Origin: a virus
DNA length: 29,586 nucleotides
Virus record (IMG/VR): IMGVR_UViG_3300032245_000955
Location: 1-29,586 of that record
Direction: 5' to 3' (one strand)
In this document: piece after piece, positions 1-29,586 of the stretch
Position numbering within the stretch: the first letter of the stretch is position 1
How the letters are laid out: each line of letters begins with the position of its first letter
Notes under the pieces: generated by a model
The model's input: the letters and a program-made list of their open reading frames with translations, nothing else
Databases searched by the model: none
Told to the model about the DNA's origin: nothing
Program-made: the position numbers and the translations under genes

Positions 1-19
1 AGTCGTTTCCACCGCGATG

Positions 20-62
20 TTTCTACTCAAGGAGACTCCTAGTGTAGAAAAAAAATTTCTAC
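20..62. repeat. Nested inverted repeats beside the 24-bp array
   Basis: TTTCTAC at 20-26 pairs with GTAGAAA at 44-50, enclosing AGGAG-A-CTCCT. The same GTAGAAA can instead pair with TTTCTAC at 56-62 across five A residues. The two hairpins are mutually exclusive. They lie downstream of the last minus-strand gene. The T-rich run precedes the first hairpin in minus-strand reading, so neither is a clean intrinsic terminator. Confidence 0.45.
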
Positions 63-155
63 TCAAGAGATTTTGCCGTGTCCTACTCAAGAGAATCTGT
101 GCCCGTCTACTCAAGAGAATTTGCCCGCTCATACTCAAGAGCCTTTGCCCGTCAG
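60..155. repeat. 24-bp tandem repeat, four units
   Basis: Units start at 60, 84, 108 and 132, each exactly 24 bp. All begin TACTCAAGAG; the second half varies around ATTTGCCCGTC. A further TACTCAAGGAG occurs at 24, out of phase. The unit at 132 contains the stop codon of the minus-strand gene ending at 135, so the array begins inside that gene's last codons and extends downstream of it. The function is not evident from sequence. Regulatory or protein-binding repeats, or a slippage-made array, are all possible. Confidence 0.75.
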
Positions 156-596
156 CTCAGTGTACTTCTTAGCGATCGGCTCTGCGTAGCGGATGAACTC
201 TGTACGCATGTCGGATGTCCAGGCTTCAGGCTTGGATCGGTTCAGGAACCACTGACTAACTTTAATCAGCGGAAAGAAGAACGGTTTGCGTTCGCTTGGT
301 ACGGATGTCGTGATTGGATCGGGGAGCATCTCTGTCCACAGCATGATCTGACGCAAGGCGGCTGGGTCGCCGTCTTGCAGCTTCTTTTGATGTGCCGCTA
401 CACGTTCTAACCGCTTGCCTTGCTCATCAGTTAGATCAACCGACTCTAGCAACGCAGACACGTTCTCACCTTTAGCTCTTGCGTTAGATATGATGGCACC
501 GGCCTGTGCTGCTAGGCCAATAACCTCACCCATCTGCTCAAGCGTTTCCGTGCGCCTCTTGTTTAGCTTCTTGATTACTTCTTTGAGTTCTTGCAT
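135..596 (-). CDS. Hypothetical helical protein
   Basis: The protein has 153 residues, is charged, and is probably mostly helical. The N-terminal half (about 1-75) is rich in Lys, Glu and Ala and reads like a small coiled-coil or DUF3102-like helical region. The C-terminal half has aromatic residues (FFFPLIKVSQWF, 104-115). I do not recognise the family with certainty. It overlaps the upstream HTH gene by 22 bp, so the two are probably co-translated; ATG at 596 is the chosen start. It is the last gene of the leftward early operon in this window, and its stop codon lies in the first unit of a 24-bp repeat array. A role in DNA metabolism or control is only inferred from position. Confidence 0.55.
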   Translation of the reverse strand: MQELKEVIKKLNKRRTETLEQMGEVIGLAAQAGAIISNARAKGENVSALLESVDLTDEQGKRLERVAAHQKKLQDGDPAALRQIMLWTEMLPDPITTSVPSERKPFFFPLIKVSQWFLNRSKPEAWTSDMRTEFIRYAEPIAKKYTELTGKGS

Positions 597-1066
597 CTGT
601 CCCTGCCTTTCAATAATGCGGCGTTGTTAAACTTAGGAATCTGACGACGCCGCTTGTCGTGGTGCTTCCTTGCTCTGAGGTCGTATGCCTCACGAGCCTT
701 TTGGCTTTTCTGTGCTCTGACAGGCAAGCCAAGGCGATCAGTTAGACTGAGCACCCGCTTGCTAAAAGCCTGCTTGGTAATCTTGTGCTCGCTTGCGAGC
801 TGGGTCATGGACTTGGTCGACCTGTTAAGCACGACCGCCAGCACAGACTGTTCAAGCGTGTCGGCCATGTTCTGAACGGCTGGATGGTCTGGCGCCTTAG
901 TTATAAGGTAATGGAATACCTGTGTGGTCAAGGCCACTGACGACGTTGTAACAGTCAGACCCAGCTCATAGAACGCCTCATGGACTAGATCCGCTATGCC
1001 ATCTATCCGGGTGGATATGTGGGCTGAACCGCATGGGATGCGTTCTAACGCTTGCTGATCTATCAT
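575..1066 (-). CDS. HTH DNA-binding protein
   Basis: The protein has 163 residues. Residues about 86-115 (MTQLASEHKITKQAFSKRV) form a helix-turn-helix like sigma-70 region 4 or small phage regulators, followed by a strongly basic tail (KSQKAREAYDLRARKHHDKR). That combination points to sequence-specific DNA binding. Start ATG is at 1066, with a G-run (AAGGGGGTT) about 10 bases upstream as possible ribosome binding site. The gene follows a dense array of TTAGTGCAGTAAT repeats (1082-1213), so it could bind these repeats as regulator or replication initiator; this is inference. A small terminase subunit also has an N-terminal HTH, but no large terminase lies beside it. Confidence 0.65.
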   Translation of the reverse strand: MIDQQALERIPCGSAHISTRIDGIADLVHEAFYELGLTVTTSSVALTTQVFHYLITKAPDHPAVQNMADTLEQSVLAVVLNRSTKSMTQLASEHKITKQAFSKRVLSLTDRLGLPVRAQKSQKAREAYDLRARKHHDKRRRQIPKFNNAALLKGRDRCKNSKK

Positions 1067-1081
1067 ATTAGATTAACCCCC

Positions 1082-1213
1082 TTAGTGCAGTCGTTAGTGC
1101 AGTAATGAAAACGGCCGTCTGCATTAGTGCAATAATAGGCCCTAAAGGGCCTTTATTACTGCACCTACATGCTTCGCAATACTGCACTAGTGCAGTAATA
1201 GTTATTGCACTAA
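1082..1213. repeat. Iteron-like array, consensus TTAGTGCAGTAAT
   Basis: Seven copies in 132 bp in both orientations. Direct copies start at 1082, 1094, 1124 and 1189. Inverted copies are at 1155-1164, 1179-1189 and 1204-1213. The two central copies form the perfect 18-bp palindrome TACTGCACTAGTGCAGTA at 1180-1197. The array fills the gap between the primase-helicase stop (1216) and the HTH gene start (1066). Iterons of a replication origin or operators of an autoregulated gene are the two obvious readings. Confidence 0.7.
1137..1152. terminator. Hairpin AGGCCC-TAAA-GGGCCT
   Basis: A perfect 6-bp GC-rich stem with a 4-base loop, embedded in the repeat array and flanked by AT-rich sequence (TTTATT on the plus side, TATTATT on the minus side). 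It could act as a weak bidirectional terminator between the primase-helicase gene and the next minus-strand gene, or as a structural element of an origin. Confidence 0.4.
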
Positions 1214-1215
1214 CT

Positions 1216-3174
1216 CTAGAATGGCTCATTTGTCACCTTTTTGCTGAATAAGCCATCGCTGGCTTCTTCGATTAAACCGTCATCTTTAGCCTGCTTCACG
1301 CGGGCCTTCGCTTGCCGTTCCTGCAACCGGGTGGCCTGTTGTACGAATGTAACAACTTGGGTGTACTTTGCCCCTTCAGGTAGCTTTGCCCAATCGATTG
1401 TGGATGCCCGACGGCCTACTGACTTCTCAGGCGCTCCCACCTCAATCCACGCCATGCCCTTGTCGGCATGCTTTAAGTGAACTAAAGGCTGCGTCTTACT
1501 GGCAATTAAATCGCTCGCAGTTACGCCAGAACGCAAGCCAGACCGCTTTCCGCGCTTGGTCACCTCTAGCTTATATGTGTACGTTCCTTGCTCATCCTGG
1601 CCACAAGGCGACAGCATTAAAACGGCTCTTGCCCAATTCGTCAGTTCGCTAGATCCAAAACCGCTATACGCCTTGTCGTGCCCTTGATAACCGCTGCCGT
1701 CTCGTGTTGGCTTTGGCGTATGGTGCATAAGCATCCAAGCAAATCCGCCAGATAGGGCGAGTGGGTTAAGCAAATTACGCAAAAAGCCACCGGCAGTCTC
1801 TTGGCTCGATAAGTCGCCACCGATAAACGCCAGCAACGGATCTACCCAGGCTAGGTCGGGTTTATGTTTTTCAGCTAGGCGACGCATCCTGTCCACGAAC
1901 CGTTCACCTGTGGACGTGCAGTCACGCACGATCACAATGTTTTGCTTCACCCGATCCAACTCCTCTGCGGTCAAATCCAGCGCCTTTAAGATGCCCTGCA
2001 ACGCCTCTGCCACGTCGCCTTCGTCGTTCTCCGCTTGCACGATTAGCGACTTTAACGGCTTGCCGTGTGGGCTAATGCCAAACAGATCACGGCCGGCCGC
2101 CCAAGTGATTGCGGCCTGTAAGCACAGCACGCTCTTACCAAGGCCACTGCTCCCAACCCACAACGCCGAACCTCCACGGCAGATCCACCGCTTGCCTAGC
2201 AGTTGCGTTATATCGGCATCCTCCTTAAAATTGACCAACTGTTCCCAGCTATAAGGCTCAGGAATATCCCCGTAGATTGTGCGCTCCTGCCATTCCATGT
2301 AAGTCAGCGTAGGTGCGCCACACTCGACTAACTCTTGCTGTAAGCCCGTGGCCGTCCTCATCGCACCTGGCAACCTCGACAACCGTCCTGCGTCCTTGTT
2401 GGCTGGATCGGGCTTACTGTGCTCTAGGTGCTTGTAAATGAAGTCCACCCGTTCAGCGAACTCCTTGGCATTGGCTGCCCGAATCTCAACCCATGCGTGC
2501 AGGCTGCGTGATCCGCTCTTTATGATGGACGACGTAGGCAGGCCACTGCGCTTAATAATCGCCCACTGTTCAGCCATAGTGCTTTCATCAAACTCAATTA
2601 GGCAGTGGCGGTACTTTACGATCGATTCCGCTTTCCGATTCTTTCCGTTGTTAGCGTTGATCGACACATACACGCCAACTGCATCGCCCTGCCACTCCTT
2701 CAGCCCGTCGGCCTTAAATAGCTCCAGCCACTCCTCCCGGCTTCGCGTCTCACCTGCACCGTCCGGCCGCTCGCGGTCGCCGTCCTTAATAGATCGGCAG
2801 ATATTGATCTGATCGCCTACGTCGAAACAAGTCGTCAGGAACTTATCGACTGGCCCGCTCTCCACGCTGATCGGCATCGGCGGCACTGGCAGATCCTCAC
2901 GCACGATCGCACCATTCTGATAGCCATATTTGGCTTTCGGCCTCCACGCCTCCCTGGCTGGCTTGCTGAACGCGGATCTAACCGCACTGACGGCCTCGTT
3001 CTGCGACAGCCCAACCTTGTAGGCCCACTCCTCGGCATTGGTTGTTGCGTCGAACTCCGTCAGCCCTTGGTCGCGCCATTGGCAGGCTAACTTAAAGAGC
3101 TGCGTGTTGCGCTCACCTTCAGCGGCCCCGTTGCGATGGATGGCTTCGATTGCGGGGGGTAGTGGTGCAATCAT
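1216..3174 (-). CDS. Primase-helicase (AEP primase + RepA-like ATPase)
   Basis: A 652-residue replication protein. Residues about 20-75 resemble a PriCT-like helical region. Residues about 165-275 carry archaeo-eukaryotic primase signatures: acidic LIEFDE at 192-197, SGSRSLHAWV at 220-229, and GRLSRLPGAMR at 263-273. Residues about 320-560 are a RepA/KaiC-like hexameric helicase: Walker A GSSGLGKS at 341-348, Walker B LAWVDP at 441-446, and the MLMHHTPK motif at 481-488 typical of RepA-type ATPases. A small C-terminal helical domain follows. The likely role is to prime and unwind phage DNA. The start ATG overlaps the upstream stop (ATGA), and an iteron-like array directly follows the stop. 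This is the strongest replication marker in the window. Confidence 0.9.
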   Translation of the reverse strand: MIAPLPPAIEAIHRNGAAEGERNTQLFKLACQWRDQGLTEFDATTNAEEWAYKVGLSQNEAVSAVRSAFSKPAREAWRPKAKYGYQNGAIVREDLPVPPMPISVESGPVDKFLTTCFDVGDQINICRSIKDGDRERPDGAGETRSREEWLELFKADGLKEWQGDAVGVYVSINANNGKNRKAESIVKYRHCLIEFDESTMAEQWAIIKRSGLPTSSIIKSGSRSLHAWVEIRAANAKEFAERVDFIYKHLEHSKPDPANKDAGRLSRLPGAMRTATGLQQELVECGAPTLTYMEWQERTIYGDIPEPYSWEQLVNFKEDADITQLLGKRWICRGGSALWVGSSGLGKSVLCLQAAITWAAGRDLFGISPHGKPLKSLIVQAENDEGDVAEALQGILKALDLTAEELDRVKQNIVIVRDCTSTGERFVDRMRRLAEKHKPDLAWVDPLLAFIGGDLSSQETAGGFLRNLLNPLALSGGFAWMLMHHTPKPTRDGSGYQGHDKAYSGFGSSELTNWARAVLMLSPCGQDEQGTYTYKLEVTKRGKRSGLRSGVTASDLIASKTQPLVHLKHADKGMAWIEVGAPEKSVGRRASTIDWAKLPEGAKYTQVVTFVQQATRLQERQAKARVKQAKDDGLIEEASDGLFSKKVTNEPF

Positions 3175-3362
3175 TTGCTCTCCTTCGTTTTCTTCTCCTC
3201 GACGGCTTTCGCCTTAAATCCCTCGGCCTGCTTAAGCATTTCCGTGGCCATAAGAACGGCGAGATCCAGCCTGGTACGCACTGCATCGTACTGCTTCTTG
3301 ATCAAATTCTTCTTCGCACGTTCGAGCACGGCGAGATGCCAGGTAAGACGCTTTACGCTCAC
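3171..3362 (-). CDS. Small basic helical protein, GTG start
   Basis: The protein has 63 residues and starts with GTG at 3362, which overlaps the upstream stop in a GTGA. Its stop overlaps the ATG of the primase-helicase (ATGA). The sequence is one long amphipathic, Lys-rich helix (AVLERAKKNLIKKQYD, 11-26; tail KAKAVEEKKTKESK). The longer reading frame that runs on to 3635 only shadows the genes before it, so the short form is preferred. The family is not recognised. Its position suggests translational coupling to replication, perhaps as a small partner of the helicase, but that is inference. Confidence 0.65.
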   Translation of the reverse strand: MSVKRLTWHLAVLERAKKNLIKKQYDAVRTRLDLAVLMATEMLKQAEGFKAKAVEEKKTKESK

Positions 3363-3487
3363 CACTGCCCCATTCCCCAGCGGTGGCGATTGGCGCGGGC
3401 CTCCAGCACACAGTCGGCGTACTGCTCTGGCGTGTACGTACCGATGACGCGGGCGGAGAACATGGCTAGGAGATCGGCTAGGCTCAC
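3359..3487 (-). CDS. Mini-gene of 42 residues, GTG start
   Basis: GTG at 3487 overlaps the stop of the HTH gene (GTGA), and the TGA stop at 3359-3361 overlaps the GTG of the next gene in the same way. The predicted peptide begins MSLADLLAMFSARVIGTYTP and ends HRWGMGQW. It fills exactly the gap between its neighbours in the phase expected for a coupled operon, which is the main support. No domain is recognised. It may be a small DNA-associated or regulatory peptide. Confidence 0.55.
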   Translation of the reverse strand: MSLADLLAMFSARVIGTYTPEQYADCVLEARANRHRWGMGQW

Positions 3488-3765
3488 AGCACCGCCTTCG
3501 GCAGCGGCCCCGCCAGTCTGTAGACGTACTTATTGCGATCGTATTCAAGCGGATAGCCAAAGAAGTCGCGCAGCAGATCAATGTCCCGCTGGATCGTCTT
3601 GTAGCTACATTCGAGCTTAACGCCCAACCTGGCACAGCTCGGCAGCGTCAGATCCCGGCGCAGCATGCCAGCGATCACGCCAAGGCGCCGGAACGTCGGC
3701 CGTGTATCGCCAAGGCCAGCAGCCCGATTTCGTTTAGATGCAAACGTGGCGGCCTTCGTGCTCAC
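3484..3765 (-). CDS. Stand-alone DeoR/YafY-type HTH protein
   Basis: A 93-residue basic protein. Residues about 50-84 (CSYKTIQRDIDLLRDFFGYP, then EYDRNKYVYRL) match the N-terminal winged-helix of DeoR/YafY-type regulators, where the RTIQRDI helix contacts DNA and the aromatic wing follows. The usual WYL effector domain is absent, so this is an isolated DNA-binding module. Residues 1-30 are a basic, probably disordered arm. It starts with GTG at 3765, overlapping the stop of the 3D-domain gene. It probably controls the early operon or a phage promoter. The fold call is good; the target is unknown. Confidence 0.75.
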   Translation of the reverse strand: MSTKAATFASKRNRAAGLGDTRPTFRRLGVIAGMLRRDLTLPSCARLGVKLECSYKTIQRDIDLLRDFFGYPLEYDRNKYVYRLAGPLPKAVL

Positions 3766-4178
3766 TTCGTCACCTCCACCATCGCCACCTTCGGCAACCG
3801 CATCGCCTTAAACTGCTTTTCACTTGCAGCAAACACGTCCACCACAGGCAACTTTCCACCGCTCGCCTTTTTGCTTTTTACGGCCGTGCCGGTATCGACT
3901 GCCACCCACTCCCGCTTTCCGCCCATCACGCGGATCTTTGACCACAGCGGAATGATGTCGGGATCGACGGCGCAGTGACGGCCAGCACGCAACCTAGTGC
4001 CAGTGCTCGACTGATAGCGACTGCTCCACTCGTCCTCCCCCGGCCAGTAGCCAGTGATGCGAACCTTAATTTTCTTCACGTCGATCTTTTTGGCGATCGG
4101 GCGCAAATCGATTAGAGCGTTGCCTAGCTTGGCCGTTGTAAAGCCAAGCAGAGCGAGGATTGAAAGCAGTGTCCTCAT
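3762..4178 (-). CDS. Secreted 3D-domain (double-psi barrel) protein
   Basis: The protein has 138 residues. The N-terminus (MRTLLSILALLGFTTAKLGNA) is a short signal-like hydrophobic segment, so export is likely. The rest is a 3D domain, named for three conserved Asp residues: CAVDPDIIPLWS (70-80, Asp72), WVAVDTGTAV (91-100, Asp95) and VVDVFAAS (112-119, Asp114). This barrel occurs in MltA-type lytic transglycosylases and related cell-wall enzymes, so cutting or binding peptidoglycan is expected. It sits in the replication operon, coupled by ATGA overlap to the gene before it, far from the lysis cassette. It may modify the wall early in infection. Confidence 0.75.
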   Translation of the reverse strand: MRTLLSILALLGFTTAKLGNALIDLRPIAKKIDVKKIKVRITGYWPGEDEWSSRYQSSTGTRLRAGRHCAVDPDIIPLWSKIRVMGGKREWVAVDTGTAVKSKKASGGKLPVVDVFAASEKQFKAMRLPKVAMVEVTK

Positions 4179-4327
4179 AGCCCGCTCCTAATGCGATCAA
4201 TCAGATCGTTCTCGCGTCCTTCGGCAGCCGCCAGCGCAGCCTTTGCCTCCGCCAACTCACGGGCCAGCGAGCGCACGCGGTTCAGCAACTGCTCGTGGGT
4301 GGATTGTTCGGGTAGGATTTCAATCAC
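4175..4327 (-). CDS. 50-residue coiled-coil protein, GTG start
   Basis: GTG at 4327 overlaps the last codons of the nuclease gene (GTGATTGA), and the TGA stop overlaps the ATG of the 3D-domain gene. The peptide has a regular coiled-coil pattern with leucines at heptad spacing (LLNRVRSLARELAEAKAALA, 14-33). Its phase and exact fit between neighbours support a real gene. No enzyme motif is seen. It may oligomerise or dock another early protein. Confidence 0.65.
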   Translation of the reverse strand: MIEILPEQSTHEQLLNRVRSLARELAEAKAALAAAEGRENDLIDRIRSGL

Positions 4328-5105
4328 AGCGCACCTCACGCGGGTCGTACTTCTTCAGCCAGCGCCAAACCTTGCAAATGGACGTGAATGCCTCAAACGC
4401 CTGAGCAACTTGCTCGGCCGTGTAGCGAATGTCCTGCAACTGGCCGGTGACTGGATCGATCAGAATGTTTCGGCAGGCCATTCCGTCGTCCGTGAATGCG
4501 TACGCATAGGCACTGAGCTGCAAAAGATCAGTTTCATAGCCAGATGCTTTTGAGACGCCCTTTGCGTCTTTCTTAAATTTCCTCGTTTTAAAATCGATAA
4601 CCTCCATCTCACCGTGAATCTGGGCGATCAAATCCACTCGGCCTGCGTAGCCTTCCGCCTCGTTGACTAGCACGGACTCGCTGGCGTGCACTTTAGTAAC
4701 GCAGCACTCCCGCCATTCCTTTAGGCCCGCATAGTGCTCCTCGTAGCCTTTAACCAGTTCACCCGGCTCCTGCCGATTGATAATCATTTCAGCAAGTGAA
4801 TGAATGTGAGTCCCGCGTAGTGCTGCCGCCTCCACTTCCTTTCTGCTGTCCAATACCACCCGCTTGGCAAAATCGGCCAGCGATTCACCATCGTTGCGCG
4901 GGAGCGAAAGAGCCGCAGCAATCGCCTGCTCCTCCTTCCAATTCATCAGCCCCTGCTTGCTGGGGCCAGCCGCTCCGAGGATGGTGGTCACGGACGGAAA
5001 CGCCCCTACCTTGCGAGCGGATCGCAAATCACCGTGACACGACTCACCCGACGCTAGGTAATAGTGCGACGACTCCGCCTTTGCTGTGGCAATGAGCGCA
5101 GCCAT
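4320..5105 (-). CDS. PD-(D/E)XK exonuclease, RecB/Cas4-like
   Basis: A 261-residue nuclease. The RGTHIH motif at 98-102 is the N-terminal His motif of RecB-type nucleases. YAGRVDLIA (153-161) carries the first acidic ligand, Asp158. VIDFKTRK (169-176) gives the DxK pair Asp171/Lys173. LLQLSAYAYAF (194-204) is the QxxxY motif. Together these are the full catalytic set for a Mg-dependent 5'-3' or end-processing exonuclease. Next to an OB-fold ssDNA-binding candidate it probably forms a phage recombination pair; no RecT/Erf annealing protein was recognised. ATG at 5105 overlaps the upstream stop (TAATG). Confidence 0.87.
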   Translation of the reverse strand: MAALIATAKAESSHYYLASGESCHGDLRSARKVGAFPSVTTILGAAGPSKQGLMNWKEEQAIAAALSLPRNDGESLADFAKRVVLDSRKEVEAAALRGTHIHSLAEMIINRQEPGELVKGYEEHYAGLKEWRECCVTKVHASESVLVNEAEGYAGRVDLIAQIHGEMEVIDFKTRKFKKDAKGVSKASGYETDLLQLSAYAYAFTDDGMACRNILIDPVTGQLQDIRYTAEQVAQAFEAFTSICKVWRWLKKYDPREVRCD

Positions 5106-5200
5106 TACTGCCAGTCCTTCATTAGTCGCATGGTCATTAGGGCCAGCACGACTGCGGTTGTGGGGAATACGATTTGAACTACTAAAGTTAGGATTTCCAT
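5105..5200 (-). CDS. 31-residue single-TM peptide
   Basis: ATG at 5200, stop TAA overlapping the nuclease ATG (TAATG). The peptide begins MEILTLVVQIVFPTTAVVLA and ends MKDWQ, so it is one hydrophobic helix with a short charged tail. A GAAAG sequence about 8 bases upstream could serve as ribosome binding site. The coupling and clear membrane character support it, but length makes the call tentative. The role is unknown. Confidence 0.5.
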   Translation of the reverse strand: MEILTLVVQIVFPTTAVVLALMTMRLMKDWQ

Positions 5201-5212
5201 GGGGGGTCTTTC

Positions 5213-5243
5213 TGGCCGAGGTGGGAATTGCCCACCCCGGCCA
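5213..5243. repeat. Interrupted hairpin after the ssDNA-binding gene
   Basis: TGGCC (5213-5217) pairs with GGCCA (5239-5243) and GGTGGG pairs with CCCACC inside it, with a 2-base mismatch and a 5-base loop. It lies just after the stop of the gene ending at 5250. There is no T-run on either side, so it may limit transcription or protect the mRNA 3' end rather than terminate. Confidence 0.45.
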
Positions 5244-5249
5244 ATGTGG

Positions 5250-5732
5250 TTAGAACGGTACTGGTGTTCCGTCGGCATCCAGCTCGACTACTGCTGGTTT
5301 AGGAGCGCCAGGACGATTGCATTTCCGGACGAAGTCTTTATCGACTTTCACTTTGTTCGCACCGGCAGGCAGCACCGCCTGCACGTTTGCGTATGTAGAG
5401 CCATCACGCTCCGCATGTGTCACAAGAATCTGGCACGGCTTACCGATAAGCGTTTCCAGATCCAGATTCTGCGGTGGCGCCTTTTTGGCATAGGATTTCA
5501 GATCTTTGAACAGAGCTGCTTTCTCATGCAGGCTCAGTCCGTAACGCCGGCCAATGGTAAACGGCCGCCCGTCCTCCATCTTCTCGGCAATCTGCCAGAC
5601 AAGGCGGATCTGATGTTTCTTTCCGTACTGCGTTTCAACTACTCCCAAGTCCTCGACGTCGCAGAACACTGCGTCGTGATTCCCTTCGGGTGCGGGGGTG
5701 TAAGTTCCCCCTCTGCTTGCTACTATTGGCAT
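5250..5732 (-). CDS. Putative OB-fold ssDNA-binding protein
   Basis: The protein has 160 residues. It resembles a common phage family that starts with a loop (GTYTPAPEGNHDAV, 9-22), continues with beta strands carrying VETQYGKKHQIRLVWQI (32-48) and FTIGRRYGLSLHEKAAL (58-74), and ends with an LIGKPC (95-100) / DGSTYANVQAV strand pair. Many phage annotations call members single-strand DNA-binding proteins. The acidic end (VELDADGTPVPF) is like the protein-interaction tails of SSBs. It lies just upstream of a RecB-like nuclease and in the same operon as the primase-helicase. AGAAAGGGAAATCC before the ATG gives a good ribosome binding site. Confidence 0.7.
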   Translation of the reverse strand: MPIVASRGGTYTPAPEGNHDAVFCDVEDLGVVETQYGKKHQIRLVWQIAEKMEDGRPFTIGRRYGLSLHEKAALFKDLKSYAKKAPPQNLDLETLIGKPCQILVTHAERDGSTYANVQAVLPAGANKVKVDKDFVRKCNRPGAPKPAVVELDADGTPVPF

Positions 5733-5789
5733 ACTAGGATTTCCCTTTCTTGTTTATTGTTTCTTTGTTTTTGTTTCTTGGATTTGCGA

Positions 5790-6005
5790 TTACTCGTCAT
5801 CGCAAAAATCGTTATTTCGGTGCGGTTCGTTTAAGTCTTGGAACTCACGGTCGGCCAAGTGCCACGCAATCTCGTGCTTGCGGGCCAGTTGCTTTGCCTG
5901 GTCGATCTCGCCTCGGTTCAGCGCCTTTACAACCCGCTCGGCTGAGTTGCGACAGGCCATCACTTCGATGTTTTCGATCAGGCGAAATTTCGTTAGGTCG
6001 GTCAT
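5790..6005 (-). CDS. Small acidic helical protein
   Basis: The protein has 71 residues and is predicted helical, with an acidic tail (LNEPHRNNDFCDDE). It follows the 46-residue gene after three bases (TGA TT ATG) and precedes the ssDNA-binding gene. Its codon pattern and position favour a real gene. No family is recognised. In the early operon it may be a small accessory or anti-host protein, but there is no direct evidence. Confidence 0.55.
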   Translation of the reverse strand: MTDLTKFRLIENIEVMACRNSAERVVKALNRGEIDQAKQLARKHEIAWHLADREFQDLNEPHRNNDFCDDE

Positions 6006-6007
6006 AA

Positions 6008-6148
6008 TCAGCCCCGGAGGTTGTTGCCGTAGTAATCACAGAAGCGCTGATGCTCATATTCAGAATCAGCCCTCTCCCGCTCATAGACGTCGTATTCGTA
6101 GTCCGGCTTGTCGTTGTTAATAGGTGTATCGTTGGTTGGTTCGCTCAT
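6008..6148 (-). CDS. 46-residue acidic Tyr-rich protein
   Basis: ATG at 6148 overlaps the stop of the nuclease-like gene (ATGA), and AGAAAAA lies before it. The peptide is polar and acidic, with repeated Tyr-acid pairs (PDYEYDVYERERADSEYEHQ, 16-35). It closes directly before the next gene with TGATTATG. The tight phase with both neighbours supports it. The acidic, DNA-mimic-like character is worth noting, but no function is assigned. Confidence 0.6.
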   Translation of the reverse strand: MSEPTNDTPINNDKPDYEYDVYERERADSEYEHQRFCDYYGNNLRG

Positions 6149-6477
6149 TTTTTCTCCTTCATCGACAGGCGGAATGACTTGGCGGTCATCGCCACTGCTT
6201 CAGCCGTCAGGCACTTGGTTGTGAAACGCCAGATGCGCCAGCCCAGGTCGGCTGCTGCGCGATACTTTTCGCAATCTTTCACCATCCCCATCCCTCGCCC
6301 GTGACGGCCGCCAAACGGTAAGAACGCCCCACCGTCCAGCTCGATCGCACATCGGGCGGATTTACAGGCAAAGTCGAAACGCCATTTGCGGGTCGGGTGG
6401 AAAGTGTGCTCGGCCACTAGCTCCGGGCCGCCAGCCACAGTCCAAAGCACGATAAACTTTTTTGCCAGTGCGCTCAC
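6145..6477 (-). CDS. Vsr/DUF559-like endonuclease
   Basis: A 110-residue protein of the compact PD-(D/E)XK type. Glu23 in AEHTFHPTRKWRFDFA, Asp35 in the same block and Glu46 in CAIELDGG form the expected acidic core. RHGRGMGMVKDCEKY (58-72) and LGWRIWRF (78-85) are the remaining conserved blocks of the DUF559/Vsr-like phage nucleases. It probably cuts or processes phage or host DNA during replication or recombination. It may stand in for a Holliday-junction enzyme, since RusA or RuvC were not seen. Both ends overlap neighbouring genes by four bases. Confidence 0.75.
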   Translation of the reverse strand: MSALAKKFIVLWTVAGGPELVAEHTFHPTRKWRFDFACKSARCAIELDGGAFLPFGGRHGRGMGMVKDCEKYRAAADLGWRIWRFTTKCLTAEAVAMTAKSFRLSMKEKK

Positions 6478-6737
6478 GATTGCGCCCTCTTGAGCAGGCT
6501 TGCGACCACCTCTTGAATGCCGTCTAGGTCATTACGCAGTTTACGGTACTTGGTTTGCAGATCGATCAGAGCAGTCGTCTGCGATAGCTGTGCCGATCCG
6601 TAGGATTGCGAGACGGAGATCGGCAGAATGCCCTCTGCTTCGAGGTCGCGAACAGTAGCCGCAGGCGGATAGAACGCCCCGGCCACGCCGCCTTGGTTTT
6701 TAGGTGCGGGGGCACCGTTGTCCTTGGCGTAAATCAT
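6474..6737 (-). CDS. Hypothetical protein with helical C-terminus
   Basis: The protein has 87 residues: a Gly/Pro-rich N-terminal part (GAPAPKNQGGVAGAFYPPAA) and a C-terminal coiled-coil stretch (LIDLQTKYRKLRNDLDGIQE, 57-76). Its stop overlaps the nuclease ATG, and its start overlaps the stop of the membrane protein before it. No family is recognised. Confidence 0.55.
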   Translation of the reverse strand: MIYAKDNGAPAPKNQGGVAGAFYPPAATVRDLEAEGILPISVSQSYGSAQLSQTTALIDLQTKYRKLRNDLDGIQEVVASLLKRAQS

Positions 6738-6895
6738 CTGCCCTCCCTAAAGAATCGACGCACTTGATCGACTACCCACCCAAACACGAGCAGGGCCACA
6801 GTTAGACCGGCGATTCCAGAGCCTACAAACAAAGCCCAGCCGGTGATCAGCATGGATACCTGGGCGAGATCGCGCATGACTTCCCACGAAATCAT
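6734..6895 (-). CDS. 53-residue membrane protein
   Basis: The preferred start is ATG at 6895, which overlaps the upstream stop (ATGA); the frame stays open further upstream but that part covers the neighbouring gene. The peptide has one long or two short membrane helices (MLITGWALFVGSGIAG then LTVALLVFGWVV) and a basic end (RRFFREGR). The positive tail suggests a cytoplasmic C-terminus. The role is unknown; superinfection exclusion is a common job for early small membrane proteins but is not shown here. Confidence 0.6.
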   Translation of the reverse strand: MISWEVMRDLAQVSMLITGWALFVGSGIAGLTVALLVFGWVVDQVRRFFREGR

Positions 6896-7149
6896 TTGCT
6901 GGCCTCGTGCTGGGCGTGCCACATACGGCACACGGCGGGGTTAGGGTGATAAACGAACGCTTCTGGCGTTAAATCGTACCCGCCGCGCGAATTTAAATTT
7001 AGTTGTTGGTAGTGAGCCTTTTTAGGCTCAGTTATTACTGCCGTGTTACCGCTTCGGCGTAAGTCATTGTAGGGATAAGCATCGGACGGGGTGGGATTTG
7101 AACCCACGGTTCTATCTCCTTCTTTGATTTGATTGATTATGCTTTGCAT
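6892..7149 (-). CDS. Hypothetical protein whose gene spans attP
   Basis: An open frame of up to 85 residues, start ATG at 7149. Codons for RTVGSNPTPSD (13-23) are the tRNA-like attP core read in this frame. The C-terminal half (GGYDLTPEAFVYHPNPAVCR) looks protein-like and its stop overlaps the next gene in an ATGA, so translation through this end is likely. The true start is uncertain: no ribosome binding site is visible before 7149. If the phage integrates at this core, the first codons would be separated from the rest, so the gene would be altered in the lysogen. Confidence 0.45.
   Translation of the reverse strand: MQSIINQIKEGDRTVGSNPTPSDAYPYNDLRRSGNTAVITEPKKAHYQQLNLNSRGGYDLTPEAFVYHPNPAVCRMWHAQHEASK
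7013..7030. repeat. Perfect hairpin TGAGCCT-TTTT-AGGCTCA
   Basis: A 7-bp perfect stem with a 4-base loop within the early frame at 6892-7149, about 50 bases from the attP core on the early-operon side. It could be a structured element in the leader of the early operon. There is no following T-run, so a terminator is unlikely. Confidence 0.4.
7083..7107 (-). other. attP: Probable attP core (tRNA-Ser 3' end)
   Basis: Read on the minus strand, this is a complete T-arm (GTGGG-TTCAAAT-CCCAC) followed by the seven-base acceptor 3' strand CCCGTCC and discriminator G. No D-arm or anticodon arm lies upstream, so it is a tRNA 3' fragment, not a gene. The G discriminator and the GGACGGG acceptor partner fit tRNA-Ser. 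It lies 87 bases from the integrase start. Tyrosine integrases commonly use such tRNA 3' ends as attP cores, which restore the host tRNA on integration. Confidence 0.8.
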
Positions 7150-7193
7150 GGTTGCTGTGTTTTGTTGCGTTAAACTGAGTAAATGTTACCGTT

Positions 7194-8300
7194 ATGACCA
7201 TGGCGTATTCTTACCAGAAACGCGGCAGCCCTTGGTTCTTTATTCGTTTTAAAGACCCGACTGGAAAATGGCGTAGCAAAAGCACCCGCTACCGAATCGA
7301 CAACACCCTGCATCGAGCTAAGGCAACGGCCGAGGCCGCTCGACTTGGCGTTAATGAAAAGCAAAAAGATTGCGGCCACGATTGGGTTGACGATTTGATT
7401 GAAAATCACCCTGTTTCTGCTCTGACAAAAGTGTATTACAGGAATTGCTGGCGTCATCTTGCGCGATTTATTATCGAAAAGAAAATAACCCTGCAAGCGT
7501 TTTCTGCGGCTGATTGTGAAATTTATTTGAGATGGCGTCAAAGCCTTCCCCGCACGTCCGGCGGTAAAGCTGGTCGTAACCAAGCGTGCCAAGATTTGAA
7601 GATTCTTAAATGGATTCACAGGCAGGGCCGACTGCTGGGCAAGATGGATTCTGTCGCTCTTCTGGATTACCGAATTAAGAGGGGGCCGATCTCCCGCGTT
7701 AAACCCGTTTTTTCGGATAATGAGATTAAAATCACCCGGAAAGCCTTGGCCGTGGAAGGTGTGCCCGAATGGATGCGGATTAGCTTTGAGATCGCGTTGG
7801 CTACGGGCTGTCGCCTGCGTGAGACGCAGATCCCGCTCGACTGCGTGGATTTGAAGAATCGCATCCTTACGTTCCCCTGCCCCAAGGGTGGCACGGGCAA
7901 ATCCTTCAGCATCCCCATCCCGGCCGCCATCGAACCCATGCTGGCCAGAATGAAGGCCGAGGGTCGCAAGGTCACTTGCGAAGTCCCCCGGACTCGAGCT
8001 TCGCTTTGCTGGCGTCGCCTGCTCGATATTTGCGGGCTTAAACGTCATTGTTTTCATTCGCTTCGGGTAACCCGAGTGACGAGATTGCGGCTTTCAGGCT
8101 GTTCTCAATCTGTCGCCATGAGACTCGTGAATCACTCGTCGACTTTAGTGCACGAGTTGTATCAGCGGCACTGCGTAGACGATCTCCGCGATGCAGTGAA
8201 CTTAGGCCAGTCGTCCGTATCAGCCGCCAGCGATCAAAGTCAGACGGAATTACCTTACCCGCAATCAGCGGGAATCCAGGCATCGCCTGCATTTGCTTGA
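7194..8300 (+). CDS. int: Tyrosine recombinase, phage integrase
   Basis: A 368-residue integrase. Residues 4-35 (YSYQKRGSPWFFIRFKDPTG) form the N-terminal arm-binding domain and about 62-145 the SAM-like core-binding domain. The catalytic residues are all visible: Arg207 (ATGCRLRE), a Lys in the KGGTGK hairpin (231-236), His288/Arg291 (HSLR), His314 (VNHSS) and nucleophile Tyr323 (ELYQRH). It catalyses integration and, with an excisionase, excision. It is the only long plus-strand gene here; the start is ATG at 7194 or, equally possible, ATG at 7200. The C-terminal 45 residues past Tyr323 are unusual, and the last 263 bases overlap an excisionase-like gene in antisense. Confidence 0.93.
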   Translation: MTMAYSYQKRGSPWFFIRFKDPTGKWRSKSTRYRIDNTLHRAKATAEAARLGVNEKQKDCGHDWVDDLIENHPVSALTKVYYRNCWRHLARFIIEKKITLQAFSAADCEIYLRWRQSLPRTSGGKAGRNQACQDLKILKWIHRQGRLLGKMDSVALLDYRIKRGPISRVKPVFSDNEIKITRKALAVEGVPEWMRISFEIALATGCRLRETQIPLDCVDLKNRILTFPCPKGGTGKSFSIPIPAAIEPMLARMKAEGRKVTCEVPRTRASLCWRRLLDICGLKRHCFHSLRVTRVTRLRLSGCSQSVAMRLVNHSSTLVHELYQRHCVDDLRDAVNLGQSSVSAASDQSQTELPYPQSAGIQASPAFA

Positions 8301-8406
8301 TTCGGGTGTAGCCCAAGCCGTAAGCAGCGCCTAGTTGGCGAAGGGAAAGAGCTTGGTTCTTCTGGCGGAGTTTCATGGCAACAACGTTGAGACGCCCCAA
8401 GCTCAT
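8038..8406 (-). CDS. Excisionase-like HTH protein
   Basis: Up to 122 residues. Residues 20-61 (SLRQLGAAYGLGYTRIKQMQ, then GFPLIAGKVIPSDFDRW) form a MerR/Xis-like winged HTH: helix-turn-helix, then a G-K-V wing and a short helix. Such proteins bend DNA at att sites to direct excision. It starts six bases after the stop of the minus-strand RHH gene, so they share an operon. The C-terminal half lies antisense to the catalytic end of the integrase, including its Tyr323 codon, and may be less conserved. Convergent overlap of this length is unusual. An alternative start is ATG at 8376. Confidence 0.65.
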   Translation of the reverse strand: MSLGRLNVVAMKLRQKNQALSLRQLGAAYGLGYTRIKQMQAMPGFPLIAGKVIPSDFDRWRLIRTTGLSSLHRGDRLRSAADTTRALKSTSDSRVSWRQIENSLKAAISSLGLPEANENNDV

Positions 8407-8412
8407 AAGTAT

Positions 8413-8574
8413 CTAGCTTTGCTCTCCCGATGCTTTTGCAAGCAGTTGAGTGATGAGCTGAGAAAGCGAAATACGACGGGCAGCAGCCAGTTTTTGCGAT
8501 GCTTTTTTCACAGCAACGGGCAATACAATATTTGTCTTTTCTGCTTTTAAACCGCTGAGTGGACGACGAGGCAT
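8413..8574 (-). CDS. Ribbon-helix-helix protein, 53 residues
   Basis: ATG at 8574, stop TAG at 8413-8415. The peptide has the RHH layout: a short beta strand (KTNIVLPVAVKKA, 13-25) for DNA contact, a first helix (SQKLAAARR) and a second (SLSQLITQLLAKA, 36-48) after the turn. This is the CopG/Arc fold, which binds DNA as dimers. AAAGG lies just before the ATG. It is divergent from a second RHH gene, with TACGC half-sites between them, so mutual repression or autorepression is likely. It heads a short operon with the excisionase-like gene. Confidence 0.72.
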   Translation of the reverse strand: MPRRPLSGLKAEKTNIVLPVAVKKASQKLAAARRISLSQLITQLLAKASGEQS

Positions 8575-8668
8575 ACGCCTTTGCTACGCACACACGGCGT
8601 ATTAGCAACACTTTTCTTTTGGGCATTAACTTTTCTTTTTTAAACTTGAATGCGTATTTATTACGCAT
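8574..8668. promoter_or_regulatory. Shared operator region of the two RHH genes
   Basis: Five TACGC half-sites occur between the divergent starts: 8574-8578, 8585-8589, 8597-8601 (inverted), 8652-8656 (inverted) and 8662-8666. The outer pair near the plus gene is a perfect 7-bp inverted repeat, ATGCGTA-TTTAT-TACGCAT (8650-8668). Short, repeated half-sites are what RHH dimers bind, so these are likely operators. Confidence 0.6.
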
Positions 8669-8673
8669 ACAAT
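8646..8673 (+). promoter_or_regulatory. Candidate promoter, TTGAAT-16-TACAAT
   Basis: A -35-like TTGAAT (8646-8651) and a -10-like TACAAT (8668-8673) are 16 bases apart, and the inverted repeat at 8650-8668 fills the spacer, so a bound repressor would block polymerase. The ATG at 8681 is about seven bases past the -10 box, so the transcript would be almost or fully leaderless; CCTCCCT before the ATG is not a ribosome binding site. Confidence 0.5.
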
Positions 8674-8680
8674 CCTCCCT

Positions 8681-8824
8681 ATGAAAAAGGCGAAAACAAA
8701 CCTCACGATCGACCCAAAAGTTAAGCGTAACGGTGAGCGTCTTGCCAAAAAAAGTGGATTATCCCTTTCGGCATATATCACCACGCTGCTAGTCAAAGAG
8801 CTGGCCAAAGAAAATAAACGCTAA
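8681..8824 (+). CDS. Ribbon-helix-helix protein, 47 residues
   Basis: ATG at 8681, TAA at 8822-8824. It reads MKKAKTNLTIDPKVKRNGER and then GLSLSAYITTLLVKELAKE, a classic CopG/Arc layout: strand TNLTIDP, helix one (VKRNGERLAKKSG), helix two (SLSAYITTLLVKEL). It shares no strong identity with the divergent RHH gene but the same fold. The start is inferred from the fold, since the upstream sequence has no ribosome binding site and a candidate promoter ends only seven bases away. It is the only plus-strand gene besides the integrase, and the pair may form the lysis-lysogeny switch. It ends four bases into the convergent winged-helix gene. Confidence 0.75.
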   Translation: MKKAKTNLTIDPKVKRNGERLAKKSGLSLSAYITTLLVKELAKENKR

Positions 8825-9120
8825 GATTTAGGCGATTTGCCTTGAATAAGGCGGTAGTGGGGTATTTTCCTGCAATGGCCTAGAAACTTTTTCCCCTTTG
8901 AATCAACGTGAGGCAATCGAACCACATAACTTTTTTTCTCGGCTCTACCGTCTTTAACCAAATGAGCTAAAAGCTTGTTGGCGTAATTTGCCGACTTCCC
9001 CCAAAGCTCGGCGATCTGGTTTTTAGTTAACCACCCATCGGGAACTACCTCTTGCCGATACCCAGCGACATACTCCGTTAGGACGGATGCCCAATCCGAC
9101 TTTACACCGGGTATCGCCAT
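8821..9120 (-). CDS. Winged-helix DNA-binding protein
   Basis: The preferred start is ATG at 9120, giving 99 residues; the frame extends further upstream only over the phosphoesterase gene. Residues 30-60 (WLTKNQIAELWGKSANYANK, then LVKDGRAEKK) form a winged helix like MarR or replication-regulator HTHs. The basic end (CRKIPHYRLIQGKSPKS) probably binds DNA. It overlaps the phosphoesterase stop by 19 bases and is the last gene of the long leftward operon that begins with the capsid. It converges with the plus-strand RHH gene. It could be a late regulator; the target is unknown. Confidence 0.65.
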   Translation of the reverse strand: MAIPGVKSDWASVLTEYVAGYRQEVVPDGWLTKNQIAELWGKSANYANKLLAHLVKDGRAEKKSYVVRLPHVDSKGKKFLGHCRKIPHYRLIQGKSPKS

Positions 9121-9848
9121 ACGCCTCCTATGGGTGAAACTACGTTCACCGTGCATCCCTGCCCGCCTTCTACGTATTCGCCCCAGGCAACGCCATGCTG
9201 CCATCTGGTAACAGATCGCTGACGCCGGGCGTAGTGCATGCTGGGAATGTCTGCTAGGCAACCGATCGACCAGCCCACGGGTGCCCCGATGCTGCGGCCT
9301 GCCGTGCGATCTATCCGATGCAAGTGCCCCATAACTACGGGTTTCCCAAGCATCTCAACGTGATCTCTGACGGCGCTGGATTCTGAATACATAAAACCGT
9401 GGCCGAATGTCGTGCCTCCTAGAATGCGCCAGCCTTTCTCAATGTCGTAAGGCACATACTGCGCCTTTAAATCCTTGCACATGTTGTAAATCTCCGATTT
9501 CGCAGACGTGCAGCAGTGCGCCACGATTGCGCTAGGCGAGTATTGTAAAGCTGTGAGGCGGTGCTCATGGTTTCCCTCAAAGATGTAGCGTGGCGCAAGT
9601 TCTCGAACGAAATTAAGCCCAGCGTCAAAGTCCTCGCGGATAGATGCGGTGCGTTCGGGCGAGTCTGGATCTTTCCTCGCGCTACCCATTAACCCGGACA
9701 GATCCACGAAATCCCCTAAGTGCAGCGTCATATCTGGCTGCCACCGGCGCTTCATTTCAATAGCGGCCTTGCAAGCGGCCGCGTTCGCTAGGTGTCCGTG
9801 GCTACAGCTAACGGCCAGCCATCGTTTCCACTTGCGAATGACCTTCAT
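9102..9848 (-). CDS. Calcineurin-like metallophosphoesterase
   Basis: A 248-residue phosphoesterase. Metal-binding motifs in order: CSHGH (15-19) at the place of the usual DxH, LGDFVD (44-49, Asp46), EGNHEHR (91-97, Asn93/His94), FGHGF (148-152, His150) and VVMGHLHR (171-178, His175 and His177). These define the calcineurin-like fold, which hydrolyses phosphodiesters or phosphomonoesters using two metals. The Asp of the first motif is replaced by Cys15, which could alter metal use. Phage members may act on nucleotides, RNA or DNA ends. It is coupled to the MazG-like gene by an ATGA overlap. Confidence 0.85.
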   Translation of the reverse strand: MKVIRKWKRWLAVSCSHGHLANAAACKAAIEMKRRWQPDMTLHLGDFVDLSGLMGSARKDPDSPERTASIREDFDAGLNFVRELAPRYIFEGNHEHRLTALQYSPSAIVAHCCTSAKSEIYNMCKDLKAQYVPYDIEKGWRILGGTTFGHGFMYSESSAVRDHVEMLGKPVVMGHLHRIDRTAGRSIGAPVGWSIGCLADIPSMHYARRQRSVTRWQHGVAWGEYVEGGQGCTVNVVSPIGGVWRYPV

Positions 9849-10171
9849 TTCTTATCAGCCGCTGAAGGGAATCCTTCCAGCACGGCTAGAATCTGACGGC
9901 AACTTTCCCGCGATTGAGCTGCCACGACGCTCTCGTCGCTCGCCCCGATCAGCGCAATCTCCGCGATTACGGAGAGCTGCATCTTTAACGTATGATGATA
10001 GGTGCATAGATCCAATATCTCATCCCACGCATCCTTCCACACGGGCCTGCGCCATAACGCACCGCCGTGTTCTTCTTGGCCTTTGCGGTACTTGGCATCC
10101 AGATCCTTGGTTAAATCACGCAGAATGCCCGCCAGATGCTTCTCATGTTCCGGCGTCACCGTGAACTCCAC
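9845..10171 (-). CDS. MazG-like nucleotide pyrophosphohydrolase
   Basis: The protein has 108 residues. KYRKGQEEHGGALWRRP (28-43) followed by WDEILDLCTYHH (49-60) is the helical acidic signature (EExxE...ExxD) of all-alpha MazG-type NTP pyrophosphohydrolases, as found in many phages. Glu33/Glu34 with Glu51/Asp54 would bind Mg. Such enzymes hydrolyse (d)NTPs to monophosphates, clearing unwanted nucleotides or lowering host alarmone signals. It overlaps the endolysin gene by 16 bases. The match is by motif only; the substrate is unknown. Confidence 0.7.
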   Translation of the reverse strand: MEFTVTPEHEKHLAGILRDLTKDLDAKYRKGQEEHGGALWRRPVWKDAWDEILDLCTYHHTLKMQLSVIAEIALIGASDESVVAAQSRESCRQILAVLEGFPSAADKK

Positions 10172-10674
10172 GGCCTGTTGCTGACTAGGCTTGTGGCCTT
10201 GCTCTTTTTGCGGATGTCTTTGACCTGCACTTGTTCCACAGGCTTGCGTGAGATGTCACGCCAGCTCTTGTATTTAGCCGACTGAAGATGACCCGTTTCC
10301 CAGGAGATTGCGGCTAGTTCAAAACTGACGCCCACGTGCTCGCCTAAACGAAAAGCCGTTTCGTTGTCCCAGTCTGCGATCCACAGATCCGCGTTTTTGC
10401 CCGATTGCTTTAGCGGAACCCAATCAAACGCGAGGCCGTAGTTGTGATAGCTTTCCCCTGGCTTGGCCTTGGTCACGATTCGGCCGCCTGCCGTCCGGCC
10501 TTTTGCATAAAGAGCAGCCTGCTCTTCCATCGTGCGACGGCCGCAGTAGATCAGCGGCTCGATCCGGCTTGTGACCATCTCATTCACCCATCCCCTAACC
10601 TGTTTTTGAAAACTGGCGTCTAAAGAATCAATCGCCCGCAAGGTGCGGGAACTAGCTTCCGCAAGGCTGGTCAC
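10156..10674 (-). CDS. M15-type peptidase endolysin (CwlK/VanY-like)
   Basis: A 172-residue cell-wall peptidase. CGRRTMEEQAALYAKGR (44-60) is the substrate-binding block of M15 peptidases. SYHNYGLAFDW (75-85) gives zinc ligands His77 and Asp84, and WETGHLQ (125-131) gives His129. It should cut peptide bonds of peptidoglycan (L-Ala-D-Glu or D-Ala-D-Ala type). There is no signal peptide, so a holin is needed, and small membrane proteins lie just upstream. The last 30 or so residues are basic and may bind the envelope. The start overlaps the lipoprotein stop (ATGA). Confidence 0.87.
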   Translation of the reverse strand: MTSLAEASSRTLRAIDSLDASFQKQVRGWVNEMVTSRIEPLIYCGRRTMEEQAALYAKGRTAGGRIVTKAKPGESYHNYGLAFDWVPLKQSGKNADLWIADWDNETAFRLGEHVGVSFELAAISWETGHLQSAKYKSWRDISRKPVEQVQVKDIRKKSKATSLVSNRPWSSR

Positions 10675-10916
10675 TGCCTCGCTCGCTCGCGTTCAGTTTC
10701 TGCCAGGCTATCAGAAAGCGCTTTGAGCGACTTCGCAAACAGATCTCGGTAAGCCTGTGGGCAGGGCTTGTTTGTTCGCTCGGCCTTGTCCCACTCGTAG
10801 ATGAAGTAGCTGATCGTGTCCGGGCTAGGCGGCGGGCCGTCCTGCGTTTGCGTCGTGGCACAGCTGCACAGCGCCAGAGCGCTAATCAGTAGGAGGGCGT
10901 TTAGTCCACCACGCAT
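10671..10916 (-). CDS. Lipoprotein, candidate outer-membrane spanin
   Basis: The protein has 81 residues. MRGGLNALLLISALALCSCA is a lipoprotein signal: basic start, hydrophobic core and a Cys at 17 or 19 in an L-x-x-C context. The mature part is short, with a Pro-rich start (PPPSPD) and a helical end (LFAKSLKALSDSLAETERER). Its start lies inside the 3' end of the upstream TM protein gene in another frame, with a 35-base overlap. Overlapping TM protein plus lipoprotein next to an endolysin is the hallmark of Rz/Rz1-type spanins, which fuse inner and outer membranes at lysis. This points to a Gram-negative host. Confidence 0.72.
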   Translation of the reverse strand: MRGGLNALLLISALALCSCATTQTQDGPPPSPDTISYFIYEWDKAERTNKPCPQAYRDLFAKSLKALSDSLAETERERARQ

Positions 10917-11049
10917 CTATATCTCTCTGCCGCCTGCGTCGCTCTAGCTCTATGGCTTCCCAGTTGCGTTGTAGGGGCGATTTGCGTTTTAAAAACCAAA
11001 GCACAATACCAGTTATCCCGCCCAGCGCCGTTAAGATTCCGGCGATCAT
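10882..11049 (-). CDS. 55-residue TM protein, candidate inner spanin
   Basis: ATG at 11049, TAG at 10882-10884. Residues 2-20 (IAGILTALGGITGIVLWFL) are a membrane helix, followed by a basic, helical stretch (WEAIELERRRRQRD, 30-43) that would reach into the periplasm or cytoplasm. It is short for an i-spanin such as Rz, but the overlap with the lipoprotein gene and the position just before the endolysin favour that role. A small holin is the other option. The start is six bases after the previous stop. Confidence 0.6.
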   Translation of the reverse strand: MIAGILTALGGITGIVLWFLKRKSPLQRNWEAIELERRRRQRDIDAWWTKRPPTD

Positions 11050-11055
11050 GGGTGG

Positions 11056-11226
11056 TTATTTTTTTGAGAACTTAGAAAGGAAGTCGACGATCTTTTGCAG
11101 GGTTTTTTCCGGCTCATCGCCAGGGATGAACGTGGCAACCGCTGCAATAGCAGCAAGAGTGGCCGTGACTGCGCCAAGGGCGCCAAGCCAATCGACTTTT
11201 AGTAGTGCGGGAATGATTGTTTCCAT
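11056..11226 (-). CDS. 56-residue TM protein, holin candidate
   Basis: ATG at 11226 with TAGGGG before it as ribosome binding site. A single hydrophobic helix (WLGALGAVTATLAAIAAVAT, 13-32) is followed by an amphipathic basic end (LQKIVDFLSKFSKK). Small size, one TM helix and place in the lysis cassette suit a pore-forming holin or antiholin. No family is recognised, so the call rests on topology and position. Confidence 0.6.
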   Translation of the reverse strand: METIIPALLKVDWLGALGAVTATLAAIAAVATFIPGDEPEKTLQKIVDFLSKFSKK

Positions 11227-11241
11227 GCCCCTAGCGGGGTG

Positions 11242-11502
11242 TCAAAGGCTGAAGCGACGCTTGATTAGCTCCCACGCCGTGCTGACTACTGCCCCAGATA
11301 CGAGAGCCACTAGCCACAGCTTTGTCTTAATCGTGTGGGCGTCGCGCTCCATATTAGTTAGGCGGCCGTGGTACTCGCCCAGGCTGGCTTGTGAGCGTTC
11401 GAGTAAATCTAGAATGACCGACTGGCGGGTTTCGATCCGGGCTATAGATTCTCGGACTAGGCTTAACCGTTCAGAAAGTTCGGCTACTTGGTCGGTGCTC
11501 AT
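11242..11502 (-). CDS. XhlA-like coiled-coil/TM lysis protein
   Basis: The protein has 86 residues. Residues about 8-55 form a coiled coil (LSERLSLVRESIARIETRQS) and a C-terminal membrane helix follows (WLVALVSGAVVSTAWELI, 63-80) with a basic end. This layout matches haemolysin XhlA-like phage proteins that act with a holin at the membrane. It has ATGA overlap with the gene before it and is 15 bases from the holin candidate. It could also be a Gp-like inner-membrane scaffold. Confidence 0.65.
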   Translation of the reverse strand: MSTDQVAELSERLSLVRESIARIETRQSVILDLLERSQASLGEYHGRLTNMERDAHTIKTKLWLVALVSGAVVSTAWELIKRRFSL

Positions 11503-11645
11503 AGGGTGGCGTTCTCAGCTCCTTCCGCAATACGCACCCATTCGACGCCGTCCTTATCTTTCCAGCGTTCTATAAATCCTTCGGCCTCTAAGTATCGAAG
11601 CGAACTTTCCAGCTCACGCCATTCGGCTGAGTCGTGGCAGTCCAT
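11499..11645 (-). CDS. 48-residue acidic protein
   Basis: ATG at 11645 directly follows the stop of the small lipoprotein (TGA then ATG), and the TGA stop overlaps the XhlA-like ATG. The peptide is short and acidic, and its middle (LRYLEAEGFIERWKDKDGVE) looks like the last helix and wing of a winged-helix fold. The exact fit between neighbours supports it. Function unknown. Confidence 0.58.
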   Translation of the reverse strand: MDCHDSAEWRELESSLRYLEAEGFIERWKDKDGVEWVRIAEGAENATL

Positions 11646-11768
11646 TCACTTGACCTTCCCTGCGTCCTCGGCTGCGGACATGTCGGAATATCGTGGCATG
11701 CCGATGTTCTCGGTTGGTTGTGGCGAGCAGGAGCAGAGCAGAAGTCCCACAAGGATTACTGGGATCAT
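11646..11768 (-). CDS. Small lipoprotein, 40 residues
   Basis: ATG at 11768 overlaps the stop of the tail protein gene (ATGA). MIPVILVGLLLCSCSPQ is a lipoprotein signal with Cys at 12 or 14. The mature peptide is only about 27 residues. It is a second lipoprotein in the lysis region, apart from the spanin candidate. It could be a lysis-release peptide or an outer-membrane surface factor, but no function is shown. Confidence 0.6.
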   Translation of the reverse strand: MIPVILVGLLLCSCSPQPTENIGMPRYSDMSAAEDAGKVK

Positions 11769-12556
11769 TGGACGTCGAGGAGCCAGTTATCATTAGTAAG
11801 CAATTTTAACGCAACAGATTGAGAGCCAGCAGTAGGCGCAACTGTTGAGTTATTTACTAACTGAATCTCTGGTCCAAATCTGTTTGAGCTTGTGGAGTTT
11901 GTGGGGCCGCCAGTGAGATTCAAAAGGGGTGTTGGAGATATGCTGATATTCCTGACAGTTGATGAATTGGCTCCGTACAGGTTAATGTTTCCAGTGCCAT
12001 CGCTTTCGATCATACACGCAAAATATCGATTTGAGTTTGCTACGCTTGCAAATCCATTTGTCAGCGTAGTGTACGAGGTTGGCGTAAGATAGGATCCGTT
12101 GAATCCAATCAACCTTGCCTGAACAAGTCCGCTCACAACGAAAAACTCAACGCCAAAGCCTTTAACTGTCAGTCCGTTTGCATCTGCGGCTGGAGCGGCT
12201 GTGGAGTTACCAGTGCCGCCAAACACAACGCGGATGCGGGAATTTGTGGATCCGATATACATCATGCCTTGGAAGGCAAATCGTATCCTTCTTGAATAAT
12301 CGATTGACGATGCGCCATAAAAGAAATCTGTTTCTAGCGGATCGTAATATCCGATTTTTGCATAACCGCCAGCAGCAGTCCCTCCATTCATATTTATATT
12401 AAAAGATCCGTTAGCTTGAGATGAGTCGTTAGTTGTGCCTGCGCCAGAACTTAATGCGTACTGGCCACCAAATCCTAACCGCCCGCCAATATCTCTGCCG
12501 ATATTAAGCAGCTTCTGGTCAATTGTGCTGATCGGGCCTGTGAAAAAGTTGCCCAT
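11765..12556 (-). CDS. Tail fibre or receptor-binding candidate
   Basis: A 263-residue beta-rich protein with many Gly, Ser, Thr and Asn residues. The N-terminal 35 residues (FFTGPISTIDQKLLNIGRDI) could be an attachment segment, followed by an Asn/Gly-rich stretch (NGSFNINMNGGTAAGG) and a jelly-roll-like body with strands such as RIRFAFQGMMYIG. Its place at the end of the tail-fibre genes and just before lysis genes suits a tail-tip or receptor-binding protein. No catalytic motif is seen and no family is recognised. Confidence 0.55.
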   Translation of the reverse strand: MGNFFTGPISTIDQKLLNIGRDIGGRLGFGGQYALSSGAGTTNDSSQANGSFNINMNGGTAAGGYAKIGYYDPLETDFFYGASSIDYSRRIRFAFQGMMYIGSTNSRIRVVFGGTGNSTAAPAADANGLTVKGFGVEFFVVSGLVQARLIGFNGSYLTPTSYTTLTNGFASVANSNRYFACMIESDGTGNINLYGANSSTVRNISISPTPLLNLTGGPTNSTSSNRFGPEIQLVNNSTVAPTAGSQSVALKLLTNDNWLLDVQ

Positions 12557-12558
12557 AG

Positions 12559-13536
12559 TTATCCTTCAAGAATTGTCCAGGCTGCGCCTGTTGTTGCTCC
12601 TAGCCACCAGACTGCACCCGTCGGGCAGAATGAATCAAAGGTAATGCCCGATCCTGGCGATAATTGGATTCCTTGAGTCGTTGTTGGCGAAAAGCCAATG
12701 CCTACGGTCACGCTTCCGACGGATATGTTTTGGATAAAAAGATATTCCCTAGCGGTATTTGTGACGGCTGCTGTAAGTTGTGAAGTATTTGCCGTTGTGA
12801 CGGAACCAAACCGAGTCGTGAGTGGCCCGGCTGGGTTTGCCGAGATTGTCACAGTCGTTTCGGCTAGGCTGACGGGTTGTGTGGCCTGCCAGAAAGTACC
12901 GCTGACGGGCTGTGTCGCTGGCCAGAATGTGCCAGATACAGGCACAGTCCCGCTGATGGATGCGGTGACTGAACCGATTTGGGCTGTCCCTGCTCCAATG
13001 GTGACTGTGCCAGAGATGGGGAGAGGATTAAGTGGGGTAATTTGTCCTGTAGTATTTGAAATCTGAACTGGAAAAGCATTAGTGTATGTAACTCTGGAAA
13101 CCCCAGCAGGAGTACCAAACCCAATCACAACACAAGGCTGAAGAGTGCTGGTGTCCAAGTCTGTTTGAGCGGTGACTGTGCCAGCAATCGTCTGTGTTCC
13201 AGTTGGGTTAGCCGTTACTGTCCCAGCGATGGCAACTGTGTTGCCGACTGTGACTGACGCAATCGACACTGGCTGGGTGGCCGGAAAGTTTGAAATCGTG
13301 ACGGCTGAAAACGTAACCGCTTGCGATGCAGGAAAATTGCTAACCGTCACTGTGCCGGTGATTGCCGCCCCAACTGTCACGGTCACATTCTCTAACGCAC
13401 TTAGGCTGTTGGAATCTAACGCCACGGTCACGGTGTTTGCCACGGTGACTGTGTTGACCATTACGCTGGCCACTACGGGGGCGCTTAATGTTACGACGGC
13501 GGGCGTTTCGGTGATCTGAAGATAAATATCGCTCAT
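12559..13536 (-). CDS. Fibrous tail protein with VTV and ATQPVSG repeats
   Basis: A 325-residue protein dominated by beta-forming Val-Thr repeats. Short units recur: GTVTVSNFPASQ (61-72), ISNFPATQPVS (81-91), SGTFWPATQPV (201-211) and SGTFWQATQPV (212-222), with TVTV blocks between. Such ATQPVSG repeats occur in phage tail fibres and are expected to form a long triple-stranded beta structure. The C-terminal third (232-325, AREYLFIQNISVGSVTVGIG) looks like a globular tip. Enrichment in polar beta residues and the neighbouring tail genes support a fibre. Receptor specificity is unknown. Confidence 0.72.
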   Translation of the reverse strand: MSDIYLQITETPAVVTLSAPVVASVMVNTVTVANTVTVALDSNSLSALENVTVTVGAAITGTVTVSNFPASQAVTFSAVTISNFPATQPVSIASVTVGNTVAIAGTVTANPTGTQTIAGTVTAQTDLDTSTLQPCVVIGFGTPAGVSRVTYTNAFPVQISNTTGQITPLNPLPISGTVTIGAGTAQIGSVTASISGTVPVSGTFWPATQPVSGTFWQATQPVSLAETTVTISANPAGPLTTRFGSVTTANTSQLTAAVTNTAREYLFIQNISVGSVTVGIGFSPTTTQGIQLSPGSGITFDSFCPTGAVWWLGATTGAAWTILEG

Positions 13537-13868
13537 GGTATGGTAATCCTTGGAGATAGTGTCACCACGCCTTCTAGCAAGCGGGTGGCGATGCCAGCGC
13601 TAGTTACTTGAATTAGGTCATACTTCGCCCCGCTGGTAGGAACGAGCAAGCTGGCGGCACTCGTCACGGTAAGGCGTAGTTGCCCACCGGCCGCCGACAC
13701 CACGCTAGTGGCAATCTGCGTTACTACCGTGCCCCCTGGCATCTGGCGGATCTCAGCCGCAAACGTCCGGCCGGCTAGGCTGATCGTCCCCTGGGTGGCG
13801 GTGGTAAGGAATAGATCGCGTGTCCAATCCGTTCCCTGCTCGATCGTGATGTCGTAGGATGCGGCCAT
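13533..13868 (-). CDS. Small tail protein with Ig-like adaptor domain
   Basis: The protein has 111 residues and begins YDITIEQGTDWTRDLFLTTA (5-24), a block that also appears as IRQGDAHDIAVFFTDPAG in the C-terminus of the NHL protein and VVQGDTFTLAVRLTE at the start of the 792-residue protein. This points to a shared Ig-like or baseplate-adaptor fold that docks fibres to the tail. The gene overlaps the NHL protein stop by one base (TAATG). It may be the stand-alone adaptor for the next fibre. Confidence 0.6.
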   Translation of the reverse strand: MAASYDITIEQGTDWTRDLFLTTATQGTISLAGRTFAAEIRQMPGGTVVTQIATSVVSAAGGQLRLTVTSAASLLVPTSGAKYDLIQVTSAGIATRLLEGVVTLSPRITIP

Positions 13869-16165
13869 TAGACGTCCGATATTTCCCGCTCGATTTCAGG
13901 AACGATATTCACGGTAAATGGTTTGGAGCTGTAGACCTTGCCGCCGTAAGTCCATTCGACTTCGCCTATAGCTGGGATGGCGTCGGAGTTATCAGACACG
14001 CCGTTAAACGCCACAAAGCGCTGGAGCGAATCATTGTCGGCCGTAAAGCTGATCTGGTAGTAAGGATCGAAGCCGCCGAAATCGGAAGGGGTGAATGATG
14101 TGGTTTCTAACACTACCGGCCTACGATTTGTTTTTTCACGAATGCACAGCTTTAGGCTGGATGGCGACATAAGGATAGCTGCGCCGGCTGGATCGGTAAA
14201 GAAAACGGCGATGTCGTGAGCATCACCCTGGCGAATGGTTAGAACTGCCCCATTCCCTTTCGCACTAGAAACAGTACGGGTACGGGCATCAATCTGTAGA
14301 TCGGTCAGCTCCCAGCGCAGATCTAACCAAGCAAACTGCTTTTCCACAATGACGAGGGATTGGGTAACTGTGGAAGCTGCGGAGTAGGCTGTGGATCCCG
14401 CTTGCGCTGCCACGATGTTGGTCACTCCTGGCGTTACTGGCGTGCAGATATTACCGACGATCGTAGCCACGTTCGTGACTGTTGAAGTGAACGTGACGGG
14501 CAATCCAGAGGAAGCTGTGGCTACTAGGGCGAACGATCCGTTTGATCGGGCGTTAGCTTGCGCCACGCTAGTGGCATCCGCAAAGGAGAGGCTAGTGCTG
14601 GATGTAATAAGCGAAGCGGCCGAGTAGGCGTCTTTGAGTGAGGCAACCCGGCGAGGCGAAAGGGCGGCAAAGGCAATCGTCTGAGCGATTGGCGCGGTAG
14701 TCGCGGTAAGCACTTGGGTAACGGTAGCGGCCGCTAGGAAGTTGGTGTCGCCTGCTTGCGTAGCGGAGATAGTGGTAGTGCCAGCGCCGATAGGAGAAAT
14801 AGAAAAGCCAGAGACAGTGGCCACGGATAGGTTGCTAGAGGAGAGAGCAACGGTAAGATTTGCGGTGGATGTGGGCGCTACGACAAAAGCGCCCGAGCCG
14901 ACAAACTTGCTGGGGATAGAGGCAAAGGTAATGGTTTGGGCAGCCTTGCTAATCGTGACTACCCCGCTAGCTGTACCGTAGTAGAAATTATCCACGACGC
15001 TGGCGGTGACTACATAAGAGCCAGCGGTGACGGGTGCGGATAAGCTAGCGGCCGTGCCCGTGTAGATTAGCTCTAGGGCAAGGCCGGATGGGGAGACAGT
15101 TGTGGTGGGGGCTTGGGCAGATCCAGTGTAAGTCTTAGATAAATTAGAAAGAGTGACTGTAGCGGGTGCAGATGCAATAGTGTTTCGGATGGTGTGGTTA
15201 CCGGTATCTGCCACAAAAACGTTACCGGCGGTATCGACTGATACGCCACGGGGAGCATAAAACCTAGCGGCAGAGCCTAAACCGTTGTTTGAGCCAATGT
15301 TACTAGCTAGGCCCGATTCGGTGGTTACCACGCCAGCGCTAGTAACCTTTCGGATGGTGTTGTTATTAGAATCAGCTACATAAACATTTCCAGCAGTATC
15401 TACAGCAATGCCCGCTGGGTAAGTAAACCGCGCGGCAGCGCCAGTGCCATCGGTGCTACCGATGGATCCTGCCGTGCCTGCAAAAGTAGTTACCACTCCC
15501 GCGCTGGTTACTTTACGAATCGTATAGTTCTTCATATCCGTAACAAAAAGATTTCCTGCAGTATCTACGGCAATGCCGTAAGGTCTGTTAAATCTAGCCG
15601 CAGAACCAGTGCCGTCTGTAGAGCCTGTAGAGCCAGCGGTGCCAGCTAATGTAGTTACTACTCCAGCGCTAGTTACCTTTCGGATGGTGTGGTTGAAGTT
15701 GTCTGCTACAAATACATTTCCTGCGGAATCTACAGCGACACCAGTAGGCTCGTTAAATCTGGCTGCCGACCCAGTAGCATCCGTACTGCCCGTAGTATAA
15801 GCAGCACCAGCCAAGGTTGATACAATCCCAGCGCTAGTTACTTTACGGATACTCGTGTAATCAGCTGCATACACATTTCCTGCTGTGTCTACAGCAATAA
15901 GATTGGTAAGTCTTTGGAATCTAGCCGCCGCGCCTGTGCCGTCCAAGCTGCTGCCAACGTTTCCAGCCGTCCCTGCTAACGTTGTTACTGCTCCCGCGCT
16001 AGTGACTTTTCGGATAGTGTAATTATTGGAATCAGCTACATAAACATTTCCAGCAGTATCTACAGCGACTCCATAAGGAGAGCTAAATCTGGCTGCAGAG
16101 CCAGTAGCGTCTGTGCTGCCGAAGGATCCTGCCGTTCCCGCCAACGTTCCGAAATATAAGCTCAT
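13868..16165 (-). CDS. NHL-repeat beta-propeller tail protein
   Basis: A 765-residue multi-domain protein. Residues 1-330 hold six NHL repeats with the pattern F..P.GVAVDTAGNVYVADS.N.TIRKVTSAG, consistent with a six-bladed propeller. Residues 335-405 match an MBG-like domain (SKTYTGSAQAPTTTVSPSGL). Two Ig-like/Big-like domains follow (406-490 and 495-605). The C-terminal 610-765 region carries the QGD adaptor block (IRQGDAHDIAVFFTD) shared with neighbouring tail proteins. No signal peptide or cell-surface anchor is seen, and the gene is inside the tail operon, so it is probably a virion fibre whose propeller may bind sugars or proteins on the host. The DNA repeats of about 160 bases could allow recombination between blades. 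Confidence 0.8.
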   Translation of the reverse strand: MSLYFGTLAGTAGSFGSTDATGSAARFSSPYGVAVDTAGNVYVADSNNYTIRKVTSAGAVTTLAGTAGNVGSSLDGTGAAARFQRLTNLIAVDTAGNVYAADYTSIRKVTSAGIVSTLAGAAYTTGSTDATGSAARFNEPTGVAVDSAGNVFVADNFNHTIRKVTSAGVVTTLAGTAGSTGSTDGTGSAARFNRPYGIAVDTAGNLFVTDMKNYTIRKVTSAGVVTTFAGTAGSIGSTDGTGAAARFTYPAGIAVDTAGNVYVADSNNNTIRKVTSAGVVTTESGLASNIGSNNGLGSAARFYAPRGVSVDTAGNVFVADTGNHTIRNTIASAPATVTLSNLSKTYTGSAQAPTTTVSPSGLALELIYTGTAASLSAPVTAGSYVVTASVVDNFYYGTASGVVTISKAAQTITFASIPSKFVGSGAFVVAPTSTANLTVALSSSNLSVATVSGFSISPIGAGTTTISATQAGDTNFLAAATVTQVLTATTAPIAQTIAFAALSPRRVASLKDAYSAASLITSSTSLSFADATSVAQANARSNGSFALVATASSGLPVTFTSTVTNVATIVGNICTPVTPGVTNIVAAQAGSTAYSAASTVTQSLVIVEKQFAWLDLRWELTDLQIDARTRTVSSAKGNGAVLTIRQGDAHDIAVFFTDPAGAAILMSPSSLKLCIREKTNRRPVVLETTSFTPSDFGGFDPYYQISFTADNDSLQRFVAFNGVSDNSDAIPAIGEVEWTYGGKVYSSKPFTVNIVPEIEREISDV
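15176..16150 (-). repeat. Six NHL-coding repeats of about 160 bp
   Basis: Coding repeats of about 53-55 codons, each with the core GVAVDTAGN followed by TIRKVTSAG. The fifth and first repeats share long exact stretches at DNA level, for example over the ATAAACATTTCCAGCAGT (plus-strand reading) segments near 15380 and 16040, which suggests recent duplication or exchange. Confidence 0.75.
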
Positions 16166-18540
16166 GATATTGTCACCTTTATGTCACCGCTTAGGTTCTC
16201 GCCTTCAACCCCCTTCAGGGAGTAGCCCACCCAACCGCGCACGTCGTCTGCAGTGTTCGCAATATCAAAATTCATCAGCCGTGCTCGCAGAATAAAGCTG
16301 GCACCAGCGGGCGCTCCGATCGTGCTTTCGTAGGTGCCATAGATATTCTTATCTGCGGTAATGACTATATCTTCACCGCTTAAAGAACGCATTAGGCGCA
16401 CTCCTAAGATGTGAGGAACGAGCGTTTGCGTAAGCATAATTCGGTGATCCAGTAATTTGTTTTGGTTATAGTCAGCACTGGAGATGTTCATGCCCTGCGG
16501 AGAGGGAGAAGTGACCTCACTTAAATTTGCTGCATCGATGACCACACGCCACTGAGCGTCTGTCTTGGCCAACATTTGAGCGATCAGCCCGAATTTAACC
16601 TCAAGCGTGCGGCCGACTCTAAATTGATTCGCGTTCACAGGAATGCGGAACAGCTCCACCTCGTAAGGCACAGGATAGTAGGTTTTATTGTCTCCATCCT
16701 GGCGGCCTTGGTAGATGCGGCCTTCGTCGTAGATGACGACTCCACTCGGTGGAACTGTGTCGCCAGGTAGGTAGCCCATAGGGGCCAGCTCAATTCCGCC
16801 CGAATAGATGTAGGCGCCAGAGGTCGTAGGAGCGCTAACCGTATTAGAATTGTTTGCTAGGCCAGAAAATGATCGCAGCAAGCTGGGGCCACGCAGGGGT
16901 AGTTTAGTTTGGTCAATCCCCATATCCCCCCAAGCCTTATCGATATCTTGCGTGAACAGCACCTCTGAGCGTGCTGGGATGGTCATGGTGAGTGGCTTCG
17001 TATCTACGCCAGATTGGTTAATGATTCCTACGCCATTAGGCAGGACGTTCTCTAGTGTAGTTAGCCGCGTGCCGATTGCGTTCAGCGTATCTTGTAAATC
17101 TACCACCTGGGCGATGGTGTGGGTGTGCGCTTGGAACGCACTTGTCGGCCCTGCGCTGGAGATCATCACGGCCCAGCCGGTTGTGGCTCCAGCTCCAGCA
17201 CCATTATTATCGGTAACTATGATTGATTGGCTTGTTGAGGTCTGAATCGTGTAATGGCCTAAGTCGGCATTATCTTTGTTGCTCAGAATATATCCGCCAG
17301 CCACATTTTGCCGCACCGTAACGTGGATCGCTTCCGTGCCTAGATTGTGGGCGATCGTCCACGGGCCTGCGCCTGTGACTACTGCCGTAAAGCTCTGAAT
17401 GCCCGTGATGACTTGGTCTGTGGTAAAAGGGATATAGTTGACCGGCTGCGGAGGATTGAGCCAGTTAATCCGCTGGGCGGCGGCTAGTCCTGTCCAAGCA
17501 CCGTCGGCCTGCACGGTCATGTTCTGCTGGAACACGGTTACGTACTGGACGTTGGGCGTGGTTACTGTTCCGTAGTTAATCCCGATCTCGCAGGTCAGCG
17601 GGTGAGTGACTTCAAAGTCGCCACGCAAAGCGGCCAGCATTCCTTGGGTATTAAGATCCAGATCAAAGGTAACATCGCCCTGTGGCGATATAGGCACAGC
17701 CACCGTTAGCAAGCTGTGGGTCGCTCCACTCATAGCGCCTGCGAACTCAATGTCGGCAGTGTAGTTTTGCGGGTTGGTAACTAGGAAGATCTCCCCTGCC
17801 CCAACAGTAACACAGCCTTGCATCAGCGCGGCTTCAATCTCGGTTGATCCGTCGTCCTTACTTAGCAAGGCAGTGCGAGCGGTGCCGCGATAGATCTGGT
17901 AGGTGGTATCGAACGCAGGCGGGATGTAGAGCCGCTGCACTTCATTGACGAATACGCCCGTGGTGGGGTCGCTGTATCCCGTAACAACGCGGGTGATGGT
18001 AGGTGCAGGCGGAACGATCAGACCGAATGCGCTAGTATAAGCCAGCGGTGACTGCATCGGACGCAGCTCTTGGTAGAATATGTTGTTTGCGGAGTAGCTA
18101 GTCACCCGGACAAAGCTGTCTGGCGTGAGGTTGTTTTCTACGATGGTAATGCCGCTAGTGGTCGTCCAGTTGGCCGTCCTGCCTACAATGTAAGATCCTT
18201 GATCTTCCGTAACGCTCCAGCCGGTAGCGGCTGAGATGGTGTTCAGGATTGCAGCCACGCTGGCGGCCGTAGATCCCAGTGTGATGGCACTTGAGGTAAC
18301 TGCGTTGACCCGCACTTTGAACGTGCCGGCCGTAGGCGCCACATCCACCGGGCCGTAGCTTAGACGGGCGGAATAGATGGAAGGAGCGGTGACTGTGGTG
18401 GTGTTGTTAGACGTCTCGGTAAGTCGCACCGCAAGCGTAAAGGTATCTCCCTGCACGACTGTGGGCAGGGTAATCGAACCAGGTTCAATCGTGTAGCTGG
18501 CCGTTTTCTGGGAGATGTTACCGTAAAGGAGTGTGGCCAT
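16162..18540 (-). CDS. Large tail fibre or tail-tip protein
   Basis: A 792-residue protein. Residues about 18-60 carry the QGD adaptor block (VVQGDTFTLAVRLTE) shared with two neighbours. Residues 396-412 (IAHNLGTEAIHVTVRQN) match the HNLGT motif often found in phage tail-fibre domains. Residues 471-500 (AHTHTIAQVVDLQDTLNAIG, then TRLTTLENVL) form a His-containing coiled coil that probably drives trimerisation. The C-terminal third is beta-rich. Length, motifs and position after the tape-measure and tip genes support a fibre or central tail-tip component. No hydrolase motif is seen. Confidence 0.68.
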   Translation of the reverse strand: MATLLYGNISQKTASYTIEPGSITLPTVVQGDTFTLAVRLTETSNNTTTVTAPSIYSARLSYGPVDVAPTAGTFKVRVNAVTSSAITLGSTAASVAAILNTISAATGWSVTEDQGSYIVGRTANWTTTSGITIVENNLTPDSFVRVTSYSANNIFYQELRPMQSPLAYTSAFGLIVPPAPTITRVVTGYSDPTTGVFVNEVQRLYIPPAFDTTYQIYRGTARTALLSKDDGSTEIEAALMQGCVTVGAGEIFLVTNPQNYTADIEFAGAMSGATHSLLTVAVPISPQGDVTFDLDLNTQGMLAALRGDFEVTHPLTCEIGINYGTVTTPNVQYVTVFQQNMTVQADGAWTGLAAAQRINWLNPPQPVNYIPFTTDQVITGIQSFTAVVTGAGPWTIAHNLGTEAIHVTVRQNVAGGYILSNKDNADLGHYTIQTSTSQSIIVTDNNGAGAGATTGWAVMISSAGPTSAFQAHTHTIAQVVDLQDTLNAIGTRLTTLENVLPNGVGIINQSGVDTKPLTMTIPARSEVLFTQDIDKAWGDMGIDQTKLPLRGPSLLRSFSGLANNSNTVSAPTTSGAYIYSGGIELAPMGYLPGDTVPPSGVVIYDEGRIYQGRQDGDNKTYYPVPYEVELFRIPVNANQFRVGRTLEVKFGLIAQMLAKTDAQWRVVIDAANLSEVTSPSPQGMNISSADYNQNKLLDHRIMLTQTLVPHILGVRLMRSLSGEDIVITADKNIYGTYESTIGAPAGASFILRARLMNFDIANTADDVRGWVGYSLKGVEGENLSGDIKVTIS

Positions 18541-18542
18541 GG

Positions 18543-18737
18543 TTACTTTGCGGGAGGCGTGTCAATCCCCGTGTCCTGCTCTGTAAAGCCCTTAAAGAAT
18601 GAGGGGTCGAACTGCACGCTGGTGGCTATAGGATACCACGGCCCTGGCTCAGTCAGTTGCAAAACGCCCAGCTTCCGCAGCCTGCGGTTTTCCTCGATGA
18701 TCTTTTTGCGACGCTCGGCTGATTTGTCCAGGCTCAT
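18543..18737 (-). CDS. Small helical tail-region protein
   Basis: The protein has 64 residues with a basic helical start (SAERRKKIIEENRRLRKLGV) and a polar C-terminus. It follows the upstream gene with an ATGA overlap and precedes the fibre gene by two bases. No family is recognised. It may be a chaperone or minor virion part. Confidence 0.55.
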   Translation of the reverse strand: MSLDKSAERRKKIIEENRRLRKLGVLQLTEPGPWYPIATSVQFDPSFFKGFTEQDTGIDTPPAK

Positions 18738-19765
18738 ACGGCGTAGAACTTTCCTGCTAGGTTGCGTTGCTGATAGAAGTCTAAAGCCGCTTGGGCAAAG
18801 AAGTTATTTTCGGCTAGAATGTAGTCAAAGATCGGCTGGGCTACGCCGCCCGCAAAGGGAAGGACTAGGCTTAAAGGCTTAAATTCTTCCCGACGCTCAA
18901 TCTGTTGGGAGGCGTGGACTAAATTGTGATGGCAGTTGTATTGAATGTAAGGCTGCCATCCAGATAAGTTTGTCGGATCTAGCAGTGGCAGTACGGGCGA
19001 CAAAAGATAGACGGTGCTTAGATGCAGCCGATCTGTCGAACTGTCCACAAATCGCTGAAAGAACAAGTCGGCAAAGTTAGTGGTTTCAACAGGTACCACA
19101 TACTTGGGCAAGGCAGTGACGGTCGCCTCGCGATCCGCTGGAGACTGGAAACCAGGGTTAATGCTGACTAGGGTGGTATCGATGGATGCGGCAGAGATTG
19201 AGATCGAGTTTGTCAGGGATACTCGCGGCTGATTTAGGACTATATCGCACGCTAGTAGTAGGCGCTGGGTTTCAGCCTTCTCGGCCAGAATATCTGTTTT
19301 AGCATCTGCCACGCCTAGCCTCTTAAAGAAGTCGGGCACCTTCTCAAATACGCCGACAATGTTTCCGCTGCCAGCGTTTGCAGTGATGGATGACGGATCG
19401 GCATCAGATCCTATTTTGCGGAAAGATAGTTTTACAGCCGCCTGCTCGTCCAGATAGATGGCCACTCGATCTGTCTTTTTAGGTGCAGGCTTTTTGGCCT
19501 CAATGTTTTCTAGCCTTATACGCTCCTTCGCGGCCAGCGGAGCGTCCGAGTATTGCATCGTAATTTTAGCTGGGAATCCGTTAACCAAGCCCGGCGATAA
19601 GGACGCCCGCCAGTAGGAGATGTTTGCAATCGGATCGGTATAATACTGTGCTTGAATTTGCCATGGGTGCGGTCGACTTCCTGCCGCAGTATAGTCAAAC
19701 TTTATAGGCAGATAGTGTGCAACCTTATCCAGCAGCTTGTGCCATAGCTGGCTTGTGTATTTCAC
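18734..19765 (-). CDS. Tail or baseplate protein of unknown family
   Basis: A 343-residue mixed alpha/beta protein starting with GTG at 19765, which overlaps the upstream stop (GTGA). No enzymatic motif is visible. Its position between the tape-measure module and the large fibre makes a tail-tip or baseplate role likely. The stretch RVAIYLDEQAAVKLSFRKIG (100-119) looks beta-rich, and residues 280-343 look helical. I do not recognise the family. Confidence 0.55.
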   Translation of the reverse strand: MKYTSQLWHKLLDKVAHYLPIKFDYTAAGSRPHPWQIQAQYYTDPIANISYWRASLSPGLVNGFPAKITMQYSDAPLAAKERIRLENIEAKKPAPKKTDRVAIYLDEQAAVKLSFRKIGSDADPSSITANAGSGNIVGVFEKVPDFFKRLGVADAKTDILAEKAETQRLLLACDIVLNQPRVSLTNSISISAASIDTTLVSINPGFQSPADREATVTALPKYVVPVETTNFADLFFQRFVDSSTDRLHLSTVYLLSPVLPLLDPTNLSGWQPYIQYNCHHNLVHASQQIERREEFKPLSLVLPFAGGVAQPIFDYILAENNFFAQAALDFYQQRNLAGKFYAV

Positions 19766-20352
19766 GCTGGCCAGTAGATCACGCGATGCGATCCGTTATG
19801 AACATAGGCACGCACTTGCAGATTGTGAGTGACGAACTGAATAAAGTTGTTTTTACGTAGGTACGCTAGAGGGATTAGGCCAGAGGTGGTTTTATCTTTT
19901 GCGGCGTAATTTGCGCTACCCGTGCGTGGAATCTCGCTAGGCTTTCTGCAAACGATCTCGGTAGATTTTAGCGTGAATGTTTCTGTAAATGTAACAAGGG
20001 CGCATACTAGGATAGGGCGTTCTGCCGGTAGTTTTGCTGGCGGTGCTGGCACGCCGTCTGGGTCGACGATGTCTTGCAGTTGGCCTGTGCTGGGTTTGAT
20101 CTGCGGCAGCTTGCCGTTGATATAGCCCTCGCTAACGCTAAAAAACTTTGTGCCGTTGAATCGGACTTGGAGAGGGGTAGAGATTGTCGGCGGCCGATCC
20201 ACCATGGAAACTAGAGAGCCGTTGGGGGTTGAGTTAATTAAAACCCGATCGTCTACAGAGACGAGGCGCTGGGAATCAATCCAAGCGACCAGCTTTTTGA
20301 ACTTAGGCAGGATCTTGTCGCCCGATTCCGCCTTCAGCTCGTCCGGGATCAT
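19762..20352 (-). CDS. Tail protein of unknown family
   Basis: A 196-residue protein with ATGA overlap at the start. The N-terminal 25 residues are helical (ELKAESGDKILPKFKKLVAW) and the rest is beta-rich. No motif is recognised. Together with the two neighbouring genes it occupies the place of distal tail or tail-tip proteins, downstream of the tape measure. Function inferred from position only. Confidence 0.55.
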   Translation of the reverse strand: MIPDELKAESGDKILPKFKKLVAWIDSQRLVSVDDRVLINSTPNGSLVSMVDRPPTISTPLQVRFNGTKFFSVSEGYINGKLPQIKPSTGQLQDIVDPDGVPAPPAKLPAERPILVCALVTFTETFTLKSTEIVCRKPSEIPRTGSANYAAKDKTTSGLIPLAYLRKNNFIQFVTHNLQVRAYVHNGSHRVIYWPA

Positions 20353-21140
20353 GTGGCTCCTGGTACAGTTCCCTTTTCGTATAATCCTTGAGCAATACCC
20401 TTTCTATCTAGCAACACATACTCTTGCACCACCTGCCAAGCCTCACCCTGACGGCTAACGGCCGGTGCTTGCATCATCCACTTTGGAGGTATCTCTTTCC
20501 CGTCCTTATCCTTCTCGCCCCTTGGGATAGGAATGCCTGCTGGCAATTTATCTACGACCCGGCCTGCGGTATCCCAAATGTTAGGATTTACACTTTTCGT
20601 AAAGTAGGTGTGACGCAGGGTTAGCGTGACCTCTTTGTATTTTGTGACGCCATACATAGGATTAGGAACAGTATTGCCAGATCCTAATCCTCCGCCTGAA
20701 GTTGGGGTGTAAGTGGGCGGCCATTTTGCAATTCCATCTGGCGTAATGTACCCGCCAAAATCTGTAATAAGTTTATCGATGCGGGGATGCAGCTCGATCG
20801 TCTTGCTCTCATAGGAACAAAACATTTCAAACGTGCCCTTAACGCCAGCCTGTAGCCAGACCACCCCACCATCCGCGCTTGAGGAAGCTTCCGTCATCGC
20901 CTCGTAGGTGACGGACTGCTCGTAGGCTGTTTCGTTTATTTTGGTATAGCTAATGTTTGTCGCCTGGTATCCCTCGACTCTTGGTGCTGTTTCAAGCTGT
21001 GCAAAATCAGTGACAAAATACTTTTTATTGATCGTGGTCTTGCCGGTGGCTTGAAAGCTGCCACCACCACCCAGCATCTCGATGCCAGTGTTTTGGACAG
21101 ATCCGCCACTACCGCCACTTGAGCTGCTACCCCTTGCCAT
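20349..21140 (-). CDS. Tail protein with Gly/Ser-rich N-terminus
   Basis: A 263-residue protein. The first 35 residues are low complexity (ARGSSSSGGSGGS and GGGGSF), followed by a beta-rich body (SYTKINETAYEQSVTYEAMT). It overlaps the tape-measure stop by one base (TAATG). Its place directly after the tape measure suits a distal tail or tail-tip component. No family is recognised. Confidence 0.55.
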   Translation of the reverse strand: MARGSSSSGGSGGSVQNTGIEMLGGGGSFQATGKTTINKKYFVTDFAQLETAPRVEGYQATNISYTKINETAYEQSVTYEAMTEASSSADGGVVWLQAGVKGTFEMFCSYESKTIELHPRIDKLITDFGGYITPDGIAKWPPTYTPTSGGGLGSGNTVPNPMYGVTKYKEVTLTLRHTYFTKSVNPNIWDTAGRVVDKLPAGIPIPRGEKDKDGKEIPPKWMMQAPAVSRQGEAWQVVQEYVLLDRKGIAQGLYEKGTVPGAT

Positions 21141-22561
21141 TAGCTGAATACCCCAGCGTTCGCAATTAGCTTGTCTAGTTTGTCCAGTACGCCTTGCAGA
21201 TTGGGTGGGTTTTCTAGTCTCACAGGTTGCGTGCGTTGTGCCTCCGTGCTGGATGGAATGTCACGCAGTTGCTGTTGCAACTCGGACGCAGACTGCAGCT
21301 TGCCAACGATGGATTCAGTTTGTGCCCTTGCGAGCTTGGCCGATTGATCCCCGAATCCCCTCTGACTTAAAGCGTTTTCCTTCGCAGATTGTAATTCTAG
21401 CGCTTGTCGCTGTGCGGCAGTTACATCCTCAATCGTTCCAGAGGTGCGTGCCCTATCTGCCGCTTCTCGCGCCCTATCCTCAAGTAACCGCATCTCGGCC
21501 TCTGGGCCTGCTCTCCTTGCCTCCAGTTCTTGAAGCGATGGAATAAGCTCTGCCCGCTTTTGCAGTAAATCCCGCTTTTCTTTTTCAGCCTGTTTAAAGT
21601 CGGCTAGGTCTTGCTTGCGCCTGTCCTCCTCGCTGTCTGCTAACATGTCTAACACTTTCTTTCTGGCGCTGGCTTCAGCATCCCTAATTTTTTCATCCAG
21701 CTTGGCTTCATTAACACCTTGCCGATCCAGCTCGGCTTGATCTACGACCTCCTTTTGTTGGCCGGCTCTAATTTTTCGTTCATTCTCGATTGACTGCTTT
21801 ATTTGTTCCTCTCTCCTTTTTAGAGCTTTTTCCAAGTCTTTATCCATATCCTCAGAAAATAGCATCAGAGGGTTTTCCTTAAACACTGCCACTAGATCTA
21901 GAAATGATCCCGCAGCAAGGGCAGACGCTTGCGAAACTTGGTTTTGAAATTGTCTAACAACAACATTGGCCGCATCTAGGCTTGAAACCATCGCGTCTGA
22001 CATGACAATGCTGGCTCCGCCAAGTTTAGTGAACTCCTCGGTCGTCATTCTTAGTATTGGCAAAAACCTCTGAAAGTCTTTTGCGAGCAGTTCATTTGTT
22101 ACTTTCAACTCATCATTTGCCAATTTTCCGCTACTGACAGCTTCCCTTAACTTGTTAAATAACTTCTCGGGAGAAAGGCTGACGAGCTGTTGCCCTGTGA
22201 CGCCTATCTTTTCAAATGTTTTAGCAAGCTCTTTGTTTCCGCCTGCCGCCTCTTGCGCTGCTTTCCCAATCTTGCCGAGCTTGCTGCCGATCTCCTCAAT
22301 CGAAAGATTTGCCGTCACGCCCACGGCAGCAAGGCGCTGGATGCTTTCCGCGCTTACGTTAAATGCGTCAGATACGTCCTGTAGTTGCCCGGCTTTTGCG
22401 AGAATCCCATCAATGCCTGCGACCAGCCCAGCCAGCCCTCCTCCAATTCCTACCGCGCCCAGCACGGATTTACCAAAGGAAACAAAATCTTTCTCAAGGC
22501 CGCGCAAGCCAGTCATGGCTGCGGCTTTGTTCAGCACCACATCGATCGCTAGTTTTGCCAT
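21140..22561 (-). CDS. Tail tape measure protein
   Basis: A 473-residue protein with the typical tape-measure composition: a Gly-rich hydrophobic N-terminal segment (LGAVGIGGGLAGLVAG, 34-49), a region with helical repeats, and a long charged coiled coil from about 240 to 440 (DLEKALKRREEQIKQSIENE and similar). Tape-measure length sets tail length at about 0.15 nm per residue, which would give a tail near 70 nm; this is a rough inference. It lies between tail-assembly and distal-tail candidates as expected for siphovirus-like phages. Confidence 0.78.
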   Translation of the reverse strand: MAKLAIDVVLNKAAAMTGLRGLEKDFVSFGKSVLGAVGIGGGLAGLVAGIDGILAKAGQLQDVSDAFNVSAESIQRLAAVGVTANLSIEEIGSKLGKIGKAAQEAAGGNKELAKTFEKIGVTGQQLVSLSPEKLFNKLREAVSSGKLANDELKVTNELLAKDFQRFLPILRMTTEEFTKLGGASIVMSDAMVSSLDAANVVVRQFQNQVSQASALAAGSFLDLVAVFKENPLMLFSEDMDKDLEKALKRREEQIKQSIENERKIRAGQQKEVVDQAELDRQGVNEAKLDEKIRDAEASARKKVLDMLADSEEDRRKQDLADFKQAEKEKRDLLQKRAELIPSLQELEARRAGPEAEMRLLEDRAREAADRARTSGTIEDVTAAQRQALELQSAKENALSQRGFGDQSAKLARAQTESIVGKLQSASELQQQLRDIPSSTEAQRTQPVRLENPPNLQGVLDKLDKLIANAGVFS

Positions 22562-22568
22562 GGTATTT

Positions 22569-23414
22569 TTAAAATCCGACGGCTTTTAGATCAGCCTGGT
22601 AAGCGTAATCCAACGCCCGCCGCATCTTTTCAGCTTGTATGTCAATAGCCTGCTGGGCCTGCTGATCGCTTAAACAATTACTAACCCACGGCACATGATT
22701 GATCATATTGATTCTTCCCGTCATAAAGTCGTCAGCTTGATCAATTACCGTACCAGCCGCACGTTTCCCCGCGTGGCGTTTTACCCAGGCAGGCACGGCC
22801 TGCTGTTGCATCCCTGGCACGTTCGTTTCCATTCTGCCCCGCGTGCCTCCTAACTGCATAGCGCAAGCAGCCCAGCCACCTTTTGCTATACCTACCTTTT
22901 TTTGCACTTCCTTCACGTAGGCTTTTAGCTTTGCCTTTTCCTCCGTGATCAACAACGGCTCTTGCCTCTTTGCCATTCGCGGTCTTTTTGGAATTGGTTT
23001 GAGAGCTTGCTTGTGAAAGTTTCCGCTCATGTTGCCGACTTGTGCTTGGATTAGTCCTGCGACGCGAAGGCGGATTAAAAGGTTTTTTGCCAAATCAAAG
23101 TCGCCTGCCTTAATCATGGCGTAGAAAGCACGGCCCGCTCCAATGGCTTGCTTCTCAATTTCTTGGTACACATCGGCTGGCGTGCGTATGACTTTCCTAA
23201 TATCGCTTGCCACGGTGCCTTCACCTTGTGACTTAGCGCTTTCTTGCTGGCCGCCGATTGCCTTGGATCCTCCGAATGGCTGGGTTTGAAACGCAAGGTT
23301 GACGGCCATAAGCCTTGCCTGTGCCCGCAATACTTGAGCCGGCTTCTTTGTTTTGTAAAAACGCAGCAAGGCTCGTTGAAGCTCGCGATCGTCCACTGTA
23401 ATTTTCTCAATCAC
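22569..23414 (-). CDS. Minor tail or tail-assembly protein
   Basis: A 281-residue basic helical protein, GTG start at 23414 overlapping the upstream stop (GTGA). The N-terminus (DDRELQRALLRFYKTKKPAQ) resembles the beginning of HK97 gp10-like or minor tail proteins. The middle is strongly basic (PIPKRPRMAKRQEP). It lies just before the tape-measure gene. No clear family; a role in tail assembly is inferred from position. Confidence 0.55.
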   Translation of the reverse strand: MIEKITVDDRELQRALLRFYKTKKPAQVLRAQARLMAVNLAFQTQPFGGSKAIGGQQESAKSQGEGTVASDIRKVIRTPADVYQEIEKQAIGAGRAFYAMIKAGDFDLAKNLLIRLRVAGLIQAQVGNMSGNFHKQALKPIPKRPRMAKRQEPLLITEEKAKLKAYVKEVQKKVGIAKGGWAACAMQLGGTRGRMETNVPGMQQQAVPAWVKRHAGKRAAGTVIDQADDFMTGRINMINHVPWVSNCLSDQQAQQAIDIQAEKMRRALDYAYQADLKAVGF

Positions 23415-23974
23415 TTCCCCGCCCTCCTGGCGCGAACAGTCTCAATCGCCAGCAACTCGCCCTCGGAAAGTAGATCCACGCTGCTACCGTTCTGCATGGC
23501 GAACGCTACGTGGTACCAGTACGCCTGCCCGATCGGCATGTTCCAGACCTTTGCCTCGTCCCACCCGGTCGCCCCACACACGCCCGACACAATGGCCAGC
23601 GACCATGGTAACCCCGTGGCCTCCCGGCCGGTGCCCCTCTTTTTCTCTGGCTGCCATAACTGTGGCAACGCATTAAAGTCATCTAGGTAGGCGCGGAACT
23701 TGGCCGTTTCAATTAGGAACTCGCACCGCCAGCTCCTCATCCAATCCAGCCACAGCCGGCGGTTGGACAAATCTGGCAGAATGGGAAACGGCGTTCGGCA
23801 AATGTTGACGGCTAGGCGCAGATCTCTGGCCGATGGGAACGAGCCTCCGATGAAGTAGGGCGATTGAGCGACTTCCAGATTAAACATGTGCCACAAGGAA
23901 AGCGGCAGGAGTGGCAAGCCTAGGACGCGATGATCCTGGCGATTTAAGAATGATTCGGCAAAGTGGCGATTCAT
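23411..23974 (-). CDS. Tail-assembly candidate
   Basis: A 187-residue protein, Trp- and Leu-rich, with the stretch GLPWSLAIVSGVCGATGWDE (120-139) and IGQAYWYHVAFAMQNGSSVD (147-166), which resembles helical tail-assembly proteins that sit between the tail tube and tape-measure genes. No slippery heptamer was seen at its overlap with the next gene, so a G/GT-type frameshift is not supported. Function inferred mainly from position. Confidence 0.52.
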   Translation of the reverse strand: MNRHFAESFLNRQDHRVLGLPLLPLSLWHMFNLEVAQSPYFIGGSFPSARDLRLAVNICRTPFPILPDLSNRRLWLDWMRSWRCEFLIETAKFRAYLDDFNALPQLWQPEKKRGTGREATGLPWSLAIVSGVCGATGWDEAKVWNMPIGQAYWYHVAFAMQNGSSVDLLSEGELLAIETVRARRAGK

Positions 23975-23988
23975 CGCCGTCTTACCGA

Positions 23989-24309
23989 TTACGAGGCAAG
24001 CGTGCTGTTAGGATTGTAGACGCCAGTAACGCTAACCTTGACTACATCGCCGACGGTCTTTGTGTATGACTCGCCCGTCTTTACGTAGCTATTCCCGCCA
24101 ATCGTAAAGGTGGCGGGCACAGATGCGCCAGAGCTGATCCCCTCGATCGACACATTGTAGCGTGGATTGTAGTAGGTGGTAACTGTGGGAGCGGTGTTGG
24201 CTGTGCCGGGATCGATGACGATCTCCGTCTGCTCGCCCGTGATGCTCATAGAAATGTATTCCTCAATCCCGGTGACGGTTGCTACCCCTGTGAATCCTTT
24301 GTATGGCAT
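23989..24309 (-). CDS. Small tail-tube candidate
   Basis: A 106-residue beta-rich protein (GVATVTGIEEYISMSITGEQ; later VSIEGISSGASVPATFTIGG). The ATG at 24309 has a good ribosome binding site (AAGGAAA). Two such small beta proteins in tandem lie where the major tail protein is expected. It may be the tube subunit or a decoration of it. The family is not recognised. Confidence 0.55.
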   Translation of the reverse strand: MPYKGFTGVATVTGIEEYISMSITGEQTEIVIDPGTANTAPTVTTYYNPRYNVSIEGISSGASVPATFTIGGNSYVKTGESYTKTVGDVVKVSVTGVYNPNSTLAS

Positions 24310-24321
24310 ATTGTTATTTCC

Positions 24322-24588
24322 TTAAGCGATTGTGCTGAATGTCACGGCGGTGTTGGTAAGTCTGGCAAAATCCGTATTCGACAGGCGCAACTCTTGGCGG
24401 AACGCCGTTGGGCCAGAGACGCCAGGGTGAGCAAATGAATCGGGCAAAGTCTCTGTGACTGTCTCGATCCTTTTGTATTTCCTAAAGTGTTTTACCACGG
24501 TGCCGTCTGTTCCCGTGATGTAGACGTACTCGTCCGTGTTGCTGATGTTCTGAGAAATTCCAGCCGTCACTCCGTATGTCATCGCCAT
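24322..24588 (-). CDS. Small tail-tube candidate
   Basis: An 88-residue protein (EYVYITGTDGTVVKHFRKYK, then TFSTIA at the end), beta-rich, with AGGGAAA before the ATG at 24588. Strong, individually placed ribosome binding sites for this gene and the next suggest high expression, as expected for structural subunits. Its order between the joining proteins and the tape measure suits a tail-tube role; no family is recognised. Confidence 0.52.
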   Translation of the reverse strand: MAMTYGVTAGISQNISNTDEYVYITGTDGTVVKHFRKYKRIETVTETLPDSFAHPGVSGPTAFRQELRLSNTDFARLTNTAVTFSTIA

Positions 24589-24607
24589 ATTGTTTTTTCC
24601 CTACGTG

Positions 24608-25006
24608 TCAACTAGGCGTGACAAAGGCGGTGAATTTCACCGAATCCTCCATCACCTTGTCGTTGCTTCCCGTGCTTTCTTCGCCCAGGTATCCACCCAT
24701 AAGAGTGGCGCCGGCTATGGTAGTTACGGCCGTCAGCTTGGTATTTAGCCAATCGAAGTTCGTCCTGTGAGCTGTGACCGTGCTGGCTACTTCGAGCGGC
24801 GTCATAATTGAACATGTGAAAGTAACCTTGCGGGTAGTGGCTAAAGATCCCTCAACAACTGGCACGCTAGATTCTGCGTGAACGATGCAGGCTGGGAGCT
24901 GTAGTTCCGCAATCCTGTGCCCAGCCTGAACGTATAGCCCGGCTGGCTTACTGGCTGTGGATAGGTAGGCGGCTAGGCCGTCCTCCGCTGCGAGTCTTAA
25001 ACTCAT
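24608..25006 (-). CDS. Tail-completion or joining protein
   Basis: The preferred start is ATG at 25006 (132 residues), which overlaps the upstream stop (ATGA); the frame is open further upstream but that part only covers the neighbouring gene. The helical N-terminus (LRLAAEDGLAAYLSTASK) followed by beta strands (ELQLPACIVHAESSVPVVEG) resembles tail terminator proteins. Position after a head-tail joining candidate fits. No firm family. Confidence 0.55.
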   Translation of the reverse strand: MSLRLAAEDGLAAYLSTASKPAGLYVQAGHRIAELQLPACIVHAESSVPVVEGSLATTRKVTFTCSIMTPLEVASTVTAHRTNFDWLNTKLTAVTTIAGATLMGGYLGEESTGSNDKVMEDSVKFTAFVTPS

Positions 25007-25311
25007 CGCACATCCTCTGGATCTGCCAGGATAAGAGTCGTGACGCCTTGATCGGATTGTACGCCAGTAAGTCTTTTGGGTGATCCGCCCACCGTCACGA
25101 TCGTCATTAGTGCGGGCAAGCTGACGGCGGCCGTCAGGCATACGAACTCCGCATTCTGTGGATTTACGAATCCGCCCATGCCCAGCTCTGCGGTTTGTTC
25201 GCTGGGCGTGTAGACGCCACGGACGGAAAGGCCGGATATCGTGGCAACCGTCGGCATGGCCGTAATCATATCGGCCACCCCTTGCGTCATCAGGGTTTGA
25301 ATTTCGGTCAC
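25003..25311 (-). CDS. Head-tail joining candidate
   Basis: A 102-residue protein starting with GTG at 25311. The beta-rich C-terminus with LMTIVTVGGSPKRLTGVQSD resembles small head-tail joining proteins. It lies after the glycosylation cassette and before the tail-completion candidate. The call rests on size, order and this C-terminal pattern. Confidence 0.5.
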   Translation of the reverse strand: MTEIQTLMTQGVADMITAMPTVATISGLSVRGVYTPSEQTAELGMGGFVNPQNAEFVCLTAAVSLPALMTIVTVGGSPKRLTGVQSDQGVTTLILADPEDVR

Positions 25312-25321
25312 GTCGTTGGCC

Positions 25322-25876
25322 TTATGTCAAAACTTTCAGCCAGCAATTCTGCTGAAAATCAACAGAGTTAAACGCTTCTGCCACGGCTCGATCTACCCCT
25401 GGCCACCCGCACATGTAATCGTGCCCGGCAATTACCCCGCCTTTTTTTACCTTGGGCAGCCAAGCAGCAATATCCGCTTTTACGTTCTCGTAGTCGTGAG
25501 CGGCGTCAATAAAAACGGAATCCAAGCATTGATCGGGAAAGAAGTTGGCGCCCTTTAGGCTCGTCATACGCAACGGAACAAGCTGGCGGGAGACTGGCTT
25601 TACGTTTGCCAGAAACTCCTCGTAGAGCGTGCCGTTCTTGATGCATTCCTCGCCTGCGTGTTCCTCGCTACCTAGCCAAGTGTCGACAGCGTAGATCTCG
25701 ATTCGGGGCGATTTGTTCCAAGCCTCAACCAGTAGAAACGCAGTAGACTTCCCTTTCCAGCTTCCCACCTCCACGATCTTTCCATCCATCGAACAATCGG
25801 CCACTAGGCGCCGGTAAAGATCGGGGCAGCTAAACCAGTCCTCCCCGCCAATGCTTAGGTGTTGTAGTTTTTCCAC
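25322..25876 (-). CDS. Class I SAM-dependent methyltransferase
   Basis: The preferred start is GTG at 25876, preceded by AAGGAAAC, giving 184 residues; an upstream ATG would only add residues over the neighbouring gene. Motif I is EVGSWKGKS (36-44), the acidic motif II IYAVDTW (61-67), and IDAAHDYE (123-130) with GGVIAGHD (146-153) matches the Methyltransf_24 group of sugar or small-molecule methyltransferases. Next to two glycosyltransferases it probably methylates a sugar. It overlaps the glycosyltransferase gene by 22 bases. Confidence 0.82.
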   Translation of the reverse strand: MEKLQHLSIGGEDWFSCPDLYRRLVADCSMDGKIVEVGSWKGKSTAFLLVEAWNKSPRIEIYAVDTWLGSEEHAGEECIKNGTLYEEFLANVKPVSRQLVPLRMTSLKGANFFPDQCLDSVFIDAAHDYENVKADIAAWLPKVKKGGVIAGHDYMCGWPGVDRAVAEAFNSVDFQQNCWLKVLT

Positions 25877-26529
25877 TTTGTTTCCTTGGCCGTAGCCACG
25901 CGGGTGGCGTGTTGATGTTCCTTGTGAAATTCCGGCCCTGGACAAAAAGTGCCGCCTTCTGCCCCGATGTTTTGTATCCGACTGACGTGCGGGAATAGTT
26001 CGCCCATACCCGTCTGTTCACGCACACGTTGAACCGATCCGTCCCAGAAGTTGCAATCCCAGGCGGGAACCAGATGTCTTTCAAATCGATCGCGCCAGGT
26101 TGCCCAGCCCCAAGGCGTGAACCAGTTTCTGAATCCGCTGGCGTCGTTCTCCGCATCGCCGCCGTGTTGATTGTAGCCGGATACCGTTAGCACTTTTGGG
26201 CCAGCGTTCTGCCCTGCCCACTCAAACCAACGCAAGCAGTCCGGGCTGGGAACGGTGTCGTCCTCCAAGTGAATGTGATAATCCGAGATTCTGAATCCCA
26301 GCTCCATGCAGTAGCGAATCATCGATCCGCAGCCCAACCGTTCCTCCATAATCATTGTCTGGATACCGGCTGCCTTGGCCATCTCTGCCAGCTCCTGCGT
26401 TTTGTCGGATGGATCTAGCACAGCCACCACGTCGTACTCACCCACGCCGTCACACCACGCCAACGCCTTTAACACCTGGGCAAAGTATGTGGGCCGATTG
26501 TAGCCCGATATGGTGAGCGTCTTATCCAT
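25855..26529 (-). CDS. GT-A glycosyltransferase
   Basis: A 224-residue glycosyltransferase. The start LTISGYNRPTYFAQVLKAL (5-23) is the nucleotide-sugar-binding beginning of GT-A folds, and HLEDDTVPSPDCLRWFEW (87-104) holds the DxD-like metal motif EDD at 89-91 in the style of GnT-I-like enzymes. WFTPWGWATWRDRF is a conserved acceptor-side block. It probably adds a sugar to a virion protein or to host surface glycans. It overlaps the two-domain glycosyltransferase gene by eight bases. Confidence 0.83.
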   Translation of the reverse strand: MDKTLTISGYNRPTYFAQVLKALAWCDGVGEYDVVAVLDPSDKTQELAEMAKAAGIQTMIMEERLGCGSMIRYCMELGFRISDYHIHLEDDTVPSPDCLRWFEWAGQNAGPKVLTVSGYNQHGGDAENDASGFRNWFTPWGWATWRDRFERHLVPAWDCNFWDGSVQRVREQTGMGELFPHVSRIQNIGAEGGTFCPGPEFHKEHQHATRVATAKETKWKNYNT

Positions 26530-28669
26530 TTGCCTTTAGTAAGGCGTAGGCCGCCAGATTGCCGCCCGTGCCTTTATTGTTTTGCAAGGCGTCAGCGCCC
26601 AATCCTTCCGGCCGAATCTTTAAACAGTTGCCACGATTCAGTTCTGGCGTGTTGCAGACGAGCGTAGCTGTCCCAGCCTTCCGCAGTTCAGTGCTCATCA
26701 TGTAATCGTCAGCAAGGAACTTGGCGCGAGCTACGGGACTCAAGCTGGCGAACTCGCTGGCCGGGATGGCTGGCCATAGCTCGGCCTTCGGCATGTCCGA
26801 ACGCCGACACATCACACCGCCGAATCCTTCCAGAATCTCGGCATGGCCACCGTGATCTGGGGCGATGGCGTAGCCAGTGGCGCCTGTCATAAAAAATCCG
26901 CAGACGCCTAACGCCGTTTTTGGTCTGGTATCTAATTCTTCGGCGAGGGTCTGCAAAAGCAGTGGGCTGTAAAGGATGTCGTCATCCAACCAGCAAATCT
27001 TGTCGTCGGGATCCCCGCCTACTTCTAGCGGGCCGATAAACTTTGTCGCCGGGCCGTAATCCTTTGTGCGGTGAATATGCAATTTACCAGCTTCCGCTAA
27101 AGCCAGTATCTCTTTCGGAATATCCCCAAAGCGTTCGCCTGTTCGTGCGAGCTTCTCAGGAACGGACAGAATGATCTGATCCGCCGGGCGAGATTGCGCC
27201 AGTAGGCTCTGGATCGTGGGCATGATCTTGCCGATCCTAGTCGGCGTAGTGGTGAGGCCGACGATAACGTTGCCTGCTCGATCGATTGGATCCGGCAGGC
27301 GAGTCGTCCCGGCTGGCAGTGTGCCCTGTGCGAGAAGATCCATATCCCAGCGCAAGCTAGGCACGACAACTTCTTTTCCGCATTTTACGTGAAGCAATAT
27401 CCTGCCGAGGGTTTTACTGATCGCATCCTCAACGCTCGTGCAAATGTTCAACCGCTTGGCAAACTTATCTTCGCCAGGGTTTGTGATGAATAAATGCTGC
27501 AACCCAGCGGGCTGATCGGATGTATCCATCATCAGCTTTGATGCCCGCACTACGTCTGGCAGTTCGCCCTGGTAAATAATAGTGATCTGCCCCCAGGCTG
27601 CGCGGAATGCTTCTTTGAGGCATCGATCTGCGTCGGCGGTTTGGCCTACTACCCGCAGGGATTGTTCCAGCAAGAAGTTCGGCATGTGGCCGTACCACTT
27701 GGCATCCAGATTCCAGATGACTCCGGCAGGCGGCGTGAGGGTCATAATCATTTGAAGCAGTCGCACTGCCTCGTGATAATTGCCATCGTCCATCAGTTGC
27801 GTTGCGTAGTGGCCGTAAGCCTCGCGTCGTGTGGGTTGAATCATTACTGCCTCGCCCAGATATTTTCTGCGTTTGGCAGGATCTGCACACATCACGCCCG
27901 CCATGCACAGGAGCTGGTAGCGTTCCGTGATGCCTAGATCTGGATGCTCCAAGGCGAGCAGCACTGGCCCGATGGCTGTCTGGTAATCGTTCCGCAGAAA
28001 CGACTCCATGCCGATGTAGTACCAGTTCATCCCGGCGCCCTCTAAAACGCTGTTTAGGATTCGCTTGTTGCGATCGCTAGAGTTCTTTTTGCAGTTGTTA
28101 GGTGCGTGGACGATGACGAGGCCGTCGGCTAGTCCGACTTCCGTATTTGGGATTGGTTTAACTCGTTCGTGGATTGCCCGTTCCCAGATGGCTGGCAGGA
28201 ACCCATCGGCCTGCCGGCGGAAGATCCGTTCTCGGCGATTGTGGCGCATGCCGCTGTTTTGCACATCGTACCGGGTGACTAGGATGTCCCAGCCTTTGTC
28301 GGCCTTTTCTCGTTCCTCAATAACGTGCCGGTGGATTTTAGCCTGGTCGCCATCAAACAAGTCATCGCAATCTGCCCAGATGACGTATTTACCTTTTGCC
28401 AGGTTAAACGCCTGATTCCTAGCAGCTGCGAAATTATCTATATGGGGCCAGTCCTTGTGCTCTGGGCTGTTCTGGTATTCCCCCCAGACTAAAGCCTCGC
28501 CAGCGGCCTCCTGGGCGCAAATACGCACACTGTGCGCCTCATTTTTACCTACTGCCGCCACGACGACGACCTCGTCCCATAGGCCACGGGCGGATTGAAT
28601 AAGGCGTTTAAGAATGTCGCCCTCGGCGGGGCCGACGATTAAAGCAAGAGACACTAGGGGGTTATTCAT
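26522..28669 (-). CDS. Two-domain glycosyltransferase with TPR-like middle
   Basis: The preferred start is ATG at 28669 (715 residues, MNNPLVSLALIV); sequence further upstream covers the terminator. Residues 1-190 are a GT2 domain with metal motif ADCDD at 99-103. Residues about 200-400 are helical and TPR-like (NYHEAVRLLQMIMTL and similar). The C-terminal part (467-650, NVIVGLTTTPTRIGKI to CWLDDDI at 559-565) is a second, different GT-A domain. Two catalytic domains in one chain suggest sequential sugar addition. It lies directly after the capsid gene and may decorate capsid or tail. No ribosome binding site is obvious. Confidence 0.82.
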   Translation of the reverse strand: MNNPLVSLALIVGPAEGDILKRLIQSARGLWDEVVVVAAVGKNEAHSVRICAQEAAGEALVWGEYQNSPEHKDWPHIDNFAAARNQAFNLAKGKYVIWADCDDLFDGDQAKIHRHVIEEREKADKGWDILVTRYDVQNSGMRHNRRERIFRRQADGFLPAIWERAIHERVKPIPNTEVGLADGLVIVHAPNNCKKNSSDRNKRILNSVLEGAGMNWYYIGMESFLRNDYQTAIGPVLLALEHPDLGITERYQLLCMAGVMCADPAKRRKYLGEAVMIQPTRREAYGHYATQLMDDGNYHEAVRLLQMIMTLTPPAGVIWNLDAKWYGHMPNFLLEQSLRVVGQTADADRCLKEAFRAAWGQITIIYQGELPDVVRASKLMMDTSDQPAGLQHLFITNPGEDKFAKRLNICTSVEDAISKTLGRILLHVKCGKEVVVPSLRWDMDLLAQGTLPAGTTRLPDPIDRAGNVIVGLTTTPTRIGKIMPTIQSLLAQSRPADQIILSVPEKLARTGERFGDIPKEILALAEAGKLHIHRTKDYGPATKFIGPLEVGGDPDDKICWLDDDILYSPLLLQTLAEELDTRPKTALGVCGFFMTGATGYAIAPDHGGHAEILEGFGGVMCRRSDMPKAELWPAIPASEFASLSPVARAKFLADDYMMSTELRKAGTATLVCNTPELNRGNCLKIRPEGLGADALQNNKGTGGNLAAYALLKANG

Positions 28670-28686
28670 ATTTTTTGAGTGGGAAA

Positions 28687-28716
28687 GCCCGGACGCACCC
28701 CCCGATGCGTCCGGGC
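28687..28716 (-). terminator. Strong hairpin after the capsid gene
   Basis: GCCCGGACGCA (28687-28697) pairs perfectly with TGCGTCCGGGC (28706-28716), an 11-bp stem with an 8-base loop. In minus-strand reading a short TTTCCC follows. It lies between the capsid stop and the glycosyltransferase start, where phages often reduce read-through after the most expressed gene. Confidence 0.72.
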
Positions 28717-28736
28717 AACCCGGATGATTCTGTAAC

Positions 28737-29586
28737 TTACACGATCCGAACGAGCGAACCGGCCGATCCCTTTGCCGCACCGTAGATGAGGCAATAGGTG
28801 CGCTGCACGCTGCCGGTCACGAGCGAGTAGCTCTCGCGAACCTGGAGCGACAGACCGCTCTTGGCTTCCGTCACGTTGGCAACGGTGCCGCTGAACTCAA
28901 CATTAGGAATCTCGGGCAGACGAGCCGCCACGATGATTGCTTCCTGTTGGGCGATGAATCCTTTGGATACCGCAGAGGGCAGCGAAGCGTAGTTAAATAC
29001 GTTTACGCCGTGAATTTCGCCAAGGCTGGCGCCGCCGACGAGGTCGGTGGAGCGCTGGGCATTCGCCACCACTACGGAATCTTTGGAAAGATTGGCGTAG
29101 TTGGTAGGGCTGAGAACGGCGAACCGTCCACCCATAGGTGCCTTTGCGCTGTTGAGTTGAGCCGCGATGTCGACGATGGAACCAAAGGTCACTGCACCGG
29201 CCGCGATGGTTGCGGTCGTGGTGTAGTTGCTGTTGGTTACCAACGCGAGAACGGTATCAACCATGCTCTTTCCGAGAGCGTGGGCCGCTTGCGCTGCAAA
29301 GCGCTCGACCAAGTTGATCGAGGAGCTGGTGCGCTCGTCATCATTCAAAGCGTACGAGACGTGTTTGAAATTTGAGAGGGTCACGGCGACATCCGTCTGA
29401 GTTGCATCGCCAGCCACGTATCCGGCCGTGCTGGAATAATCCGAGGCAGACTGGATCGAGACGGTGTGGGTTATGATCGCGTCACCCTTGCGGGCGGTAG
29501 CGTCCGAGAAATCGGAAACGCCGGAAGCGATCCATGAGTAGTTTTCAACCAGCAATTCGAGAGCACGTTGTGCTACGACTTTGCCG
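28737..29586 (-). CDS. Major capsid protein (5' end outside window)
   Basis: An open frame of 283 codons that runs off the window edge, so the N-terminus is missing; the frame continues as KVVAQRALELLVENY at the edge. It fits an HK97-fold coat, closest in style to P22-coat-like proteins: a SAASDYSST-type E-loop region, a long helix (LVERFAAQAAHALGKSMVDT), a FAVLSPTNYANL strand block typical of the P domain, and the C-terminal strands LSLQVRESYSLVTGS then TYCLIYGAA. It forms the phage head shell. A strong hairpin terminator follows its TAA. Confidence 0.82.
   Translation of the reverse strand, partial: GKVVAQRALELLVENYSWIASGVSDFSDATARKGDAIITHTVSIQSASDYSSTAGYVAGDATQTDVAVTLSNFKHVSYALNDDERTSSSINLVERFAAQAAHALGKSMVDTVLALVTNSNYTTTATIAAGAVTFGSIVDIAAQLNSAKAPMGGRFAVLSPTNYANLSKDSVVVANAQRSTDLVGGASLGEIHGVNVFNYASLPSAVSKGFIAQQEAIIVAARLPEIPNVEFSGTVANVTEAKSGLSLQVRESYSLVTGSVQRTYCLIYGAAKGSAGSLVRIV

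Follow-up and report, generated by a model that had tools for sequence, protein, structure and literature searches.

The attP core of the phage studied here lies in frame within ORF1, the first gene of a minus-strand array, and matches, base for base, the 3′ terminus of a host tRNA-Ser(CGA) gene. The window, i.e., the whole stretch of DNA analysed, is a 29,586-base IMG/VR virus record from an uncultured phage family, which is represented here by dozens of contigs from metagenomes. That the core sits inside an early open reading frame had been noticed in a reading of the sequence alone, and this observation is confirmed. The consequence that we propose is evenly balanced in our estimate: the attP of a temperate phage would be placed in the 5′ end of the first early gene, so that integration cuts off the start of ORF1 and lowers the expression of the early genes coupled to it.

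The minus-strand array is read as a putative early operon because an exonuclease-like gene and a primase/helicase-like gene lie further down (Table 1). A tyrosine recombinase gene adjoins attP on the other side. Its start lies at 7194 or, more likely, at 7200, i.e., 44 or 50 bases from the divergent ORF1 start, so that ORF1 and int are separated by at most 50 bases, and the core itself sits in ORF1, outside int. The spacer sequence GTAACATT is present in 71 of 72 loci. By eye, no Shine-Dalgarno sequence precedes ORF1 (7149) or int (7200), and both may be leaderless; such a sequence (GAAGGAG, about 6150-6161, minus strand) is seen at a small frame further along the array.

Table 1. Features of the window around the attP core and along the minus-strand array
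Feature	Position	Strand	Remarks
Primase/helicase-like gene, presumed early operon	1216..3174	-	AAA_25, phrog_2597
Exonuclease-like gene, presumed early operon	4320..5105	-	PDDEXK_1, phrog_298
ORF4, 110 aa	6145..6477	-	phrog_503, weak DUF559
ORF3, 87 aa, overlaps end of ORF2	6474..6737	-	no family match
ORF2, 53 aa, hydrophobic	6734..6895	-	ATG overlaps ORF1 stop (ATGA)
ORF1, 85 aa, ATG start, first gene of the array	6892..7149	-	start and frame kept in 74/74
attP core	7083..7110	-	16 of 17 fetched exact host places are tRNA-Ser(CGA) by ARAGORN
ORF1/int spacer, candidate divergent control region	7150..7199	.	conserved block at about 7165-7190; putative promoter
Tyrosine integrase (int)	7194..8300	+	PF00589, 27.5 bits (cut-off 27.1); phrog_1, E 1.3e-28
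Excisionase-like frame, antisense to int 3′ end	8038..8406	-	PGFP motif in open frame, 44/71 loci
Arc-like ribbon-helix-helix regulator	8681..8824	+	phrog_582 Arc-like repressor, E 4.9e-05; 60 loci

The core and the host tRNA genes behind it

The core CGGACGGGGTGGGATTTGAACCCACGG begins at position 7083. Read on the minus strand, 7110-7083 is ACC followed by GTGGGTTCAAATCCCACCCCGTCCG, without a mismatch to the host tRNA-Ser(CGA) 3′ end; GTGGGTTCAAATCCCACCCCGTCCG has the orientation of ORF1 and corresponds to the T arm, the acceptor strand and base 73 of the tRNA. The identity between phage and host (7082/7083-7110) covers 28 bp, or 29 bp where the host sequence goes on with A, and the host loci show ACC directly before the core, as does the phage. 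No complete tRNA was found in the window by ARAGORN. The search for host tRNA-Ser genes with a matching 25-bp end, recommended by the sequence-only reading, was successful: 20 host places were fetched (17 exact and 3 inexact), and tRNA-Ser(CGA) was recognised at all the exact places except one (L156), in which the tRNA is truncated by the contig start. The inexact places gave one tRNA-Ser(GGA) and two without a tRNA.

The candidate host group emerges from several searches. Alignment of Int against genome_contigs returned a sole relative, on a contig of Verrucomicrobia bacterium UBA3063 (L133; phylum Verrucomicrobiota). The 25-mer, with A or G at one position, is present exactly in 1 of 288 genomes drawn from Verrucomicrobiota, again UBA3063 and, within it, L133 itself. 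Among 62 genomes of the order, 17 carry it exactly (UBA3063, on the phage contig; G299; and 15 of G323-G342), and 54 carry it with at most two mismatches.

Relatives of Int were found in 76 viral loci, 63 of which have the Ser core. The remaining 13 comprise six with a different core at this position, three that lack the greater part of the integrase and four truncated by the end of their contig. The six alternative cores are tRNA-Met or tRNA-Pro ends and lie likewise in frame: L038, L042, L044, L045 and L069 carry GGGGGTTCAAATCCCTCCACTGCCA, while L050 carries GTGGGTTCAAATCCCACCGCTCCGA. Among the 62 genomes of the order, 19 contain an exact match to GGGGGTTCAAATCCCTCCACTGCCA when A or G is allowed at one position, and 15 of these have the A of the phage; GTGGGTTCAAATCCCACCGCTCCGA is matched exactly in 11. 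Sixteen matching host places were fetched, and those scanned by ARAGORN proved to be tRNA-Met(CAT) in 4/4 cases and tRNA-Pro(TGG) in 5/5. The bases before the core also follow the host type, with ACC for Ser and TC for Met and Pro. A swap of target causes no frameshift because the T arm, acceptor strand and base 73 amount to 25 nt in all three tRNAs. A quick Int tree of 69 rows, which carries a warning on the long rows L133 and L063, requires three target changes where the minimum possible is two, and its starred branches force two (Ser label). Such tRNA swaps inside a coding frame provide a natural record of integration-site change with the gene kept open. The genomes that match the Met and Pro cores are UBA3063 or belong to G323-G342, i.e., the same block as the Ser matches except G299, and from the genome lists we read all of them as one clade. 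The three cores thereby jointly indicate a host group for a phage family that would otherwise be an orphan and that appears to infect Verrucomicrobiota.

Integrated copies were searched for in the same 62 genomes, which are incomplete. With Int as the query, nine genomes matched and none held an integrated copy; the best match (55%) is L133, a contig of 3,377 bases that is itself phage-like, and the others range from 28 to 40%. The primase gave two remote matches and no integrated copy. This absence says little because the genomes are incomplete. On the phage side, no viral contig joins host tRNA-Ser(CGA) to the core, and the attP form is seen in every phage locus, all of them on metagenomic contigs, in which the core can be read on either side. 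As neither attL, attR nor an integrated copy was found, lysogeny of the phage family is itself presumed.

Two Int relatives were set aside. The Int relative on G323:C40 (40%) lies within a chain of islands with four tRNA-Gly ends and is a different element; four copies of one tRNA-Gly 3′ end occur there near 110070, 116180, 147271 and 162888 (L185-L189), the last within a complete tRNA-Gly(TCC). The relative in L177 (37%) looked like another element as well. The host regions behind tRNA-Ser(CGA) have features of their own. In L160 and L163-L167, repeat-like stretches follow the gene, with tRNA-end-like pieces (GAGGACGGGGT ... CCAAATCCCACC) that are repeated in some loci. A different sequence with GTGACAG repeats is found there in L156, L162, L168 and L172, and may represent a second integrative element that uses this tRNA gene.

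A coding frame kept open across the core

The core was examined in 75 loci, comprising the window, 73 viral contigs and L133. In all of them except L133 (74/75), the core is preceded at a distance of 14 or 16 codons by an ATG or GTG, and no stop intervenes. The start lies 16 codons upstream in 54 loci (49 ATG and 5 GTG) and 14 codons upstream in 20 (all ATG). A three-frame control was run on the 71 loci whose flanks are long enough. In 71/71, frame 0 has an ATG or GTG within 60 nt upstream and is open through the core; in frames 1 and 2, such a start occurs in 0/71 each. Many core loci are close relatives, so they are not independent events, and the 63 Ser-core loci plus the window amount to 59 distinct sequences. 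The frame claimed to hold the core is indeed open across it, although the span given for it, residues 13-23, becomes, by our count, residues 14-22 plus part of 23. It had also been stated that evidence against translation upstream of 7083 would speak against the whole reading; as far as sequence can tell, the upstream start kept in 74/74 loci argues for such translation.

At its other end, ORF1 meets ORF2. The junction in 68 relatives is ATGA in 54, GTGA in 11 and TAAT in 3, which makes 68/68 overlapping or abutting.

The selective pressure on ORF1 differs along its length. For the 32 distinct sequences of the main group, leaving out the L051-like group and other cores, pN/pS is 1.37 before the core and, after a core devoid of change, 0.34 in the next 16 codons and 0.16 in the C-terminal part. 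When the whole length class is taken (45 distinct sequences), the same four stretches give 0.98, 0.66, 0.46 and 0.36. From the pre-core value of 1.37 against 0.16 after the core, the pre-core peptide may drift, and the selected part is the one after the core. Start and frame are kept all the same, and ORF1 beyond the core is under purifying selection. Synonymous change in the post-core part of ORF1 (0.23-0.27) reaches roughly half the level found in ORF2, where the stretches give 0.35-0.64; this would be expected if attP arm sites overlapped ORF1.

ORF1 has no family match in Pfam, PHROGs or NCBIfam, and its AlphaFold2 model (17 rows; mean pLDDT 52.1, pTM 0.23) does not give a reliable fold. 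No cultured relative was found in the phages collection for Int (E up to 1e-5) or ORF1 (E up to 1); the primase matches 61 records there, every one below 60% identity. One 7.1-kb viral contig (L119:1) has its first base in ORF1 residue 24, some two bases after the identity with the tRNA ends, and looks like an assembly break at a repeat common to host DNA.

Two kinds of relatives bear on ORF1. Three contigs of 33.7-34.0 kb (3300032268_000444, 3300032304_001339 and 3300032324_000506) match Int only over residues 63-130. Compared to the window, they miss about 7035-7382 and 7573-8819, the second gap starting some 13 bases earlier in 3300032324_000506. The deletion removes most of int, the Arc-like gene, the spacer, the ORF1 start and the core, and what is left of ORF1, from about residue 40 onwards, continues in frame a reading frame on the antisense strand of int, which offers an ATG. 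We read these contigs as probable virulent derivatives in which the ORF1 C-terminus would still be needed and attP would not. The second case is L133 (Int 55%), in which the gene order is as in the window. There, a minus-strand frame of 73 aa (2019-2240) spans a Ser-type core in another reading frame than ORF1 and shows no clear sequence likeness to ORF1; at its end, it overlaps a short hydrophobic frame by ATGA. On the strength of these features, L133 would speak against a conserved ORF1 protein on that contig and for a conserved place of attP.

These data bear on a reading that we consider somewhat unlikely, though it has several observations on its side, namely that the overlap is incidental. 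In a compact genome, the core and an unconstrained ORF1 N-terminus would share DNA, the early genes would be served by a downstream promoter or late read-through under repressor control, and integration would merely cost or shorten ORF1. The freely drifting pre-core peptide fits this picture, as does the survival of integrase-less phages that have neither the spacer nor the start, a survival that also weighs against the proposed switch. Against it, the upstream start and the frame are kept throughout, and even L133 holds its core in the first frame of the array.

It is highly improbable that ORF1 is an excision factor whose gene is cut on integration so as to lock the prophage in. ORF1 is small and adjoins int and attP; however, the three integrase-less phages retain its C-terminus, no DNA-binding family matches it, and a separate frame at 8038-8406 on the minus strand is the one that we take to be excisionase-like. 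We rejected the excision-factor role on these grounds. The 8038-8406 frame has no family support for its label, its sole match being to a head scaffolding family (phrog_14114, E 0.0054). Just as little credit is given to an integration-dependent immunity of the BPs type, in which ORF1 would be a repressor with a prophage form different from the phage form. The position of attP in a gene beside int is reminiscent of such systems, but ORF1 loses its start side rather than a C-terminal tail, has no match to a repressor family and heads an array with exonuclease- and primase-like genes.

Modelled integration and early gene expression

Integration was modelled by a script that joins phage and host flanks, for 65 Ser loci with four hosts, five Met loci with three hosts and one Pro locus with three hosts. 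In the modelled attL between the window and L157, the one pair submitted to ARAGORN, an intact tRNA-Ser(CGA) is recovered, and the early operon comes to lie just behind it in the same direction, as the sequence-only reading had predicted. Its further claim that integration would separate ORF1 from its start is borne out, since the modelled attL is devoid of the native ORF1 start. In the models, the spacer and the start stay at attR; attL receives the operon together with the remainder of ORF1. In the ORF1 frame of attL, a stop is encountered 11 codons (Ser) or 14 codons (Met and Pro) before the core, and no ATG, GTG or TTG lies between this stop and the core, except for a TTG in 2 of 3 Pro hosts. 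The first core codon of the Ser and Pro types is GTG, a possible start for a shortened ORF1 after integration, which would suit an incidental overlap and speak against the proposed switch; in Met types, the next ORF1 start comes at codon 45 or later. An ATG right after base 73, considered as a leaderless start following tRNA processing, was discarded as out of the ORF1 frame and unconserved. At attR, the ORF1 start reads past the core start for 14 codons in all Ser models, 27-85 codons in Met and 13-41 codons in Pro.

These models suggest how the proposed switch could operate. In the circular phage, ORF1 would start upstream of the core and be read through it, and its translation would be coupled to that of ORF2, as the gene overlaps suggest. 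Integration into tRNA-Ser(CGA) would repair the tRNA with the phage core, and the same crossover would strand the start codon of ORF1, along with the spacer next to int, at the opposite prophage end, attR. In the prophage, phage-encoded ORF1 would be off, and the coupled early genes would lose their native promoter if it lies within 7150-7199, as we suppose. Read-through from the tRNA gene would be weak or untranslated, so leaving the operon silent, presumably to the benefit of the phage. Excision would rejoin ORF1 and the early genes with the start and the spacer. This reading is favoured by the match of the core to the host tRNA end, by the upstream start that is conserved in this frame only, by the selection on ORF1 past the core, by the three target types in frame at one position, by the near absence of in-frame starts ahead of the core in the modelled attL and by the ORF1/ORF2 junctions. 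L133, with its core in the first frame of the array, also favours it, as do the integrase-less phages, in which core, ORF1 start and spacer are lost along with int and the ORF1 C-terminus is nonetheless retained in frame. It is rather doubtful, yet worth stating, that lysogeny could be achieved by disconnection as such, with attP recombination alone turning the lytic operon off and excision turning it on, without a CI-type repressor, and with the 25-nt tRNA end permitting target swaps. If this were true, the recombination step itself would be the lysis-lysogeny switch, a phage counterpart of the Tn916 logic.

Promoter predictions give a mixed picture and do not decide whether integration would alter early gene expression, as the sequence-only reading had suggested; that reading is accordingly supported in part. 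The best promoter-like score upstream of the core in the window is 7 of 12, and promoter scans of the window are at chance level. Sigma-70-type scores of at least 9, counted in 72 loci without a shuffled control, were obtained upstream of the core in 31 and downstream, over a longer stretch, in 10. On the minus strand from 7083 to 4200, no promoter-like site was found at the tool threshold, which argues against the downstream promoter that an incidental overlap would call for. A search for regulators covered 19 window proteins, and the lack of a CI-type repressor would apply to these rather than to the whole record. Repressor control is possible because an Arc-like regulator is present, and the existence of this protein likewise favours an incidental overlap. 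An Arc-like operator (GCGTA...TACGC) in the int-ORF1 spacer was looked for and is absent, the two matches in the window lying elsewhere. A palindrome, GCGTATTTATTACGC, is found at 8652-8666 upstream of the Arc-like gene, where it overlaps a promoter-like site (8646-8673), and the same or a similar palindrome occurs in the relatives compared.

No terminator-like site was found when the minus strand was scanned from the core down to 4200. This weighs against the proposed switch, as read-through from the tRNA could instead turn the operon on. It is indeed conceivable, but quite unlikely, that the host tRNA promoter reads into the remainder of ORF1 and the early genes and ensures a low, growth-linked expression, in the manner of ICEKp1 int (PMC13023037). 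The co-directional position of the modelled operon directly behind the tRNA would allow it. Yet a lysogen would presumably suffer if its exonuclease- and primase-like genes were expressed, and Met types would have no ORF1 start before codon 45.

Comparison with known systems

Among the systems compared, the switch proposed here would work most like the excision-coupled expression of Tn916, with a gene split as in BPs-type phages. No precedent for a phage attP in frame in the first early gene came up in searches of an open-access library, outside which most of the literature lies.

Several other links between tRNA genes, att sites and expression are described, including tRNA-dependent lysogeny (PMC10865867) and KplE1 intS (PMC2951348). 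In ICEKp1, according to PMC13023037, int is driven by a host tRNA promoter when the element is integrated and by another promoter when it is excised. There, as modelled for the phage, element genes lie co-directionally behind the host tRNA and the host downstream region is displaced. However, ICEKp1 drives int behind the tRNA, whereas the phage int would be at the attR end on the opposite strand and the early operon behind the tRNA.

Other elements integrate within a coding frame. According to PMC8371274, archaeal suicidal integrases split their own gene on integration. The target in a coding frame and the split of a gene by integration would be common to both cases, but the split gene is the integrase in the archaeal elements, while the phage keeps int whole. 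In BPs, attP lies in the repressor gene (PMC4557955). The likeness to BPs and its relatives is that attP lies in an open frame and that the products of phage and prophage would differ (PMC4557955 and PMC8092301). The BPs repressor loses its 3′ end and gains activity, while the early ORF1 of the phage would lose its 5′ end.

The closest parallel is probably Tn916, the transfer operon of which is silent until circularization joins it to Porf7, according to PMC11658703, which cites Celli and Trieu-Cuot 1998. As in Tn916, integration of the phage would part an operon from its presumed promoter and circularization would rejoin them. Unlike the phage, Tn916 is conjugative, and it possesses an antiterminator as well as a terminator that insulates it. 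In the phage, the split would fall inside a coding frame, and the scan down to 4200 showed no terminator-like site behind the core.

Follow-up and report, generated by a model that had tools for sequence, protein, structure and literature searches.

Small RHH repressors and known lysogeny switches

The nearest named divergent pair of RHH genes is found in the immI region of phage P22, where Arc and Mnt control an antirepressor in a secondary immunity region and a separate HTH protein, C2, is the main repressor; half-sites of the Arc operator are spaced 11 bp. In phage lambda, CI and Cro are opposed repressors with divergent promoters and shared operator boxes, and the cI transcript from PRM is leaderless. 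CopG of the pMV158 family serves plasmid copy-number control as a single gene with rep and no integrase. In phage SPbeta, the main repressor MrpR is not CI-like, and an Arc-type RHH protein, YosL, has been discussed as opposing it (PMC10516654). Our search of the open-access literature found no paper on an RHH-only lysogeny or immunity switch and no description of a lysogeny control system for phages of the host group considered here.

We analyzed a stretch of viral DNA of 29,586 bp (the window), an incomplete virus record that ends inside the capsid gene. Two small divergent genes in it, rhhM and rhhP, probably form a two-repressor lysogeny switch built of RHH proteins in a temperate phage of freshwater Verrucomicrobia, with rhhP in a CI-like and rhhM in a Cro-like role. 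The locus resembles lambda CI/Cro in its opposed putative repressors, divergent promoters, shared boxes, and pairing of a first early-leftward gene with a repressor whose message is predicted to be leaderless. It differs in having RHH rather than HTH proteins, no dimerisation or cleavage domain, and 3+2 box arrays at 11 bp. The RHH fold, the size of about 50 aa (Arc), the divergent RHH pair, and the one-turn operator spacing are shared with P22 immI; here, however, the pair occupies an int-xis position, rhhM is followed by a xis-like gene, and sequence identity is low. The description of the region as Arc/Mnt style, given in the earlier note, is apt for fold and geometry but not for the primary int-xis position or for the gene content, as no antirepressor gene was recognised. 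As a candidate RHH autorepressor, rhhP is comparable to CopG (45 aa). Unlike SPbeta, in which an RHH protein is proposed to counter the main repressor, the RHH proteins would here be the repressors themselves.

Two divergent RHH genes beside the integrase

As the earlier note had reported, ORFs of 53 aa (rhhM, 8413-8574, minus strand) and 47 aa (rhhP, 8681-8824, plus strand) diverge from a 106-bp gap (8575-8680). rhhM heads a leftward rhhM-xis transcript, and rhhP is monocistronic in the window, where almost all genes point leftward and only int and rhhP, among the recognised genes, point rightward. Both genes are under purifying selection, with dN/dS values of 0.07 for rhhP and 0.127 for rhhM (43 sequences each), and are therefore real genes.

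The assignment of both products to the RHH proteins was borne out by profile and structure comparisons. rhhP matched PHROG 582 'Arc-like repressor' (E 4.9e-5) and scored 17.7 bits against DUF6364 (cut-off 27.3), and rhhM matched RHH_5 below the curated cut-off (E 0.002, 18.1 bits vs 26). The Pfam curated cut-off for the RHH superfamily was reached by neither protein, which is a limit of sensitivity for proteins of 47-53 aa and not a sign of a missing structural feature. The AlphaFold models of rhhP (pLDDT 85.6, helices 12-24 and 29-46) and rhhM (pLDDT 74.8, helices 20-32 and 37-48) are Arc/CopG/NikA-like; their top Foldseek matches were nearly all RHH proteins, with none at E 0.001, and Arc structures were the best matches for both. 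Judged from these models, both proteins appear to have the layout of the RHH (MetJ/Arc/CopG) group, i.e., a short protein with a strand followed by two helices; the N-terminal strand of the fold is absent from both monomer models. Neither protein contains a sensing domain, which counts against a switch.

Next to the pair lie int (7194-8300, plus strand), which encodes a tyrosine integrase (PHROG 1, E 1.3e-28), and a gene for a small HTH protein of 122 aa (8038-8406, minus strand), whose 3' end overlaps int. The latter had been called excisionase-like, a name that suits its position and a weak MerR/HTH_17-like pattern, but no family was reached at cut-off; we refer to it as xis-like. Its match to PHROG 14114 'head scaffolding' (E 0.005) was taken as chance.

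Putative operators and promoters

Five TACGC/GCGTA motifs are present in the intergenic region, at 8574 (+), 8585 (+), 8597 (-), 8652 (-), and 8662 (+), the first of which shares one base with the rhhM start codon. TACGC occurs 70 times in the whole window (56 expected), and five copies in about 110 bp are therefore a strong local cluster. The count of the pentamer alone is weak evidence because the motif was picked after the fact: five copies of a freely chosen pentamer were reached in 8 of 2,000 shuffles of the region. It is the conservation of the boxes among relatives, rather than this count, that lifts the cluster above chance. The motifs, previously called half-sites, are real and are better described as pseudo-palindromic boxes at one-turn spacing. 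These hexamers (TRCGYA and near variants) lie exactly 11 bp apart within each of two arrays. The rhhM-side array comprises TACGCC (8574-8579, with its CG step centred at 8576.5), TACGCA (8585-8590, centre 8587.5), and GGCGTA (8596-8601, centre 8598.5), the last adjoining the presumed -10 of the leftward promoter. The rhhP-side array comprises TGCGTA (8651-8656, centre 8653.5) and TACGCA (8662-8667, centre 8664.5).

For comparison, related contigs were collected from IMG/VR by searches with the phosphoesterase gene, rhhM, and an rhhP alignment, which yielded over 80; the comparison set comprised about 60 related viral contigs with approximately 54 distinct intergenic regions. These relatives usually carry three boxes that cover the start of rhhM and a further two that fall within the predicted promoter of rhhP. 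Across about 54 distinct homologous gaps, 152 steps between neighbouring boxes of an array measure 11 bp; only type C departs from this, with a step of 14 or 7 bp on its rhhM side. The distance separating the two arrays, by contrast, ranges from 35 to 65 bp. When type A regions of equal length are compared, identity to the majority is 0.955 at the boxes vs 0.865 elsewhere. A few type B regions have a degraded third box on the rhhM side, and in some relatives the central pentamer of the rhhP-side palindrome is reversed or the second box is flipped, with the spacing kept. The window contains a single strict TRCGYA pair 11 bp apart, against 0.02 expected; it lies at the rhhP promoter, and integrase-less records contain no such pair. 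The comparison of relatives turns the motifs into putative operators shared by both RHH genes.

The predicted rhhP promoter (8646-8673, plus strand; TTGAAT, 16 bp, TACAAT) is conserved in relatives, although a scan found one such site with 1.1 expected by chance in the scanned region. Both rhhP-side boxes sit in the spacer between TTGAAT and TACAAT. The rhhP ATG starts 8 nt past the end of the -10, so that the start codon falls at the expected transcription start and a leaderless message is predicted. The leftward rhhM promoter was read by eye and is weak. A search for a box pair at the start of the early operon found none in types A-C, and control of lytic genes would therefore rest on read-through from the rhhM promoter.

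Linkage of the RHH genes to the integrase

To count linkage, we used 60 distinct regions spanning the wHTH gene to an early gene. Of the 52 that have a full int, 51 also have a complete rhhP, which is present in none of the eight others, and int, xis, rhhM, and rhhP occur together in 50 of the 60. Among near-complete genomes, compared through the references G008 and G012 (phages of the same structural type), the segment of int, xis, rhhM, and rhhP is the only one present in all 12 int-positive and absent from all six int-less genomes. Four contigs (L008, L009, L010, and L079) have lost the stretch between a point within int, which differs among them, and the stop codon of rhhP. In L266, a fusion joins int to rhhP at about residue 18 of the latter, and the DNA-binding strand of rhhP is therefore gone. 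All five deletions take away the RHH functions and, with them, most of int. One contig (L065) keeps a full int without RHH genes or xis, which counts against a switch. L052 carries int, xis, and rhhP without rhhM, and its clade shows that the pair is not universal; in this clade, box pairs are present both at the xis promoter and where early gene 1 starts. The rhhP frame of this clade enters a poly-G tract without a prior stop (L052, 8987-9190; L269 and L270, from 5001). The tract is about 13-23 G long, contigs L269 and L270 end there, and the C-terminus of rhhP may vary with its length.

Swapped RHH-operator cassettes among relatives

Type C phages (L023, L028, L064, L066, and L073, with L035 alike) have an int 90% or more identical to that of the window and RHH proteins that are about 43-62% identical to those of the window. 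Both beta-strands differ (TNLT and TNIV are replaced by TNIY and TNLY), and the boxes are TGCGCA-like and 11 bp apart. Mapped onto the int tree, the five type C rows require five changes, and well-supported branches force at least two of these. This second type of RHH-operator cassette, with its own beta-strands and matching boxes, turns up repeatedly on the same int backbone, which is suggestive of a swap of immunity type. In addition, the rhhM strand and the rhhM-side boxes are changed in L076 and L081, in which the rhhP side is nearly unchanged; within these few lineages, this hints that rhhM acts chiefly on the array at its own side.

Five of the six type C loci also carry, after rhhP, an ORF of about 160 aa whose start resembles a signal peptide (L028, 9000-9545, minus strand; same place in L023, L035, L066, and L073). 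It adjoins rhhP downstream, on the strand of rhhP, and is possibly a gene expressed by the prophage.

Attachment site and host

The attP core (7082-7109, minus strand; CCGTGGGTTCAAATCCCACCCCGTCCGA) equals the 3' end of tRNA-Ser(CGA) and lies within the first gene of the early leftward operon (6892-7149, minus strand). In the genome collection, 11 contigs contain this 28-nt core, in every case at the 3' end of tRNA-Ser(CGA). By title, nearly all of these attB contigs are from Verrucomicrobia, mostly subdivision 6, and to judge by isolate names they are presumably of freshwater origin. The identity of attP and attB indicates a temperate phage. The capsid protein shares 26% identity with that of the Verrucomicrobia phage P8625. 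A search of genome contigs with an int alignment gave no prophage match, and 62 host-order genomes likewise showed no prophage of this phage group; lysogeny is therefore something that we infer. Relatives of int are present in nine of these 62 genomes, with no RHH gene in the short stretches read. Among isolated phages, neither int nor the region 7100-10000 had a match in 50,697 records, and rhhP gave chance-level matches only. Other tRNA 3' ends occupy the place of attP in some relatives (L017, L058, L059, L131, L135, and L052); these are changed integration targets. Besides, in three loci from host-order genomes (L190, L191, and L192), a small convergent HTH-like ORF overlaps the 3' end of int, which is the int/xis layout of the window; there were no RHH genes in the stretch read.

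A candidate two-repressor switch and its alternatives

With two putative repressors, divergent promoters, shared boxes, and linkage to int and attP, the locus appears to have the layout of a CI/Cro-type switch. Both small RHH proteins would recognise the same kind of operator box, and the two divergent promoters would be repressed by them. rhhP would be the lysogenic repressor, with dimers binding the boxes 11 bp apart and shutting both the leftward rhhM-xis promoter and its own promoter. rhhM would be a Cro-like counter-repressor, whose leftward transcript would run via xis toward the early genes; it is from this transcript order that we infer control of the early operon in types A-C. DNA binding by both proteins, the division of roles, the control of lytic genes, and immunity are all predicted from comparative sequence data. 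The two-repressor lysogeny switch proposed earlier for this region holds up as the best-supported reading, given the int/xis linkage, the operators, the promoters, the cassette swap, and the lack of any other recognised repressor. As to the last point, the earlier note had recognised no XRE repressor in the window, and this now extends to relatives: HTH_3 exceeded its cut-off in 0 of 38 related records (matches below cut-off occur in five) and S24 was found in 0 of 17, i.e., a CI-like HTH repressor with an S24 domain, as in a CI/Cro-type switch, was not found. Counting against this reading, repressor activity is conceivable for genes that int-positive phages share with int-less ones, for instance the wHTH gene at 8821-9120.

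Such a gene is central to an alternative that we consider rather unlikely, in which the RHH pair merely times int and xis in integration and excision and immunity comes from an unrecognised gene common to int-less phages, candidates including the wHTH gene, an HTH_11-like ORF (3484-3765), and a 163-aa ORF (575-1066). That xis stands directly behind rhhM, that the early operon of types A-C has no box pair, and that HTH-like genes of this sort exist, either shared or variable, all agree with it. However, the candidates are on the lytic strand, and the wHTH and 163-aa genes are kept where attP and int are lost, where a repressor of the phage's own growth would be a burden; the box pairs of the L052 clade also reach an early-gene start.

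The divergent pair, its fold, and its 11-bp geometry would equally suit a secondary immunity module like P22 immI, in which an Arc/Mnt-like pair governs an antirepressor and a separate main repressor exists, but there is no antirepressor-like gene beside the pair and no main repressor was recognised in relatives, which makes this very unlikely. We regard it as highly improbable that the genes are of plasmid type, serving as antitoxin, in partition (ParG/omega-like), or in copy control (CopG-like). The best PDB and NCBIfam sequence matches, all weak, are CopG (the best PDB match to the rhhP profile, E 0.075), VapB, and RelB/DinJ; against this stand the strict int/xis linkage, the tRNA attachment site, and the lack of a toxin-like, ParA/ParM-like, or rep-like partner beside the pair. 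An antitoxin identity, suggested by sequence matches to RelB/DinJ and VapB26, was dropped for lack of a toxin, the neighbouring 122-aa HTH-like ORF having no Pfam or NCBIfam toxin match.

Beyond the lysogeny switch itself, a more far-reaching proposal, which we regard as evenly balanced, is that RHH proteins alone, 46-53 aa in length and reaching about 62 aa in type C, make up a complete immunity switch. rhhP would then be the sole maintenance repressor, and exchangeable RHH-operator cassettes would define the immunity groups of a widespread Verrucomicrobia phage family. If true, rhhP would rank with the smallest repressors of phage immunity. A pair of repressors of some 50 residues with fixed one-turn boxes would make a very small natural toggle that could easily be rebuilt in E. 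coli and used to ask how little protein an epigenetic switch needs. Public data contain a natural series of deletions as well as exchanged cassettes, with which the part that carries immunity could readily be tested for. Searching for CI-like repressors alone would label such phages repressor-less.

Other features of the window

On the minus strand of the window, two ORFs (3171-3635 and 3484-3765) overlap within 3171-3765, the second of which has a weak HTH_11 match (E 3e-5) just under the cut-off. On the same strand, three large ORFs between capsid and tail genes (25322-28780) look, by eye, glycosyltransferase- or methyltransferase-like.
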